Source: Gemmobacter megaterium
Lineage (GTDB): Bacteria; Pseudomonadota; Alphaproteobacteria; Rhodobacterales; Rhodobacteraceae
Length of the DNA stretch: 64,000 bases
Direction: 5' to 3'
Assembly (NCBI RefSeq): GCF_900156815.1
Contig: NZ_FTOT01000007.1
Coordinates: 1-64,000 of the forward strand
Program-made: the position numbers and the translations under genes
Shown: positions 1 through 64,000 of the stretch, piece by piece
How positions within the stretch are numbered: the stretch's first letter is position 1
Layout of the letters: each line of letters starts with the position of its first letter
Notes under the pieces: model-generated
What the model saw: the letters and a program-made list of their open reading frames with translations, nothing else
Databases searched by the model: none
Told to the model about the DNA's origin: nothing

Positions 1-321
1 CCATCAATGTCAAAGAGCACAACAATCCAGAACAAAAAACAACCGAACCGACCCAACTCTCACCGGGCCAACTCGACCATCCTTCCCAGATTGTCGACGT
101 CCGCTTCCGCCTCAGCTTCCACTTCCGCCACCGTCGCTTCCCGTCTGGTCCGCTTCGGTGAGGCGGTATTTAGGGAGGTTCGCCGGGGGCTGCAAGAGGA
201 AAATTTCGCAGAACCGTCGTTTTTCAAGAAAGACCGGGAAACACCCTCCCCGGCGGGCTGGTGGAGAAATTTCTGTTCAATTTGGCACCCTTGGAGCGCA
301 AGGTTCGCAAAGGCCCGCAGA
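1..321. other. Left-edge stretch without a convincing gene
   Basis: No frame here has the codon pattern or domain content of a real gene. The open frames that exist give Ser/Ala-rich or Arg-rich low-complexity translations and run into the 3' end of the neighbouring msrQ. The first 60 bases are visibly more AT-rich than the rest of the window. I see no clear terminator for msrQ. Confidence 0.5.
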
Positions 322-951
322 TCAGGCCGGCGCTGAGCGGCGAATCCGTCCCAAACGCAGAACGACAAGGCCCAGGACAATACCCAGGTAGACGATGGGC
401 TCCGGCGGCCAGGCCTTCACCACCATCAGGTAGTGCAAGGCCCCGGCGATTGTCGCCGGCCAGGCCAGCAGATGCAGTTGCCGCCAGGCGGCACCCCCCA
501 TCCGCCGGATGGCGCCATTGGTGCTGGTTGCCGCCAACGGCACCAGAAGCACGAACGCCAACATGCCGATGGTGATATAGGGGCGTTTTACCAGATCGCG
601 CGCGATCTCGTCCCAGCGCAACTGGATGTCCAGCACCAGCCACACCATCAGATGCAGCGCGGCATACCCGAAACCCAGCACTCCGATGGCGCGGCGGAAC
701 CGGATCAGGTTCACCCCGGTGGCCCGCAAGAGTGGCGATACGCAGAGCGCCGCAATGAGGAAACGCAGCGACCAGATGCCCAACTCGTGCTCCAAGGGGC
801 GCACAGGGTCGGGACCAAGACCGCCATTCGCAAGCAACCAGACCAACCAGAGTGCGGGAATCAGCCCGCCCAGCCAGACCGCTGCGGTCGGCACCCGGCG
901 CAGCCCACGGTTCGCCCGGCTGGCAATCGGCATCAGGGCGACGGGTGGCAT
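322..951 (-). CDS. msrQ: MsrQ, heme-binding membrane subunit of the periplasmic methionine sulfoxide reductase
   Basis: A 209-residue integral membrane protein of the ferric-reductase-like (YedZ) family with about six hydrophobic segments. MsrQ carries heme b and passes electrons from the respiratory chain to MsrP, which repairs oxidised methionine in periplasmic proteins. His residues near positions 100, 160 and 173 lie within membrane segments and are the likely heme ligands. Its ATG shares one base with the stop codon of msrP (TGATG), so the two are translationally coupled. Family assignment is firm; the ligand roles are inferred from the family. Confidence 0.93.
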   Translation of the reverse strand: MPPVALMPIASRANRGLRRVPTAAVWLGGLIPALWLVWLLANGGLGPDPVRPLEHELGIWSLRFLIAALCVSPLLRATGVNLIRFRRAIGVLGFGYAALHLMVWLVLDIQLRWDEIARDLVKRPYITIGMLAFVLLVPLAATSTNGAIRRMGGAAWRQLHLLAWPATIAGALHYLMVVKAWPPEPIVYLGIVLGLVVLRLGRIRRSAPA

Positions 952-1850
952 CAGTAGAAGCGCGCCAGATCCATGCCAGCGTATAATCCGGCGACTTCGT
1001 CTGCATACCCATTGAACATCAGCGTGTCGCGCCGCTTGGCAAACAACCCCTCACCGATCCGGCGTTCGCTGGCCTGGCTCCAGCGCGGATGATCGACCTG
1101 CGGGTTCACGTTCGCATAGAACCCGTACTCCTGCGGTTGCAGCATGTTCCAGGTGGTAGGCGGCTCGCGGTCCATCAGGCTGATGCGGACAATCGACTTG
1201 ATCGACTTGAACCCATACTTCCACGGCACCACCAGCCGGATAGGTGCGCCATTCTGCTTCGGCATCGGCTCACCATAGAGGCCGGTGGCCATCAACGTCA
1301 GCGGATGCATCGCCTCATCAAGACGCAGACCTTCGACATAGGGATAGTCGAGGTTCATCTTGCGCACCCCCGGCATTTCTTCGGGTCGGGCAAGCGTCTC
1401 GAAGGCCACATATTTCGCCCCCGGCAGGACACCGACCCTGTTCAGCAGCCCCGACAGCTCGAACCCCATCCACGGCACAATCATCGACCATGCTTCCACG
1501 CAGCGAAAGCGATAGATGCGCTCCTCGATGGTCTGTCCCTTCGTGACATCGGCCAGATCATACGTTCCCGGCTTCTCGACCAGGCCGTCAATCTTTACCG
1601 ACCACGGGTCTATTGTCATGGCACCGGCATGGCGCTTGGGGTCTTCCTTGCCAAAACCGAACTCGTAGAAATTGTTGTAGCTGGTGATGGCCTCAAGGCT
1701 GGTTGGCGCCTCGTCCACCGAATACCGCGCAAAGGCCGGACCGGCGACGGCGAACGCCCCGACCCCGGACAGCACGGCACGGCGCGACAGGAACAGGGAT
1801 TTCGGCGTCACATCCGACCAGCGGGGATCATCGGAACGAAATCGGCGCAT
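951..1850 (-). CDS. msrP: MsrP, molybdopterin-dependent periplasmic protein-methionine-sulfoxide reductase
   Basis: A 299-residue YedY-type molybdoenzyme. A Tat signal with the twin-arginine motif SRRAVLSG lies near residues 22-29 and ends in an AFA-type cleavage site near 41. The Mo-coordinating cysteine is Cys117 in the motif YRFRCVEAW. Being Tat-exported fits a cofactor loaded in the cytoplasm. The enzyme reduces methionine sulfoxide in periplasmic proteins with electrons from MsrQ, which is encoded directly downstream. The ATG start is preceded by GGAGG-like sequence, and the gene is divergent from a DUF302 gene. Confidence 0.95.
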
Positions 1851-1920
1851 TGGAACCTCCAGCAGTGCTTTGACAGATTACGCAGCAATTCGCAGCACAG
1901 CGCAAAAGTAATACACCCCG

Positions 1921-1934
1921 TCACGCCATCGTGA
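1921..1934. promoter_or_regulatory. Inverted repeat in the msrP / DUF302 divergent spacer
   Basis: TCACG-N4-CGTGA is a perfect 5+5 bp palindrome about 70 bases upstream of msrP and 80 bases upstream of the DUF302 gene. It sits where an operator for either promoter could be. I do not recognise a named regulator's consensus, so the role is only a guess. Confidence 0.3.
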
Positions 1935-2014
1935 CACGTCAACGCCAGTAGACATATTCATATCTGCGCATCATTCTGTCGTCAGGCCAACCTGGCCAGA
2001 CCGGAGGAGATCCC

Positions 2015-2449
2015 ATGTTCCGCACGCTTGTCGCTGCCAGTTTGCTTGCAGCCGCCACTCCCGCCTCGGCAGAGTTCATCACCCGCACCGTGGAAGGCAG
2101 CTTCGACGACATCGCCTTTGCCGTTGAAAGCGCGATCGTCGGCAAGGGCCTTGTCATCGACTCCGTCAGCCATGTCGGGGAAATGCTCGAGCGGACGAAG
2201 GCAGATGTCGGCGGCGCGCGCACCGTGTTCGACCAGGCCGATGTCTACAGCTTCTGCTCGGCCAGCCTCTCGCGTAAAGTAATGGAAGCAGATCCTGAAA
2301 ATATCCAGTTCTGCCCCTATGGAATCATCGTCTATGCCTTGCCGGATCAGCCTGGCAAAATATCCGTCGGCTATCGGAGCTTTCCCGACGGCCCCATGCA
2401 GGAGGTTCAAAACCTGCTGGAGGCGATCATCTCGGATGCGGTGGAGTGA
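2015..2449 (+). CDS. Secreted DUF302 domain protein
   Basis: A 144-residue protein with a cleavable signal peptide (ends PASA near residue 19). One DUF302 domain follows, marked by the FxxxxxxxxxAIVGKGL helix and the later FCSASLS / CPYGIIVYALP strands that typify the family. The function of DUF302 proteins is not settled. Two cysteines (near 84 and 100) could form a disulfide in the periplasm. A GGAGGAG ribosome site precedes the ATG. It is transcribed away from msrP and stands alone. Confidence 0.85.
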   Translation: MFRTLVAASLLAAATPASAEFITRTVEGSFDDIAFAVESAIVGKGLVIDSVSHVGEMLERTKADVGGARTVFDQADVYSFCSASLSRKVMEADPENIQFCPYGIIVYALPDQPGKISVGYRSFPDGPMQEVQNLLEAIISDAVE

Positions 2450-2585
2450 TCACGTGGATTCACGCCGCCTGACACCCGCGTGAGAAACGTCCGGTTTGCC
2501 GCGTCACGGTCCTTTCGATCCGATTTCAAGGGGGCCTGACGTGAATATGACAGTGATCTGTGGCCGCCCCCTTGCGTATTTCCTG

Positions 2586-2605
2586 CGATGCCAACGTCGG
2601 CATCG
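2586..2605 (+). promoter_or_regulatory. Inverted repeat just upstream of the fasciclin gene
   Basis: CGATGCC-N6-GGCATCG forms a perfect 7-bp inverted repeat ending about 20 bases before the fasciclin start codon, overlapping the expected 5' untranslated region. It could be an operator or a hairpin affecting translation. No known consensus is recognised. Confidence 0.3.
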
Positions 2606-2624
2606 TCTGAATACGGAGTGACCG

Positions 2625-3107
2625 ATGATCCGCAGAACTTTTCTGGCACTGACCGCATCGACGTTCCTGGCCGCACCGGCCCTTGCAGATGGGCATTCCA
2701 AGGACATCGTCGATACGGCGGTGGAGGCCGGCAGCTTTACCACACTCGTTGCCGCCGTACAGGCCGCCGGTCTGGTCGAGACGCTCAAGGGCGAAGGCCC
2801 GTTCACCGTCTTTGCGCCGACGGACGAAGCCTTTGCGAAACTTCCCGCAGGCACCGTCGACGACCTGTTGAAGCCCGAGAACAAGGACAAGCTGACGGCC
2901 GTCCTCACCTACCACGTTGTGCCGGGCAAGGTGATGTCCACCGACCTGTCGAACGGAATGACGGCCGCAACGGTCCAAGGGGCCGAAGTGACCATCATGA
3001 CCGAAGGCGGAGTAAAGGTGAACGAGGCAAATGTCGTGACCGCAGACATCGCGGCCTCGAATGGCGTGATCCATGTCATCGACAGCGTGATCCTGCCGCC
3101 GATGTGA
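2625..3107 (+). CDS. Secreted fasciclin (FAS1) domain protein
   Basis: A 160-residue protein with an N-terminal signal peptide (ALADG cleavage region near residues 20-23) and one FAS1 domain covering most of the rest. The FAS1 H1 box is visible as [13 protein letters not shown] and the H2 region as [13 protein letters not shown] at the C-terminus. Single-domain FAS1 proteins are exported and implicated in adhesion or stress response in alphaproteobacteria; the precise role is unknown. A GGAG ribosome site lies 8 bases before the ATG. The gene is monocistronic and followed by a hairpin. Confidence 0.93.
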
Positions 3108-3114
3108 ACCTTGT

Positions 3115-3136
3115 CGGGCCGGGGCAACCCGGCCCG
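3115..3136 (+). terminator. Hairpin terminator after the fasciclin gene
   Basis: Perfect 9-bp GC stem (CGGGCCGGG / CCCGGCCCG) closed by a GCAA tetraloop, starting 8 bases after the stop codon. The following T-run is weak, so termination may be partial or the hairpin may mainly protect the mRNA end. It also lies at the 3' end of the convergent WGR gene. Confidence 0.6.
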
Positions 3137-3143
3137 CTTCATC

Positions 3144-3365
3144 TCAGGCGATACGAATCTTGCGGAACCCGCGTTTTTCTGCGCGACCGCACCATGACTC
3201 TGCGGCGACGACGGCGTCCCGAAGGTTGGAAAACCAGGAAACGATCGGACGCGACCGACACCCTGATGCGCCCCATTCCCGCAACACGGAATACTCGCCG
3301 AAGAGATTCTCCGTCACCTCGACGCGATAGAATCGGCCCGGCCGCGTGAACAGCAGCGCCAGCAC
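3144..3365 (-). CDS. Small stand-alone WGR-domain protein
   Basis: About 73 residues made almost entirely of one WGR-like domain: FYRVEVTENLFGEYSVLREWG followed by basic residues and a helix with the pattern AVVAAESW. WGR domains bind DNA or RNA and in eukaryotes occur in PARPs; the canonical WGRxG appears here as WGASG (Trp31). I chose the GTG start immediately downstream of the dapB stop, because it has GGGG upstream and avoids overlap. An ATG 36 bases further up overlaps dapB and is possible. Function of lone bacterial WGR proteins is unknown. Confidence 0.65.
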   Translation of the reverse strand: MLALLFTRPGRFYRVEVTENLFGEYSVLREWGASGCRSRPIVSWFSNLRDAVVAAESWCGRAEKRGFRKIRIA

Positions 3366-3366
3366 C

Positions 3367-4176
3367 CTACAACCCCAGCACATCAAGCATGTCATATTCA
3401 CCCGGCTTCTGGCCCTGCCCCCATAGCGCCGCCTTCAGCGCCCCACGGGCAAAGATGGCCCGGTCGGTGGCCAGATGGCGCAGAACAATACGCTCACCGT
3501 CGGCGGCGAAGATCACATCATGCTCGCCAACGACATCGCCGCCCCGAATCGCTGCAAAGCCGATCCGCCCGCGACCGCGCGCGCCGGTGATGCCATCGCG
3601 GCCCCGGTCCGCAACATCGTCCAGCACCACGCCGCGCCCCTCTGCGGCCGCCTCGCCCAGCATCAACGCGGTACCGGACGGCGCATCGACCTTCATACGG
3701 TGATGGGCCTCGACCACTTCGATATCCCAATCCGCGTCCAGCGCCGCTGCCACCTTGCGCGTCAACTGCACCAGCAGGTTGACGCCCAGACTCATGTTTC
3801 CGGCCCGCACAATCACCGCGTGGCGCGATGCCGCCGCAATCCTGCCCAGGTGCTCTGCCTCCAGCCCTGTGGTGCCGATGACATGCACCGCGCGCGCCTG
3901 CGCGGCGAGGGCGGCGAACTCCACCGTCGCGGCTGGCACGGTAAAGTCAATGACGGCCTGCGCGCGCGCAAAGGCCTCCAACGGATCGTCTGTCACCAGA
4001 ACGCCGATATCGCCTCCGCCCATGCAGGCGCCGACATCGCGCCCGACCCAAGGATGACCTGTCCGTTCCACGCAGGCCACCAGCCGCGCCGCATCGCTGG
4101 CCATCACGGTATGGACCAGCATCTGCCCCATGCGGCCCGAAGCCCCAGTGATCACGATTCCCGGCAATTCGGCCAT
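3367..4176 (-). CDS. dapB: 4-hydroxy-tetrahydrodipicolinate reductase
   Basis: A 269-residue cytosolic enzyme of the lysine/diaminopimelate pathway that reduces the cyclised product of DapA with NAD(P)H. The Rossmann motif GASGRMGQ is at residues 12-19. The substrate-binding and catalytic signature [16 protein letters not shown] lies near residues 155-170, with the His pair and Lys expected for DapB. Length is normal. It is divergent from rbfA and is followed almost immediately by the small WGR gene. Confidence 0.97.
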
Positions 4177-4339
4177 GCGCTTCCCCTGCTTTCGTCTTGC
4201 ATCAGATATCCTCGGGGTGTCCGGGGCTCAGGCAACCCCCGGCGCCAGCCGCAGGGCATCCTTGCCTCCATACCGCACAGGAATCGCTCATGCAAAGCCG
4301 CCCGTTGCGGGAATGCGCCGAAACGCCTATCTGGGAGTG

Positions 4340-4759
4340 ATGGCACAGAACAGTTTCTCCTCGGGCCCCGGCCCATCGCAACGTCAGCTTCGCGTCGGCG
4401 AACTCATCCGCCGCACGTTGTCCGACGTGTTGAACCGGGCCGACGTACATGACCCCGACCTCAACCGCATGTCGATCACGGTGGGCGAAGTCACCGTCTC
4501 GACCGACCTCAAGGTTGCAACTTGCTATGTCATGCCGCTTGGCGGCGCGGATCCGCAGGGGGCGATTGCGGCCCTGGCCCGCAACAAGGGCGAGCTGCGC
4601 CATCATATCGGCAAGGCGCTCACGTTGAAGTTCGCGCCGGATCTGCGGTTCCGCATCGACGAGACGTTTGATCGCCTGGACGAAACGCGGCGACTGTTCT
4701 CGGATGAACGCGTCCGCCGCGATATTTCGGGCCCCGACACCGAAGATGATGATCAGTAA
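4340..4759 (+). CDS. rbfA: Ribosome-binding factor A
   Basis: A 139-residue KH-like protein that binds the 30S subunit and helps mature the 16S rRNA 5' end. The start at MAQNSF was chosen because GGGAG lies 3-7 bases upstream and RbfA proteins begin shortly before the conserved [11 protein letters not shown] segment. The core motif [18 protein letters not shown] and the family's C-terminal RRLF helix are present. The acidic tail (DTEDDDQ) overlaps the start of the next gene by 14 bases. Confidence 0.95.
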
Positions 4760-5471
4760 GGCAATTATTGCCTTATTGGCCATGGCGGGCGCTGCCATGG
4801 CCTCGCCTTGCCGCCTCACCAGCTTCGAGGGCACCAGCTACACGCTTTGCGAGGTTCGGGCGGATCAGGATGTCCGGCTCTTCCTGAACGCACCTGATGG
4901 CAGCCTTCTGGGCAACTTTCCCGGAATCGATGCCATGCTTGCCCCCGGCAAACTGGGCTTTGCAATGAACGCCGGGATGTATCATCCGGATCGCACGCCG
5001 GTCGGGCTCTATATAGAGAATCACCGGGAGATCACCCCGCTCGTGACATCGCCGGGGCCGGGCAATTTCGGCCTGCTCCCGAATGGCGTGTTCTGCATCG
5101 CACCTGACGGCAGCTTCGCAATCACCGAATCGCGGGCATTCGGGCTATCAGGGCCGGACTGCCGGTTCGCCAGCCAATCGGGGCCGATGCTGGTGATTGA
5201 TGGCGATCTGCACCCGCGATTCCTGCCCGACTCGACGTCGCGCTACGTGCGGAACGGTGTCGGTATCAGTCTCGACGGACAACAGGCGCTCTTTGCGATC
5301 TCGGGCAGCCGCGTGACGTTCCACGAATTTGCGCGCTTTTTCCGCGACGGACTTGGCCTGCGCAACGCGCTCTATTTCGACGGGAACATTTCGCGCATCT
5401 ACGCGCCCAATCTCGGGCGCAGTGACTTTGGCTTCCCCATGGGGCCGGTGGTCGGGCTTGTGCGCGACTGA
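4746..5471 (+). CDS. Secreted phosphodiester glycosidase / NAGPA-like (DUF2233) protein
   Basis: A 241-residue protein beginning with a signal peptide (AMAGAAMA, cleavage before SPC). The NAGPA/DUF2233 core shows [26 protein letters not shown]-type and [10 protein letters not shown] segments, and the C-terminal DG-N substrate-site motif (YFDGNIS). Family members hydrolyse phosphodiester-linked sugars on glycoconjugates; the bacterial substrate is unknown. The tandem ATGs overlap the end of rbfA, so the two are co-transcribed, although no functional link is evident. Confidence 0.82.
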
Positions 5472-5476
5472 CGGGC

Positions 5477-5992
5477 TCAGCTGCCCATCAACATCGTCCA
5501 CCAGATCTTGCCATTCTTCTCCTGGAACAGCGAAAAGCCGAAATACCGCGCTTCCGGGTTGAGAACGATGGCGCGGGTGTCCGGGTCTTCCATCCAGGCG
5601 GCCAGAGTTTCCAGTTCCGTTTCATAGGTCTCGGAAATCAGCTCGCCCAGAACGGTTCCGGGATACCCCACCCGCTGCGCCCGCTGGATCGGCGACGAGC
5701 CGTCTGACCCGAAATGCCATGGCCGGTTCTGGACGGACATGTCGCGCGAATGAGTTGCCGCCGCCGCATTCAGTTCTGCGCTCATCTGCACCGGCACAAG
5801 ACCGCGCGATTGGCGGATGGCGTTGACGGCATCAATCTGACGCAACTGGATGCGTCCGACATCGCCTTCGCGGATCTTGTAGACTTGCGGCAGGGGCTTG
5901 CCGTCGGGCCCCAGTTGACCGCCGATTCCCCCGGCACAGGCCGCCATGAACAGGGTCGCACCCAGCGCAAGCAGCACATTTCTACGCACCAT
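5477..5992 (-). CDS. CAP (SCP/PR-1) domain lipoprotein
   Basis: A 171-residue protein with a lipoprotein signal: the lipobox LFMAAC puts the acylated cysteine at residue 19. The CAP domain follows, with helix IDAVNAIRQSRGL, the His in AAATHSRDM and the GELISE motif near residue 118. CAP proteins in bacteria are secreted or envelope-bound; their activity is not established. It is convergent with the NAGPA-like gene, with 5 bases between stops, and divergent from the L,D-transpeptidase gene. Confidence 0.87.
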   Translation of the reverse strand: MVRRNVLLALGATLFMAACAGGIGGQLGPDGKPLPQVYKIREGDVGRIQLRQIDAVNAIRQSRGLVPVQMSAELNAAAATHSRDMSVQNRPWHFGSDGSSPIQRAQRVGYPGTVLGELISETYETELETLAAWMEDPDTRAIVLNPEARYFGFSLFQEKNGKIWWTMLMGS

Positions 5993-6188
5993 AGGAAACC
6001 CACCTCGTTATCATCGTATTCTGCGCTGCCATACATGATAGACGGTCCGGGGGCAAACCCCGCCAATGACGCCTGCGTGATCGACGGCGATTGTGGCCAT
6101 TCCCTGCCGATACCCGGCGCGGGGAACGGGGGTTTGAATTGCGCAGGCTTGGCTGGCCGCGTATGACACCCATATAACACTGTACATA

Positions 6189-6200
6189 CTCTGATCAGAG
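6189..6200. promoter_or_regulatory. 12-bp perfect palindrome upstream of the L,D-transpeptidase gene
   Basis: CTCTGATCAGAG is a perfect palindrome located 25 bases before the L,D-transpeptidase start codon in a 232-bp divergent spacer. Its position suits an operator, but the regulator is unknown. Confidence 0.3.
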
Positions 6201-6224
6201 CAGACCGACCGGAAGGACCGCCGC

Positions 6225-6830
6225 ATGTCGCGCGACAGCCTGCACCGCATCAACCGCCGCCTCTTTCTTGGATCCGCCGCCATGGCGGCCACCGGCCTTT
6301 CGATGCCCGCCCTTGCCCAGACCACCGGCACAACCGAAATGGAATCTGCCGCAGGCGGGGCCGTTCGGCGCAACATCTCCAGCTTTCGCACGTTGCAATG
6401 GCAGCCCTATTTCGACAACCTCAGGAATGGGGCCATCCTGGTCGACCTGACCTCGCGCGCCTTGCACTACTGGTCCGAAGACCAGTCGGTCTACCGCCTC
6501 TATCCGACCTCGGTGCCATTGTCCGAAGATCTGACGCGGCGCGGCCGGACATCTGTTGTGCAAAAGGTCACAAATCCCCCATGGCGGCCGACGCCCTCGA
6601 TGAAGGCGCGCAACCCCGAGTGGCCGGATATGGTTCCCGGTGGCTCGCCCGAAAACCCGCTTGGCGTGCGTGCGCTCTATCTATCGTGGACTTACTACCG
6701 AATCCACGGCACCCACGACACACGCAAGATCGGGCGGCGCTCATCCAACGGCTGTGTTGGTCTCTATAATGAACACATCCTCGAACTCTTTGATCTGTCC
6801 AAAGTGGGCACGCAGGTGTTGCTGATTTGA
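6225..6830 (+). CDS. L,D-transpeptidase (YkuD family), Tat-exported
   Basis: A 201-residue periplasmic enzyme of the YkuD fold that forms 3-3 peptidoglycan cross-links or attaches proteins to peptidoglycan. The signal region contains twin arginines (NRRLFLGS, residues 10-17) ending in ALA-Q near 31, pointing to Tat export. The catalytic motif is HGTHDTRKIG...SSNGCVGL, with His161/His164 and the nucleophile Cys177. Ribosome site GGAAGGA precedes the ATG. Confidence 0.93.
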   Translation: MSRDSLHRINRRLFLGSAAMAATGLSMPALAQTTGTTEMESAAGGAVRRNISSFRTLQWQPYFDNLRNGAILVDLTSRALHYWSEDQSVYRLYPTSVPLSEDLTRRGRTSVVQKVTNPPWRPTPSMKARNPEWPDMVPGGSPENPLGVRALYLSWTYYRIHGTHDTRKIGRRSSNGCVGLYNEHILELFDLSKVGTQVLLI

Positions 6831-6974
6831 CAACGTGGCCGTTGGGCCACATGACATCTGCTTTCCCCCGTTGCGTTTTCTCCGCGCCAGTGGTTAGGAA
6901 TGGATTACGAGGCATCTTGTTCGCGCCTGTAGCTGCCCTCATTCCTTTGGCTACGGGTTTATCTGGAGGTTACC

Positions 6975-7151
6975 ATGAAGAAAATCGCTCTCGCTGCCGC
7001 CCTGTCGCTGGCCGCTTCGACCGCGTTCGCCGGTGGCTTGGCCACCCCGATCGTCGAACCCCCGGTTGTCGAGGCCAAAACCTCGTCGTCCTCGGGCATC
7101 CTGATCCCGCTGCTGCTGCTGGTCATCGTTGCCGCTGCTGCATCGAAGTGA
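6975..7151 (+). CDS. Small secreted / membrane-anchored protein of unknown function
   Basis: A 58-residue protein with a textbook signal peptide (MKKIALAAALSLAASTAFA, cleavage before GG). A short Pro/Val/Ser linker follows, then a C-terminal hydrophobic helix (GILIPLLLLVIVAAAAS), so the mature product is a roughly 39-residue single-span peptide. A strong TGGAGG ribosome site lies 7 bases upstream, and a strong terminator follows, which argues for real and substantial expression. I do not recognise the family. Confidence 0.8.
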   Translation: MKKIALAAALSLAASTAFAGGLATPIVEPPVVEAKTSSSSGILIPLLLLVIVAAAASK

Positions 7152-7170
7152 TCTGACGCAAGTCAAACGA

Positions 7171-7200
7171 AAAGGGCGCCCCTTGCCGGGCGCCCTTTTT
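7171..7200 (+). terminator. Rho-independent terminator after the 58-aa gene
   Basis: Perfect 10-bp stem AAAGGGCGCC / GGCGCCCTTT with an 8-base loop, followed by TT. It starts 20 bases after the stop codon. The A-rich 5' side also makes it usable from the opposite strand by the convergent hemH. Confidence 0.9.
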
Positions 7201-7249
7201 GTTTGGCTTGTGCTGCGGCAGACACGGACCACAGCCAAAGGGCTGGCTG

Positions 7250-8296
7250 TCAGACCCAGCCAGCCAGATTCTCCTCGATCACCGTGACCAGCGCGGAAAT
7301 ATGCGCAGCGTCGTCGTTCAGGCAGGGGATATAGGTGAATGTCTCCCCCCCCGCATGGACGAAGGCCTCCTGGATTTCGCCCTGAATCTCTTCGAGTGTC
7401 TCGATGCAATCGGCGGAAAACGCGGGTGCGATTACAGCGATGTTCTTCTTGCCCTGCCGCGCCAGGTCGGCCACATGCTCAACCGTGTAGGGGCGCAGCC
7501 ATTCCTCACGTCCAAAGACGGATTGGAACGTGGTATCAATGCTGCCCTTTTCCCATCCCAGCCGTTCACGCAGCAGGCGAGAGGTTTTCTGGCATTTGCA
7601 GTGGTAGGGATCGCCCTCCATCAGGTAGCGCTTCGGCATCCCGTGATAGCTGGCCACCAGCACATCGGGCTTGCGCTCCAGCCCGGCATAGACCCGTTCC
7701 ACCGACTGGGCCAGCGCCTCGATATAGGCAGGGTGCCCAAAGTACTCGGGCACGGTACGCGCCGCAGGCTGCGCCTTTTCCGCCATCAGCGCGCGAAAGA
7801 ACTGGTCGTTGGCGGTCGCGGTGGTCGCACCTGCATATTGCGGATACAGCGGAAAGAACACGATCCTGTCGCAGCCCGCCTGCACCATCTCGCGCACCTT
7901 GGTGGCCGTGGCCGGGTTGCCGTATCGCATACAGAAATCGACCATGACCGCATCGCCATGACGCTCGCCGATCGCGGCGGCGATCTTTGCAGTCTGCACC
8001 TTGGTGATCGTCATCAGGGGGCTTTCGCCCTTGTCATGGTTCCAGATCAGCTTGTAGTTCGCGCCACTGGTGAACGGTCGCTTGGTCAGGATCACCAGTT
8101 GCAACAGCGGCTGCCACTTCCATGCCGGAAAGTCGATCACGCGCTTGTCTGACAGAAACTCGTTCAGATAGCGCCGCATCGACCAATAGTCATAATTGTC
8201 AGGCGTGCCGAGATTCGCCAGCAGAACCCCAACTTTGCGCGGCGGGACGGGCGGGTGGTCGGCGGGCAGCAGGGCGGTGGCCTTGGGTTCGGGCAT
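7250..8296 (-). CDS. hemH: Ferrochelatase
   Basis: A 348-residue enzyme that inserts Fe(II) into protoporphyrin IX, the last step of heme synthesis, at the cytoplasmic membrane face. Visible signatures are VGVLLANLGTPD near the N-terminus, the region with FFPLYPQYAG, the metal-site SYHGMPKRY, and the C-terminal PAFSADCIETLEE. The start at MPEPKA was chosen because GAGGA lies 7 bases upstream. It lies 63 bases downstream of a SAM methyltransferase gene on the same strand. Confidence 0.97.
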   Translation of the reverse strand: MPEPKATALLPADHPPVPPRKVGVLLANLGTPDNYDYWSMRRYLNEFLSDKRVIDFPAWKWQPLLQLVILTKRPFTSGANYKLIWNHDKGESPLMTITKVQTAKIAAAIGERHGDAVMVDFCMRYGNPATATKVREMVQAGCDRIVFFPLYPQYAGATTATANDQFFRALMAEKAQPAARTVPEYFGHPAYIEALAQSVERVYAGLERKPDVLVASYHGMPKRYLMEGDPYHCKCQKTSRLLRERLGWEKGSIDTTFQSVFGREEWLRPYTVEHVADLARQGKKNIAVIAPAFSADCIETLEEIQGEIQEAFVHAGGETFTYIPCLNDDAAHISALVTVIEENLAGWV

Positions 8297-8359
8297 CGGA
8301 GTTCCTCTGGCATCCGGGCTGGGACATGTCCCAGATAAGCGGATTTCTGGCAGGGTCAA

Positions 8360-9184
8360 TCAGCCGCCCTGCGGCCAATCGCCATCTTCGGCATTCAGCG
8401 CATCGGCCAGCCGTTGTGCCGCCGATCCCGGCCGCAGGGGTTTTTGCTGGCTGTCGTGCGGCTTCCAGCCCGTCAGGAAGACAATCTCAAAGGTCGCACG
8501 CACCCGCGATTCGGCATCGGGATAGTGGTCGCCATACAAGGCCGCCGCTTGCAGGAAAACCTTGCGCCCGGTGAATCGCCGCAACCGCCCGGACAGCGCA
8601 TTGCCTTCGCCCATCGCGCGCAGATCCTGCATCAGATGCAGCGCATCCCGGTAGCTGACAGTCTGTGTCAGGCTGTCTGCCACCGGCAGCGCCAGGCCAG
8701 CCCGTTGCAACAGGCCCCCAAGCTCCCGAATCTCGGCCATAGGTAGCACGCGGGGCGACAAGCCCCCCGTCACAGCCGCCTCGGCCTCGGCCAGGACGGT
8801 GCGCAATTCGGCCAGCGTCTGTCCTGCGAACAGGGCCGCGATGAACAGCCCGTCCGGGCGCAGGGCCCGTGCACACTGGATGATCTGCCCGACCGGATCG
8901 TTCGACCAATGCAGCGCCAGCGCATGAACCACCAGATCCTGCGATGCCGGGGCCAGATCCAGCACATCGGCCTCGGCCACCATCTGCGCGCCGTCCAGGC
9001 GCGACTGCCAGACCTGCGGAAAAGCGGTGACAACCGCCTTGTCCATAAACGCCCTGTTAACCTCGCTCAGGCGATCCTGAACTTCATCGGCCACGAGATG
9101 GTGCAGGAACAGCTCCGGCGCGGGTGCCGCGCGGGCGCGATTGCGCATAAGGGCGTCGGGGTCGGTCAACTGTGGCGCGGACAT
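8360..9184 (-). CDS. SAM-dependent methyltransferase-like protein, NDUFAF5/BioC type
   Basis: About 274 residues. The class I methyltransferase fold is recognisable from the VDLAPASQDLV / HALALHWSNDPVG / LRPDGLFIAALF succession, which matches the NDUFAF5 group (complex I assembly factor in mitochondria) and BioC. The usual glycine-rich SAM motif I is weak here. The start at MSAPQL lies 25 bases from the divergent comF. hemH follows on the same strand. The true substrate cannot be read from sequence; a role in complex I assembly or related modification is inferred from the family. Confidence 0.8.
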   Translation of the reverse strand: MSAPQLTDPDALMRNRARAAPAPELFLHHLVADEVQDRLSEVNRAFMDKAVVTAFPQVWQSRLDGAQMVAEADVLDLAPASQDLVVHALALHWSNDPVGQIIQCARALRPDGLFIAALFAGQTLAELRTVLAEAEAAVTGGLSPRVLPMAEIRELGGLLQRAGLALPVADSLTQTVSYRDALHLMQDLRAMGEGNALSGRLRRFTGRKVFLQAAALYGDHYPDAESRVRATFEIVFLTGWKPHDSQQKPLRPGSAAQRLADALNAEDGDWPQGG

Positions 9185-9209
9185 GCGCCGGACCATAGGG
9201 GGGGACAGA

Positions 9210-9932
9210 ATGCAAATGCAAGCCCTGGTGCGGGCGCTGTACCCACCGCAATGCCTGTGCTGCGACACACCTGTTGAACAGGAGTTCGCCCTGTGTGGTT
9301 CCTGCTGGCGCGATACGCCGTTCCTCGCAGGCCTGGTCTGCGATTGTTGCGGCACACCCCTGCCAGGGACGGAGGACGAGGGGGCCCGCATATTGTGCGA
9401 CGACTGCCTGCGACTGGACCGCCCCTGGAGTCGCGGCCGCGCGGCAGCCGCCTATGGCGGCAATGCCCGCCGCATGGTCTTGCAACTCAAACACGCCGAT
9501 CGCCTTGATCTTGCGCGCCCGCTGGGCGACTGGATGGCCCGCGCCGCCGCGCCAATCCTGGAACCCGGCATGATCGTGGCGCCCGTCCCGCTGCATTGGA
9601 TCCGCCTGCTGCGCCGCCGCGCAAATCAGTCGGCGCTGTTGTCAGCGCGTGTCGCCTGTGTCACCGGGTTGCGCCACATCCCCGACCTCTTGAGTCGCAC
9701 CCGCCACACGCAAAGCCAGGAGGGCAAGGGACGAGACGCACGCTTTCGCAATCTTTCCGGCGCGTTGCGGCCAAATCCCCGGCAGATCCAACATGCTGCG
9801 GAGGGTCATGTGCTGCTGGTCGATGATGTGATGACTTCTGGCGCCACTCTTGCCGCAGCCACCGACGCCCTCAAGGCTGGCGGTGTGAAACAGGTTTCAA
9901 TTCTGGTCCTTGCCCGTGTCACCCATCAGTGA
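9210..9932 (+). CDS. ComF family phosphoribosyltransferase-like protein
   Basis: A 240-residue ComF protein. The N-terminal zinc ribbon carries cysteine pairs (CLCCD, CGSC, CDCC, CDDC between residues about 12 and 70). A phosphoribosyltransferase domain follows, with the PRPP-binding motif HVLLVDDVMTSGATL near residue 205 and PVPLHWIRLLRRRANQS before it. ComF takes part in DNA uptake in competent bacteria; in Rhodobacterales it is widespread and its role is uncertain. GGGG lies 6-10 bases before the chosen ATG. Confidence 0.92.
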   Translation: MQMQALVRALYPPQCLCCDTPVEQEFALCGSCWRDTPFLAGLVCDCCGTPLPGTEDEGARILCDDCLRLDRPWSRGRAAAAYGGNARRMVLQLKHADRLDLARPLGDWMARAAAPILEPGMIVAPVPLHWIRLLRRRANQSALLSARVACVTGLRHIPDLLSRTRHTQSQEGKGRDARFRNLSGALRPNPRQIQHAAEGHVLLVDDVMTSGATLAAATDALKAGGVKQVSILVLARVTHQ

Positions 9933-9942
9933 TCGCGCAACC

Positions 9943-10845
9943 TCAGCCCAGACGTTCGGGCAATGACAGGCCCCGCAACGCCTCGATCACCGGCAAGGCG
10001 CGCTTTCCCTCGCGCTGGACATGGGTAATGTCGACAGCTCCGGTGCCACAGGCCACACGCAGGCCCGAACCTGTCAGAATCTCGCCGGGCACGCCCGCAC
10101 CATCGGCTGTCGTTGCGCGCAAAAGCTTCAGCCGCTCTTGTCCCATCTGGCACCAGGCTCCGGGGAATGGTGACAGGCCCCTGATCATCAGTGCAATCTG
10201 CGTTGCCGGCAATGTCCAGTCCACCCGCGCTTCGGCCTTGTCGATCTTCCTGGCGTATGTAACGCCAAGATCCGGCTGCGGTTCGGGAACAAGATCGGGC
10301 AGTCGCGCCAAGGCCCTGACAATCAGCCCGGCGCCTAGGACCGACAGCCGATCCTGCAAATCCGCCGTGGTTTCCGACTCGCTGATCGCAACAGCCTCGC
10401 GCAGCAAGACAGGGCCGGTGTCGAGCCCCGCCTCCATTTGCATGATGCAGACGCCCGTTTCGGAATCTCCCGCCATGATGGCCCGATGAATCGGCGCCGC
10501 CCCCCGCCAGCGTGGCAACAACGAGGCGTGGATGTTCAAACAACCGTGGCGCGGGGCATCAAGCACGACTTGGGGCAGGATCAGACCATACGCGACGACT
10601 ACGGCGACATCTGCATTCAACGCCGCAAAATCCGCTTGCGCCTCTGGTGTCCGAAGCGATTTCGGATGGCGCACCGGAATACCAAGCGCCTCTGCCCGTG
10701 CCTGCACAGGCGAGGGGCGCAACTGCTGGCCGCGCCCGGCGGGGCGGGGGGGCTGGGTATAGGCCGCAACAACCTCGTGTTCTGCGGCCACGGCATTCAG
10801 CGCGGGCACAGAAAACTCCGGCGTCCCCATGAATACGACGCGCAT
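9943..10845 (-). CDS. fmt: Methionyl-tRNA formyltransferase
   Basis: A 300-residue enzyme that formylates initiator Met-tRNA with 10-formyl-THF. The N-terminus [16 protein letters not shown], the catalytic segment [15 protein letters not shown] and the DTG motif (AGLDTG) are all present, followed by the C-terminal OB-like domain. The ATG shares one base with the stop of the upstream deformylase-like gene (TGATG), so initiator formylation and deformylase paralogues are co-translated. Confidence 0.97.
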
Positions 10846-11342
10846 CACCGCCCTCCCAGCTTGGCCGCACGCTTCAACAGCATCTGGCGCTTCAGCGGGC
10901 TGAGCCGGTCGAAATACATCCGGCCTTGCAGGTGATCAATCTGGTGCTGCACCGACGTCGCCCACAGATGAACAAAGTCACGGTCCTCCATCTGGCCATC
11001 CGCATTCAGGAATCGCACAGTCACCGCACGCGGGCGCGATATGGTGGCCGACACACCCGGAAGGTTTGGCGATGCCTCCTCGTGTTCGCGCATTTGCCCC
11101 GATGCATGGAGGATTTCGGGGTTTGCCATCAGCACGGCCTTGCCCCGGTCTTCCGAACAATCGACCACCGCAAGACACAGCATGACCCCGATCTGCGGCG
11201 CCGCCAGCCCATAGCCGGGCATCGCATCCATGGTTTCCACCATGTCGGCCCAGATCGCGCGGACATCGTCAGTGATGGCCGTCACCGGAGCGGCCGCCGT
11301 GCGAAGGCGCTTGTCAGGCCAGAAAACGAATGGGCGTTGCAC
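10845..11342 (-). CDS. Peptide deformylase-like protein lacking catalytic residues
   Basis: A 165-residue protein with the deformylase fold and an intact first motif (GYGLAAPQ, residues 43-50). The metal-ligand cysteine motif EGCLS is replaced by EASPN (about residues 89-93), and the HExxH motif reads HQIDH (His133, Gln134, His137), so the Cys ligand and the general-base Glu are both lost. It therefore should not deformylate. Start is GTG with GGAG about 10 bases upstream. It is third of three paralogues and coupled to fmt, so a regulatory or ribosome-binding role is conceivable. Confidence 0.85.
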
Positions 11343-11377
11343 GGGCGGCGGCTCCTATGGCTTGCAATCGCCCTGGA

Positions 11378-11887
11378 TCAGGCGGGATTGCGCATGGCGG
11401 CAAGTACTGACGAGGCGGCGAAACGTACCGGCTCGTCCAGCAGATCAATGCACAGGCGCCCGTTCAGATGATCCAGTTCGTGCTGGGCGCAGGTCGCGGC
11501 GAAACCAGATAGCCGCTCTTGCAGCACCACACCATCAAGGGTGGTCCAACGCAGGGTGATTTCGGCGGGGCGAGCAACCGGACAGGCAACATCGGGAATC
11601 GACAGGCAGCCCTCTGTCCGCGTGACCACGTCCTCCGACGCATCGAGAACTTCGGGGTTGATGCAGACTTGGGGCGAGGGTGCGCCCTCTTTCCAGCCCA
11701 CGTCCATGACGAACATGCGCAAAAGAACCCCGACTTGCGGACCGGCCAAACCACGGCCCTGCGCGGCGTACATGGTTTCCAGCATATCGGCGGCAAGCGC
11801 GCGCAGGCTGTCGTCTATACCTGTCACCGGCAGACAAAGGCGGCGCAGGCGCGAATCTGGAAACGTAAGGATCGGTAGAACAGCCAT
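11378..11887 (-). CDS. def: Peptide deformylase, second paralogue
   Basis: A 169-residue deformylase with a complete active site: motif I GRGLAGPQ (the usual second Ala is Gly), EGCLSIP with the metal-ligand Cys94, and QHELDH with His136, Glu137 and His140. It removes formyl groups from nascent proteins. The lower identity to its upstream neighbour and the altered motif I suggest divergence in substrate or kinetics. It lies 35 bases upstream of the inactive paralogue. Confidence 0.9.
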   Translation of the reverse strand: MAVLPILTFPDSRLRRLCLPVTGIDDSLRALAADMLETMYAAQGRGLAGPQVGVLLRMFVMDVGWKEGAPSPQVCINPEVLDASEDVVTRTEGCLSIPDVACPVARPAEITLRWTTLDGVVLQERLSGFAATCAQHELDHLNGRLCIDLLDEPVRFAASSVLAAMRNPA

Positions 11888-12009
11888 GTGTCTGCACCTA
11901 GCACCGGGGTTTTTCTGCGTCCATGGGGCCCTGGATCCACAGGTAAGGGAAGCACGAATTCCGTGGCCGCCCGCGACATGTGCAACAGCGGAATGGGCAA
12001 TGGGACGGT

Positions 12010-12528
12010 TCAGCCCCGCGCGCGGTCGCGTTTGAGCTTCTCCATCTTCCGCGTGATCAGTTGGCGCTTGATTGGCCCGAGGTAGTCAATGAACAGCTTG
12101 CCGTCCAGATGGTCGATCTCGTGCTGGACACAGGTCGCCCACAGGCCATCAAACTGGTCTTCCTGCACCGCACCATCCAGATCATTCCAGCGAACCCTGA
12201 CTTCGGCCGGACGGGTCACTTCGGCATATTGGTCGGGAATCGACAGGCACCCCTCCTCATAGGTGTTCTTTTCTTCCGACGACCAGAGGATCTCCGGGTT
12301 GATCAGCACCATCGGCCGCGGTGGTTCCGGCGCCTTCATGCAATCCATCACGATCACCCGCTTCATCACGCCGATCTGCGGCGCAGCAAGGCCGATACCG
12401 GGCGCCTCGTACATGGTCACCAGCATATCCTTGGCAAGCTCCTGAAGGTCACTGCCGAAATCGGTGACGGGGGTGCAGCGCTTCTTGAGCCGCGGGTCGG
12501 GATGGATGAGGATGGGGCACAGGGTCAT
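12010..12528 (-). CDS. def: Peptide deformylase, main copy
   Basis: A 172-residue canonical type I deformylase: GIGLAAPQ near residue 44, EGCLSIP with Cys94, and QHEIDH with His136, Glu137 and His140. The start at MTLCPIL was chosen as it matches the family N-terminus. It is the first gene of the def-def-def-fmt cluster, with 122 bases to the second copy. It is divergent from patB. This copy is the best candidate for the housekeeping enzyme. Confidence 0.96.
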   Translation of the reverse strand: MTLCPILIHPDPRLKKRCTPVTDFGSDLQELAKDMLVTMYEAPGIGLAAPQIGVMKRVIVMDCMKAPEPPRPMVLINPEILWSSEEKNTYEEGCLSIPDQYAEVTRPAEVRVRWNDLDGAVQEDQFDGLWATCVQHEIDHLDGKLFIDYLGPIKRQLITRKMEKLKRDRARG

Positions 12529-12659
12529 GCCAGATGATCTAGAGAATGCCAGCCAATCGTGCAATGGTGCGGCAACGACCCGGAACACCACGATCGAATG
12601 AGGACAAAATCCGGGCGATCATCACAGGCATAGGTGCATTTTTCGTATAGCGCCGGATT

Positions 12660-12678
12660 ATCGGGATGATTTCCCGAT
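12660..12678. promoter_or_regulatory. Inverted repeat in the def / patB divergent spacer
   Basis: ATCGGGA-N5-TCCCGAT, a perfect 7-bp inverted repeat, ends 55 bases before the patB start codon. It could be an operator for patB or the upstream def promoter. No known consensus is recognised. Confidence 0.3.
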
Positions 12679-12733
12679 GATGGTGCAATATCTGGAACAA
12701 TCAGACCCCGTACAGCACGCAGGACGACACAGT

Positions 12734-13906
12734 ATGAACTTTGACGAGATCATCGAACGCCGTGGCACCCATTCGGCCAAATGGGACATGATGGACAAGC
12801 TCTACGCCGTACCCGGCGATACGGGCATCTCTATGTGGGTGGCCGACATGGATTTTCGTCCACCTGCCTGCGTACAGTCCGCCCTGCAAGGGATGCTGGA
12901 TCACGGCATCTATGGCTATTTCGGTGACGACAGCGCCTATAAGGCCGCGATCCGCTGGTGGATGCAGACGAGGCACGACTGGGAGGTCGAGGATGATGCC
13001 ATCCTGACGGCCCACGGTCTGGTGAACGGCACCGCGCTGTGTGTCCACACCTTCACCGCGCCGGGCGAGGGGGTGGCGGTGATGGCGCCGGTCTATCACG
13101 CATTTGGCAAGGTGGTGCGTGGTTCCGGGCGGCGGCTGGTCGAACTGCCGCTGACGTCAGAGAACGGGCGGCTTGAGATGGACCTGGCCACCTGGGACAG
13201 CATGATAGACCCCGGCACCAAAATGCTGATCCTGTGCTCCCCCCACAATCCGGGCGGGCGTGTCTGGTCCCAGGATGAGCTCAAGGAGGTGGCAGCCTTT
13301 TGCCAGCGGCATGACCTGATTCTGGTGTCGGATGAAATCCACCACGATCTGGTGTTCGCCGGATCGAAACACACCGTGATGGCCAAGGCCGCGCCCGACG
13401 CGCTGGACCGCATCGTCATGATGACCGCGACGACCAAGACCTTCAACATCGCGGGGGGACACACCGGCAATATCATCATCCCCGATCCGGCACTGCGCAA
13501 GCGGGTGGCGGATACGCTGTTCGGACTTGGCATCTCTGGCAACTCCTTTGGCTTGGTGATGGCGACGGCGGCCTATTCACCCGAAGGCGCGGCATGGGTC
13601 GATGCGCTGGTCGACTATCTGGATGGCAACCGCAAAGTGTTTGACGCTGGCGTGAACGCAATTCCCGGTGTGCAATCAATGGCGCTGGAGGCAACCTATC
13701 TGGCCTGGGTCGATTTTGCAGGGACCGGGATGGAGGTCGAGGAGTTCACCCGCCGCGTGGAACAGGAAGCAGGCATCGCGGCCAACCACGGCTCGACCTT
13801 CGGGGTCGGGGGGGAAAGCTGTCTGCGGTTCAATCTGGCAACGCCGCGTGCGCGGGTCATCGAGGCTGTGGAACGGCTGCAAAAAGCCTTCAGCGATTTG
13901 CAGTAG
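12734..13906 (+). CDS. patB: MalY/PatB-type C-S beta-lyase (PLP aminotransferase fold)
   Basis: A 390-residue fold-type I PLP enzyme. The N-terminus MNFDEIIERRGTHSAKWD and VADMDF are typical of MalY/PatB. The PLP lysine is Lys235 in TATTKTFNIAG, with CSPHNPGGRVW and SDEIHHDL as the other cofactor-contacting segments. These enzymes cleave cystathionine or cysteine S-conjugates. The chosen ATG matches the family start rather than the upstream in-frame ATGs. A monocistronic gene. Confidence 0.9.
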   Translation: MNFDEIIERRGTHSAKWDMMDKLYAVPGDTGISMWVADMDFRPPACVQSALQGMLDHGIYGYFGDDSAYKAAIRWWMQTRHDWEVEDDAILTAHGLVNGTALCVHTFTAPGEGVAVMAPVYHAFGKVVRGSGRRLVELPLTSENGRLEMDLATWDSMIDPGTKMLILCSPHNPGGRVWSQDELKEVAAFCQRHDLILVSDEIHHDLVFAGSKHTVMAKAAPDALDRIVMMTATTKTFNIAGGHTGNIIIPDPALRKRVADTLFGLGISGNSFGLVMATAAYSPEGAAWVDALVDYLDGNRKVFDAGVNAIPGVQSMALEATYLAWVDFAGTGMEVEEFTRRVEQEAGIAANHGSTFGVGGESCLRFNLATPRARVIEAVERLQKAFSDLQ

Positions 13907-13981
13907 CGCATGTTCAGGGTGTGGCCTCATCGGGGCCCACCCTCCGCCACCCGGAATGTCTCGATCAGTCCCGCAAGCCGG

Positions 13982-14899
13982 TCACGCCTGACGAACAGCC
14001 GCGAGACATCCCGTCAGCGCGGCAAGGTCATCGGTGATCAGATGCATCGGAATGGCCCCTGTCGGCCCATTGTTGCTGTTGGGCGCGGCGAAAGCCTCGG
14101 CGATCACTGTAGCATACCCCGCACGGACCAGACCCTGCGCAACGCCGCCCGCAAGCCAGATTCCATTGCGCGGAAGGGTCAACAGGGCAATCTCCTGTAA
14201 CCAGACCCCCAGAAGTTCGGCGTGAAGCGACAGCGTTTCCCCGGCCTCTGGCACCTCGGGATGCGATGTCAGCGCCAAAGATGGCACAGTGGCTCCGTGC
14301 AGGGCCGTGTGCAGCGCCGCAAGGCCCCTGCCGGAAAATATCGACTCGGCCGAATGGAACGCCGACATTCCGGCACCGATGCGGCCTTCCAAGCGGCGGG
14401 TGATCGAACCTGGCAAGCTCAGATGCCCGGCCTCTGCGGAAAGCACGGCGGGGGGCCGTTCGGCGCGGTGGATCACGGCGGCGATATTGGTCCCGGTCCC
14501 AAGACCAACGACAACGGACTGGCCGTTCGGATACCGCTGGGCCGGAGCATGAAGCGGAACTGTCGCAGCCGATGACAGATGCGGCAAGGCATGGCCCAAT
14601 GCGACCAGATCGTTCACCAAGGTCACATCCACGCCAAGCCGCCCGGCCAGAACCGAAGCATCCAGCGACCAACCGCTGTTGGTAAGCTGGGCGCAGGCGC
14701 CAATGACCGGGCCCGCAACAGCAAGACAGGCGGATGTCAGAACCGGCTGCCCCTGACCCGCCAGATAGTGATCCAACGCCGCATCGAACCCGTGATGATC
14801 CTTCAGACGAAACCGTGCGACCGTATCAGGCAGCACAGTCTGCCGACCCAAGGCAAAGCGGCAGTTGGTGCCCCCGATATCAGCAATCAGGATGGTCAT
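13982..14899 (-). CDS. glk: Glucokinase (GlcK family)
   Basis: A 305-residue sugar kinase. The phosphate-binding motif LIADIGGTNCRFAL is at residues 4-17, VNDLVALGHALP carries the catalytic Asp near residue 94, and GLGTGTNIA is the second ATP loop. SAEAGHLSLP and LAGGVAQG are family segments. It phosphorylates glucose at the start of the Entner-Doudoroff pathway usual in this order. It is convergent with patB and its start faces the end of ccrM. Confidence 0.92.
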   Translation of the reverse strand: MTILIADIGGTNCRFALGRQTVLPDTVARFRLKDHHGFDAALDHYLAGQGQPVLTSACLAVAGPVIGACAQLTNSGWSLDASVLAGRLGVDVTLVNDLVALGHALPHLSSAATVPLHAPAQRYPNGQSVVVGLGTGTNIAAVIHRAERPPAVLSAEAGHLSLPGSITRRLEGRIGAGMSAFHSAESIFSGRGLAALHTALHGATVPSLALTSHPEVPEAGETLSLHAELLGVWLQEIALLTLPRNGIWLAGGVAQGLVRAGYATVIAEAFAAPNSNNGPTGAIPMHLITDDLAALTGCLAAVRQA

Positions 14900-14950
14900 T
14901 CAGCCCCCGGAATCTGGCGCATCCTGCCTGCCCATCAAAGACCCGAAGGC

Positions 14951-14979
14951 CAAAAAGGCCGCGCCATTGCAGGCGCGGC
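14951..14979 (-). terminator. Rho-independent terminator for ccrM
   Basis: Read on the minus strand, an 8-bp stem GCCGCGCC / GGCGCGGC with a 6-base loop is followed by CTTTTTGG. It lies about 55 bases after the ccrM stop codon and separates it from glk. Confidence 0.85.
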
Positions 14980-15032
14980 AGGTGTGTTCCTGCGACGGGT
15001 GCCGCGGAACACCGGCGGAAGGCCGATTGTGC

Positions 15033-16227
<1,195 letters not shown>

Positions 16228-16229
<2 letters not shown>

Positions 16230-16854
16230 AAGAGGTTATGGTTTTGTCTTGATACAAGATATTGTGCACTGGCCGGAAGGAGCGTCTATGAACGGGCGTT
16301 ACGCCTAAATCTAGGAGCGCCCGAAGGTGATCCTTGGTTGGATAGCCCGCGTTCCGCTCCCAACCATAGCCGGGATACTGTTGCGAAAGATCCACCATGA
16401 TCGCGTCACGCGCGACTTTGGCCATGATCGAAGCGGCCGCGATGGACAGCGAAAGAGCATCGCCCTTCACCACAGTTTCGGCCGTACACGGCAGATCGGG
16501 CGGCAGGCGATTGCCGTCGATCAGGGCATGATCGGCGGCCAGCGACAATCCTTCCAGCGCGCGACGCATTGCCAGATGACTGGCCCGCAGGATGTTCAGG
16601 GCGTCTATTTCCTCGACCGTCGCATGGGCGACGCAAACCACGGCACTGGCGGCTATGTCTACGGCGATCTGAACACGGCGGCCCGGCGACAGGGTCTTGC
16701 TATCGGCCAGGCCTTGCGGGATGCGGGCGGGATCCAGGATCACCGCAGCGGCCGTGACCGGGCCGCAAAGCGGACCGCGCCCTACCTCGTCCACCCCGGC
16801 GATACGGGTGGCGCCACGGGCGATGGCCAAGGATTCGAAACTGAAATCAGGCAT
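16228..16854 (-). CDS. rnhB: Ribonuclease HII
   Basis: A 208-residue RNase H2-type nuclease that removes ribonucleotides from DNA and RNA of RNA-DNA hybrids. The active-site motif GVDEVGRGPLCGPV gives Asp22 and Glu23, ALIDGN supplies the third acidic residue near 114, and DAIM the fourth near 150. The GYP(T)KDHL stretch near the C-terminus is typical. Its last codons overlap the outermost GANTC site. ccrM follows 88 bases downstream, a common pairing in this order. Confidence 0.95.
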
Positions 16855-16900
16855 GGGTCAGGTGATGCCCCGCCCTAACGCCGCACGCAATGGAAAAGGC

Positions 16901-16919
16901 GGGGGGCCTTGCGCCCCCC
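16901..16919 (-). terminator. Probable hairpin terminator of the Pro/His-rich protein gene
   Basis: A 6-bp GGGGGG / CCCCCC stem with a 7-base loop lies 65 bases after the stop of the minus-strand gene starting at 17394, and is followed on that strand by GCCTTTTCC. The T-run is short, so efficiency is uncertain. Confidence 0.5.
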
Positions 16920-16983
16920 AGCCGTCGGCAAACCGACGCCTTCCTGCCCGCTGGATCGTCGGACCAAGGCGAAGGGCTCCTGA

Positions 16984-17394
16984 TCAGCGGCTGGGCCGGT
17001 AGGGGCGCGGGTCTTTCCAGCCATGCCGGGGCGGCTGCCCATGCCCGGCGCGCGCGCATCCATAGGGGCCACACGGATGGGGCCGGTACTGCACGACGGG
17101 CGGACGCGGCGGCTGCGGATGGTGCCAGCCATGGCGCGGCGGCGGCGCCGGACGCCAACCGGGATGGGGGCGCGGTGGTTCAGGCCGCATGACCGGCGCG
17201 GGCTGGCGATGGCGGTTGCTGTCGTTGAGCGCCGAGCCGATGATGGCGATGGCCGCGACACCGGCGATCACCTTCATGACATCGTCGGAATTCGCACGGG
17301 CCGGCAATGCCGTTGCAGTCATGGCCCCCATGGCAATCGCAGCCGCGCCAAGGGCGCTGACAATCTTGCGGGTGGCAGGGCGGAACAGGGTCAT
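16984..17394 (-). CDS. Secreted Pro/His/Arg-rich protein of unknown function
   Basis: A 136-residue protein. A long N-terminal signal or anchor (ALGAAAIAMGAMTATALPARA, in two parts, residues about 14-34) is followed by a second hydrophobic stretch (VMKVIAGVAAIAIIGSAL, about 39-56). The C-terminal 75 residues are dominated by Pro, His, Arg, Trp and Gly with PPRHGW repeats. Such tails are seen in bacterial envelope proteins with no defined role; the His content could bind metal. I do not recognise a family. Confidence 0.7.
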   Translation of the reverse strand: MTLFRPATRKIVSALGAAAIAMGAMTATALPARANSDDVMKVIAGVAAIAIIGSALNDSNRHRQPAPVMRPEPPRPHPGWRPAPPPRHGWHHPQPPRPPVVQYRPHPCGPYGCARAGHGQPPRHGWKDPRPYRPSR

Positions 17395-17493
17395 AGGTGT
17401 TTTCCTTTCGTCACGGCCCGCCGGGCGGAGTGCCCTGGCCGGGATAGGTCCACCCTGCGTCCGGTCGCATGGTCAGGCAAAATCACGGCGCGG

Positions 17494-17570
17494 TCATGGG
17501 ATAACACGCACGCGGTTTATTGCTTGTCATGGGATAACAACCATCGTGTCGGGCAAGACATTGCATAACC
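17494..17570. repeat. Phased direct repeats upstream of the secreted-protein / membrane wHTH operon
   Basis: TCATGGGATAACA occurs perfectly at 17494-17506 and again at 17527-17539, 33 bases apart (about three helical turns). A degenerate third copy (ACATTGCATAACC, 9 of 13 matching) lies at 17558-17570, 31 bases further. The array ends 48 bases before the start codon of the 95-aa gene. OmpR-type regulators bind direct repeats, and the operon itself encodes an OmpR-type winged helix, so these are candidate autoregulatory operators. Confidence 0.6.
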
Positions 17571-17617
17571 GCGCACGGCTGCCCATCCTGACAGCATCGA
17601 CCGGAAGGGAGACCCCG

Positions 17618-17905
17618 ATGCACCGAACCTTTGCGCTTGCGGCCGTGTTGGCCGCCGGGTTTGCGCTGCCCGCGCAAGCCGCCTGCTATGCCGATTACAA
17701 GGCCAAGCAGGACAACCCCCTGCGCCTGCATTATGGCGTCATGCAGGTGTCTGACGGTGCCTGTTCGCCCGGCGCCGCCCGCGCGGAAATCGCGCCCCGC
17801 CTGAGCGCGCAGGGCTGGACACTGCTGAACGTGGTCAGCGTCTTCGGACCCGAAGGGCTGAACGAAAGGAAGGGCAATGCCGGCGCCTATTTCCTCCGCT
17901 ATTGA
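17618..17905 (+). CDS. Small secreted protein co-encoded with a membrane wHTH protein
   Basis: A 95-residue protein with a signal peptide ending QAA-CYAD near residue 19-20. The mature part of about 75 residues has two cysteines (near 21 and 50) that may pair. It shows no membrane segment and no recognised domain; the WTLLNVVSVF segment and the C-terminal AYFLRY suggest a small beta-rich fold. A GGAAGGGAGA ribosome site lies upstream. Its 3' end overlaps the next gene by 29 bases, which implies linked expression and perhaps a periplasmic partner role. Confidence 0.75.
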   Translation: MHRTFALAAVLAAGFALPAQAACYADYKAKQDNPLRLHYGVMQVSDGACSPGAARAEIAPRLSAQGWTLLNVVSVFGPEGLNERKGNAGAYFLRY

Positions 17906-18581
17906 CGCGTTGCGGCGGGGCAGACGGACGGTTGCACTGGGTATGGCGACGGTGGTCGTCATTCTGCTGGCGGCGGCGGTGTTCTTGTTCCTGAACCTGC
18001 CCGATGCCAATGCCTTCAATGCACGGATCGAGCGGTTGTTCATGGAGAACGACCAACTGCGCGGCGCGACCGAAATCAAGCTGCTGGAAATCCTTGCGCA
18101 GTCGGGCACCACATTTTCCGAGGTGCTGATCAGCTATCGCATGGTGATCTTTGTCCTGCTGGTGTTTTCCACCGCATTGCTGGGGGCGGCCCTGGTGTTT
18201 CTGGTAACCATCGTCGCGCTGAACCGGCGTATCCGCGAGATGCGGCAGGCGGGCATCCAGGTTGCCTCGCTGAGTATCAGCCGGGCCGAGAATACCGTGA
18301 CGCTGAACAGCATGGAGTTCCCGCTGACCGCCGCCGCCATCGAGACGCTGGCCGTGCTGGCCGAGGCGCGGATGGATGACGAGGTGCTGACCGGCGTGCA
18401 GATCGAGGCCATGATCTCCGGCAAATCCTCGGCTGATTGCGAGGAGGCGGCGGGCGCCACGCGAATCAAACGGTTGCGTGATGCGCTGGGAAACCAGTTG
18501 GTCAGCGAACTGTTGATCAAGACCATCGCGCGCAAGGGCTATGTGCTGGCCATCGACAAGGCGGCGATCCGCATGGATTAG
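17877..18581 (+). CDS. Membrane-anchored protein with C-terminal OmpR-type winged-helix domain
   Basis: A 234-residue protein. Helix 1 (about 19-41) and helix 2 (about 89-115) span the membrane, leaving a 45-residue periplasmic loop and putting both ends in the cytoplasm. Residues 131-227 resemble an OmpR/PhoB DNA-binding domain: a starting beta pair (SLSIS...TVTL), FPLTAAAIETLAVLAE, the helix ATRIKRLRDALG and the wing IKTIARKGYVLAI. There is no receiver domain. The topology is the reverse of ToxR/CadC, where DNA binding is N-terminal. An AAGGAAGG ribosome site lies inside the preceding gene. Direct sensing of the envelope is inferred. Confidence 0.75.
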   Translation: MPAPISSAIDALRRGRRTVALGMATVVVILLAAAVFLFLNLPDANAFNARIERLFMENDQLRGATEIKLLEILAQSGTTFSEVLISYRMVIFVLLVFSTALLGAALVFLVTIVALNRRIREMRQAGIQVASLSISRAENTVTLNSMEFPLTAAAIETLAVLAEARMDDEVLTGVQIEAMISGKSSADCEEAAGATRIKRLRDALGNQLVSELLIKTIARKGYVLAIDKAAIRMD

Positions 18582-18641
18582 GGCCTTGTCGGCCCGATGC
18601 CACCACGCTACCGGCAGTGCAGGCCAGCCCCGAGGTGTGAC

Positions 18642-19700
18642 ATGAGCCGATTCTGGAGCCCCCTTGTGCAGTCGCTCGTGCCCTATGTGCCCGGCGAGCA
18701 GCCAAAGGACCGTCCGTTCCTCAAGCTGAACACCAACGAGAATCCTCACGGCCCTTCGCCCCGCGCGCTGGAGGCGATCCGGGCGGCGACCGGCGACGGG
18801 CTGCGCCTGTATCCCGATCCGGTGGCGGGCGATCTGCGGGCGGCGGTGGCAGACAGGTTCGGACTGACCCCCGCGCATGTGTTTGCCGGGAATGGGTCAG
18901 ACGAGGTGCTGGCACATGCATTCAACGCCTTTTTTGGCGGCGGTGGCGCGGTTCTGTTCGCCGATGTCACGTACAGCTTCTATCCCACCTATTGCAGGCT
19001 CTATGGCCTGGCACACCGGCTGATCCCGCTGAGCGAGGATTTCAGCTGTGATGTCACCATGTACCGCGGCCCATGTGCGGGAATCGTGATCGCCAATCCG
19101 AATGCCCCCACGGGGATTCCACTGAACCTTATGGCCATCGAGGCGGTTCTGCGCGCAAACCCCGATGTGGTCGTGATCGTGGACGAGGCCTATGTGGACT
19201 TTGGCGCCGAAACGGCCGCCAGTCTGATCCCGGCGCATGACAATCTGCTGGTGATCCATACTTTCTCGAAATCGCGCAGTCTGGCGGGGTTGCGGGTGGG
19301 GTTGGCCTTGGGCCAGCCACATCTGATCGAGGGGCTTGTGCGGGTAAAGGACAGTTTCAACTCCTATCCGCTGGGCCGCCTGGCGCTGGCTGGCGCATTG
19401 GCCGCCTGGCAGGACCGCGACTGGTTCGACAGCACCCGGAAACAGGTGATGGCGGATCGCGATGCCATGGCCAGCGGCCTGCGCGCGCAGGGCTTCGAGG
19501 TTCTGCCGTCGGCCGCAAACTTCCTGCTGGCCTCTCATCACCGTCTTCGCGCCGAAGCCATTCTGGCAGCTCTGCGCGAGCGCGGCATATTGGTGCGGCA
19601 CTTCAGGCAGGACCGCATTCGGAACTGGCTTCGGATCTCGGTCGGAACAACCACGGAATGCGCCGCGCTTTTGGCTGCCACCGCAGAAATCCTGCGCTGA
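18642..19700 (+). CDS. hisC: Histidinol-phosphate aminotransferase family protein
   Basis: A 352-residue PLP aminotransferase. The N-terminal [13 protein letters not shown], the ANPNAPTG segment, DEAYVDF and the PLP-lysine motif [11 protein letters not shown] all match HisC, which converts histidinol phosphate and imidazole-acetol phosphate in histidine synthesis. A GAGGTG ribosome site precedes the MSRFWSP start. Genomes of this order often have more than one HisC-like enzyme, and one may act on aromatic amino acids, so the substrate is not certain. The gene stands alone. Confidence 0.88.
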
Positions 19701-19708
19701 TGCGACGC

Positions 19709-19743
19709 GCCTGGGATCGGACTTGCCCATCCCAGGCAGCTTT
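19709..19743 (+). terminator. Hairpin terminator after hisC
   Basis: A perfect 9-bp stem GCCTGGGAT / ATCCCAGGC with an 11-base loop starts 9 bases after the hisC stop and is followed by AGCTTT. The T-run is short. Confidence 0.6.
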
Positions 19744-19752
19744 GCGGATGTA

Positions 19753-20436
19753 TCAGCCGATACGGACCTCGACCGCGCCCAACCCCGCAATCTCGACCCG
19801 GCAGGATTCGCCGGGCAGCACCGGCCCCACCCCTGCGGGGGTTCCGGTGAAGATGAGATCGCCCTGCGCAAGTTCGACCAGACCGGACAGATGCGAAACG
19901 ATATGCGGCACGTCCCATATCATATCGGCCACATCACCATCCTGCCGAATCTCTCCGGACACGGTACAGGTGATACGTCCCGAGACCATCGCACCGCTGA
20001 CAGCCACGGGAACCAGCGTGCCGCAGGGGGCCGATTCGTCAAAACCCTTGGACATATCCCACGGACGGCGCATCGCCTTGGCCTCGGATTGCATGTCGCG
20101 GCGGGTGAGGTCGATGCCCGGCGCATACCCCCAGACCAGCGCAGCCGCCGCGTCGGGCGTCAGATCGCGGCCGGATTTGCCAATCGCCACGACAAGCTCG
20201 GCCTCGTGGTGTAGGTCCGACGTGGCCAGCGGCCAATCCAGAACCGCCCCATCCGCAACCAGCGCATCGGCGGGTTTGGTAAAAAAGAACGGCGGCTCGC
20301 GGGTGTCGGCCCCCATTTCCTTGGCGTGCTCGGCGTAGTTGCGCCCAACACAGAATATGCGACGCACAGGAAACCGCGCATCACTGCCCTGTACCGGCAA
20401 GGATGGAACCGGGGCGGGGGGGAAAACGTATTCCAA
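19753..20436 (-). CDS. Fumarylacetoacetate hydrolase family protein
   Basis: A 227-residue FAH-fold enzyme. Metal and substrate motifs are IFCVGRNYAEHAKEMG, PFFFTKP, LHHEAELVVAIG and GDLIFTGTPAGVGP. The family includes acylpyruvate hydrolases, oxaloacetate decarboxylases and dicarbonyl hydrolases. A TTG start (translated Met) was chosen because GAGGAG lies 6 bases upstream and it avoids overlap with the preceding gene. It follows the carboxypeptidase gene by 10 bases on the same strand. Confidence 0.9.
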   Translation of the reverse strand: MEYVFPPAPVPSLPVQGSDARFPVRRIFCVGRNYAEHAKEMGADTREPPFFFTKPADALVADGAVLDWPLATSDLHHEAELVVAIGKSGRDLTPDAAAALVWGYAPGIDLTRRDMQSEAKAMRRPWDMSKGFDESAPCGTLVPVAVSGAMVSGRITCTVSGEIRQDGDVADMIWDVPHIVSHLSGLVELAQGDLIFTGTPAGVGPVLPGESCRVEIAGLGAVEVRIG

Positions 20437-20446
20437 GTGAAGCTCC

Positions 20447-22291
20447 TCAGGGCCCGAGGGTGAAACAGCCGATGGCGCGGGCTTGCAGACGCCGACAGGC
20501 AAGATCCGCCTGATCCTGGGTCAAACCGGCAAATGTCGCTTCCCATGCGGCGCCGCGCTGTACAACCTTGCGCAAGGCTCCGTCAAGCGTGCGGGTTTCG
20601 GACAGGGCGGTTTGCAGCAACGCGCGTTCTGCCGTGCCGCGGTTGTTGAACTTGCCAAGCGTGATGGCCCAATGGCGCCCGCCCGACGTAGAGACACGGC
20701 TGACCACTTCGCCGGTTGCGGCCGCGACCGTACGCTCGATCTTTTGCGGGATCTCCGGGGTCTCGGCGACTGCTGCCATGGTCATCACAATCTCGCCAGG
20801 GCGCGCACGGGGGCGCCGCGTCGTGGTCGGGTCCAGCAAATCCGGGACAACCAACGCACCAGCGGTGCGGATGGTGCCGGGCAATGTGTCGACGTCTTCG
20901 GCCAAGGGCACATGCAGTTCGTCCGGCAGCTCTGCGTCCGCCAGATCCTCCGTCAACGGATCGCCCGGCAATGCCAGCGTTCCGCCAGCCGCATCGACAA
21001 CCTGGAATGGCGTCACCTCTGGTGTCGGAGCGAGCGCGGCGAGTTCTACCTCCTCCGGCGCTTCAACCTCGACGGCTTCGGCCAGCAAGGCTTCGGGCCG
21101 GGGAGGCGGGGCCGCGATCAACGGCGCGGGGGTAGATTCTGGGGCAAGCGACTCGACGGCGGCTTCGGCAGCCGCCACCAAGGTTTCGGGCCGGGGCTGC
21201 GGCGGTGCGACACTGGCCAACACCGAACCTGCATCCGGTGAGGGCGCTGCCAGACCGGCCAGAACATCTGCCACACCGCTCGTCACCTGTGCCACCGCCT
21301 CGGGTGCGACCAGATCGGGGCGGCGCAATGGGCGCGGGGAACTGTCGCGCGCGGTCTTCAGCCGAATTGTCTTTCCCGCCCCGCCAGCCGTGGCCGGCGC
21401 CGCAACGGCCACCTGATCAAGCGCCACCGGAGGCGGCGGGCTGGTGCGAACCGTTGCCGGAGCATTACCAAACCCGATATCCAGAAGTTCCGCGACCCGC
21501 GCGTTGCGCTGTGCGGTGGATGTGCCTCCGAACACAGTGGCGATCAGGCGTTTGTTGCCGCGTTCGGCCGATGCGGTCAGGTTGAAGCCTGCCGCATTGG
21601 TGAAGCCGGTCTTGATCCCGTCGGCCCCGCGATACCCCTCCAGGAAACGGCGGTTGGTATTGGCAACCTTGGCGATTCCCGCATCTTCGGTCAGCCGCGA
21701 GAACAAGCCATAGTACTCGGGGAAATCGTAGAACAACCGCCGGCCAAGCAAGGTCATGTCCCGCGCCGTCGACAGATGGCCCTCTGCTGTCAGCCCGTTC
21801 GCATTGCGGAACGTCGATCGCGTCATACCCAGCGCCTTGGCGGTACGGTTCATCCGGGCGGCAAAGGCCGCCTCGGACCCCGAGATGTGATCACCGATAG
21901 CGCTCGCGGCGTCATTGCCGGATTTGATCGCCGCCGCCCGGATCAGATGTCGAAGGCTGATCTTCTGCCCGGTACGCAGTCCAAGTCGGGACGGGGGTTT
22001 TGCCGCTGCATTCGCAGAAACCGTGACCATGTCGTCCAGCGAAATCTCGCCACGCCGCACCGCATCAAAGGCGATATACAGCGTCAGCATCTTGGTCAGC
22101 GAGGCGGGATGCAGGCGCGTGTCGGCGTTCTGTTCCCATAACACCTTTCCGGTCCTGGCATCCATCACGATGCCAGCAAACGGCGCGGCCAAGGCCAGCG
22201 CAGGCGCCAGCAACATCACCATCATGAAGAATGCCGATACGGCAAGCCTGCGGGCGCGCTCGCCCGGACGCAAAGTCCCTGACCCGATCAC
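20447..22291 (-). CDS. D-alanyl-D-alanine carboxypeptidase with C-terminal SPOR domain
   Basis: About 614 residues. A signal peptide (about 16-36) precedes a class A low-molecular-weight PBP domain with SLTK (Ser64, Lys67), SGN (124-126) and KTG (227-229). A linker of roughly 250 residues rich in Pro, Ala, Glu and Val follows. The last 80 residues form a SPOR domain (HWAITLGKFNN...FAGLTQDQADLACRRLQA), which binds denuded septal glycan. It trims D-Ala from peptidoglycan stems, probably at the division site. GTG start chosen with AGGA 8 bases upstream; a TTG 66 bases further up is possible. Confidence 0.92.
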   Translation of the reverse strand: MIGSGTLRPGERARRLAVSAFFMMVMLLAPALALAAPFAGIVMDARTGKVLWEQNADTRLHPASLTKMLTLYIAFDAVRRGEISLDDMVTVSANAAAKPPSRLGLRTGQKISLRHLIRAAAIKSGNDAASAIGDHISGSEAAFAARMNRTAKALGMTRSTFRNANGLTAEGHLSTARDMTLLGRRLFYDFPEYYGLFSRLTEDAGIAKVANTNRRFLEGYRGADGIKTGFTNAAGFNLTASAERGNKRLIATVFGGTSTAQRNARVAELLDIGFGNAPATVRTSPPPPVALDQVAVAAPATAGGAGKTIRLKTARDSSPRPLRRPDLVAPEAVAQVTSGVADVLAGLAAPSPDAGSVLASVAPPQPRPETLVAAAEAAVESLAPESTPAPLIAAPPPRPEALLAEAVEVEAPEEVELAALAPTPEVTPFQVVDAAGGTLALPGDPLTEDLADAELPDELHVPLAEDVDTLPGTIRTAGALVVPDLLDPTTTRRPRARPGEIVMTMAAVAETPEIPQKIERTVAAATGEVVSRVSTSGGRHWAITLGKFNNRGTAERALLQTALSETRTLDGALRKVVQRGAAWEATFAGLTQDQADLACRRLQARAIGCFTLGP

Positions 22292-22508
22292 GGTTCTTGT
22301 CCTTGTTCTGCCTCGACTCCGGTCTTTTTGCCGGATGACCTTCAAAAGGTAGCACAAGCGAATATTTCAGAAAACCCTCAAAGATCAGTGGCTTTTCCGC
22401 CAAAGCTACATTTCGCGCATCGCGGATTTCGTAGGCCGACAGCGGTGGACCACTAACACTGCCACACCGCCGCAGCATCGCCGCAAGAAGAACACATTTT
22501 CGCCGTAA

Positions 22509-23204
22509 TCAACCCAATGCCGCAACCAGTGCGGGCAATCGGCCAAGGTCCGGCAATTCGCGGAACCGCGGATGGTCGGAAGGCGCCTCGGCATGTTCAA
22601 GCGCCCAGGTCTGGCCATGGGGCACATATACCCCCCAGCCCCCGGCCCGAATCGCGGGCACCACATCCGATTTCATGGAATTGCCCACCATCAGCGCCCG
22701 GTCTGATCCATCACCATGCCGCGCGAACACACGCGCATAGGTCTCGGGGGTCTTCTCCGAAACGATTTCCACCCCGTGAAACAGATCACCAAGCCCCGAT
22801 TGCGCCAGCTTGCGCTCCTGGTGCAGCAAATCACCCTTGGTGATCAGCACGATGCAATGGCTGGACGAAAGCGCCTCGACCGCGTCGCGCGCGTGCGGAA
22901 GCAACTCCAGGGGGTGCGCCAGCAAATCGCGGCCCGCAGCCATGATCTCGGCGATCACCGACGCAGGCACCTGGCCATTGGTCACTTCGATCGCGGTTTC
23001 GATCAGCGAAAGTGTAAATCCTTTCACACCATAGCCATAATGGCCGATGTTCCGGCGTTCTGCGTCCAGCAGCCGGTCTTCAAGGTGATCGCGCGGCGCA
23101 TGGTCGGCCAGCAGTCCCATCACATGGTCCTGTGTCAGACGATAGAAGGACTCGTTGTGCCAAAGCGTGTCGTCGGCATCAAAGCCGATGGTGGTGATCT
23201 GCAT
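22509..23204 (-). CDS. HAD superfamily hydrolase
   Basis: A 231-residue HAD phosphatase. Motif I is FDADDTLW (nucleophile Asp9, acid Asp11), motif II lies in IVLITKG (Thr), and motifs III/IV are EKTPETYARVF and VGNSMKSDVVPA. The helical cap sits between residues about 15 and 90. The substrate is probably a small phosphorylated metabolite but cannot be named. A 150-bp spacer separates it from the carboxypeptidase gene. It is divergent from the ModA-like gene. Confidence 0.88.
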   Translation of the reverse strand: MQITTIGFDADDTLWHNESFYRLTQDHVMGLLADHAPRDHLEDRLLDAERRNIGHYGYGVKGFTLSLIETAIEVTNGQVPASVIAEIMAAGRDLLAHPLELLPHARDAVEALSSSHCIVLITKGDLLHQERKLAQSGLGDLFHGVEIVSEKTPETYARVFARHGDGSDRALMVGNSMKSDVVPAIRAGGWGVYVPHGQTWALEHAEAPSDHPRFRELPDLGRLPALVAALG

Positions 23205-23317
23205 GGGCGCGCCTCCATCTCGGCTTGGTTTGGCTCAACTCTCCTGTATCCGCAAGGCACTGCTTGACCGCGCGACGCGGCTGGGTCAATTCGGGGAAGT
23301 TTGGGAAGGAGTGGCGC

Positions 23318-23758
23318 ATGATCCGCTTGCTGGCTGTGCTGGGACTGGCTCTCGGACTTGTGACACAACAGGCCCAGGCCTCGGCCGCCACCGTGGCCGT
23401 GGATCCGGGATTTGCCCCGGTCGCATCGGCCTTGGCGCAGATGTTTTCTGCGCAAACCGGGCACGATCTGGTGCTGATGGTGGCGGCGGGCCCGGCCCTC
23501 GAAGGCACGGCAGCCGACGTTCTGCTCGCCCCCGACGCCGACCTGCCTGCCCGTCTGGCCGAAGATGGCCGGGCCGCGCCCGAATCCCTGATGACATATG
23601 CCATGGGCGCTGCGGGCGGCGACGGCGCGACCCGCCCGCGCGACGCGGTACTGCTGCGAGACGGCGCGCAAAACCCCGTGGCAAGATCCTTCATGGAATT
23701 CCTGATGACGCCCGAAGCCTGGGACGTGATCGTCTCGCATGGCTTCGGCGCACACTAG
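23318..23758 (+). CDS. Miniature ModA-like periplasmic binding protein
   Basis: Only 146 residues, of which the first 20-25 are a signal peptide. The N-terminal part (VAVDPGFAPVASALAQMFSA, then TAADVLLAPDADLPARLAEDG) and C-terminal part (NPVARSFMEFLMTPEAWDVI) match the two ends of ModA-type molybdate-binding proteins. The central 80-100 residues that normally build the second lobe are missing. GGAAGGAG precedes the ATG. It has no ABC transporter partner here. It may be a degenerate relic or a domesticated small binding protein. Confidence 0.7.
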   Translation: MIRLLAVLGLALGLVTQQAQASAATVAVDPGFAPVASALAQMFSAQTGHDLVLMVAAGPALEGTAADVLLAPDADLPARLAEDGRAAPESLMTYAMGAAGGDGATRPRDAVLLRDGAQNPVARSFMEFLMTPEAWDVIVSHGFGAH

Positions 23759-23834
23759 GCGACTGGCCGGATACGCCATCTAGGCACTGCCGCCGCTTTC
23801 TGGCATACCCCTCACGTTCCCCCACGAGGCTACG

Positions 23835-24719
23835 ATGCTGGACCAAGCCGACGACATCCACCCCCTGTTCCACGGGGCACCCAAGTCCACCGAGTTCCGC
23901 AAGCTGCGCAAACGACTGGTGCAGGAGGTAAGGTTGGCGATCGAGACCTACGGCATGATCCAGCCCGGTGCGCGCTGGCTGGTCTGTTTGTCCGGCGGCA
24001 AGGACAGCTATACGATGCTGGCCGTTCTGCACGAGTTGAAATGGCGCGGCCTGCTGCCTGTCGATCTGCTGGCCTGCAATCTGGATCAGGGGCAACCGGG
24101 GTTTCCTGCAACTGTGCTGCCGGAATTCCTGACCCGCATGGGTGTGCCGCATCGCATCGAGTATCAGGACACCTATTCCATTGTCGTCGACAAGGTGCCG
24201 CAGGGCCGTACCTATTGCGCGCTGTGTTCACGCCTGCGGCGGGGCAACCTGTACCGAATCGCGCGCGAGGAGGGTTGCTCTGCCGTGGTGCTGGGCCATC
24301 ACCGCGACGATATTCTGGAAACATTCTTCATGAACCTGTTTCACGGCGGTCGGCTGGCCACCATGCCACCCAAGCTGGTCAATGAAGAAGGCGACCTGTT
24401 CGTCTATCGTCCGCTGTCCTTTGTCGCCGAAGCGGATTGCGACCGCTTTGCCCGCGCGATGAACTACCCCGTCATTCCTTGCGATCTGTGCGGATCGCAG
24501 GACGGGTTGCAGCGTATGCAGGTCAAGGCGCTGCTTGATGAATGGGAACGGCGCACACCGGGCCGGCGCAACATCATGTTCCGTGCCCTGATGAACACGC
24601 GCCCGTCGCATCTTCCCGATCCAGGGCTGTTCGACTTTCTCGGGCTGGACCTGAACAGGGAACGGGCGGTGCAGCCGGATGAGGCCGTCGTGCCCCCGAT
24701 CCTGAGGGATGCGCCTTAA
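23835..24719 (+). CDS. ttcA: tRNA 2-thiocytidine biosynthesis protein TtcA
   Basis: A 294-residue PP-loop ATPase that thiolates C32 of certain tRNAs using a [4Fe-4S] cluster. The PP-loop SGGKDS is at residues 53-58. The cluster cysteines are Cys128 and Cys131 ([11 protein letters not shown]) and a later CDLC pair near 216. [20 protein letters not shown] is a strong family signature. Length is usual for TtcA. It stands 68 bases before the EAL gene on the same strand. Confidence 0.95.
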
Positions 24720-24786
24720 GAAAGTGGTTAGGTTGTGGCGCTAGTCTGATCAGGCCGGATGGTCCGGCATCGACCGGAAAGCCGCC

Positions 24787-26313
24787 ATGCCTCACCATCT
24801 GCGTGCCCATATCCGCCGCCTGCCCACGATGATGCGCTTTGCGCCCGGATTGATTCTGGCAGGGCCGCTGCTGTCGCTGGCCGCCTATCTGGTTGCAGGC
24901 GAACAAGGTCTGATCGTCGGCGTGCTGCTTCTGTCGCTGCTCGCCGTGGCGGCAAGTTCCGTCCTGATGCGACCAGCCGAGGGCACGGTCGCGGCCACAT
25001 GTTCCCGTGCGCAGTTCCTTGCGGACCTTGATCGGTTTCTGATGGCCTCGGATGTCGGCGGGCAGGGTACCGGCTGCATCGTCCTGCAATTCGACGATAC
25101 TGCGACCCTTCTGGATCGTCACGGCCGCGCGACGCAGACAGACGTGATCCGCCGCATCGCAGACCGGCTCTCGGGCGCGCTCCGGGCCGGGGATTCGATA
25201 TTGCCGCTCGATGGCGGCGGCTATGCTGTGGCGCTGGCGCCCTCGCGGCGCATGGATCTGGAAACGGTGGTGCAGATCGCCTCGCGGCTACAGGCGAGCG
25301 CCGCAGAGCCCATCGCCATCGGCGAAAGACGGTTCCTTCTCAGCTGTTCTGCGGGGTTCTGCCTGGGGTCGCGCATCGGGCGCCCCACGGCGGCGGCGCT
25401 TCTGGATGCTGCGCAGGTCGCCGCGGATGAGGCGCGCCGCAACGGGCCGGGGGCGCTGCGCGCCTACGCCCCCGGAATGGCCAGAAAACACGCCGACCGG
25501 GATGCACACCGGGCCGAACTGGAAGTGGCGCTGGACGAAGGCCAGATCCGTGCCTGGTTCCAACCCCAGATTTCGGCAGACAGCGGCGAGATTACCGGGT
25601 TCGAAGCACTGGCCCGTTGGCATCACCCGGATCGCGGGCTCATGGCTCCTCAGGACTTCCTGCCCGGAATCGCCGAAGCGGGCCTCTCAGAGCGACTGTC
25701 AGAGGTGATGCTGTTCAACACCCTTGTGGCGATCGCACGCTGGGACAAGGCCGGGCTCAGGGTGCCGTCGGTCGGCGTGAACTTCTCGGCAGACGAATTG
25801 CGCAATCCCCGGCTGGCCGACAAGCTGAAATGGGAACTCGACCGCTTTGATCTGTCGCCTGATCGCTTGTCAATCGAAGTGCTGGAAACCGTCATGACGA
25901 CAGGTGATGCCGATGTCGCCGTGCGCAACATAACTGCGCTGGCGCGGCTCGGGTGCCGAATCGACCTGGACGATTTCGGCACCGGCCACACGTCTATTGC
26001 GAACATCCGCCGCTTTACCGTGCATCGGCTGAAGATCGACCGTTCTTTCATCGCGCGCATCGACGAAGACCGCGAACAACAGCGCATCGTTGCGGCGGTT
26101 CTCTCGATGGCCGAACGGCTGGGCCTTGATACGCTGGCCGAAGGTGTGGAGACGAGCGGCGAATATGCCCTGTTGGCGCAGCTAGGCTGCGGCCATGTCC
26201 AAGGGTTTGGAATTGCCCGGCCGATGCCGTTCGAACAAACCATGGACTGGATCGTCGCCCACAACGCGCGGCAAAACGTACTCTGGCAGACAAGCGGTAC
26301 TCACAAGGGGTGA
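24787..26313 (+). CDS. Membrane-anchored EAL-domain cyclic-di-GMP phosphodiesterase with degenerate GGDEF
   Basis: A 508-residue protein. Two membrane helices (about 18-37 and 42-61) precede a GGDEF-like domain (about 75-220) whose signature is DGGGY instead of GGDEF, so it should not make c-di-GMP. The EAL domain (about 240-500) keeps EALARW, the Asn in NFSADELRN, the Glu in IEVLET, DDFGTG, the Lys in LKIDRSFI and EGVET, so it should hydrolyse c-di-GMP. The degenerate GGDEF may bind GTP allosterically. Confidence 0.93.
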   Translation: MPHHLRAHIRRLPTMMRFAPGLILAGPLLSLAAYLVAGEQGLIVGVLLLSLLAVAASSVLMRPAEGTVAATCSRAQFLADLDRFLMASDVGGQGTGCIVLQFDDTATLLDRHGRATQTDVIRRIADRLSGALRAGDSILPLDGGGYAVALAPSRRMDLETVVQIASRLQASAAEPIAIGERRFLLSCSAGFCLGSRIGRPTAAALLDAAQVAADEARRNGPGALRAYAPGMARKHADRDAHRAELEVALDEGQIRAWFQPQISADSGEITGFEALARWHHPDRGLMAPQDFLPGIAEAGLSERLSEVMLFNTLVAIARWDKAGLRVPSVGVNFSADELRNPRLADKLKWELDRFDLSPDRLSIEVLETVMTTGDADVAVRNITALARLGCRIDLDDFGTGHTSIANIRRFTVHRLKIDRSFIARIDEDREQQRIVAAVLSMAERLGLDTLAEGVETSGEYALLAQLGCGHVQGFGIARPMPFEQTMDWIVAHNARQNVLWQTSGTHKG

Positions 26314-26331
26314 AGCGCGCGGCCGATCTGG

Positions 26332-27117
26332 TCACGCCAGCCAGTTGGCGCGCAATTCGTCCACCGCGTCCTGCCCCAGGCCGAGTTCCGAGGTCAGATA
26401 GCCAACCTCCCCCCCGAAATCGACATCCAGCTGCGACCAGAACGCGCGCAGATAGTCGGGATCGGCCGCAAGCAGCGGGTCCAACAGCGCAGCCGGTGGC
26501 GCACCACGCCCAGGATTGCGCGCTGCCATGGCATCGAAGATGGCATCCCGCGCCGCATTGCTGACGACATAATCCGCCATGATCGTCTCGCGCGGGACAC
26601 CCAGCGCGGCCAACAGCAGTGCAACAGCCACCCCGGTTCGATCCTTGCCGATCGCACATTGCACAAGCAGACCGCCGCGGCTGGCGAGGGCTGCCTCGAA
26701 CACCCCGCGCAATGCGGTGGCAAAGCGATGCGGCATACCGGAATACACATCGAACATCGCAATGCGAACGTCCTGCGGCGTTGCCGAAGGATCCCCCACG
26801 ACCCGCGTCGCCGCAGAGGGATCCGCCTCCGGTGGCTCCATCGCCAGCGGGATGCCAGCAGCGGGAAGCAGGGACGGGTGCCGTTGATGTTCGCCCGCAC
26901 TGCGCAAATCGCAAACCGCGTTCAGCCCAAGAAGACGCAAGGTTTCCGCGCCAGCCGCGTCCAACTGGTGAAAATCCCCTGATCGGAACAAGCGCCCGGC
27001 CCGGATGCGGCGCCCGCCATCCCCCACAAGACCCGCGAGACTGCGAAAATTCAGGAACTGCGGCGCGACAACCGGCTGTGGCTGGATGGGACGCAGAATT
27101 TGTGCCGGGACGTTCAT
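26332..27117 (-). CDS. Tyrosine/serine protein phosphatase family protein
   Basis: A 261-residue phosphatase of the bacterial tyrosine/serine phosphatase family. The P-loop CAIGKDRTGVAVAL gives Cys154 and Arg160. NFRSLAGLV...GRLFRSGDF and the DLRSAGEH segment near residue 70 are the usual N-terminal motifs. These enzymes act on phosphoproteins or phosphoinositide-like substrates; the physiological target is unknown. Convergent with the EAL gene and divergent from map. Confidence 0.88.
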   Translation of the reverse strand: MNVPAQILRPIQPQPVVAPQFLNFRSLAGLVGDGGRRIRAGRLFRSGDFHQLDAAGAETLRLLGLNAVCDLRSAGEHQRHPSLLPAAGIPLAMEPPEADPSAATRVVGDPSATPQDVRIAMFDVYSGMPHRFATALRGVFEAALASRGGLLVQCAIGKDRTGVAVALLLAALGVPRETIMADYVVSNAARDAIFDAMAARNPGRGAPPAALLDPLLAADPDYLRAFWSQLDVDFGGEVGYLTSELGLGQDAVDELRANWLA

Positions 27118-27335
27118 GGGGGGCTCCTGTCGCGGATCATCGGGATCAAGAACACAATCCCGCCATATTCTTAGCCCCTATTTCGCCATAATTCTATCCC
27201 GAATTGACCACAATTGACAGCGCGCACGCCTGACGTGCGGGCAGCAACAGGCATTTGAGGGGATGGGCGCTCGGGACTGGCCAACCCGGACAAGAGAGAT
27301 TATCTAGGGCCAGCCAACATGAATGGAACCTGCAT

Positions 27336-28175
27336 ATGGACGACAAGCGCGGTCGGGTCACGCGCGACGGGATCCGAATCTACGATGCATCCGACTTTGC
27401 CGGCATGAGAGCGGCGGGACGGATTGCCGCCGAAATTCTGGATGAGGTCGGCCCGCTGGTGCAGCCGGGCGTGACAACCGAATCGCTTGACGCATTCATC
27501 GCGGATCGCGTCACAGCCAAAGGTGCAACCAGCGCAACCATCGGCTACACCCCGGCCGGACGCGATCCCTATCGTCATGCCTCGTGCATCTCGATCAACC
27601 ATGTGGTGTGCCACGGCGTTCCAGGCCCGAAGGTTCTGGGCAATGGCGACATCCTGAATATCGACGTCACGGTGATCGTCGATGGCTGGTTCGGAGACAG
27701 CAGCCGCATGTATGTCGCTGGCAAGGTGCCGCTGAAGGCCCGCCGCCTGATCGAAGTAACCCACGACGGCCTGATGGCCGGCATTGCTGCTGTAAAACCC
27801 GGAAACACGTTCGGGGATATCGGGCACGCCATCCAAAGCCATGTCGAATCCCATCGCATGAGCGTGGTGCGCGATTTCTGTGGTCACGGGCTGGGCCGCG
27901 TTTTCCACGCCCCGCCGAATGTTCTGCACTATGGCCGTCCCGGCACCGGCCCCGAACTGCTTCCCGGCATGTTCTTCACGATCGAGCCCATGGTGAACCT
28001 GGGGCGTCCGGAAACCAAGGAACTCGCCGATGGCTGGACCGCTGTCACGCGCGACAAATCCCTGTCCGCCCAATACGAGCATTCGGTCGGCGTAACCGAA
28101 GACGGCGTCGAGATATTTACCCTTTCACCTGCCGGTCTGTTCCGCGCAGCGCTGGACCAGACGCTTCTTCCTTGA
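27336..28175 (+). CDS. map: Methionine aminopeptidase
   Basis: A 279-residue type I enzyme that removes N-terminal methionine. Metal ligands are recognisable in LNIDVTVIVDGWFGD (two Asp), GHGLGRVFHAPP (His), EPMVN (Glu) and YEHSVGVTEDG (Glu). CISINHVVCHGVPG carries the substrate-binding His. The start at MDDKRGR matches the family N-terminus; upstream in-frame codons give no homology. The last 59 bases overlap the 3' end of the convergent EamA gene. Confidence 0.95.
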   Translation: MDDKRGRVTRDGIRIYDASDFAGMRAAGRIAAEILDEVGPLVQPGVTTESLDAFIADRVTAKGATSATIGYTPAGRDPYRHASCISINHVVCHGVPGPKVLGNGDILNIDVTVIVDGWFGDSSRMYVAGKVPLKARRLIEVTHDGLMAGIAAVKPGNTFGDIGHAIQSHVESHRMSVVRDFCGHGLGRVFHAPPNVLHYGRPGTGPELLPGMFFTIEPMVNLGRPETKELADGWTAVTRDKSLSAQYEHSVGVTEDGVEIFTLSPAGLFRAALDQTLLP

Positions 28176-29049
28176 GCAGCAAGACCAGCGCCAGCACGGT
28201 CAGACCGACGCCAACCAACACCAGCGCAGGCGGCGGATCGCCGCCCAGCGCAAGCTCCCAGCCGATCACCCATGTGGGGACAAGGTAGGTGTAGGCCATC
28301 ACCTTGGCGCCCGGTAGCCGCTGGCTGGCCCAGGCCAGCAGGAACGCCGTTGCCCCGGACGCGATCAGCGCAAGATAGGCCAATGTCACCCAGACCAGCG
28401 GTGGCAAGGCCAACCAATCGGTGGCAAGAACCGGGCCGACACCCCAGGGCAGCAATGCAACGAACCCGCCAACCAGCAACAGGGTGGTGGCGACCAGTTG
28501 CGGCTCGCCCCGGTTGGTCAGTTTCATCGCAGCGGGCAGGGCTGCATGAAAGATACACCCGACAAAATACACCGCCTCGCCGCGCCCGATATCGAACCGC
28601 AGCAAGGTGGCAAAGTCTGCACGAAAGATCACCCACAGCGCACCGGATGCCCCGACCGCAATCGCCAGCGCCATACGCGGCGTCGTGATCTGCCGCAACA
28701 ACAGCCAGCCAAAGCCCGCAGAAAGCAGGGGCGACAGGGTAAAGACCGCTGCGGTTGCCACAGAGCTGGCGGTTTTCAATCCCTCCAGCATCAGAACGAA
28801 ATAAATCGCGTAGATCCCGCCCAGCAGGGCCCAGCGCCAAGGCGCCCGGACATACGACCGACGGAAACCGGGGCCAAGCAGGGCCAGCGCCCCCATGCCC
28901 AGCGCCGCAAGCAGGAACCGCGCCTGAGTCAGCGCCGCAGGGTCAATCTGATTGGCCACCCGAGACCCAAGGCTGAACGATCCGGCGACCAATGCCGAGA
29001 AGGCCAGCATCGCCAGATGCCCCTGGACATGCGGCGCCAGTCCTTTCAT
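28117..29049 (-). CDS. EamA/DMT family transporter
   Basis: A 310-residue membrane protein with about ten hydrophobic helices in two EamA repeats, as in RhaT/YdcZ-like drug/metabolite exporters. The substrate is unknown. Its ATG overlaps the stop of the upstream LysR gene by 4 bases, so the regulator and exporter form an operon and the exporter is probably its target. The C-terminal end (LLLKEEASGP) is antisense to the end of map. Confidence 0.9.
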   Translation of the reverse strand: MKGLAPHVQGHLAMLAFSALVAGSFSLGSRVANQIDPAALTQARFLLAALGMGALALLGPGFRRSYVRAPWRWALLGGIYAIYFVLMLEGLKTASSVATAAVFTLSPLLSAGFGWLLLRQITTPRMALAIAVGASGALWVIFRADFATLLRFDIGRGEAVYFVGCIFHAALPAAMKLTNRGEPQLVATTLLLVGGFVALLPWGVGPVLATDWLALPPLVWVTLAYLALIASGATAFLLAWASQRLPGAKVMAYTYLVPTWVIGWELALGGDPPPALVLVGVGLTVLALVLLLKEEASGPALRGTDRQVKG

Positions 29050-29954
29050 GCCGAGGCGGCCAGAACCGAAGGGCCAGCCCCAGTCCAGCTACGGGCCTCC
29101 GCCTTCAGATGCGCCAGAAATGCCTGCACCTTGGGCGTGCGATGCAGATCGACATGCGTCACCAGCCACAATGGCGCGTTCCACTCGGACCGCGACGGCA
29201 TCACCTGCACCAGATCGGTGCAGCCCGCCGCTTCGTGGAGGGACACAAACCCAATGCCCATTCCCGCCCGCACAGCCGCCAGCAAGGCCGCTGATTCCGT
29301 CCCGCGAAATGTCACTCTGTCGGGATCGACGTGCTGGGACATCCAGCGGTAGAACGGCGCGCGCGTGCCGTCACCTTCGATGCCGACAAAACGGTGGCGC
29401 GCAAAGCCCTCGGGCCCCTGAGGGAGCCCATGCGTTTCGGCATACTTGCGCGACGCGAACAAAGCGGCTTCGATCCCGCCGAAGGATTGCACCACATTGT
29501 CGGGATCCTCGGGGACCGAACCGGCGCGAATCGCCACATGCGCCTCGCCATATTCCAGACGAAAGACGCGGGCGTCGGTCAGAAACCGCACATTCACCTG
29601 GGCGTGACGCGCCTGAAAACTGGCCAGGACCGGCACAAGAAGATTTGACATGCCAACGATCGATGTCACGACCAGATCGCCCGCCACTTCGGCCCCCTGA
29701 CCCCGGATCCGGCCGGCCAGTTGCCCGAACTGGTCCGCCGCCGACTCGGCAACCTTGAGCAGGTCGCGCCCCGCCTCGGTCGGGGTATATCCGCGGGAAT
29801 GGCGCTGGAACAGCTTGGCGCCCAACCGTTTTTCCAAAGCGTCAATATGCCGGATCACTGTCGCATGGTGGACCCCAAGAACCTCTGCAGCCCCCGAGAC
29901 CGTTCCCAGTCGCGCCACTTGCCACGCGGTACGCACTTCGTCCCAACTATCCAA
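29046..29954 (-). CDS. LysR family transcriptional regulator
   Basis: A 302-residue LTTR. An N-terminal winged helix-turn-helix covers about residues 5-62 ([22 protein letters not shown] and the [10 protein letters not shown] wing), and an inducer-binding domain follows from about 90. The start is TTG, with GGGGG upstream; no better ATG exists. It is co-transcribed with the EamA exporter and is divergent from deoD, whose promoter region holds two palindromes that it might bind. Confidence 0.9.
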
Positions 29955-30036
29955 ATCGCTGCCCCCGTGACCCGAAACCTGAGGTCAAGCTTGGCGTGCT
30001 CTGGTGTCAGCCGCAAGGGGTGGGGTTTAACTCGGC

Positions 30037-30068
30037 AATCGCTTCGATTATTTTGACTGTTTGGTCAA
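30037..30068. promoter_or_regulatory. Two palindromes between the LysR gene and deoD
   Basis: AATCG-N3-CGATT (30037-30049) and TTGAC-N6-GTCAA (30053-30068) lie end to end, the second finishing 11 bases before the deoD ATG. Either could be an operator; the second would block ribosome or polymerase access to deoD. The N6 spacing does not fit FNR. Confidence 0.4.
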
Positions 30069-30079
30069 GGAAAGACGCT

Positions 30080-30784
30080 ATGACGATCCACATCGGGGCC
30101 CGGCCGGGCCAGATTGCAGAAACAGTACTTATGCCCGGCGATCCCTATCGGGCCCGCTGGGCGGCGCAAACCTATCTTCAGGATGCCGAACTGGTGAACG
30201 AGGTGCGCGGGATGCTGGGCTATACCGGCACTTGGCGCGGCCACAGGGTGACATTCCAGGCCCATGGCATGGGAATGCCGTCGATGTCGATTTATGCGAA
30301 CGAACTGATCCGTGACTTCGGCGCCCAGCGCCTGATCCGCATTGGCAGCGCCGGCGCCCTGCAAGAAACGGTAGGGCTGCGCGATCTGGTTCTGGCGCAG
30401 GGATGCAGCACGCTGGGCAGCCCCTCGCGAAGCTTGTTCTGCGAGATGCAGTTTGCCCCGATCGCAGATTTCGGCCTGTTGTCTTCCGCCAATGCCGCCG
30501 CAGAGCGGCGGGGCCTGCCGGTACATGTCGGCGGCGTCTACTCCTCGGACACGTTCTATGACGAACGTCAGGATCTGTCGAACCAGCTGCGCCGCCACGG
30601 CACGCTCGCAATCGAGATGGAAACAGCAGAACTGTACACACTTGCCGCACGGCATGGGCGCAAGGCACTGGCGGTGCTGACAATCTCGGATCACATCCTC
30701 ACGGGTCAGGAACTGTCCTCGGCAGAGCGGGAGAGCGGTTTTGGGGCGATGGTCGAGGTGGCCCTCGAGGCTGCCTTCGCATGA
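30080..30784 (+). CDS. deoD: Purine-nucleoside phosphorylase
   Basis: A 234-residue hexameric-type (DeoD) phosphorylase in the nucleoside salvage pathway, splitting purine (deoxy)nucleosides with phosphate. [48 protein letters not shown] and the catalytic-region [11 protein letters not shown] near residue 180 with the Asp in TISDHI are all present. An AAGGAAAGA ribosome site lies just upstream of the chosen ATG, immediately after the second palindrome. Confidence 0.95.
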
Positions 30785-31020
30785 CCCGTCTTTGCGTGCG
30801 ACCCGCTGGGCCGCAACGCTCGCTCTCCCCGGAGCCCGCACATCAGAGTCAGGCCCTATCGGGTCGTGCGTGACAGTCTGCCAAGGCACTGCCCCATAGG
30901 GGCGCCTGCGGAACATCCGCGCGGCCGCCACTCGCAACGACCGATTCTCTTGCAACGTGCAATTCCTGCGACGGGGCACTGGACAAGACCAGCCGGCGCG
31001 TTTAAACGCTCCATCGGTCA

Positions 31021-31096
31021 GCCCCAATAGCTCAGCTGGTAGAGCATTTCATTCGTAATGAAGAGGTCGGCGGTTCGAGTCCGTCTTGGGGCACCA
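31021..31096 (+). tRNA. tRNA-Thr (anticodon CGT)
   Basis: A complete cloverleaf: acceptor stem GCCCCAA / TTGGGGC, D-arm GCTC...GAGC, anticodon stem TTTCA / TGAAG with the loop TTCGTAA (anticodon at 31054-31056), T-arm GGCGG TTCGAGT CCGTC. The terminal CCA is encoded after the discriminator A. It reads the ACG codon. The gene stands in a roughly 500-bp stretch otherwise free of genes. Confidence 0.97.
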
Positions 31097-31311
31097 TCAT
31101 CACAGACCATAGAACCTCCGCGCTTTCGGATCGGCGGCAGAGTAGCGATTCCCTCCTGTCTGATAGATCCTTGGCATTTCAGCCCACGGTCGGCACGCCA
31201 GATCAGCGCATTTACCACAACCACCAGGCACGCGGCTCTGCTTCAGCCGAAGGGCCAAAGGAGATTGCGGCGTAGCCTACTTGCGTAGGCCACCGCCACG
31301 CTGCGGGCAGG

Positions 31312-32514
31312 TCATGCGCCGTCCAATGCCCCGGCAATCCGGTCTGCCAGGCGGCGGGCCACCTCGTCCTTGCCCATCATGGGCCAGCTTTCCTGTCCAT
31401 CGGCCGAAATGATTGTGACCGCGTTGGACGAGCCACCCATGATTCCGGTATCGGGGCGGACGTCATTGGCGACGATCCAGTCGCATCCCTTGCGCAGCCT
31501 CTTGGCGGTGGCATGGGCAATCACCTCGTCCGTCTCGGCCGCAAATCCGACTACAAGGCCAGGACGGGCCGACGGATGCCTGGAAACGGTTGCCAGAATG
31601 TCCGGGTTCTCGGCGAATTCCAGCCCCGGCGCGCGGCCCGTGCCATCCTTCTTCATCTTGGACCCGGCGGCATTCGCCACGCGCCAGTCGGCGACCGCCG
31701 CCGCCATCACCGCCGCATCGGCGGGCAACGCGGCCTCTACGGCCTCCAGCATCTGGCGTGCCGTTTCCACCTTGATCACCTGCACCCCAGACGGCGGCGG
31801 CACACTGGCCGGCCCGGTAACAAAGATCACCTGCGCCCCCAGATCACGAAGCGCCGCCGCCAGGGCTGTGCCCTGCGCCCCCGAAGAGCGGTTTGCAATA
31901 TAGCGCACCGGATCAATCGGTTCGTGCGTCGGGCCCGATGTGACCAGAACGCGCCGCCCGGCCAGGGGACCGGCAGCCAGTGCTGCCTCGATCCCGGCAA
32001 GGATGTCGGATGGCTCCACCATGCGGCCCGGCCCGAATTCGCCACAGGCCATGGGTCCGGCATCCGGTCCCAGAACCCGCACCCCATCTGCCACCAACGT
32101 GGCCAGGTTGCGGCGGGTCGCAGGGTGTTCCCACATCCGCACATTCATTGCAGGCGCGATCATCACCGGCTTGTCGGTCGCCAACAACAGGGTAGATGCC
32201 AGGTCATCGGCATGGCCACCCGCCATCTTGGCCATCAGATCCGCCGTCGCCGGCACCACGACCACCAGATCGGCGGCGCGCGACAACTGGATATGGCCCA
32301 TCTCTGCCTCTTCGGTCAGATCGAACAGATCCTGATGCACCTTGTGCCCGGCCAGCGCGGACACCGTCAAAGGTGTCACGAACTGCGCGCCTGCGCGCGT
32401 CAGCACAGGCACGACCGATGCCCCTCGGTCCCGCAGGCGCCGAATCAAATCCAGCGCCTTGAACGCGGCGATGCCGCCTCCGATGATCAGAAGGATGCGC
32501 TTGCCCGCAATCAT
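31312..32514 (-). CDS. coaBC: Bifunctional phosphopantothenoylcysteine decarboxylase / phosphopantothenate-cysteine ligase
   Basis: A 400-residue two-domain enzyme of coenzyme A synthesis. The CoaC flavoprotein half (residues 1 to about 180) shows LIIGGGIAAFK, the PATADLMAKMAGG segment, the APAMN motif and MACGEFGPGRM with the active-site cysteine. The CoaB half begins at VLVTSGPTHEPIDPVRYIANRSSG and carries the ligase motifs NPDILATVSRH and VGFAAE. Typical length. An isolated minus-strand gene after tRNA-Thr. Confidence 0.96.
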   Translation of the reverse strand: MIAGKRILLIIGGGIAAFKALDLIRRLRDRGASVVPVLTRAGAQFVTPLTVSALAGHKVHQDLFDLTEEAEMGHIQLSRAADLVVVVPATADLMAKMAGGHADDLASTLLLATDKPVMIAPAMNVRMWEHPATRRNLATLVADGVRVLGPDAGPMACGEFGPGRMVEPSDILAGIEAALAAGPLAGRRVLVTSGPTHEPIDPVRYIANRSSGAQGTALAAALRDLGAQVIFVTGPASVPPPSGVQVIKVETARQMLEAVEAALPADAAVMAAAVADWRVANAAGSKMKKDGTGRAPGLEFAENPDILATVSRHPSARPGLVVGFAAETDEVIAHATAKRLRKGCDWIVANDVRPDTGIMGGSSNAVTIISADGQESWPMMGKDEVARRLADRIAGALDGA

Positions 32515-32603
32515 GCCGCCTCTCCCTGCCAGCCCGGCCCCTGCTTAGCACCCTTTCGCCTTTAACGGGAATGCCAAGCTGCATCGCAGCGCAAGAATCC
32601 CGC

Positions 32604-33335
32604 TCAGGGCGTCAGGCGCAACGCGGCATCGGGCAGGTCAAGCGAGGGATCGAACCGTCCATGCGCCAGAAATTCCAGCACCTGCGCGATCACCAGTGGC
32701 GAGTTCATCAGGAAGGTATGCGTCACCGGCAGAACGATATGGTCCGTCATTCCGGCCACCCGCGTGCTTTCGACCGACACCTTCCCATCGTCTGCGCCAC
32801 GGATCATCGCCGAGGAAATCGGATTCATCGACCGATTCCCCGCAATGACGCCCAAGGGGAAATCCGCCTCCGGCAATCCGCGCGGCACCGATCTGCCATC
32901 CGTCCCGAGCTCCAGCCCCGCCGGGCCGTTCACCCATTCAAAGGCGCCAAGGCTCCCCAGCTTGTCCACCAGTTCCGACCCCTTGTTGGGCGGTGCCAGC
33001 ATGACAACCCGCCCCATATGCGCAGGACGATGATGCGCCAGCCAGTCGCGCGCCAGTATGCCGCCCATGGAATGGGTCACGAAATGCACGGTCAGGTCAG
33101 GTCCGCATTCCGCAACCGACGCGCTGACATACTTTTCGGACAGATCATGCACCTTGCTTTCCGTCGAAGGATACCCCTGGTTGATCACCCGATAGCCCTT
33201 GGCCTCCAGGGCTGCCTGCATCAACAGGAACGAGGCCTCGGTGCGCGCCAGGCCATGCAGCAACACCACGCAATCGGCGCGGGCAAAAGCCGGTGTGACC
33301 AGCAGGACAAGGGCCAGCAACATTCGCATCCCCAC
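32604..33335 (-). CDS. Secreted alpha/beta hydrolase (lipase-like, PGAP1/EstA-type)
   Basis: About 243 residues with a signal peptide ([15 protein letters not shown]). The oxyanion motif [10 protein letters not shown] and nucleophile elbow THSMGG (Ser) are clear, with the C-terminal His in LPVTHTFLM-type context and a [10 protein letters not shown] acid region. It is probably a periplasmic esterase or lipase; substrate unknown. A GTG start was chosen because GGAGG lies 8 bases upstream; two ATGs 6 and 12 bases further in are possible. It is divergent from the NUDIX gene. Confidence 0.85.
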
Positions 33336-33408
33336 AGGGTGGACCTCCTGCCACCGCGCGGCAAGAGCCCGCTGGACATTCCCCCACGTCGTGCCACAGG
33401 AATTGCAC

Positions 33409-33855
33409 ATGAAACACCGATCTCCCCGACTTGCGGCCCGTGCGCTGATCCTGCACGACGACCGTCTGCTAATGGTCAACGCCTACCCCGACGGGATGTC
33501 GGATCTCTGGTGCGCTCCGGGTGGCGGCGTCCATTCCGGCACCTCGCTGCCAGAGAACCTGCGACGCGAGGTGCATGAGGAATGCGGCCTTGACATCATG
33601 GTCGGGCCGCCCTGCCTGGTGAACGAATTCCATGATCCCGCCACCGGCTTTCACCAGGTCGATATCTATTTTCGCTGTCGTGTCGCAAGCGATCATCTGC
33701 CCGCTGGCTGGCGCGACCCTGCCGGGGTGGTCGCCCACCGCCGTTTCGTCACCCGACCCGAGCTTGCGACGTTGCGCCACAAGCCGGATAGCCTTGGTCA
33801 GGCCGCCTGGGGCCAGGGGATCCTTTACGATCCGCTCGAAATCATCCTGCGCTGA
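33409..33855 (+). CDS. NUDIX hydrolase
   Basis: A 148-residue NUDIX protein. The NUDIX box is at about residues 39-63 (APGGGV...REVHEECGL); the metal-binding REVHEE core is intact, although the Glu usual six residues after the first Gly is Thr. A short protein with no extra domain, likely acting on a nucleoside diphosphate derivative, but the substrate is not readable. AGGAA lies 8 bases before the ATG. Confidence 0.9.
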
Positions 33856-33914
33856 ACCGGCCGCGCGCCCTGATCGACACATCCTCGGGGGGCAGACTGG
33901 CCGTCAGGCCAAGA

Positions 33915-33931
33915 GGGGGCAGACAGCCCCC
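33915..33931. terminator. Hairpin between convergent NUDIX and truB genes
   Basis: A 6-bp GGGGGC / GCCCCC stem with loop AGACA sits in the 85-bp convergent spacer. No clear T-run follows on either strand, so it is a weak candidate for a shared terminator. Confidence 0.45.
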
Positions 33932-33940
33932 CAGGCCCGC

Positions 33941-34843
33941 TCAGATGGCAAAGACCCGGCTCGGGTGCAACTCGCCGCCCATATAGCGCCCGACGGCAAC
34001 CGCGCGCCCCTGATGGCTCGCCCAGCATTCGGTGCCATAGGGCAGGTTGCCGATCACCTGTCCGGGGTTGCCATTGCGCAACCGTACCGCGCCCTGATCG
34101 GTGGCCTGGACCTGCGGCAGATCCTGCAATCCCGCCTCGACCGGCAACAGGCGAGCCTCCAGATCCGGTGTGCGCGCCATCCGTTCGATCTCGTCCAGCG
34201 AAATCCCGGCATCGGCATGGAACGGGCCGGACCATTCGCGCCGCAGCCACGCCACATGGCCCAGGCACCCCAGGGCACGACCCAGATCGCGGGCGATGGA
34301 CCGGACATACCCGCCCTTGCCGCAGACCATTTCCAGATCGGCATGGTCGGCGTCGGGGCGGCCCAGCAGTTCCAGCCGCTCGACCCACAGAGGGCGCGCG
34401 GCCAACTCCATCGCCTCGCCCTCCCGCGCGATGTCATAGGCGCGTTCACCGTCCACTTTCACAGCCGAAAACTGCGGCGGAACCTGCATGATGTCGCCGC
34501 GGAACGCCTCCAGTGCGGTCTCGATCTGTGCATCCGAAGGGCGGCCGTCACGGCTGTCGATGACATCGCCCTCAGCATCGTCGGTGGTGGTCGCTGCGCC
34601 GAATCTGATGCGGAACCGATAGCATTTCACCGCATCGGTGATGAAGGGCACCGTCTTGGTCGCCTCGCCCAGGGCAATGGCCAGAACGCCTGTTGCAGCC
34701 GGATCCAGCGTGCCCGCGTGACCCGCCTTCTGCGCATCCAGCGCCCAGCGCACCTTGCCCACCACCGAAGTCGAGGTCACGCCGGCCGGCTTGTCCACGA
34801 CCAGCCAACCCGAAACCGCCTTGCCCTTGCGCCCGCGTGCCAT
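33941..34843 (-). CDS. truB: tRNA pseudouridine-55 synthase
   Basis: A 300-residue TruB that isomerises U55 in the T-loop of tRNAs. The catalytic Asp47 is in [41 protein letters not shown] and the [12 protein letters not shown] region are family hallmarks. Length is normal. The gene is divergent from rplS across a 304-bp spacer and convergent with the NUDIX gene. Confidence 0.96.
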
Positions 34844-34911
34844 ATCTTCCCCGAATTGCTGTGAAGCCCCGCCCGATACCCGCGTGACCCGCCTGCGTCA
34901 ACCGCCTGTGC

Positions 34912-34940
34912 TTGACCGGCCTGCCCCGACCCCCTATACC
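34912..34940 (+). promoter_or_regulatory. Sigma-70-type promoter of rplS-rpmE
   Basis: TTGACC (-35, 34912-34917), an exact 17-bp spacer and TATACC (-10, 34935-34940) point toward rplS. Transcription would start near 34947, giving a leader of about 200 nt. Two further TTGAC hexamers (34975 and 34982) have no matching -10 box. Confidence 0.65.
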
Positions 34941-35147
34941 GCGCGAGTTCGTGGCCGGATTCGGCACCGGACCTTTGACTGTTGACCGCGTGTTCCGGGG
35001 GCTTCGCCGGAATTTGGTCACAGCAAGGCAAGCAACAACGCGGCCGTTCTCCGGCGGGCAGCAGGACTGACCCGATCGAAGACCAGGAGCTCTTGGCGCG
35101 GCAATCACTTCGCGGAAATACCGCGAGCAGGACAAGGACATTCGCGC
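34941..35147 (+). other. Long untranslated leader of rplS
   Basis: Between the predicted promoter and the rplS ATG are about 200 bases with no gene. Local hairpins include CGCGG-AAATA-CCGCG (35111-35125), which ends 23 bases before the start codon. AGGACAAGGACA precedes the ATG. Ribosomal protein leaders often mediate autogenous control, which is a possibility here rather than something seen. Confidence 0.4.
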
Positions 35148-35522
35148 ATGAACCTCATCGCGCAGATCGAGGCGGAACAGATCGCCGCCCTGAACAAGAA
35201 GATCCCGGATTTCAAGGCTGGCGATACCGTTCGCGTCGGCTTCAAAGTGACCGAAGGCACCCGGTCGCGGATCCAGAACTACGAAGGCGTCTGCATCAGC
35301 CGCAAGGGCGGCAGCACCGTCGCCGCGTCGTTCACCGTGCGCAAGATCTCGTTCGGCGAAGGCGTCGAGCGTGTGTTCCCGCTGTACTCGACCAACATCG
35401 ACTCGATCGAGGTTGTGCGTCGTGGCCGCGTGCGTCGCGCCAAACTGTACTACCTGCGGTCGCGCCGTGGCAAATCCGCCCGGATCGCCGAAGTCGTCAA
35501 CACGAAACCCAAATCCGAATAA
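35148..35522 (+). CDS. rplS: 50S ribosomal protein L19
   Basis: A 124-residue L19, located at the 30S-50S interface. The [18 protein letters not shown] segment, [13 protein letters not shown] and the [14 protein letters not shown] block are diagnostic. The C-terminus RRAKLYYLR...GKSARI is normal. It lies 11 bases upstream of rpmE and the two form one transcription unit. Confidence 0.98.
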
Positions 35523-35533
35523 GGACCGGAGCC

Positions 35534-35755
35534 ATGAAAGACGGAATCCACCCCGACTATCACATGATCACGGTCAAGATGACCGATGGCACCACCTATC
35601 AGGTCCGCAGCACCTGGGGCAAAGAGGGCGATACCTTGTCGCTCGACATCGACCCGCTGGCGCATCCGGCGTGGAACGGCGGTTCGTCCAAGCTGATGGA
35701 TACCGGCGGTCGCGTGTCGAAGTTCAAGAACAAATACGCCGGTCTCGGCTTCTGA
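35534..35755 (+). CDS. rpmE: 50S ribosomal protein L31, zinc-free form
   Basis: A 73-residue L31. [20 protein letters not shown] and the C-terminal HPAWNGG...[11 protein letters not shown] are family features. It has no cysteine, so the CxxC zinc site of the zinc-binding paralogue is absent, as is usual for this order. AAGGACCGGAG precedes the ATG. It is followed by a very strong terminator. Confidence 0.96.
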
Positions 35756-35803
35756 GCCCGTTGCGGCGGGGGCGCGTCATGCCCCCGCACAGATCAAGAA
35801 TCA

Positions 35804-35833
35804 AAAGAGCCGCCAGCGCACTGGCGGCTCTTT
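35804..35833. terminator. Strong bidirectional terminator after rpmE
   Basis: A perfect 13-bp stem (AAAGAGCCGCCAG / CTGGCGGCTCTTT) with a CGCA loop begins 48 bases after the rpmE stop. T-rich sequence follows on the plus strand (TTTCATTTT) and TTTTGA on the minus strand, so it can also end the plsY transcript. Confidence 0.92.
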
Positions 35834-35911
35834 CATTTTGCCAGGGCAGCCTGGCCTTGCAAACCGCTGCCCGCCCGGAACAGGGCCCGGCAGGTCAGGC
35901 GCGGTTCAGTA

Positions 35912-36517
35912 TCATTTCTTGCCGATCCGGGGTTCCTGACCCGCCAGAATGCGCCCGATGTTCGCTCTGTGCCGTTCAAGGATGATCAGCGCCAGGGCAG
36001 CGGTCAGCACCAACAGGTCCGGGCGATCCATCCCCCAGGCAGCCAGCGGCGACAGCACCGCCGCGACAAGCGCGGAAAGCGACGAGATGCGCGTAGCCGC
36101 CGCCGTCAGCAACCACAGCCCGCAGGCGGCAATCCCGACCGGGAAAGACAGCGCCAGAAGCGTGCCCAGGAACGTCGCCACCCCCTTGCCCCCTTTGAAG
36201 CCCAGCCAGACCGGGAACAGATGGCCCAGAAACGCCGCCACCCCGGCCAGTTGCGCCGCATCCTCGGCCAGTGCCCAGCGGGCCAGCAGCACTGCGAGGC
36301 CGCCCTTGCCCGCGTCCAGGATCAGCGTCAGGAACGCCGCAAGTTTGTTCCCCGTGCGCAGCACGTTGGTGGCCCCGATGTTGCCGGACCCGATACGGCG
36401 CAGATCGCCCAGACCAAAAGCCCGCGCAATCACGATCCCGAACGGAATGGAGCCCAGCAGATACCCCAGCACCACCGTCAGGCCAAGCAAGGGCAGCGAT
36501 GTGACGACCTCAGGCAT
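35912..36517 (-). CDS. plsY: Acyl-phosphate:glycerol-3-phosphate acyltransferase
   Basis: A 201-residue inner-membrane enzyme making lysophosphatidic acid from acyl phosphate. Motifs are GSIPFG near residue 22, RRIGSGNIGATNVLRTG near 40-56 and the GFKGGKGVAT loop near 106-115. About five membrane helices. Start chosen from the family N-terminus; it overlaps the end of the dihydroorotase-like gene by 8 bases. Last gene of the pyrB operon. Confidence 0.96.
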   Translation of the reverse strand: MPEVVTSLPLLGLTVVLGYLLGSIPFGIVIARAFGLGDLRRIGSGNIGATNVLRTGNKLAAFLTLILDAGKGGLAVLLARWALAEDAAQLAGVAAFLGHLFPVWLGFKGGKGVATFLGTLLALSFPVGIAACGLWLLTAAATRISSLSALVAAVLSPLAAWGMDRPDLLVLTAALALIILERHRANIGRILAGQEPRIGKK

Positions 36518-37787
36518 CCGCGCCTCCGAAAACCTGCTGCCCGGCAACCCAGGTGCCCAATACCTTGCCCTGCATCCGGGCGCCGTCAAAGGGGGTGTTC
36601 TTGGATTTTGACCGCAGCTTGAAACGGTCGAGCACAAAGGGCGCATCCGGGTCGAACAGCACCAGATCTGCGGGGGCGCCGCTGGCCAGTCGTCCGCAGG
36701 GCAGGCCCAGCCGCCGCGCCGGGTTCAGCGCCATGGCGCGGAACAGGCCGGGCAAATCCATCGCGCCCGCATGGTACAACCGCAACGCGGCCGGCAGGAA
36801 GGTCTCCAGTGCAACCGCCCCGGCCGCCGCCTCCTCGAATGGCAGGCGCTTGGATTCCTCGTCGGCAGGGGTGTGCATGGAACACAGCACATCAATCAGC
36901 CCGCTGGCCAGCGCCTCGACCACGGCCAGCCGATCATCCTCTGACCGAAGGGGCGGGGTCAGCTTGAAGAAGGTCCGGTAATCTCCCACGTCGAATTCAT
37001 TCAGGGTGACGTGATGCACGGAAACCCCGGCGGTCACGTCGAACCCGTTCGCCTTGGCCCGTTCCAGCGGCGGCAGGGCGCGGGCGGATGTGATCTGGTC
37101 CGCGTGATAGCGCACGCCTGTCATCTCGACCAGCGCCAGATCGCGGTCCAGCCCCATGCGTTCGGCCAGCGGCGATACGGCGGGCAACCCCCGCAAGGAC
37201 GCAAACTTGCCGCTGGTTGCCGCCGCGCCTTTGGACAGCACGGGTTCCTGCGGATGGCTTACGACCAGCGCGCCCAGGCTGCGGGCATAGGTGAAGGCCC
37301 GCGACAGCACCTTGGCATCGGTCGTCACGTGATCGGCATCGGTAAAGGCGATGGCGCCCGCATCCATCAGAAAGCCGATCTCGGTCATCTCGCGCCCGTG
37401 CCGGCCCTTGGTCAGGGCGGCCATGTGGCGAATGTTCACCGGCGCGGACTCGCGTGCACGGCGGATGACGAATTCCAGCACCTCGGGCGTGTCGATGGGT
37501 GGCGCGGTATCGGGGCGGGCGATGATGGTCGTCACCCCACCCGCCGCCGCCGCAAGACCGGCAGAGCGAAAGGATTCGCGGTGCCGCTCGCCCGGCTCGC
37601 CAATCTTGACACCCCAGTCCACAATGCCGGGCGCAAGGCACTTGCCCCCGCAGTCTATGACCGTCGCCCCCACCGGCGCTGCGGCATCGCGCCCAAGGAT
37701 GCGCCCCTCGGCCACAGTCAGCGTGCCGGGTTCATCGGTGCCGGATTCCGGGCAGATCAGCCGCGTATTGGTGAAATGAAGCGTCAT
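36510..37787 (-). CDS. Dihydroorotase-like protein lacking the metal site (PyrX/PyrC' type)
   Basis: A 425-residue amidohydrolase-fold protein of the dihydroorotase family. The N-terminal HxH metal motif is GVK here (Gly59, Lys61 in IVDWGVKIGEPG), and the usual DHAPH near the C-terminus reads MHTPA (Met304, Ala308), so metal ligands and the catalytic Asp are gone. Inactive dihydroorotase homologues stabilise aspartate transcarbamoylase in Pseudomonas (PyrC'), and pyrB lies in this same operon, so that structural role is the best inference. An active pyrC should exist elsewhere. The start overlaps the upstream stop by 4 bases. Confidence 0.9.
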   Translation of the reverse strand: MTLHFTNTRLICPESGTDEPGTLTVAEGRILGRDAAAPVGATVIDCGGKCLAPGIVDWGVKIGEPGERHRESFRSAGLAAAAGGVTTIIARPDTAPPIDTPEVLEFVIRRARESAPVNIRHMAALTKGRHGREMTEIGFLMDAGAIAFTDADHVTTDAKVLSRAFTYARSLGALVVSHPQEPVLSKGAAATSGKFASLRGLPAVSPLAERMGLDRDLALVEMTGVRYHADQITSARALPPLERAKANGFDVTAGVSVHHVTLNEFDVGDYRTFFKLTPPLRSEDDRLAVVEALASGLIDVLCSMHTPADEESKRLPFEEAAAGAVALETFLPAALRLYHAGAMDLPGLFRAMALNPARRLGLPCGRLASGAPADLVLFDPDAPFVLDRFKLRSKSKNTPFDGARMQGKVLGTWVAGQQVFGGADA

Positions 37788-38314
37788 TCCGCCCCCCTCT
37801 GGATGGCGCGCATCAGGCCGATGACCTTGCGCCCGTCGTGAATGCCCTCGAACCCGATCTTGCGGGTGGTGGTCCTGCCCTTGGCGGTGTGGTGCGTCTG
37901 GGCGGCGAACAGCACCGTCTGCGGATCGGTATCGACCAGTTCGACCGGCGAACCGGGGCCGATCTCCCAGGATTTCAGGGTGCGGCCCCGAAACGGAAAA
38001 TCCGATGCGATGAAGGCCCGTTTGTTCGACAGCGAATAGAAGCTGTGCCGCCGCATCCACCACGATCCGATCGGCCGGGCCACCATGATACCGATACCGA
38101 CCGAAAAATGGATCAGGCCGAACATCCAGAAAAACCCTCCCGCCGTGGACGCAAGCAGCATCCAGACGGCGGCGAACCCCGCAAAGATCAGGCCGAACAC
38201 CCCGGCCACCAGATCGACCCACTCCAGCCGAAAGCCGGCATCGGGCTGGCCCTGCCAAAGGATATGCTCGTCCGCGTCAAGAATCCCGTGCCAACTGTTG
38301 GGCCGGTCTGTCAT
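37784..38314 (-). CDS. PH-like (bPH) domain membrane protein
   Basis: A 176-residue protein. Two membrane helices (about 32-52 and 58-78) follow a short N-terminal segment, ILDADEHILWQGQP, that is typical of bacterial PH-domain membrane proteins. The rest forms a PH-like beta domain (SLSNKRAFIASDFPFRG; TTTRKIGFEGI). Function unknown. It is coupled by 4-base overlaps both to the next gene (dihydroorotase-like) and to the previous PH-like gene. Confidence 0.8.
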   Translation of the reverse strand: MTDRPNSWHGILDADEHILWQGQPDAGFRLEWVDLVAGVFGLIFAGFAAVWMLLASTAGGFFWMFGLIHFSVGIGIMVARPIGSWWMRRHSFYSLSNKRAFIASDFPFRGRTLKSWEIGPGSPVELVDTDPQTVLFAAQTHHTAKGRTTTRKIGFEGIHDGRKVIGLMRAIQRGAE

Positions 38315-38748
38315 GCCGCACCCCTGGCCTGTTCGATGGCAGCGATCACGCGGGCGGGCTGGGGCTGATACTTGATCAGGTGCTTGTCGCCCTGGCGGGT
38401 GATCAGTTGCACATCCCCCAGAAAGGCGCGCACGGTCACGATGTCTTGCAGGCGAAAGGCGCGCGCGCCCGGCAGGATCAACCGCCGGTCGGTCAGTTGC
38501 CAACGAAGCGCCAGCACCTCGGACGCCAGATAGCTGCCCCGCACCGCCAGGGCCAGAACAGCCGCCACCGGCCCGACCCATGGCGCCGCATTGCCCAGCG
38601 CCAACAAGGCCACACCGGCCACCACCCCGCCCAGCGCCGCCATGATCAGATGCCCGCGCCAATACGCGGCACGGTCAGGGCGGAACTCGGCCAGCAGCCG
38701 TTCGCCCGGCTCGGGCTCCAGCCCGCCATGCAGGGCGGGGCCGGTCAT
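38311..38748 (-). CDS. Second PH-like domain membrane protein
   Basis: A 145-residue protein with one or two hydrophobic stretches (about 35-75) and a PH-like tail with LTDRRLILPG and IVTVRAFLGDVQLIT. The GERLLAEFRPDRAAYWRG N-terminus is of the bPH type. Start MTGPAL is chosen because it overlaps the upstream stop by 4 bases (ATGA). It is probably a partner of the adjacent PH-like protein, membrane-linked with pyrimidine synthesis genes only by operon. Confidence 0.75.
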   Translation of the reverse strand: MTGPALHGGLEPEPGERLLAEFRPDRAAYWRGHLIMAALGGVVAGVALLALGNAAPWVGPVAAVLALAVRGSYLASEVLALRWQLTDRRLILPGARAFRLQDIVTVRAFLGDVQLITRQGDKHLIKYQPQPARVIAAIEQARGAA

Positions 38749-38861
38749 CCGCCGACCCACACAAAGACGAAGGTCAGAACCGCAATCACCACCAGAACCG
38801 CCGTGGCAACCATGCCCGACATGGCAGCATCCGAGCGGCGTTTGCGGGGCGGTTCAGACAT
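38745..38861 (-). CDS. 38-aa single-span membrane peptide in the pyrB operon
   Basis: A 38-residue peptide: a basic N-terminus ([16 protein letters not shown]) and one hydrophobic helix ([19 protein letters not shown]) ending GG. It overlaps the stop of pyrB by 8 bases and the start of the next PH-like gene by 4 bases. This chain of couplings argues that it is translated. Function unknown; a membrane tether or small subunit is conceivable. Confidence 0.7.
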
Positions 38862-39819
38862 AGGTGCCTTCCACCGCCGCGCGGCCGCGTTCAGCACGCA
38901 GGTTGCGGGCCAGCAGATCCATGCAGGCCATGCGCACGGCAACGCCCATTTCCACCTGCTCCTGAATGACCGAACGGTTGATGTCATCGGCAATCTCGCC
39001 GTCGATCTCCACGCCGCGGTTCATCGGGCCGGGATGCATGACGATGGCATCGGGTTTGGCCACTGCCAGCTTTTCGGCATCCAGCCCATAGCGGTGATAA
39101 TATTCACGCTCTGACGGGATGAAACCACCGTCCATGCGTTCCTTCTGCAAGCGCAACATCATCACGACGTCGGCACCTTCCAAGCCCTCGCGCATGTCGT
39201 CATAAACCTCGGCGCCCAGTTCGGCAAAGCCTGCGGGCATCAGCGTGGGCGGCCCGACCAGGCGCAGCCGGTTTTCCATCTTGCCCAGCAGGATCAGGTT
39301 CGACCGGGCCACGCGCGAATGGGCGACATCGCCGCAGATGGCGATGGTCAGGCGCTGAATCCGTCCCTTGGCCCTGCGGATCGTCAGCGCATCCAGCAGC
39401 GCCTGGGTCGGGTGTTCGTGCCGTCCGTCACCGGCATTCAGCACGGCGCAGTTGACCTTGGAGGCCAACAGGTTCACGGCGCCCGAATTCTGATGCCGCA
39501 CGACCAGCAGATCGGGGTGCATGGCGTTCAGCGTCAGCGCCGTGTCGATCAGCGTTTCACCCTTTTTCACACTGGACTGGGCAACGGCCATGTTCATCAC
39601 ATCGGCGCCCAGCCGCTTGCCGGCCAGTTCGAAACTGGCCTGTGTGCGGGTCGAGTTTTCGAAGAACATGTTGATCTGCGTCAGGCCCGCCAACGCATCG
39701 GATTGCTTTACCGTGCGACGGTTCAGATCGACATAGCGGTCCGCCAGATCGAGGATCGTCACGATCTCCTGCGGGGACAGCGGCTCTATACCAAGAAGAT
39801 GGCGCTGGCGGAACGACAT
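38854..39819 (-). CDS. pyrB: Aspartate carbamoyltransferase catalytic subunit
   Basis: A 321-residue ATCase catalytic chain of pyrimidine synthesis. The carbamoyl-phosphate site [13 protein letters not shown] is near residues 52-64, and HPTQALLD near 138. The [11 protein letters not shown] segment completes the family pattern. It opens an operon with a small membrane peptide, two PH-like proteins, a metal-less dihydroorotase homologue and plsY. No pyrI is present. The spacer to the divergent uracil-DNA glycosylase is 148 bases. Confidence 0.97.
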
Positions 39820-39967
39820 CGGCAAGCCTCCGTGATCGGTCGCGCCGCTTATAGGCGGCTGCGCCGCAACGGGCAAGCCGCAGAGCGCCACGGCATCGCC
39901 GCATTGAATCGGCCGGGGCGGGGCGGCCAGGCGCTCTGCCCCGTTCCCCCCGGCCGCGGGTTGGCCT

Positions 39968-40768
39968 ATGATCCGGGGCATGAGTCTTGGGACCGACCCC
40001 CGTGTGATCGCGGCAATGCTGGACTGGCAGGCCGAGCTTGGCGCCGATGAATGGATCGGCGACCAGCCTGTGGACCGATTCGCGGTGGCCCAGGCAGCGC
40101 GGGCCGCGCCGGCAATCGCGGCGCGACCGATGGCACCGGCACCCCCACCCGAACCGGCACGGGCCGATCCCGTGGCAGAGGCACGGCAGATGGCCGCGCA
40201 GGCCATGTCGCTGGAGCAACTGGCAGACCTGCAAGCGTCTTACGCCTATTGCGACCTGAAAAAAGGCGCGCGGAATTTCGTGTTCTGCGATGGGCGACCC
40301 GGCGCGCGCGTGATGCTGGTGGGCGAGGCGCCGGGCGCCGATGAGGACCGGCAGGGCAAGCCCTTTGTCGGGCGGGCGGGTCAGTTGCTGGACCGGATGC
40401 TGGGCGCCATCGGCCTGGACCGCCACGCGCAGGACATGTCCCGTGCGGTCTATATCACCAACGTCCTGCCGTGGCGCCCCCCCGGCAACCGCGACCCCGA
40501 GCCCGCCGAACTGGCCATGATGCTGCCGTTTGTGCGGCGCCATATCGAGCTGGCGGCGCCAGAGGTGCTGGTGCTGATCGGCAACCACTCTTGCCAGGCT
40601 TTGCTGGGTCAGCGCGGAATCACCAAGCTGCGCGGCAGGTGGACCGAAACCCTCGGTCGCCCGGTCCTGCCGATGCTGCACCCCGCCTATTTGCTGCGCA
40701 ATCCCTATGCCAAACGTGACAGCTGGGCCGATCTGCTGATGTTGCAAGCCAGACTGAGGGGCCAATGA
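39968..40768 (+). CDS. Family 4 uracil-DNA glycosylase (Fe-S type)
   Basis: A 266-residue protein. After a variable Pro/Ala-rich N-terminal 80 residues, the UDG core has [35 protein letters not shown] and HPAYLLR. A cysteine near residue 95, another near 106 and two later cysteines fit the four ligands of the [4Fe-4S] cluster of family 4/5 enzymes. It excises uracil from DNA. A start at the second ATG, 12 bases in, is equally possible. Its end overlaps moaB by 4 bases. Confidence 0.93.
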
Positions 40769-41307
40769 GCCGCATCGACGAAAACCGCGACTTCATCCCG
40801 GTCCGCATTGCGGTGCTGACGGTGTCCGACACGCGCACGCCGGAGGATGACAGGTCCGGCGACACGCTGGTCGAACGGCTGGAGGCCGCCGGTCACAGGC
40901 TGGCCGCGCGGGCGATCTGCCCGGATGATCGCGCGACCATTGCAGCGCAGTTGCGCGACTGGATCGCGGCGCCAGAGGTGGATGTGATCCTGTCCACGGG
41001 TGGAACGGGCCTGACAGGGCGCGACGTAACCGTCGAGGCCCACCGCGACGTCTACGAGAAAGAGATCGAGGCGTTCGGCACCGTCTTTACCATTGTCTCG
41101 ATGCAAAAGATCGGCACCTCTGCGGTGCAAAGCCGCGCAACGGGCGGTGTCGCTGGCGGTACATATCTGTTTGCCCTGCCCGGCAGCCCTGGCGCCTGCC
41201 GTGATGCCTGGGATGAAATCCTGCGCTGGCAACTGGACTACCGGCACCGCCCCTGCAATTTTGTCGAGATTTTTCCCCGGCTTGACGAACACCGCCGCCG
41301 AAAATAG
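40765..41307 (+). CDS. moaB: Molybdenum cofactor biosynthesis protein MoaB/Mog family
   Basis: A 180-residue MogA/MoaB-type protein that binds molybdopterin and adenylylates it or prepares it for molybdate insertion. VLTVSDTRTPEDDRSGD, ILSTGGTGLTGRDVT and the GSPGACRDAW segment are family signatures. It is coupled to the uracil-DNA glycosylase gene by ATGA overlap. MsrP, elsewhere in this window, is one user of the cofactor. Confidence 0.93.
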   Translation: MSRIDENRDFIPVRIAVLTVSDTRTPEDDRSGDTLVERLEAAGHRLAARAICPDDRATIAAQLRDWIAAPEVDVILSTGGTGLTGRDVTVEAHRDVYEKEIEAFGTVFTIVSMQKIGTSAVQSRATGGVAGGTYLFALPGSPGACRDAWDEILRWQLDYRHRPCNFVEIFPRLDEHRRRK

Positions 41308-41415
41308 CGACGGAACATCGCGCCCCTTGCGTTGAACCCCCGACGCTCCGGCTTTCGGCTTGGAGCATGGTCCGGCGCGCGGTAGCCTTGGACCACGCAA
41401 GGAAAGGGCCACCCA

Positions 41416-42906
41416 ATGCGCTTTGTCATGCGCTCCATGGTAGCGATGTGTCTTCTGGCGGTGACGCTGGCCGTGCTCGCATTGGCTGCGCACAGCATCT
41501 ACAGCGGCTTGCAGGCCCGTTGGGCCGAGAAATCCGTGCCACGTGTTGCGCGCGAACGCATCTATGCAGCACCGGTTATCTCCGTGGCATCCGGCACGGT
41601 CGTGCCCGAGATGGAGGTCTATGGCGAAATCCGGTCCCGCCGGACACTTGAGGTGCGCGCGCCGCGCGCGGGCCGGATCATCTGGCTGGCAGACGGCTTC
41701 GAGGATGGCGCCGAAGTTTCCGAAGGGCAGACCTTGCTGCGGCTGGATCCCTCTGATGCGCAAGCGGCGTTGAACCTTGCGCTGTCCGACCGCAGGCGTG
41801 CCGAAGCCGATGCAAGGGATGCCGCACGCGGGCGCGATCTGGCGCTGGATGAACTGGCCTCGGCACAAGGCCAGGCAGAACTGCGCCGGGCGGCAGCCGA
41901 CCGGCAACGTACGCTGCGCGACCGCGGCGTCGGATCGGACGCTGCCGTCGAAACCGCAGAACTGGCCGCACAGCAGGCCGAGCAGGCCGTCCTGTCCCGC
42001 CGTCAGGCCGTGGCCTCTGCCGAAGCGCAGGTTGATCAGGCCGCTGTCGCGCTGGGTCGCCTGGACATCACCATCGCCGAAGCCGAGCGGGCCTTGGCGG
42101 AAACCGAAGTGATGGCAAAGTTTACCGGGCGCCTGTCGGATGTGGCCGTTGTGCAGGGCGGGCTGGTCGGACAGAATGAAAAGCTGGGTCAGATCGTCGA
42201 TCCCCACGCGCTTGAGGTTTCCGCCCGCATTTCCACCGCACAATTCGCACGGCTGGTCGGCCCGGATGGGACATTGCGCCCGACCACCATAGTGGCAGAG
42301 CTGGATTTGCCCGGTGTACAGATGACGGCACAGGGGCAACTTGCCCGCAGCGGTGCCGTTGTGGGAACTGGGCAGGCTGGCCGCGTGATCTATGCCACGC
42401 TGGATATTGCGCCAGGGTTTCAGCCCGGCGATTTCGTGACACTTCGCATCCCCGAACGCCCGTTGAATGACGTGGTGGCCTTGCCATCGACCGCGCTTGG
42501 CAATGACGGCACCGTTCTGGCGCTTGGCCCCGATGAGCGGCTGGAAAGCGTGGTGGTCGCACTGGAGCGGCGCCAGGGTGACACGGTCATCGTGCGCGCG
42601 CCCATTCTCGAAGGACGCGACGTCGTGGCCGAACGGACCGCCCTGCTTGGCGCCGGGGTGCGCGTGCGCCCGATCCGACAAGGGGATCAACGCGCGACCG
42701 CCACGCCCGAAGGTTCTGGCCCGGCCACGGCGCAAGCGGCTGAAACCGTCGAACTGACGCCAGAACGCCGGGCGGCGCTGATCTCGATCGTGGAAGAGAA
42801 CGCCCGGATGCCCAAAGAAGCCAAGGCCCGGATCATCGCGCAGCTTTCGCAGGACAAGGTGCCTGTCCAGATGGTCGAGCGGCTTGAATCCCGGATTGGA
42901 GGATAG
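41416..42906 (+). CDS. RND efflux periplasmic adaptor (membrane fusion protein)
   Basis: A 496-residue HlyD/AcrA-type protein. A membrane helix or signal (about 8-28) is followed by lipoyl half-motifs (EVRAPRAGRIIWLAD near 75-90 and VMAKFTGRLSDVAVVQGGLV near 235-255) around a coiled-coil hairpin rich in Ala, Glu, Arg and Gln (about 115-230). Beta-barrel and membrane-proximal domains follow. The C-terminal 60 residues are a helical extension. It precedes the RND transporter by a single base. Confidence 0.93.
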   Translation: MRFVMRSMVAMCLLAVTLAVLALAAHSIYSGLQARWAEKSVPRVARERIYAAPVISVASGTVVPEMEVYGEIRSRRTLEVRAPRAGRIIWLADGFEDGAEVSEGQTLLRLDPSDAQAALNLALSDRRRAEADARDAARGRDLALDELASAQGQAELRRAAADRQRTLRDRGVGSDAAVETAELAAQQAEQAVLSRRQAVASAEAQVDQAAVALGRLDITIAEAERALAETEVMAKFTGRLSDVAVVQGGLVGQNEKLGQIVDPHALEVSARISTAQFARLVGPDGTLRPTTIVAELDLPGVQMTAQGQLARSGAVVGTGQAGRVIYATLDIAPGFQPGDFVTLRIPERPLNDVVALPSTALGNDGTVLALGPDERLESVVVALERRQGDTVIVRAPILEGRDVVAERTALLGAGVRVRPIRQGDQRATATPEGSGPATAQAAETVELTPERRAALISIVEENARMPKEAKARIIAQLSQDKVPVQMVERLESRIGG

Positions 42907-42907
42907 C

Positions 42908-45900
42908 ATGGCACGGGCTGTTGCCTCTCGCGCACGGGGGATCCTGTCGCATTTCACCCGGCACCGGACCCTGGCCAACCTGTTGCTGGTGCTGATGGTG
43001 CTGGCCGGTGTCGTGGCCGGAACGCGGATCCGCAGCCAGTTCTTTCCGGACAATGTCGTCGGGACCGTCACGATCAGCGTGGCCTGGTCCGGCGCTGGCC
43101 CCGAAGAGGTGGACCGCGCCATCGTACAGGCGCTGGAACCTGCGCTTCTGGCGGTCGAAGGGGTGGAAAGCACCGCCTCGCGGTCACGCGAAGGATCGGC
43201 GAACATCACCGTCACCTTTGAACCCGGCTGGGAAATGGGCCGCGCCAGCGACGATGTGCAGGCGGCGGTTGACAGCATCCGCACCCTGCCCGCCGAGGCA
43301 GATCCCCCCACAGTGCGCCGCGGCAACTGGCGCGACAGGGTGACGGATGTGGTCATCTCCGGGCCGTTGCCCCCCGCGCAACTGGCCCAGTTGACCGATG
43401 AACTGACGGCGCGGCTGTTTGCCGCCGGAATTACCCGGACGACCATTCAGGGCATAGCGGCCCCGCGCACCATGGTGCGTGTCCCGACGGCTGCGCTGAT
43501 GCGGCACGGGCTGACCATGCGCGAGATCGCCGACGCCATAGGGGCCGAGGTCCAGTCCTCTCCGGCCGGGGATGTGGCAGGGGGGGCGGCGCGCGTCCGC
43601 ACAGGCACCGAGCGCCGCAGTGCCGACCAGATCGCCGGCATTGTCCTGCGCCGGGGCAGCGACGGCACCAGCCTGACCATCGGCGATGTCGCCGGGATCG
43701 AGGTGCTGGGGGCTGATCGCAACGTCGCCTTTCTGATCGGCGACGATCCTGCGATGCAAATCCGGGTGGACCGCACGGAAACCGGCGACGCCATCAAGAT
43801 GCAGGCCCAGGTTCAGGCCGTGGCGGATGCGATGCAACTGACCGTACCGCAAGGGGTGACGGTAGAGCTGATCCGCACACGGGCCGAGGGTATCACCGAC
43901 CGGCTGAACCTGTTGCTGGAAAACGGCCTGATGGGGCTTGGCCTCGTGCTGTTGCTGCTGTTCCTGTTCCTGAACGCACGGACAGCCATCTGGGTGGCTG
44001 CGGGAATTCCCGTGGCAATGGCGGCAGCTATCGCGGTGATGTACGGCTTTGGCCTGACGATCAACATGATGTCGCTGTTCGCGTTGATCATCACGCTTGG
44101 CGTAGTGGTGGATGATGCCATCGTTGTGGGCGAACACGCAGATCACCGCGCGCGCCATCTGGGTGAAAGCCCCTATGAGGCGGCCGAGAATGCGGCCATG
44201 CGGATGTCATCGCCGGTTTTCGCCTCGACCTTGACTACGGTGATCGCCTTTTCCGGGCTGTTCGTGATCCAGGGCACCTTTGGCAACATGATTGCTGACA
44301 TCCCCTTTACCGTGGTTGCAGTGCTGATCGCGTCGCTGGTCGAATGCTTTCTGATCCTGCCCAACCATATGGCCCATGCGCTGGCCAGTCAGGCAAGGGA
44401 TCGCTGGTACGACTGGCCCTCGCGCCAGTTCAACCGCGGCTTCGACCGGGTACGCGCGCGGCTGTTCCGCCCCTTCATGGCGCTGGTCGTGCGGGCGCGT
44501 TATCCCGTGCTCGCGCTGGTCATTCTTGCCCTGGCAAGCCAGGCGGCCCTGTTCCTGCGCGGTGACATCTCCTGGCGGTTCTTCAACTCGCCCGAACAAG
44601 GGTCGATCAGCGGCAACTTTTCCATGCTTCCGGGGGCGGCCCGGACCGATACCATGGCAATGGTCGCGGAACTGCAACGCGCCACCCGTGTGGTGGCCGA
44701 ACGCTACGCGGATCAGCACGGAGCCAATCCGATCAGCCATGTCATGGGCCAGATCGGTGGAAACGCCGGGCGCGGATTGCCTGGGTCAGAGGTGAAGGAC
44801 GCGGATCTGCTTGGCTCGATCTCGATCGAATTGATCGACCCCGATCTGCGCCCCTATTCCTCGTTCGAATTCCTCTCGGCGGTCGAACAGGAAGTGCGCC
44901 CGCAACCGAAGGTGGAGGAACTGAGCTTTCGCGGTGCCCGGTTCGGGCCAGGAGGGGATGCGCTGTCGGTGCAGTTGACAGGTGCGGATGCCCCAACGCT
45001 GAAGGCCGCAGCCGAGGCGCTGAAACGCGCGCTTGCCCCCTTCCCCGCCGTATCGGCACTGGAAGACAACCTGAGCTATGACAAGGACGAATTGATCCTG
45101 ACCCTGACCCCACAGGGGGAGGCGCTGGGATTCACCGTCGATACGCTTGGCCGCCTGCTGCGCGAACGGCTGAACGGGATAGAGGCCGCGACCTTCCCCG
45201 ACGGCCCGAGATCCGCAGAGATCCGCGTCGAACTGCCAGACGACGAACTGACCGCCGATTTTCTTGACCGGACGCGGTTGCGGGCGCCGGGTGGTGCCTG
45301 GTTGCCGCTGGCCGATGTCGTGCGGGTCGAGATGCGCAGCGGCTTTTCGACGGTGCGGCGGGAAAACGGGCTGCGGGTGGTCACTGTCACTGGCGACATT
45401 TCCGAAGATGACCCTGCCGCATCGGCAGAGGCCCGGCGCCAACTGACAACCGAAATCCTGCCACGCATCGCCGAAGACCACGGCATCGGCTGGAGCCAGA
45501 CCGGCCTTGCCGAGCAGGAAAGCGACTTTCTGTCCGATGCCATGTTGGGACTGCTGCTGTGTCTGACCGGGATCTATCTGGTGCTGAGCTGGATCTTTGC
45601 CAGTTGGTCGCGCCCGGTCGTGGTGATGTCGGTCATTCCCTTCGGGCTGGTCGGTGCCATCTGGGGGCATTACGTCTGGGATATGCCGCTGTCGATGTTC
45701 TCGGTGGTTGGCCTTCTGGGCATGGCAGGGATCATCATCAACGACTCCATCGTGCTTGTGGATGCGGTTGATGAACACGCTGCCACCCGCCCCCTGCACA
45801 ATGCGATCATCGACGGCGCGGCGGACCGCTTGCGCGCCGTGACCCTGACCACAACGACCACGGTCGCGGGGCTTGCGCCCCTTTTGTACGAATCCTCGTC

Positions 45901-46306
45901 GCAGGCACTGTTTCTGAAACCCACCGTCATCACGCTTGTCTATGGGTTGGGCTTCGGGATGGTTCTGGTGCTGGTCGTGGTGCCGTCGCTGATCGCGGTG
46001 CAGGCCGATGTAGGCCGGGCGTTCCGGTCGCTGCGCCGGTCGCTGCGCGCGCCGCGCCGCGCCCGTGGCGCAGGCCTCGCCATGGCGGGTGCGCTGCTGG
46101 CCATGCTGGCGCTGTTCGCGGCGACGCTTGGCTGGACCGTGATTACCGGCGCGCTTCCGACACCGCTGGCGCCGATACTGCCTGGGATATCCCCGGTCCT
46201 TGCGGCGAGCCTGCTGTTTCTGGCGGGGACGCTGGCACTTGCAGGGCTAGGGGCCGGGGTTGCAGCGCTGTCGACGCGGGCAAGGCGGGTGCCGGACACC
46301 CCCTGA
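42908..46306 (+). CDS. RND family efflux transporter permease
   Basis: An 1132-residue inner-membrane pump of the AcrB/MMPL type. It shows the N-terminal helix, the large periplasmic loop, the RND helix cluster with VVDDAIVVGEH (the Asp-Asp proton relay, about residue 405) and the second half with a similar IVLVDAV segment. After the usual helices, a C-terminal extension adds about two hydrophobic helices. It works with the adaptor directly upstream. No outer-membrane factor is adjacent. The last 164 bases are antisense to the convergent DsbD-like gene. Confidence 0.95.
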   Translation: MARAVASRARGILSHFTRHRTLANLLLVLMVLAGVVAGTRIRSQFFPDNVVGTVTISVAWSGAGPEEVDRAIVQALEPALLAVEGVESTASRSREGSANITVTFEPGWEMGRASDDVQAAVDSIRTLPAEADPPTVRRGNWRDRVTDVVISGPLPPAQLAQLTDELTARLFAAGITRTTIQGIAAPRTMVRVPTAALMRHGLTMREIADAIGAEVQSSPAGDVAGGAARVRTGTERRSADQIAGIVLRRGSDGTSLTIGDVAGIEVLGADRNVAFLIGDDPAMQIRVDRTETGDAIKMQAQVQAVADAMQLTVPQGVTVELIRTRAEGITDRLNLLLENGLMGLGLVLLLLFLFLNARTAIWVAAGIPVAMAAAIAVMYGFGLTINMMSLFALIITLGVVVDDAIVVGEHADHRARHLGESPYEAAENAAMRMSSPVFASTLTTVIAFSGLFVIQGTFGNMIADIPFTVVAVLIASLVECFLILPNHMAHALASQARDRWYDWPSRQFNRGFDRVRARLFRPFMALVVRARYPVLALVILALASQAALFLRGDISWRFFNSPEQGSISGNFSMLPGAARTDTMAMVAELQRATRVVAERYADQHGANPISHVMGQIGGNAGRGLPGSEVKDADLLGSISIELIDPDLRPYSSFEFLSAVEQEVRPQPKVEELSFRGARFGPGGDALSVQLTGADAPTLKAAAEALKRALAPFPAVSALEDNLSYDKDELILTLTPQGEALGFTVDTLGRLLRERLNGIEAATFPDGPRSAEIRVELPDDELTADFLDRTRLRAPGGAWLPLADVVRVEMRSGFSTVRRENGLRVVTVTGDISEDDPAASAEARRQLTTEILPRIAEDHGIGWSQTGLAEQESDFLSDAMLGLLLCLTGIYLVLSWIFASWSRPVVVMSVIPFGLVGAIWGHYVWDMPLSMFSVVGLLGMAGIIINDSIVLVDAVDEHAATRPLHNAIIDGAADRLRAVTLTTTTTVAGLAPLLYESSSQALFLKPTVITLVYGLGFGMVLVLVVVPSLIAVQADVGRAFRSLRRSLRAPRRARGAGLAMAGALLAMLALFAATLGWTVITGALPTPLAPILPGISPVLAASLLFLAGTLALAGLGAGVAALSTRARRVPDTP

Positions 46307-47099
46307 GTTCTACCGCGCGATTGCCCGCCAGAATGGTGATCGTCAAGCCGGACCGATCCAGCGCAACGGGCCTGCGGTCGGCCGAGAACAGCCGGGTCTC
46401 CGCCACCAGCAGCCCGCCATCCCGGCGCGTCTCGGCCTCTGCGACCCAGATCGCGGGATCCGAAGTTTCGATTACGACCACCTCATCGGGGCCAAGCCGC
46501 GGCATATCCAGCGTGGCGCGCAACGTCAGACCCTTGCGTGCCGGTTCGATCTCGCAGGTCGCGGACCGTAGCCCTGCGGACTTTGCGCTACCCGGCTGGG
46601 CCTTCAGCGCCGCACGTATCGCGGGATCTGCGACCCCCGAGGGCGTCAGCACACCCTCCAGCCGCACATTCGCCGGCACACAGATATCACGGCAAACACC
46701 CAGATCGACCGACGTTTCCAGCTTGACCGGCTGTCCCGGCACTTGGGGCACGATCTCTATCGGCAGGACCAGTTCGCGTGCATATCCGATCGTCTGCATC
46801 CCGTTGAAGTGGAACACCTGCGGAACCGGCCAGTGCAGGTGCACCGACTGGATGTTCTGCGAGCCCTCCCAATCGAAATCAGGCGGGATCCCCGCATCAC
46901 CGGGGCTGCGCCAATAGGTCTTCCACTCTGGCGCGAGTGTCAGCCGGAGCGCCGCCATATGGGTTCCCGACGACGTGCGCCACCCCGGCAACAACTCGGC
47001 CGACACTATGTCGCCAAGCGATTGCGCGGCAACGGATGCGGGGCCGGACAGGGCCATGGCGGCGGCAAGAGCAAGCGGTCGTGCAAGGGTTCTGAGCAT
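46143..47099 (-). CDS. Secreted DsbD N-terminal-domain-like (thiol) protein
   Basis: A 318-residue protein with signal peptide (PLALAAAMALSGPASVAAQS). The DsbD/DsbC-like domain is indicated by EWKTYWRSPGDAGIPPDFDWEGS, VVPLIL-type strands and the cysteine pair VCRDICVPA near residue 140. It likely takes part in periplasmic thiol redox as in cytochrome maturation. The last 54 residues (Pro/Ala/Ser-rich) lie antisense to the RND gene and have no homology-like pattern, so the stop has probably drifted past the original end. Confidence 0.78.
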   Translation of the reverse strand: MLRTLARPLALAAAMALSGPASVAAQSLGDIVSAELLPGWRTSSGTHMAALRLTLAPEWKTYWRSPGDAGIPPDFDWEGSQNIQSVHLHWPVPQVFHFNGMQTIGYARELVLPIEIVPQVPGQPVKLETSVDLGVCRDICVPANVRLEGVLTPSGVADPAIRAALKAQPGSAKSAGLRSATCEIEPARKGLTLRATLDMPRLGPDEVVVIETSDPAIWVAEAETRRDGGLLVAETRLFSADRRPVALDRSGLTITILAGNRAVELRGCPAPALPASTALQPRPLALQVPASPPETAGSPQGPGISQAVSAPAVSEARR

Positions 47100-47227
47100 G
47101 ACGTTGCTTTTCCTGCCTGCGCACGGCATTTCAAAGTCACAATCCGGCGATGCCTCTGCGAGGGTGGCTTGCGTGCAACGCTTTCACCAGCCACCCTTGC
47201 GCAACTGCCACGCAAAGGGAGAGCACC

Positions 47228-47782
47228 ATGGACCTCAGCGGCAAGTTCCTGATCGCCATGCCCGCGATGGGTGATCCGCGTTTCGAACGCAGCGTGGTGC
47301 TGATCTGTAGCCATACAGAAGAGGGATCGATGGGGTTGATCGTCAACAAGCCCATGCCAGACCTGAATTTTTCACGCCTTCTCGATCAGATAGGGATTGC
47401 GCATGGCGATGCTGTGCCCAGCGTCCCGATCCAGTATGGCGGGCCGGTAGAACCCGGACGGGGCTTTGTGCTGCATGGCGACAGCTGGATCTCTGCCACC
47501 GGCACAATGCAGTTGGCGGACGGCATGGCCATGACCGCCACGCAAGATGTGCTGGAGGCTTTGGCCACCGGCGTTGGCCCGGCCAGGGCCTTTCTGGCAC
47601 TTGGCTATGCAGGCTGGGGGCCAGGGCAGCTCGAATCAGAGATTCTGCGCAATGACTGGCTGACAGCCGATGCCGCCCCGGATCTGATTTTTGACGCCGA
47701 CCAGGCCGGTAAATGGGCCGCCGCGCTCGCCACGCTCCGTATCGACCCGCTGACACTGTCCTCAACGGCCGGGCGGGCATGA
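47228..47782 (+). CDS. YqgE/AlgH family (UPF0301) protein
   Basis: A 184-residue UPF0301 protein. The FLIAMPAMGDPRFERSVVLICSHTEEGSMGLIVNKPM N-terminus, split here by family landmarks GDPRFERSV and GSMGLIVN, and LGYAGWGPGQLE near residue 140 are diagnostic. Function is unproven, although AlgH was once linked to transcription in Pseudomonas. GGGAGAG precedes the ATG. Convergent with the aldehyde dehydrogenase gene, with 15 bases between stops. Confidence 0.95.
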   Translation: MDLSGKFLIAMPAMGDPRFERSVVLICSHTEEGSMGLIVNKPMPDLNFSRLLDQIGIAHGDAVPSVPIQYGGPVEPGRGFVLHGDSWISATGTMQLADGMAMTATQDVLEALATGVGPARAFLALGYAGWGPGQLESEILRNDWLTADAAPDLIFDADQAGKWAAALATLRIDPLTLSSTAGRA

Positions 47783-47797
47783 GCCTGCTGGCGCGGT

Positions 47798-49198
47798 TCA
47801 GCCCAGCATCCGCCGCGCCAGCCGCGCCAACCCTTTCACCCTTGCGGTATAGGGCGGAAAGATCATCGTCAGCCCGGAAAAGCGGTTGGCAAGAATCGCC
47901 CGCTCATGGCTGAAGGCACGAAAGCCGAACTCCCCATGCGCCGCCCCGATGCCAGAGGTGTTGACCCCGCCAAACGGCAAACCGTGATGGGTATAGTGCA
48001 AGAGCGTCAGGTTCACCCCCACCCCTCCCGAACTGGTCGCCGCGATGATCCGGTCTGAAAAGGCGCTGTCCTTGTCGAAGACATACAAGGCCAGCGGCTT
48101 TGGGCGTTCGTTGATGCGGGCGATCACGCGATCCAGATCGGCATAGGGAATGACCGGCAGCACAGGGCCAAAGATCTCTTCCTGATCCAGCCGCATCTCT
48201 GGGGTGATGGCCTCGACCAGCGTCGGCGGCATGTACCGGCCTTCGCCCTCGCCGCCCAGTACGATCTGCGCGCCCCTGGCCTGTGCATCCGCCAGCAATC
48301 CGCGCAGCCGCCCGGCATGGCGGTCGTTGACGATATGCGACAGATGCGGCGATGGGCCCTGACCGTAGGCCTTGGCAATCCTGGCGCGAAGGGCGTCCAG
48401 GAACGCCTCGCGCACGTCCTCGTGCACATAGACATGATCCGGCGCGATGCAGGTCTGCCCGGCATTGGCAAACTTGCCAAAGGCGATCCAGGCAGCGGCC
48501 TGTCTGACATCGGCCCCAGGCCCCACCACGGTCGGCGACTTGCCCCCCAGTTCCAGCGTGACGGAACTCAGGTTCCGCGCCGCTGCCGCCATCACGATCT
48601 TGCCCACCTCGGGACTGCCGGTAAAGAAGATGTGATCGAATGGCAGCGCGAGCAACGCCTGCGACGCTTCGATCCCCCCTTCGATCACCGTCACCAGATC
48701 GGGGGTGAACGCCTCCGACACGATAGAGGCGATCAACCCCGATGTCGCAGGCGTCAGTTCCGACGGTTTCACAATCGCACTGTTGCCCGCCGCCAGACAC
48801 GATACCAACGGCCCCAATGCCAGAGTCAGCGGGTAGTTCCACGGCGCAATGATCAGGCAGACCCCCCGTGGCTCCGGCCGGATCCGCGCAGCGGTACCAA
48901 AGGTCGCCAGCGTCGGCCTCACCCGCCGGGGCCGCATCCAACGCCCCAGCTTGCGCAAGGCCAGCGCAATGTCCTGCCGGACCGGCAGGATCTCTGTCAG
49001 CAGGGTCTCGGTTTCCGGCTTGCCGAAATCCGCCGCCAGCGCCGCGATGATCTCTGGCTCGCGCCGCGTCAGCACGTCGCGCAGGCGGACAAGCGCGGCC
49101 CTGCGCTCGGCCAGACCAAAAGCGGTGCGGCGCGCAACAGTTCCGGCGGATTGTGCGGCAAAGGCCGCAGCAATGCTGTCTGGTGTCTGGTCGGTCAT
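47798..49198 (-). CDS. Class 3-like aldehyde dehydrogenase family protein (coniferyl aldehyde-type)
   Basis: A 466-residue NAD(P)-dependent aldehyde dehydrogenase. The motifs IIAPWNYPLTLAL, FTGSPEVGK, LELGGKSP (general-base Glu) and ANAGQTCIAPD (catalytic Cys near residue 260) are all present. A hydrophobic, basic C-terminal tail (FPPYTARVKGLARLARRMLG) is typical of ALDH3/CalB-like enzymes that act on aromatic or long-chain aldehydes. The start was set at MTDQTP. Divergent from the M29 peptidase gene. Confidence 0.92.
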   Translation of the reverse strand: MTDQTPDSIAAAFAAQSAGTVARRTAFGLAERRAALVRLRDVLTRREPEIIAALAADFGKPETETLLTEILPVRQDIALALRKLGRWMRPRRVRPTLATFGTAARIRPEPRGVCLIIAPWNYPLTLALGPLVSCLAAGNSAIVKPSELTPATSGLIASIVSEAFTPDLVTVIEGGIEASQALLALPFDHIFFTGSPEVGKIVMAAAARNLSSVTLELGGKSPTVVGPGADVRQAAAWIAFGKFANAGQTCIAPDHVYVHEDVREAFLDALRARIAKAYGQGPSPHLSHIVNDRHAGRLRGLLADAQARGAQIVLGGEGEGRYMPPTLVEAITPEMRLDQEEIFGPVLPVIPYADLDRVIARINERPKPLALYVFDKDSAFSDRIIAATSSGGVGVNLTLLHYTHHGLPFGGVNTSGIGAAHGEFGFRAFSHERAILANRFSGLTMIFPPYTARVKGLARLARRMLG

Positions 49199-49309
49199 GC
49201 TGTCCCTCTCGCCCCGATCCTGCCCCGGCCACCGCCCTTTGACCAGAGCGGCTTGCAAGCCTGGCCCAAGATCGCCAGTCTGTGATGAAATCTGACGCAA
49301 AGGCCCAGC

Positions 49310-50557
49310 ATGTCCCCGACCAAATCCGCTATCCTAGATCCCAAACGCCTTGATCGACTGGCCCGCGTGGCCGTGAAGGTCGGGCTGAACCTGCAACCAG
49401 GGCAGGATCTTGTGCTGACCGCCCCCATCGCCGCAGCGCCCCTCGTGCGCCGGATCGCAGCCCAAGCCTACAAGGCCGGCGCCGGACTTGTCACGCCGAT
49501 CTACGCGGACGAAGGTGTCACCATGGCCCGCTATCGCCACGCGCGGGACCGCAGCTTCGACCGGGCTCCCGACTGGCTCTACAAGGGCATGGCCGATGCC
49601 TATGGCGCCAATGCGGCGCGGCTGGCCGTGGTGGGCGACAATCCCATGCTGCTGGCCGACCAGGATCCGGCCAAGGTTGCCCGCGCCAGCCGCGCCAATG
49701 CCATGGCCTATCGACCGGCACTGGAAAAGATCTCGGGCTTCGACATCAACTGGACCCTGCTGGCCTGGCCCGGCGCCGCCTGGGCGCAACTGGTCTTTCC
49801 CGAACTGGACAAGAACACCGCGCAAAAACGGCTGGCCGATGCCATCTTCGCAGCCAGCCGGATCGACGGCGAGGATCCGGTCGCGGATTGGGCGGCCCAT
49901 TCGGCCCGTCTGGCCGAACGCTCCGGCTGGCTGAACGGGCACCGCTTCGCCGCGCTGCATTTCTCCGGCCCCGGCACCGACCTGACCGTCGGGCTTGCCG
50001 ACGGCCATGAATGGCACGGCGGCGCCTCCACGGCCAGGAACGGCATTTCCTGCAACCCCAACATCCCCACGGAAGAGGTGTTCACAACCCCGCACGCCCT
50101 GCGCGTCGAGGGTCATGTCGCAGCAACCAAACCCCTGTCGCATCAGGGCAGCCTCATCGACGGCATCCGCGTGCGCTTCGAGGCGGGACGCATCACCGAA
50201 GCCCATGCCAGCAAGGGCCAGGATGTGCTTCAAAAACTGATCGACAGCGATGACGGCGCGCGGCGACTTGGAGAAGTGGCCCTGGTGCCCCATTCCTCGC
50301 CGATCTCGCAATCCGGGCTTCTGTTCTACAACACCCTGTTCGACGAGAATGCCGCCAGCCACATCGCCCTTGGTCAATGCTATTCCAAGTGCTTCGCCGG
50401 TGGTGCGGATCTCAGCCCCGAACAGATCGCGGCGCAAGGGGGCAACAGCTCGATCATCCATGTGGACTGGATGATCGGCTCGGGCCATGTCGATGTCGAC
50501 GGGATCACGGCCGATGGCACCCGCACCCCCGTGATGCGCAAGGGCGAATGGGCCTGA
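49310..50557 (+). CDS. M29 family aminopeptidase
   Basis: A 415-residue metallopeptidase of the thermophilic aminopeptidase (M29/AmpS) family. LARVAVKVGLNLQPGQDLVLTAPI, DLTVGLADGHEWHGG, FTTPHALRVEGHVAATKPL and the metal-binding HASKG...EVALV and YNTLFDENAASHIALG segments are visible. GGNSSIIHVDWMIGSG is typical of the C-terminus. It cleaves N-terminal residues from peptides. It is followed by a repetitive palindrome and a Tm-1-like gene. Confidence 0.93.
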   Translation: MSPTKSAILDPKRLDRLARVAVKVGLNLQPGQDLVLTAPIAAAPLVRRIAAQAYKAGAGLVTPIYADEGVTMARYRHARDRSFDRAPDWLYKGMADAYGANAARLAVVGDNPMLLADQDPAKVARASRANAMAYRPALEKISGFDINWTLLAWPGAAWAQLVFPELDKNTAQKRLADAIFAASRIDGEDPVADWAAHSARLAERSGWLNGHRFAALHFSGPGTDLTVGLADGHEWHGGASTARNGISCNPNIPTEEVFTTPHALRVEGHVAATKPLSHQGSLIDGIRVRFEAGRITEAHASKGQDVLQKLIDSDDGARRLGEVALVPHSSPISQSGLLFYNTLFDENAASHIALGQCYSKCFAGGADLSPEQIAAQGGNSSIIHVDWMIGSGHVDVDGITADGTRTPVMRKGEWA

Positions 50558-50570
50558 AGGGTCTTCCGCC

Positions 50571-50623
50571 TTTTCATCTTGCTGCAAATACCCCGCGGGG
50601 GTCCGGGGGCGCGAAGCCCCCGG
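50571..50623 (+). repeat. REP-like intergenic palindromic element
   Basis: A compact element with CCCCGCGGGG (50591-50600) and a second hairpin CCGGGGGC-GCGAA-GCCCCCGG (50603-50623), preceded by a T-rich lead (CTTTTCATCTTGCTGC). I know closely similar sequences as dispersed intergenic palindromes in Rhodobacteraceae genomes. It starts 13 bases after the aminopeptidase stop and can act as a terminator or mRNA stabiliser. Confidence 0.6.
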
Positions 50624-50653
50624 CGCCGGCCGCCCCAGCAGAACGGAGACCAG

Positions 50654-51892
50654 ATGGACAAGCGGATTCTGATCGTCGGCACCTATGACACCAAGTCTGA
50701 CGAGTTGTCCTATATCGCAGACGTGATCCGGGCACAGGGCGGCGTGGCGCTCTCGATGGATGTGTCCGTTCTGGGTCAGGCGCCGCATCCCACCGACTGG
50801 TCCAAGCACGATGTGGCCCTGGCAGGCGGGGGCACCATCGCGCAGGCAATCGCCTCCGGGGACGAGAATTTTGCGATGCAGCTCATGGCAAGGGGCGCGG
50901 CACTGCTGGGCAGCCGCCTTCATGCCGAGGGGCGGTTCGACGGCGTTCTGGTGCTGGGCGGTTCGATGGGAACGGATCTCGCACTCGATCTATGCGCGGC
51001 GCTGCCGGTGGGGGTGCCGAAATATATCGTCTCGACGGTCAGCTTTTCCCCGATGATCCCGCCGGAACGGCTGGCGGCGGATGTGCAGATGATCCTGTGG
51101 GCCGGTGGGCTGTATGGCCTCAACCCGATCTGCAAGGCATCGCTGTCGCAGGCCGCAGGGGCCGTGCTTGGCGCCGCCCGCGCGGTCGAGCCACCACAGA
51201 GCCGCCGCCCGATGATCGGCATGACCAGCTTTGGCAAGACGGTGCTGCGCTACATGGTCACGCTGAAGCCGGAACTGGAACGGCGCGGCTACGATCTGGC
51301 CGTGTTCCATGCCACCGGCATGGGCGGTCGGGCGTTCGAGACTCTCGCCGAACAGGGCGCCTTTGTCGCGGTGATGGATTTCGCGCCTCAAGAGGTGTCG
51401 AACCACCTGTTCGGCTCTGCCATCAGCGCGGGCCCGAACCGGATGATCAGCGCAGGCCGCGCGGGCGTGCCACAGATGGTTGCGCCCGGCTGCTATGATC
51501 TGGTCGATGTCGTCGGCTGGCACCCGGCCCCCGAAGCCTTCCGGGATGCGCCTAGCCATGCGCACAACCGCCTGCTGTCGTCCTTCGTGCTGAATGCGGA
51601 CCAACGCCGTCAGGTCGCGCGCGAAATTGCCGCCAAGCTGGCGCAGGCCGCCGCGCCCGTCACCATCTTCCTACCCGAGCACGGCTGCAATGAATGGGAT
51701 CGCGCCGCGGGGCCGCTTTCCGACCCCGAGGCGCTGGCGGCCTTCTGCGACGAGATGCGGGCCGTGACCCCGCCTAACGCCAGGTTGATCTCGCTTGACG
51801 CCCATATCAACGACGACGCCTTTGCCGCCGCCGTTCTGGCGCAGTTCGACCAATGGGTCGCCAGCGGGGTGGTTCCACCGGGCCACCGCTGA
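50654..51892 (+). CDS. Tm-1-like ATP-binding domain protein (UPF0261)
   Basis: A 412-residue UPF0261/Tm-1 N-terminal domain protein. IVGTYDTKSDEL, GGSMGTDLALDLCAALPVG, the YIVSTVSFSP and GMTSFGKTVLRYM segments, HATGMGGRAFE and the C-terminal LPEHGCNEWDR match the family. Tm-1-like proteins bind ATP; plant Tm-1 binds viral replicase, but the bacterial enzyme activity is unknown. GGAGACCAG precedes the ATG. It stands alone on the plus strand facing the aldolase gene. Confidence 0.93.
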   Translation: MDKRILIVGTYDTKSDELSYIADVIRAQGGVALSMDVSVLGQAPHPTDWSKHDVALAGGGTIAQAIASGDENFAMQLMARGAALLGSRLHAEGRFDGVLVLGGSMGTDLALDLCAALPVGVPKYIVSTVSFSPMIPPERLAADVQMILWAGGLYGLNPICKASLSQAAGAVLGAARAVEPPQSRRPMIGMTSFGKTVLRYMVTLKPELERRGYDLAVFHATGMGGRAFETLAEQGAFVAVMDFAPQEVSNHLFGSAISAGPNRMISAGRAGVPQMVAPGCYDLVDVVGWHPAPEAFRDAPSHAHNRLLSSFVLNADQRRQVAREIAAKLAQAAAPVTIFLPEHGCNEWDRAAGPLSDPEALAAFCDEMRAVTPPNARLISLDAHINDDAFAAAVLAQFDQWVASGVVPPGHR

Positions 51893-51928
51893 CGCATCCC
51901 ACCTGATGGTCGCTCTGGCCGCACAGGC

Positions 51929-52675
51929 TCAGGCGAATGCGGCGTTGAACCCGGCCACGAGGATCGTTGCATCCGACCCCACGATCCCGAGGGCGATCCG
52001 GCGCTTGTGCGCGGCCAGTCCGTCGAGCGTCATGGCAAAGATGCCTGCCGGTCGATCTGCAGCGGCGCAGGCGGCAAGAATGGTGTCAACCGCTTCGGCC
52101 ACCGTTGTGCTGCGGCCCGACACCTCCAGACCCACGCCCAGATCCCCCGGCCCGATGAACAGCAGATCCACTCCGGGCACTGCCGCGATCTCGGACACGC
52201 GATCCAGCGCCTCGACCGTCTCGATCTGCAAGGCCACGACGGTTTCGGCCCGAGCGCGCGCCATCGCCTCGGGGATCGCCCGGCCATAGCCCGATGCCCG
52301 CCCCGGACCGGCCCCACGCGACCCATGCGGCGGGTAGCGCGCGGCATCCACCGCGCGGCGCGCTTCGTCGGCTGTGTTCACGCGCGGAACAAGCACACCC
52401 TCGGCGCCCCAATCCAGGGCTTGCCCGATGGCGGCCGGGTCAATCCCCGGCACCCGCACCAGCGTGGACACCCGGTGAACGGCCGCCGCCCGCACCATGT
52501 TTTCCGCCGATTCCGGCGATACGGCCCCATGTTCCATGTCGATGCAGACGAAATCGGGAAATGACCCGCAGGCAATTTCCGTCACCACGGGCGAGGGTAC
52601 CGCAAGGAATGGTCCACGCAGCACGGGCAAGTGACCGTGATGGGCGGCGGAAATCCGATGGCGCAGGGAAATCAT
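51929..52675 (-). CDS. HpcH/HpaI family aldolase
   Basis: A 248-residue class II pyruvate aldolase-type TIM barrel. FVCIDMEHGAVS, the LVRVPGIDPAAIGQALDWGAEGVLVPRV block, and LQIETVEAL...VDLLFIGPGDLG carry the Glu/Asp metal ligands and the Arg that binds pyruvate. It splits hydroxy-keto acids into pyruvate or a similar keto acid and an aldehyde. Its ATG overlaps the stop of the FAD oxidase by 4 bases. It is the last gene of the catabolic operon. Confidence 0.93.
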   Translation of the reverse strand: MISLRHRISAAHHGHLPVLRGPFLAVPSPVVTEIACGSFPDFVCIDMEHGAVSPESAENMVRAAAVHRVSTLVRVPGIDPAAIGQALDWGAEGVLVPRVNTADEARRAVDAARYPPHGSRGAGPGRASGYGRAIPEAMARARAETVVALQIETVEALDRVSEIAAVPGVDLLFIGPGDLGVGLEVSGRSTTVAEAVDTILAACAAADRPAGIFAMTLDGLAAHKRRIALGIVGSDATILVAGFNAAFA

Positions 52676-54051
52676 GCAAAAGCCTTGCCGGGGTTGAGAA
52701 TGCCGCGCGGATCCAGCGCAGCCTTGACGGCACGCATCGCGGCCAGTTCTTCGGGCGACCGGCTGTAGCCGATCACGTCACGCTTGATCAGGCCGATCCC
52801 GTGTTCCGCCGATACCGTACCCGCATAGTCGCGGGTCAGGCCATAGACGAGCGCCTTGATCTCTTTCGTGGGTTGCGCGCTACCGGCAGAGGGCACGTTG
52901 ACGACAAGATGCAGGTTGCTGTCGCCCATATGACCATAGCTCAGCGCCTGCGCATCGGGCCAGCGTGCCTTGATCGCGGTCTCCAGCGTTGCCACGGCCT
53001 CGGCCATGCGGTCCAGCGGAATGCCGATATCAAAGGGCGTCAGCTTGCCGATGATCCGCGGGTATTCCGAGACGGATTCCCGCACGGCCCACAGGGCACG
53101 CTCCTCGCGCAGGTTTCCGGCGATCACAGCATCCTCGACGAGACCGGCCTCCATGGCATCCGCGAGACAAAGCTCCAATCGTTCGCGCATGGTGGGATCA
53201 AAGCCGCCCGTCTCGATCACGATATAGACTCCATGCGACCCGGCCAGCGGATGGGCCGCGCCGATTCCGGCGCGCATGATGTCGTAAAAGCTGGGCCACA
53301 TCACCTCGAAGGAAATCAGCGCCGGTCCCAGCGCCTTGCGCGCCTGCGCCAGCAGCGCCAGCATCGCAACCGAATCTGCAACACCGACAAAGGCAGTCGC
53401 GCCATGGGTCGGACGCGGTTGCAAACGGAATACGGCCTGCGTGACCACGCCCATGGTGCCCTCGGTCCCGATGAACATCTGCTTGAGGTCAAGACCGACA
53501 TTGTTCTTCAGCAGCCGGTTCATCGCGGGCAGAACCGTTCCATCGGCCAGCACCGCCTCGACCCCCAGAACGTGATCCCGAGCCATCCCATAGCGCAACA
53601 CCTGATTGCCGCCCGCATTTGTGGAAATCACCCCACCCAGCGTGCAACTGCCCCGCGCGCCCAGATCGACGGCCAACATCATGCCCTGATCCGCCGCCGC
53701 TTGCTGGGCCACCTGCAACACGCAGCCGGCCTCGGCGGTCAGGGTGGCCTGCGCCACATCGACCGACAGCACGCGGTTCATGCGTTCCAGTGACAACGCG
53801 ACCCCGCGTTCCAGCGGATGCGCGCCGCCGCACAGGCCCGACAGCCCGCCCTGCGTGACCAGCGGTGTCGCGGACTCGTGGCAGATGCGCAGCGCGGCCG
53901 ATACATCCGCCGTGGTGCGCGGTCGCACCAGCGCCAACGGCATCACAGCGGGCAGACCCGACCAATCGGCGCGGTTGCGCTCGGGGATCCGGTCGCCGAT
54001 GGTTACGACATCGGGCCCCAGCGCCTCCAGCAGGCATTCGGCAACGGTCAT
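52672..54051 (-). CDS. FAD-linked oxidase (GlcD / D-2-hydroxyacid dehydrogenase family)
   Basis: A 459-residue VAO-fold flavoenzyme. The FAD-binding part shows ALVRPRTTADVSAALRICH, LVTQGGLSGLCGGA and GGVISTNAGGNQVLRYGMARD. The C-terminal part has HMGDSNLHL and the EHGIG motif, which carry substrate-binding and metal His residues. It oxidises a 2-hydroxy acid to a 2-oxo acid. The start overlaps the flavin monooxygenase stop by 4 bases. In this operon it would feed or drain the aldolase. Confidence 0.93.
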   Translation of the reverse strand: MTVAECLLEALGPDVVTIGDRIPERNRADWSGLPAVMPLALVRPRTTADVSAALRICHESATPLVTQGGLSGLCGGAHPLERGVALSLERMNRVLSVDVAQATLTAEAGCVLQVAQQAAADQGMMLAVDLGARGSCTLGGVISTNAGGNQVLRYGMARDHVLGVEAVLADGTVLPAMNRLLKNNVGLDLKQMFIGTEGTMGVVTQAVFRLQPRPTHGATAFVGVADSVAMLALLAQARKALGPALISFEVMWPSFYDIMRAGIGAAHPLAGSHGVYIVIETGGFDPTMRERLELCLADAMEAGLVEDAVIAGNLREERALWAVRESVSEYPRIIGKLTPFDIGIPLDRMAEAVATLETAIKARWPDAQALSYGHMGDSNLHLVVNVPSAGSAQPTKEIKALVYGLTRDYAGTVSAEHGIGLIKRDVIGYSRSPEELAAMRAVKAALDPRGILNPGKAFA

Positions 54052-55136
54052 TCGCGCAGCTCCGCTTTTTGCAGCAATGGCAGGACGCCATCGCAAAAGA
54101 ATGGCAGTTCCTCGGCAAAGTTCACGAAACTGACCGTGGTGCCGGCGAACCCGGCCCGCGACATCTCGACCATCTGCGCGGCGATATCGTCCGGTGTGCC
54201 GATCAATGGGTAGGTGCCCGCGCCACCCGCAAACCACTTGCGATGCAGACGATAGGTGTCGGGATCGTGGTTGGAGGCATTTGCCGCCTGCTTTCCCATC
54301 ATGTAGTCGATGGCCGCAGTGTCGGCCATGGTGACAGCATAGTGGTCATAGTAGTCTTCGGCCTCGGCACGGCTGGGACGGCAGACGACATGCGTCGTCG
54401 TATAGACCCCCACAGCGCGGCCCGTTTCGGCAGACCGCTGTGCGACATCCTCGATGGTCGCGCGACCCGCCTCGATGCTTTTGAAGGTGGTGAACAGGAA
54501 ATCGGCATGTTTCGCCGCAAAGTCGCGGCCAGCGGGCGAGAAGGCGGCGTTCAGCACCGGCGGGCGGGCGCCTCGTACCGGCCTTGGCAATATTGCGGCG
54601 CCAGTCAGCGAATAGTATTTGCCTGCATGGTCAAAGGGGCTGGATTCCGTATACAGCCGCGAAATGACGTCGATCCATTCCGCTGCCTGTTCATAGGGTG
54701 CGTCCACACGCTCCAGCCCGAACATGGCAAATTCATCCGGGTTCCATCCGGCGACGATGTTCAGCCCCGCCCGCCCATTCGACGCATGGTCGACTGTCGC
54801 CCATGCCTTGGCGGCAAAGACAGGGTGCACCATCGGGACATGCACGGTCGAGAACAGACCGATACGTTCTGTCACACCGGCCAAGGCCGCGGCGAAGGTG
54901 AAGGTCTCGTAAGAGTGCTGGCGGCTGTTCATTTCGCCGCCGAAGCCTTTCCATCGCGCGATGGGCAGGAAGAACTCGATCCCGGCCCGATCAGCGATTT
55001 GCGCGGCCCTGACCACGTCAGGCCAACTGGCGGTCCATCGCTCCGGCACCTTGGTAACGGTCAGGCCGCCATCGGCATTGGCCGAAAATACGCCCAGTTT
55101 GAACCTGTTGGGCCCATGCATGGGATGCGGGATCAT
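54048..55136 (-). CDS. LLM-class flavin-dependent monooxygenase, RutA-like
   Basis: A 362-residue bacterial luciferase-like monooxygenase. FKLGVFSANADGGL at the start, ARWKGFGGEMNSRQHSYETF and the VDHASNGRAGLNIVAGWNPDEF block are closest to RutA and DszA-like enzymes that use reduced FMN and oxygen to open rings or insert oxygen. No flavin reductase is adjacent. The start overlaps the GntR stop by 4 bases. The substrate is not one I can name; RutA itself acts on uracil. Confidence 0.9.
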   Translation of the reverse strand: MIPHPMHGPNRFKLGVFSANADGGLTVTKVPERWTASWPDVVRAAQIADRAGIEFFLPIARWKGFGGEMNSRQHSYETFTFAAALAGVTERIGLFSTVHVPMVHPVFAAKAWATVDHASNGRAGLNIVAGWNPDEFAMFGLERVDAPYEQAAEWIDVISRLYTESSPFDHAGKYYSLTGAAILPRPVRGARPPVLNAAFSPAGRDFAAKHADFLFTTFKSIEAGRATIEDVAQRSAETGRAVGVYTTTHVVCRPSRAEAEDYYDHYAVTMADTAAIDYMMGKQAANASNHDPDTYRLHRKWFAGGAGTYPLIGTPDDIAAQMVEMSRAGFAGTTVSFVNFAEELPFFCDGVLPLLQKAELRE

Positions 55137-55828
55137 GGCGTGTCCTCTGACTGGATCGCGGGGTGTACGGGGTTGGCGGTCGCGACTGCGCTGCGGAAAT
55201 GCGCATAGGCGGTGTCGATGAACGCCTCCATTGTCTGGCGGGCCGCCACGGGATCGCGGGCCGCGAACGCCTCGACCAAGCGGACAACGCCGCGTGCGGC
55301 ATCGGCGCGCGACTGCGCAGACCGCAATGTCGCGTGCCGGACCAGAACGACCTGATCGTCAAAACGCATCAGCACATCCTGCATACGCTGGTTCGGAATG
55401 CGCCCCAGCCACAACCCGCGAAAGGCAATGTTGGCCTGAACCGCCGCCTGTTCGGTGTCGGCCGCCTGCACCCGGTTGCGCCCGGCGATATAGGCGGCAA
55501 GATCGCTGTCGGTTGTTGCCGCAGCCACGTCGGCGACGCCCTGCGGTTCAAGCAGGCGGCGTATCTGAAAGATTTCCTCGACATCCTGCACCGTCAGTCG
55601 TGGCACATGGAAGCCGCCATCGCGCTGTTCCAGCATTCCGTTCTGCTCCAACCGGAACAACGCCTCGCGCACCGGGGTACGCGATACGGCAAGGCGGCGG
55701 GCCAGATCTTCCTCGACCATGCGCTCGCCCGGTTCGAACACCTGGGCCTGCATCATGGTGCGCAGGGTTTCAAAGACCTGGGCGGCCAGTGGCGGTTGAC
55801 GACGAATGCGGAAATCGGACGAAGACAC
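55133..55828 (-). CDS. GntR family transcriptional regulator, FCD type
   Basis: A 231-residue FadR-subfamily regulator. The N-terminal winged helix has ERMVEEDLARRLAVSRTPVREAL; the rest is an all-helical FCD ligand-binding domain with EIFQIRRLLEPQGVADVAA. I prefer a GTG start with GGAG 7 bases upstream over a TTG abutting the previous stop. It is the likely regulator of the palindrome GTATAC-core operator upstream of dctP, and its own gene lies inside that operon, so it should autoregulate. Confidence 0.92.
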   Translation of the reverse strand: MSSSDFRIRRQPPLAAQVFETLRTMMQAQVFEPGERMVEEDLARRLAVSRTPVREALFRLEQNGMLEQRDGGFHVPRLTVQDVEEIFQIRRLLEPQGVADVAAATTDSDLAAYIAGRNRVQAADTEQAAVQANIAFRGLWLGRIPNQRMQDVLMRFDDQVVLVRHATLRSAQSRADAARGVVRLVEAFAARDPVAARQTMEAFIDTAYAHFRSAVATANPVHPAIQSEDTP

Positions 55829-55855
55829 GGGGAAACTCCGGTACAAGACAGGCAA

Positions 55856-56554
55856 TCACGGGCGCAACGTCTCTGTCCACATGGCAAAATGCTTGTTGCC
55901 CCCATCATAGGCAGGGAAGGTGTGATAGTCTGCCCGCAATTCGTGGCGCACCGGGGATTGCAGCGCCGCGGTCAGCGCATCGCTGCTGTCGAACAGGATG
56001 CGGTTGCGTTGCAGGTGCCGCACCTTGGTATGCGGCAGGAATGAAACCCAGTCCACCGGTGTCAGAATCTCGATCCAGCGAATGCCGGGAAACCTTGCGA
56101 ACAGCGGGGGATGACCGGCCATGTAATGCGCGTGCCAGGCATTGTCGTCCTGCGCGGGACCGGGATAGTGCACGACAAACGAGCAGGGCAACGCACCCGC
56201 CGGTGTGCATATCTGCGGATCGGGCACATCCCAGGTGCGGCGCCAGAAGGCCTGCGCCGTCGCATCGGTCCCTGCAAGCGAGGGAAGCCGTGACCCAAGC
56301 TGTTGCAAGGGCCCGTCCGGAGCGCAGGCCGCCTCCAGCAGTTCCAGCCGGGGAAAGTGCAGTTGCAACCCCAGCGGGGGCGAGGCGCCATCATCCGTGT
56401 ACTGGTCCCGCGCGGTCGCGGGCGTAAAGATCAGCGCCTCGGTCATTCCGGGCACGGTGGACAGCAGATCTCTCAGCGCAGCCAGCTCTTCTGCCGGCAC
56501 CACAGGTGTGGTGCCGGGAGCCGCCTCGTGAAACAGCATCAGCGCAAAGGTCAT
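55856..56554 (-). CDS. EthD-like double alpha/beta-barrel protein
   Basis: A 232-residue protein built from two dimeric alpha/beta-barrel repeats. The second half resembles EthD: FVVHYPGPAQDDNAWHAHYM, HPPLFARFPGIRWIE and ALTAALQSPVRHELRADYHTFP. The first half is a shorter, more divergent copy. EthD is needed for ETBE oxidation by a P450 system but its reaction is not defined. GGAAGA precedes the ATG, which starts 2 bases after the dctM stop. Confidence 0.75.
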   Translation of the reverse strand: MTFALMLFHEAAPGTTPVVPAEELAALRDLLSTVPGMTEALIFTPATARDQYTDDGASPPLGLQLHFPRLELLEAACAPDGPLQQLGSRLPSLAGTDATAQAFWRRTWDVPDPQICTPAGALPCSFVVHYPGPAQDDNAWHAHYMAGHPPLFARFPGIRWIEILTPVDWVSFLPHTKVRHLQRNRILFDSSDALTAALQSPVRHELRADYHTFPAYDGGNKHFAMWTETLRP

Positions 56555-56556
56555 GG

Positions 56557-57873
56557 CTATCTTCCCATCAATCCGGGCAGCCACAGCGCCAATGGCGGGA
56601 AGGCGACCACGATCACGATCAGCAGCAACGTCAAACCGACATAGGGCGCGGCGGACACTGCCATTGTCCGCAACGTCGTTCCGCGCGGCGCAGAACCAAG
56701 CGCCACGTAAAGCAGCATCCCGAAGGGCGGCGTTGTAAAGCCGATCTCATAGGCCAGCAGAAGGATCAGGCCGAACCAGACCGGATCAAAGCCAAAGGAA
56801 TTGGCGATAGGCATGAACAGCGGAATGGTGATCAGCATCATCGACACCTGATCCATGAACATGCCCAGCACCAGAACAACGCAGACCATCATCAGCAGGG
56901 CGCCATATGGCCCGAGGTCAAATCCCGTCACGGCGCTGATGAACCCGTTCGACGCGCCCGAGAATGCAAAGATCTGGCTGAAGGTCGTCGAGGCAGTGAT
57001 GATCAGGAACGTCATGCCCGTCACCTTCATGGCGTCGTCCAGCGATTGCCAGATCACCGACCAGCGGAACTTGCGGTAGACCAGCAGCAGGGCAATGACC
57101 CCCATGCAGCCCAGACCCGCGCTTTCGGTCGGCGTGGCGATGCCCATGATGATCGTGCCGACCACACAGAAGATCAGGAAACCCATCGGTAGGATGTTCG
57201 CCGCCACGGCCCGCGCCTTGGCCCAGCCACTGGCCTTTGGGACCGGATATTGCGGGGCCGCTTCGGGATCTACGGTTGTCTGCACCCAGATCAGCAGGCA
57301 GAACATCGACACAAGCACGAGGCCAGGCAGCAGTCCGGCAATCAGCAATGCACCGACGTCGATCTGCGCCAGCGATCCCAGCAGAACCCCCAGCGTCGAA
57401 GGCGGGATGATCACCGCCAGCGATCCCGCGCCCAGGATCGGGCCATAGGCCATGTGCGGCTTGTAGTTGCGCTTGAGCATCTCGGGCGCCATCAGCGTGC
57501 CCATCATCCCGGCATTGGCCAGGCTGGACCCCGACAGGGCCGCAAAGATCGAGCCGGATCCCAGGGTGACATAGCTCAAACGGCCCCGAAGGTTGCCGAT
57601 GGCCAGATCCAGCGCATGGATCACCCTGTCGCCCAGGCCGGAACGAAAGAACAGGCTGCCCATCACCAGGAACATCGGCAATGGCGCCAGCGCATAGGTT
57701 GTCACGGCCTCGGAAAAGTTCGCCACCATCTGGGTCACGCCACGCGCGCCGCCAAAAAACAGGAACAGGCCCATGATATTGGTAGCAAAGAAGGCAAAGG
57801 CCACCGGCAACCCCAGCCCCATCAGCACCAGAATCGACGAGATCAGGATGGCAAAGGAATAGAACCAGTCCAT
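56557..57873 (-). CDS. dctM: TRAP transporter large permease (DctM)
   Basis: A 438-residue membrane protein with about 12 helices. LPVAFAFFATNIMGLF, GSLFFRSGLG, the SGSSLANAGMMGTLMAPEM segment and the second-half GMFMDQVSMMLITIPLFMPI are DctM signatures. It forms the sodium-coupled import channel for carboxylates together with DctQ and DctP. It follows dctQ by 3 bases. Confidence 0.96.
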   Translation of the reverse strand: MDWFYSFAILISSILVLMGLGLPVAFAFFATNIMGLFLFFGGARGVTQMVANFSEAVTTYALAPLPMFLVMGSLFFRSGLGDRVIHALDLAIGNLRGRLSYVTLGSGSIFAALSGSSLANAGMMGTLMAPEMLKRNYKPHMAYGPILGAGSLAVIIPPSTLGVLLGSLAQIDVGALLIAGLLPGLVLVSMFCLLIWVQTTVDPEAAPQYPVPKASGWAKARAVAANILPMGFLIFCVVGTIIMGIATPTESAGLGCMGVIALLLVYRKFRWSVIWQSLDDAMKVTGMTFLIITASTTFSQIFAFSGASNGFISAVTGFDLGPYGALLMMVCVVLVLGMFMDQVSMMLITIPLFMPIANSFGFDPVWFGLILLLAYEIGFTTPPFGMLLYVALGSAPRGTTLRTMAVSAAPYVGLTLLLIVIVVAFPPLALWLPGLMGR

Positions 57874-57876
57874 GGG

Positions 57877-58389
57877 TCAGTGCCCCCCTACTTCGAGCAG
57901 GTCACGATCATAGAAATCATCGTATCCCATCAGATAGCGCAGCCATTCCAGCGCCGAGAGCGCAAAGGCCGTGACCATCGGCAGAAAGACCACCCATTTC
58001 GGAATGTCGAACGTGCGCATTTCATAGGTGCCGCGCTGAATGGCCAAGGCCAGCGAGTTGAACGCAACCCATGCCAGATACAGGCACAGGACGATGCAGC
58101 CCAGATAGACCAGCCGCGCCAGTACCGCCTTGGCCCGTTCCGGCAAGGCGATGCGCAGGAATTCAACGAACACATGGCCCTTGCGCCGCACCAGCCAGGG
58201 CATCGACAGGAAGGTGATGTAAAGCAGGAAGAATTCCGAAGTGTTCACCGCCCAGGCCAGCGGGCGCAGGCCGGCGTTGCGCACGGCGACATCCGCCACC
58301 ACCAGCAGGACCAGCGCGCCGATCAGCAGGCGGGCGAAAACAGCCAGCAGCCAGCTCAGGCGGCCGGAGAGGTCGAACAGAAGTTTCAT
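57877..58389 (-). CDS. dctQ: TRAP transporter small permease (DctQ)
   Basis: A 170-residue protein with four membrane helices and the family motif NTSEFFLLYITFLSMPWLVRRKGHVFVEFL near residues 50-80 (described by its NTSEF and RRKGHVFVE parts). It supports the DctM permease. It is separated from dctP by an 85-base spacer holding a strong hairpin. Confidence 0.93.
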   Translation of the reverse strand: MKLLFDLSGRLSWLLAVFARLLIGALVLLVVADVAVRNAGLRPLAWAVNTSEFFLLYITFLSMPWLVRRKGHVFVEFLRIALPERAKAVLARLVYLGCIVLCLYLAWVAFNSLALAIQRGTYEMRTFDIPKWVVFLPMVTAFALSALEWLRYLMGYDDFYDRDLLEVGGH

Positions 58390-58443
58390 GTCGGGGATTC
58401 CGTCGGCAGGGGGCCTGGGGCCGGATCTGGCAGGCAGCGGAAA

Positions 58444-58466
58444 GGCCGGGGGGTTGCCCCCCGGCC
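58444..58466 (-). terminator. Hairpin in the dctP-dctQ spacer (partial terminator or mRNA stabiliser)
   Basis: GGCCGGGGGG / CCCCCCGGCC with a 3-base loop lies 9 bases after the dctP stop on the minus strand. The tail is only CTTTCC, so it should reduce rather than abolish readthrough and protect the dctP mRNA, giving more binding protein than permease. Confidence 0.65.
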
Positions 58467-58474
58467 AGATCCGT

Positions 58475-59449
58475 TTACTGGAACAGCTCTTTCAGCTTGG
58501 CGATATGGGTCGGATCGCGCGACTCCATCCGCTGCCACGAGGCGTCGGCGGCCATCTGAAGGAACTTGTCCTTGCCCGCGCCGGTCATGCTGACGGCGGT
58601 CTGCCCCTTGTCCAGCATTTCCTGTGCCAGCTTCGCGGCCAGCGAGGCCGTTTCGTCATAGGACTTCTGTTCGTATTCGGCGGCAACCTCGGTCACGATC
58701 TTCTGTGCCTCGGGCGACAGGGCCTCGAAGGAATCCTTGTTCATCGAAATCAGCACGTCCATGCGGAAGTAGCTGGGATCCACGCGATATTTGGTGAACT
58801 TGTCCCAGCCGAAGGACGCATAACCCAGCACCGGATAGGCGTTGGCATTGATCACGCCACGCTCCAGCGAGGTATAGACCTCGGGGGCGGGCTGGATGAT
58901 CATGGTGGCGCCCAGATTGTCGAACAGTTGCTTGTACAACGGCGAGGCGCGGATGGTGATGGTCGAGAAATCAAGCATCCCGTCTTCGGTCAGCTTGGGT
59001 TCGTTCACCGTCCAGATGTGAAAGCCCGCCGAGGCATTCATATGGGCCAGCAGCTTGGCATTGCCCTTTTGCTGGTAGATGCTGTCGATCAGATCCCAGG
59101 CACCGTTCTTGCGCGCCTCTGCCGGCGGCAGGGTGGCGGCCGACAGAACCTCGCCTTCGGGCACCAGCTCCAGATACAGGCCAGCCGGGGTGTGGATCAT
59201 GTCGATCAGCCCGTTCTGCTGCGCGGTGCCCAGCTGCGGGTTCGGGATAACCTCGGGGCCACCCCGGACATCAATACGCACCACACCCTTGCCGCGTTCG
59301 TTCACCGCCTCGACAAAGCGCAGGAATTCCTGGGTAAAGTCGCTGGGGCCTGGTGCAAAATGCACGGCATTGATCACATCTTCGGCGGTCGCGGCAGTGC
59401 CGGTCATTGCCATGAGGGCGGCAAAGGCCACCGACTTCAGCTTGTTCAT
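58475..59449 (-). CDS. dctP: TRAP transporter substrate-binding protein (DctP)
   Basis: A 324-residue periplasmic binding protein with signal peptide (ALMAMTGTAATA). The DctP fold shows FTQEFLRFVEAVNERGKGVVRIDVRGG, IDMIHTPAGLYLELVPEGE, the TIRASPLYKQLFDNLGAT segment and Arg in it that usually binds the carboxylate, and YTSLERGVINANAYP. The ligand is likely an organic acid. It opens an operon whose promoter carries a GntR-type operator. Confidence 0.95.
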   Translation of the reverse strand: MNKLKSVAFAALMAMTGTAATAEDVINAVHFAPGPSDFTQEFLRFVEAVNERGKGVVRIDVRGGPEVIPNPQLGTAQQNGLIDMIHTPAGLYLELVPEGEVLSAATLPPAEARKNGAWDLIDSIYQQKGNAKLLAHMNASAGFHIWTVNEPKLTEDGMLDFSTITIRASPLYKQLFDNLGATMIIQPAPEVYTSLERGVINANAYPVLGYASFGWDKFTKYRVDPSYFRMDVLISMNKDSFEALSPEAQKIVTEVAAEYEQKSYDETASLAAKLAQEMLDKGQTAVSMTGAGKDKFLQMAADASWQRMESRDPTHIAKLKELFQ

Positions 59450-59534
59450 TGGGTTCTCCGAGTTGGCATGTTGGATCCCGCGTCACTGCGGGTTGGACGA
59501 CTGGTCAGCGGCAAGCTGCCAAGTTTCTTGTGTT

Positions 59535-59564
59535 CTGTATACAGTATTTTGAGCCTTTCTTCAA
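59535..59564 (-). promoter_or_regulatory. Promoter of dctP with a GntR-type operator over the -10 box
   Basis: On the minus strand TTGAAG (-35, 59559-59564) is separated by exactly 17 bp from TATACA (-10, 59536-59541). The perfect palindrome CTGTATACAG (59535-59544) covers the -10 box and has the GT-AT-AC core expected for FadR-subfamily GntR regulators. Repression by the GntR protein encoded five genes downstream is inferred. The -35 box overlaps the last codon of the acyl-CoA synthetase gene. Confidence 0.7.
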
Positions 59565-61189
59565 TGACTAGTTTCCGACCGAACCTTCCGCAGCGCCTGC
59601 TTTTCAGCACGCAGATCATGGCAGCGCGGGTCGGCCAGGGGATTTTCCGTCAACCCGCCCAGATCGGCCTTGCGCACCTTCTGGGTCGATGTGACGGGCA
59701 GCGCATCGCGGAACACGACAAACCCCGGCACCTTGTAATAGGCCAGCCGTCCGGCCGCGTGATCCACCAGCGCACGGGCCACTGCGGCCTCGTCAACGCC
59801 CGGCTTTGGGACGACAACCGCCATCACCTCTTCGCCGCGCAAGGGATCATCGGCGGCGACAACCGCCACCTGCGCCACCTGCGGATGGGTGTTCAGGATC
59901 CCCTCGACCTCCAGCGCGGCGATATTCTCTCCAGACCGGCGGATGATGTTCTTCTTGCGGTCCATGAAATGCAGCGCACCGTCGGGGCCCTGACGCATGA
60001 TGTCGCCGGTGTGCAGCCAGCCGCCCTGCCAGATGGCGTCGGTCGCGGCAGGATCGTTCAGATACCCGGAAAAGAGGCCGCGCCGGGGGTCATCCCCCCA
60101 AGCGCGGACCACCAGTTCGCCAGGGATGCCGGGGGAAACATCCAGCCCCTGGTCGTCGATCAATCTGTAGTCCATCGCGGGGCCCGGCCGGTCGGGGCGG
60201 CCAAGGCAACGGGTGCCCACGTTGCGCGGTTCTGCCACCGCGCTCAGGATGCAGGCGCCGCCGGTCTCGGTCATCGCCCAGCCTTCCAGCAGCGGGACGC
60301 CGAACCGATCCTCGAAGGCAGCGTGATGGTCGGCGTGGACCCCGCCCCCCAAGCCAAAGCGCAATGCATGGTCACGGTCGCCGGAACCGGGCGGAATCGC
60401 CAGCAGGATCGCCGGCATCACACCCAGATAGTGGAAACAGGTGGCGCCGGTCTCGCGCGCCATGTCCCACCAGCTACGCGGGTGAAACCGGTCGATGATC
60501 ACCTGTGCGCCGCCGGTTGCCAACATGCCCATGAAGCTGTTGCCCATGGCATTGACGTGAAAGGCAGGCAGCGGGGTCATCAGCCGCTCGGCGCCTTCAC
60601 GCAAGGCGATCGGGGCGGGCTGCGCGGCGTACCAGGCCCCCCACTGCATGAAATACAGGTCCGACAGAATGCAGCCTTTGGGCTTGCCGGTGGTGCCGGA
60701 CGTATAGATCAGCGCACATTCGCCGGTGCCCGGTTCCGGCATCGTTCCAGCCGGGCCGGGTGCGGCAGGCGGCGCCGCGTCGTCGGTGATCGCAGGCACG
60801 CCGTGCCCCTGCATCTGCGCCAGCCGCGACGGCAGCGCCACGGCCAGAACCGCCCCCGAATGCCCGATGAGATAGGCAATCTCGTCCGGCGTCGCGTCGG
60901 GATTGATCGGAACGATCGCCACCCCCAAACCGTTCAACGCCAGCCAATGGAAGAAATGCTCCGGGCGGTTCTCCAGCAGCAGCGCGACACGATGGCCTGG
61001 CCCATAGCCTGCGGCAGCATAGGACATGCGCAGCCGCAGAACCTCGGCCAGCGCCTCGGCATAGGTCCAGTGCGTGCGGCCCGCCCCCCACAGATCGGCG
61101 ACCGCCTGCGGCAGGATGAACAGCGGATGCTCCGCGAACCGCGCTGCCTGAACGGCAAGTTGCAGCGAGGGGGTGGCAGCAAGCGTCAT
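59561..61189 (-). CDS. AMP-dependent acyl-CoA synthetase (acyl/aryl-CoA ligase)
   Basis: A 542-residue ANL-superfamily ligase. The ATP motif YTSGTTGKPKG, the LEGWAMTETGG segment, YRTGD-equivalent LHTGDIMRQ and the hinge region DRKKNIIRRSGENI are intact, as is the C-terminal lysine region (TSTQKVRKADL). It activates a carboxylate to its CoA thioester. AAAGGTGAT precedes the ATG. It is the fourth gene of a thiolase / DUF35-SDR / cyclase set, 40 bases after the cyclase. Confidence 0.93.
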   Translation of the reverse strand: MTLAATPSLQLAVQAARFAEHPLFILPQAVADLWGAGRTHWTYAEALAEVLRLRMSYAAAGYGPGHRVALLLENRPEHFFHWLALNGLGVAIVPINPDATPDEIAYLIGHSGAVLAVALPSRLAQMQGHGVPAITDDAAPPAAPGPAGTMPEPGTGECALIYTSGTTGKPKGCILSDLYFMQWGAWYAAQPAPIALREGAERLMTPLPAFHVNAMGNSFMGMLATGGAQVIIDRFHPRSWWDMARETGATCFHYLGVMPAILLAIPPGSGDRDHALRFGLGGGVHADHHAAFEDRFGVPLLEGWAMTETGGACILSAVAEPRNVGTRCLGRPDRPGPAMDYRLIDDQGLDVSPGIPGELVVRAWGDDPRRGLFSGYLNDPAATDAIWQGGWLHTGDIMRQGPDGALHFMDRKKNIIRRSGENIAALEVEGILNTHPQVAQVAVVAADDPLRGEEVMAVVVPKPGVDEAAVARALVDHAAGRLAYYKVPGFVVFRDALPVTSTQKVRKADLGGLTENPLADPRCHDLRAEKQALRKVRSETSH

Positions 61190-61229
61190 GGCAAGATCAC
61201 CTTTGCGGAATGGCGGGACGGACAGCGCA

Positions 61230-62006
61230 TCAGGAAGCATCGGGAACAAGCGCCAGCACCCGCAAGGGGCTGCCAGAGCCTTCGTGTACCTTCAGAGGTG
61301 CCGCGAACAGCACCGCCCCCTTGGCGGGCAACAAATGCAGGTTGGTCAGGCATTGCAGGCCATAGCGGCCGGCCCCGTGCAGATAGTGGTGGGCCGGGTA
61401 GGGCGGCTGGAAATCCCCGCCCTGCCCGGCATCTGTACCAATGGTTTCCGTGCCAAAGCCCAGGATACCCCGATCCTGCACCAGCCAGCGCATCGCCTCG
61501 GCATCAGGCCCCGGCGTATGGGCCCCATCGGCGCGCAGGTTGGCATAGGCGGCGCCCTTGCGCAGGGACCAGCCGGTACGCATCAGAACCCAGGCGCCCG
61601 CAGGAATGCGGCCATGCGCTGTCTCCCACACCTCAAGCGCGGCGCGGGTCAGCAGATGGTCGTCATCGGCGGCGCTCTCGGCGGAACAGTCGATCACCAC
61701 GGCAGGCGCAATCATGTGTTCCGGCGGCAGCGTATCCACCGTGCCGCGCGGCATGTCGCGCCCGGTGAACCAGTGGGCCGGTGCATCGAAATGCGTGCCG
61801 GTATGCTCGCCAAAGGACAGGTTGTTCCAGTACCACGCGGGGCCAGCCGCATCATAGCGGCTGATCCGTTCAATCCGCACCGGGGCCGACGGCGCAAATT
61901 CGGGCGGAAGCACGATGGTGGGGAAATCCTCGGTCAAGGTCTGGGTCAGGTCCACCACACGGACAGCGCCAGTCGCCAAGGCAGAGGTCAGCGTTTCCAG
62001 GATCAT
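61230..62006 (-). CDS. Cyclase family protein (kynurenine formamidase-like hydrolase)
   Basis: A 258-residue metal hydrolase of the cyclase family (PF04199). The motif HTGTHFDAPAHW supplies metal-binding His and Asp residues near residue 75, and VVDLTQTLTEDFPTIVLPPEF is the typical N-terminal lead. Members hydrolyse arylformamides, lactones or cyclic amides. The ATG shares one base with the upstream stop (TGATG). In this operon it could open a ring or amide after oxygenation. Confidence 0.92.
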   Translation of the reverse strand: MILETLTSALATGAVRVVDLTQTLTEDFPTIVLPPEFAPSAPVRIERISRYDAAGPAWYWNNLSFGEHTGTHFDAPAHWFTGRDMPRGTVDTLPPEHMIAPAVVIDCSAESAADDDHLLTRAALEVWETAHGRIPAGAWVLMRTGWSLRKGAAYANLRADGAHTPGPDAEAMRWLVQDRGILGFGTETIGTDAGQGGDFQPPYPAHHYLHGAGRYGLQCLTNLHLLPAKGAVLFAAPLKVHEGSGSPLRVLALVPDAS

Positions 62007-63229
62007 CAGAACCTCCCCTGTGCAAGCTCGCGCTCCAGCGCCTTGGGGTTTTCGGCCAGCCGGTCCAGCAGATCACGCGCCAGATCGCCGACGACCACCT
62101 CCTCCAGCCCCTTCATCAGACCCATGACGATGGCATCGGCCAGCGCCTTGCCGCCCACCTTGGGCTGGACAAAGGTCTGGAACCAGTCATCTTCGGTCGG
62201 CCCCGACAGAACCGTCAGCAGCCGCACACCGCCCTGCGCCAAATCGGCGCGCAGAGCCTGGCCAAAGGCCAGGGCTGCGGCATGGGCCGCAGCATAGCCC
62301 GCCAGGACGGGCGGATGCGCCCGGCCAAAGACCGACCCTACATTGACCCAGGCGACGGCACCCCCGTCCCCATCGGCGCCACGTCCGGCCATGGCCGGCC
62401 CGAACACCCGTGCCAGCCGCATCAACCCAAAGGCGACCACTTCCATCGCCTGTCGGGCATCTGCGGCAGCCGTAGGGGCGCCAAGGCCGCCGGGCCGCGG
62501 CCAATCGGCAGTGTTGATCAGGATTTCCACCTTGCCGCCAATGTCGCGGGCCAGATCCTCGACCGAACGATCACTGACCAGATCCAGCGGCAGCAGCGTC
62601 ACGCCGGGAATGGTGGCAAACTCTGCCCGCGCAGGCAGCGGCTTCCAATCCTCGGGCACGCCAACGACCACTGTCTGGGCACCTGCCTTGACGAGTGCGC
62701 GGGCCAGCGGCAGGGCGGCAACGTGGCGCGCATCGGTGATCAGGACGCGGCGATCACGGGGGTTCGCGGTCATCTCGTGCCATTGCGGATCAGCGGTCAT
62801 ATCCTGCCCCTTCTTGGCGGCGAACAGCACCGCCTGCCCGGCGCGGTCCAGCATCAGGTTCAGCGCCACCTTGTCGCCCGGCGCGCAATCGGGGCCCAGA
62901 TGCACCACCGCCTGTGGCCCGCAGTCCATTTGAACCAGCCCCACCCGCCAGGGTGCGCGCTCGCGGAAGTAAGCGTCGGCAGGAACTTCGGCCGTGGTGG
63001 CAGAGATCACACGACCCGCAGCAGGCGCGGGTTGCAGCGCCACTTCGGACAGGCAGGCCGGGCACAGTTCCGGCATCGGCCAGGCGAAGCGACCGCAGGC
63101 CGTGCAGCAGGGCAGCTCGAACCGCCCCTGTCCGGCCGCGGCCGCCAGCAGATGCGCAGCCCGCGACCGGGCGCCGGGTGGCAACAGCGGGCGGCGGGTG
63201 CGCAGCAGCGGGTTCTTCCTGGCACGCAT
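62006..63229 (-). CDS. Fusion of DUF35 zinc-ribbon/OB-fold domain and degenerate SDR domain
   Basis: A 407-residue protein. Residues 1-150: a zinc ribbon (Cys42, Cys45, Cys56, Cys59 in CTACG...CPAC) and OB-fold of the DUF35 family, partners of SCP2-type thiolases. Residues about 155-395: a short-chain dehydrogenase fold. In the SDR part the glycine-rich NAD motif reads TDARHVAA and the YxxxK motif is YAAAH, so NAD binding and catalysis are doubtful, although the NVGS serine remains. The ATG (63229) shares a base with the thiolase stop; a GTG just before it is possible. Confidence 0.85.
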   Translation of the reverse strand: MRARKNPLLRTRRPLLPPGARSRAAHLLAAAAGQGRFELPCCTACGRFAWPMPELCPACLSEVALQPAPAAGRVISATTAEVPADAYFRERAPWRVGLVQMDCGPQAVVHLGPDCAPGDKVALNLMLDRAGQAVLFAAKKGQDMTADPQWHEMTANPRDRRVLITDARHVAALPLARALVKAGAQTVVVGVPEDWKPLPARAEFATIPGVTLLPLDLVSDRSVEDLARDIGGKVEILINTADWPRPGGLGAPTAAADARQAMEVVAFGLMRLARVFGPAMAGRGADGDGGAVAWVNVGSVFGRAHPPVLAGYAAAHAAALAFGQALRADLAQGGVRLLTVLSGPTEDDWFQTFVQPKVGGKALADAIVMGLMKGLEEVVVGDLARDLLDRLAENPKALERELAQGRF

Positions 63230-64000
63230 CACGCTGCCTCCAGCACAACGGCGCCAGACCCAAGGCCCCGGTCGAAATTGATCATGCCGAACCCCATCGC
63301 CAGGGCGCGCTGTGCCCCCGGAACCTGTCGCGCCCCTGCGGCGCCGGTCAACTGCCGGATGTTTTCCACCAGCCCGATATGCCCACCTGCACAGCCCGCC
63401 TGCCCGGCCGACAACTGCCCGCCGCTGGTATTGTGCGGCAGATCGCCGGTGACGGTAAAATCATGGGCGTTCAAGAATTCCGGCAGGCCCTTGGGTGTGC
63501 AAAAACCAAGGTCGGCAAACTGCATCGCGCTGATCACCGGGTAATCGTCATAGGTCTGCACCAGATCCACCGCGCCCGGCGCCACGCCCGCCATCGCCCA
63601 CAGATCGGCAACGTCGCGCTGCCAGCCGCCGCGCAACATGACCGGATCGTCGGGATAGCCATTGTGCCGTTCGATCGCCGCAGTCAGCCGGACAAAGCGC
63701 AGGCCCTGAGCGCGCGCAGTGTCCTCGCGCATCACAAGAAATCCTTCGGCCCCGGCACAGGGCATCACGCAGTCGAACAGATGGATCGGCGGCGCAATGG
63801 GACGGGAGTTCAGGTAATCGTCCAGGCTGAGCGGCTTTTTCATCAGCGCCGCCGGATTCTTCAGCGCATTGGCCCGCTGCGCCACGGCCAGCCGCCCTAT
63901 ATCGGCACGGGTCAGGCCGGTTTCGGCCATATAGGCTTGGGCGATCAGGGCGAACGACACATTCGGCCCGCCCGCGCCATAGGGATAGACGGCATCCTGC
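63229..64000 (-). CDS. Thiolase / SCPx-type acetyl-CoA acyltransferase-like protein (5' end beyond the window)
   Basis: The visible C-terminal part (about 256 residues) belongs to the lipid-transfer/SCP2-type thiolases. VMPCAGAEGFLV holds a cysteine, TYDDYPVISAMQFADLGFC is typical of the family, and NTSGGQLSAGQAGCAGG and GFGMINFDRGLGSGAV close the fold. The frame stays open to the window edge, so the start is missing. Such thiolases work with DUF35 partners, as encoded next door, in side-chain or retro-Claisen/retro-aldol reactions on CoA esters. Confidence 0.85.
   Translation of the reverse strand, partial: QDAVYPYGAGGPNVSFALIAQAYMAETGLTRADIGRLAVAQRANALKNPAALMKKPLSLDDYLNSRPIAPPIHLFDCVMPCAGAEGFLVMREDTARAQGLRFVRLTAAIERHNGYPDDPVMLRGGWQRDVADLWAMAGVAPGAVDLVQTYDDYPVISAMQFADLGFCTPKGLPEFLNAHDFTVTGDLPHNTSGGQLSAGQAGCAGGHIGLVENIRQLTGAAGARQVPGAQRALAMGFGMINFDRGLGSGAVVLEAA

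Follow-up and report, generated by a model that had tools for sequence, protein, structure and literature searches.

A candidate one-component envelope-control circuit in Rhodobacteraceae: a membrane-anchored OmpR-type regulator, a secreted two-cysteine protein and a phased array of palindromes

The locus described here lies in the window, i.e. the whole 64,000-nt stretch of Gemmobacter megaterium DNA that was analysed (positions 1 to 64,000 of contig NZ_FTOT01000007.1), in a genome of 4.17 Mb. The gene of a 95-aa secreted protein (17618-17905) overlaps by 29 nt that of a 234-aa protein with two membrane helices (17877-18581), both open reading frames lying where the first-pass annotation of this DNA had placed them. 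The features of the promoter region and the two genes are as follows.

17472..17484, no strand: degenerate distal operator GTCAGGCAAAATC, read by eye, 21 bp upstream of the next operator
17493..17505, no strand: palindromic operator, 13-mer GTCATGGGATAAC (repeat; 17.5 bits; match in the own-genome scan)
17526..17538, no strand: palindromic operator, 13-mer identical to GTCATGGGATAAC, 33 bp downstream (repeat; 19.8 bits; own-genome match)
17557..17569, no strand: promoter-proximal palindromic operator GACATTGCATAAC (15.0 bits; overlaps the -35 hexamer)
17561-17566: -35 hexamer TTGCAT, inside the proximal operator
17584..17589, + strand: -10 element CATCCT, separated by 17 nt from the -35 hexamer
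17618..17905, + strand: secreted two-cysteine protein, 95 aa (ORF, cysteine conservation, AlphaFold2; no Pfam match)
17877..18581, + strand: membrane-anchored regulator, 234 aa (ORF, hydropathy, Pfam, AlphaFold2, structure matching)

Judged by sequence conservation, the gene pair is real coding sequence, since the regulator is conserved in relatives (67-91% identity to the window protein among the best 80 of the 328 relatives found) and the small gene is present in all 59 fetched loci with full flanks. The closest relatives among the loci fetched are Gemmobacter. Gemmobacter nectariphilus DSM 15620 and Fuscovulum blasticum DSM 2131, among the relatives found, are cultured strains that carry the pair. 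Upstream, the same 59 loci commonly have rnhB (52) and a ccrM-type methyltransferase gene (51); the downstream hisC is common to only one of them. In two annotated records, the Parasedimentitalea plasmids pW43D and pQS-2 (L429, L430), the ccrM-type site-specific DNA methyltransferase gene, rnhB and the pair occur together, with three sites of at least 14 bits before the pair on each plasmid, and both genes of the pair are annotated as hypothetical. In the window, the intergenic region that contains the array is also that of a divergent gene (16984-17394, - strand), whose product is a secreted protein with much Pro, His and Arg; this gene could be a second output of that region and is recognisable upstream in only 9/59 loci.

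Hydropathy places the membrane segments of the regulator at residues ~20-40 (TM1) and ~89-113 (TM2), and the predicted layout has a periplasmic loop of 48 residues (41-88) between them and an OmpR-type winged helix at 128-229. The charge distribution favours a cytoplasmic location of both termini (N-in, C-in) and hence of the DNA-binding domain. In Pfam, this C-terminal domain hits Trans_reg_C (PF00486) with E 4.7e-5; its score of 23.8 bits falls short of the curated cut-off, 26.2. AlphaFold2 with 56 orthologues gave a moderate model (pLDDT 70.5, pTM 0.45; between residues 131 and 230 the block means run from 61 to 83) with the order E132-135 E140-143 E146-149 H152-166 H173-181 H190-204 H207-213 E214-217 E221-224, which is that of the OmpR/PhoB type: N-terminal strands, three helices and a C-terminal hairpin wing. 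ArlR, CadC and ToxR domains hold the top Foldseek ranks (E <0.001 for ArlR only), and VIA aligned the domain to RpaA with Z 11.7 (rmsd 2.6 over 96 residues) and to PhoB and RstA with Z 11.2 each. The fold predicted for residues 125-234 is thus the winged helix that had been proposed from the sequence at first sight. No receiver domain was found in Pfam at E up to 10, the N-terminal half consisting of the two helices and the loop, and NCBIfam response-regulator models match the C-terminal half only, from residue 108 on. With a DNA-binding domain and membrane segments in one chain, the protein is predicted to be a transmembrane one-component regulator. ToxR and CadC have an N-terminal DNA-binding domain and a C-terminal periplasmic sensor; here, in contrast, two N-terminal helices precede a C-terminal DNA-binding domain, so that the inverted topology suggested in the first-pass annotation holds in the predicted structure.

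The secreted protein has two cysteines, Cys 23 and Cys 49, that are invariant in 164/164 non-redundant pairs. Its AlphaFold2 model (pLDDT 83.5, with block means that exceed 90 between residues 21 and 80) has the order beta-beta-alpha-beta-alpha. Beyond the lack of a Pfam match for the window's own protein, 52 relatives gave only stray weak matches, each in at most 2/52 members (best E 0.027), and fold searches returned weak rows only (best VIA Z 5.0). DUF4177, at first suspected to be the family, was dropped; it is absent from the Pfam matches of the 52 members at E up to 10.

The promoter repeats seen in the first-pass annotation are 33 bp apart and identical over 14 bases (17493-17506 and 17526-17539), with a weaker third copy 31 bp further on (17557-17570); shuffling the bases of 17395-17640 20,000 times produced a repeated 14-mer once. 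When the window's promoter is taken together with its orthologues (76 promoters in all), the unit is a 13-bp palindrome with the consensus G[AT]TATnSnATA[AT]C. The motif model was built by expectation-maximisation with symmetry imposed, and individual sites are themselves symmetric, e.g. GATATTGAATATC and GTTATCCGATAAC. Because orthologous sites are symmetric, the direct-repeat reading of the 13-mers was abandoned: the phased array that had been noted is there, and it is made of palindromes, one of them on the -35 box. Repeats recur upstream of the orthologous operons, 75/76 training promoters having two to four copies and the remaining one a single copy. Outside the training set were 71 promoters, six of them copies of training ones; of the 65 independent ones, none lacks a site and 59 have two or more. 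Five of the 80 loci (L017, L019, L060, L064, L067) were left out of the motif set for a short upstream sequence or an unpicked small gene; four carry sites on scanning, and in L019 the upstream sequence is too short. Sites lie only 21-22, 31-33 or 42-44 bp apart in the training promoters and 21-22, 31-33 or 41-43 bp apart in the held-out ones, i.e. two, three or four helical turns, with a phase coherence of 0.93 over 139 gaps. At 14 bits or more, 171 hits fell inside promoters and 2 outside in 639 kb of loci, and 168 hits in promoters compare with 0.25 in shuffles. The degenerate operator at 17472-17484 is below threshold in the window; its 13 letters, found again in a relative (L002), reach 9.9 bits there, and at this position many relatives have scores of about 9-16 bits.

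By sequence, the proximal palindrome covers the -35 box, with a conserved CAnnnT 17 nt downstream of that box. In the 76 promoters, T, T and G of the proximal site are kept at frequencies of 0.99, 0.98 and 0.98, and the -10 positions are C (0.98), A (0.94) and a final T (0.84); [CT]AnnnT stands at the same distance in 52 of the 71 promoters outside motif training. This placement relative to the -10 resembles that of a pho box.

A sample of 198 genomes from the family yielded the regulator in 157 and the secreted protein in 156. The sole difference, G351, has a diverged homologue of the secreted protein in the same place, and counting it the two co-occur in 157/157. The secreted protein was found in none of the 41 genomes without the regulator (0/41), where a profile search for the regulator also came back empty throughout. 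Four of the five matches among 289 genomes of a class sample lie within the family; the other, G190, aligned over residues 23-119 only (E 9e-4) and was taken as a membrane-segment artefact. The genomes listed for a sample of the order were all from the same family and so inform on that family only.

Complete co-occurrence in the sample and the overlap of the genes argue for a functional link of the secreted protein to the regulator. The alternative is a secreted protein that works as the circuit's effector, in the envelope or in adhesion, and is neither sensor nor ligand of the regulator. In its favour, a mirror-tree test of the periplasmic loop against the secreted protein showed no general co-variation (partial r 0.09; TM1 0.40). 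Against it, the two most diverged secreted proteins, in G351 and G439 (L136 1001-1261 and L327), which keep 19% and 26% of consensus positions, occur with an altered loop that the two genomes have in common. This is a suggestive case, from sequence comparison, for a link between loop and partner, but a single event in evolution may account for the shared change, and the loop is as diverged or more (54-65% of consensus) in at least four other cases, whose secreted proteins stand at 52-59%. In one further pair the loop keeps 67% of consensus and the secreted partner 82%. The effector reading also draws on genomes in which the two genes have parted. At least five such genomes are among those listed: the secreted gene has sites in front of it in 5/5 (G435 has just one site), the regulator in 1/5 only (G471, where both genes bear sites, 4 kb apart). 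We regard the effector reading as quite possible, at a little under even odds, and give odds slightly better than even to the secreted protein modulating the regulator.

The separated pairs also bear on the claim that the regulator controls its own operon. Sites do precede the operon, but in four of the five separated cases the regulator's own promoter has none. Since sites follow the secreted gene in 5/5 and the regulator in 1/5, the claim is better put, as far as sequence goes, as control of the secreted protein's gene and of some other envelope genes.

In the 198 genomes, the strict palindrome was counted against a reversed control at 3.41 vs 0.76 with the regulator and at 2.34 vs 1.12 without it. 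The difference between motif and control is 2.65 with and 1.22 without the regulator (Mann-Whitney p 3e-6), the p value being only a guide because the genomes share ancestry. A distinct palindrome, GTTATA[GC]TATAAC, which we take to resemble a zinc-regulator (Zur) box, recurs in G311, G333, G344, G350, G417 and G441, regulator-less genomes included, and inflates the counts of the strict pattern.

Candidate target promoters came from the 30 best protein matches and from hand-picked places, a non-random choice, and were scored at 16 bits or more in 60 of 141 matching genomes for DUF5333 (PF17267), 60 of 198 for an OmpA glycine-zipper lipoprotein and 50 of 191 for lolA. In some genomes the palindrome stands before these further envelope genes, and more often where the regulator is present. 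For DUF5333, whose genes adjoin nuoF or nuoG in the loci read (names that we assigned by recognising the sequences), a site was found in 32/46 promoters with the regulator and in 4/14 without it (Fisher p 0.011), the only gene for which the contrast is significant. The OmpA lipoprotein has a site in 13/49 vs 0/11 (p 0.10; absent in 36/49 with the regulator) and lolA in 9/40 vs 0/10 (p 0.17; absent in 31/40 with the regulator). As lolA, OmpA and curli were first met through the motif, only the comparison of genomes with and without the regulator tests lolA and OmpA. Curlin or CsgH loci in G351, G429 and G441 have two to three sites, 21, 22 or 43 bp apart (L173 1029-1072, L365 1023-1066, L376 967-1010), hinting that curli fibres belong to the circuit in some species. 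In the window's own genome, the array occurs at this promoter only, with 10 further single matches, seven of which lie inside or overlap roughly chosen ORFs. No site was found there before the best OmpA match or the lolA match, no DUF5333 gene was found, and no other clear target emerged.

These counts matter for the question of which protein reads the sites. OmpR-type domains usually read tandem repeats, and palindromic sites are unusual for them. One possibility is that another dimeric regulator, with its gene elsewhere, owns the palindromes and has the gene of the membrane protein as just one of its targets; such a regulator could be co-inherited with the membrane protein, and this was counted against the proposed circuit. 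Such a regulator would fit the symmetric 13-bp site, the regulator promoters without sites in 4/5 separated cases, the motif excess that persists in regulator-less genomes and the DUF5333 site kept in 4/14 of them (three of these genomes are incomplete, at 77-86%; G481 is 98% complete). The motif excess is nevertheless larger in genomes with the regulator, the OmpA and lolA promoters of regulator-less genomes have sites in 0/11 and 0/10, neither contrast being significant alone, and G471 has sites at both separated genes. On this evidence a foreign owner of the sites is unlikely, and the regulator probably binds them itself. Two specific candidates were set aside. LacI-like genes lie near sites in two genomes, but LacI-type operators have a CG centre and the centre of this site is of odd length. 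CenR was dropped for its published motif, TGA-N8-TGA in the accessible part of the source (PMC9275681), which is unlike the palindrome.

Whether the regulator activates or represses can be approached from the geometry of the sites. As a repressor, it would occupy the -35 box and keep RNA polymerase out, and either an envelope signal or the secreted protein would lift the block. This agrees with a proximal operator placed exactly over the -35, with T, T and G kept at 0.98-0.99 as though an unoccupied site had to leave a working promoter, and with upstream phased copies that could form a repressing oligomer. An activator is also expected to need a strict -10 register, and none was found at the DUF5333 and OmpA targets: A...T at the operon's -10 offset occurs in 2/36 DUF5333 promoters, where a conserved CCATCT keeps the T and has the A one base later, and in 1/13 OmpA promoters, with 5/13 two bases later. 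At lolA, however, TTG is present in 0/9 sites and a TAT start stands at the operon's -10 distance in 5/9, as expected where a protein replaces the -35, and we counted this for activation. The -10 of the operon promoter (CAnnnT) is weak, and ToxR, TcpP and CadC act mostly as activators. Repression is thus possible and rather doubtful, and we lean slightly toward net activation.

Transmembrane transcription regulators with an associated protein have been termed "cocomponent systems", and the associated protein aids signalling in several of ToxR-ToxS, TcpP-TcpH and VtrA-VtrC, according to the available part of the source (PMC10269533). The present pair is reminiscent of these systems and of CadC in having a membrane-tethered winged helix, with ToxR and CadC domains among its top Foldseek matches. 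For an action of the presumed partner on the regulator, the analysis gave co-occurrence and gene overlap, and no mirror-tree link. The presumed partner is fully secreted and of no recognised family; unlike in those systems, the operator is a phased palindrome array. With the OmpR/PhoB response regulators it shares the DNA-binding fold (RpaA, PhoB and RstA at VIA Z 11-12), but it has a membrane anchor in place of a receiver, and palindromes two to four turns apart. OmpR-type control of envelope genes is described in the same bacterial family for CenKR of Rhodobacter sphaeroides, which, in the part of the source at hand, is a two-component system reading TGA-N8-TGA (PMC9275681), whereas the site of the pair is the 13-bp palindrome. 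No literature on the gene pair itself was recognised among titles and starts of abstracts, a coverage that most subscription journals fall outside.

In conclusion, we propose, with a probability of about 0.64, that the pair is a one-component envelope-control circuit of Rhodobacteraceae, a membrane-bound regulator with a periplasmic partner. Its basis, from sequence and structure prediction, is a conserved two-gene unit with a tethered winged helix and phased palindromes, the proximal one covering the -35 box. Dimers of the membrane-held regulator would bind the palindromes and line up next to one another along a single face of the double helix. In the periplasm, the 48-residue loop may have the two-cysteine protein as its co-sensor or feedback partner. 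Bound regulator would mainly activate transcription, being placed much as PhoB-type activators are. More tentatively, and with the odds somewhat against it, the circuit may represent an undescribed envelope-homeostasis pathway of the family, in which a membrane regulator of reversed topology, informed by a secreted two-cysteine protein, binds the phased palindromes from the membrane and sets the expression of that partner; in some members of the family its targets would also include lipoprotein transport (lolA), the OmpA lipoprotein, curli and DUF5333, encoded in the nuo operon. Given an operator and recurrent candidate targets, an anonymous protein of 157/198 family genomes becomes a directly testable envelope regulator, in a widespread, mostly aquatic family with cultured members. 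The circuit also offers a test of how a membrane-held OmpR-type domain could read widely spaced palindromes.
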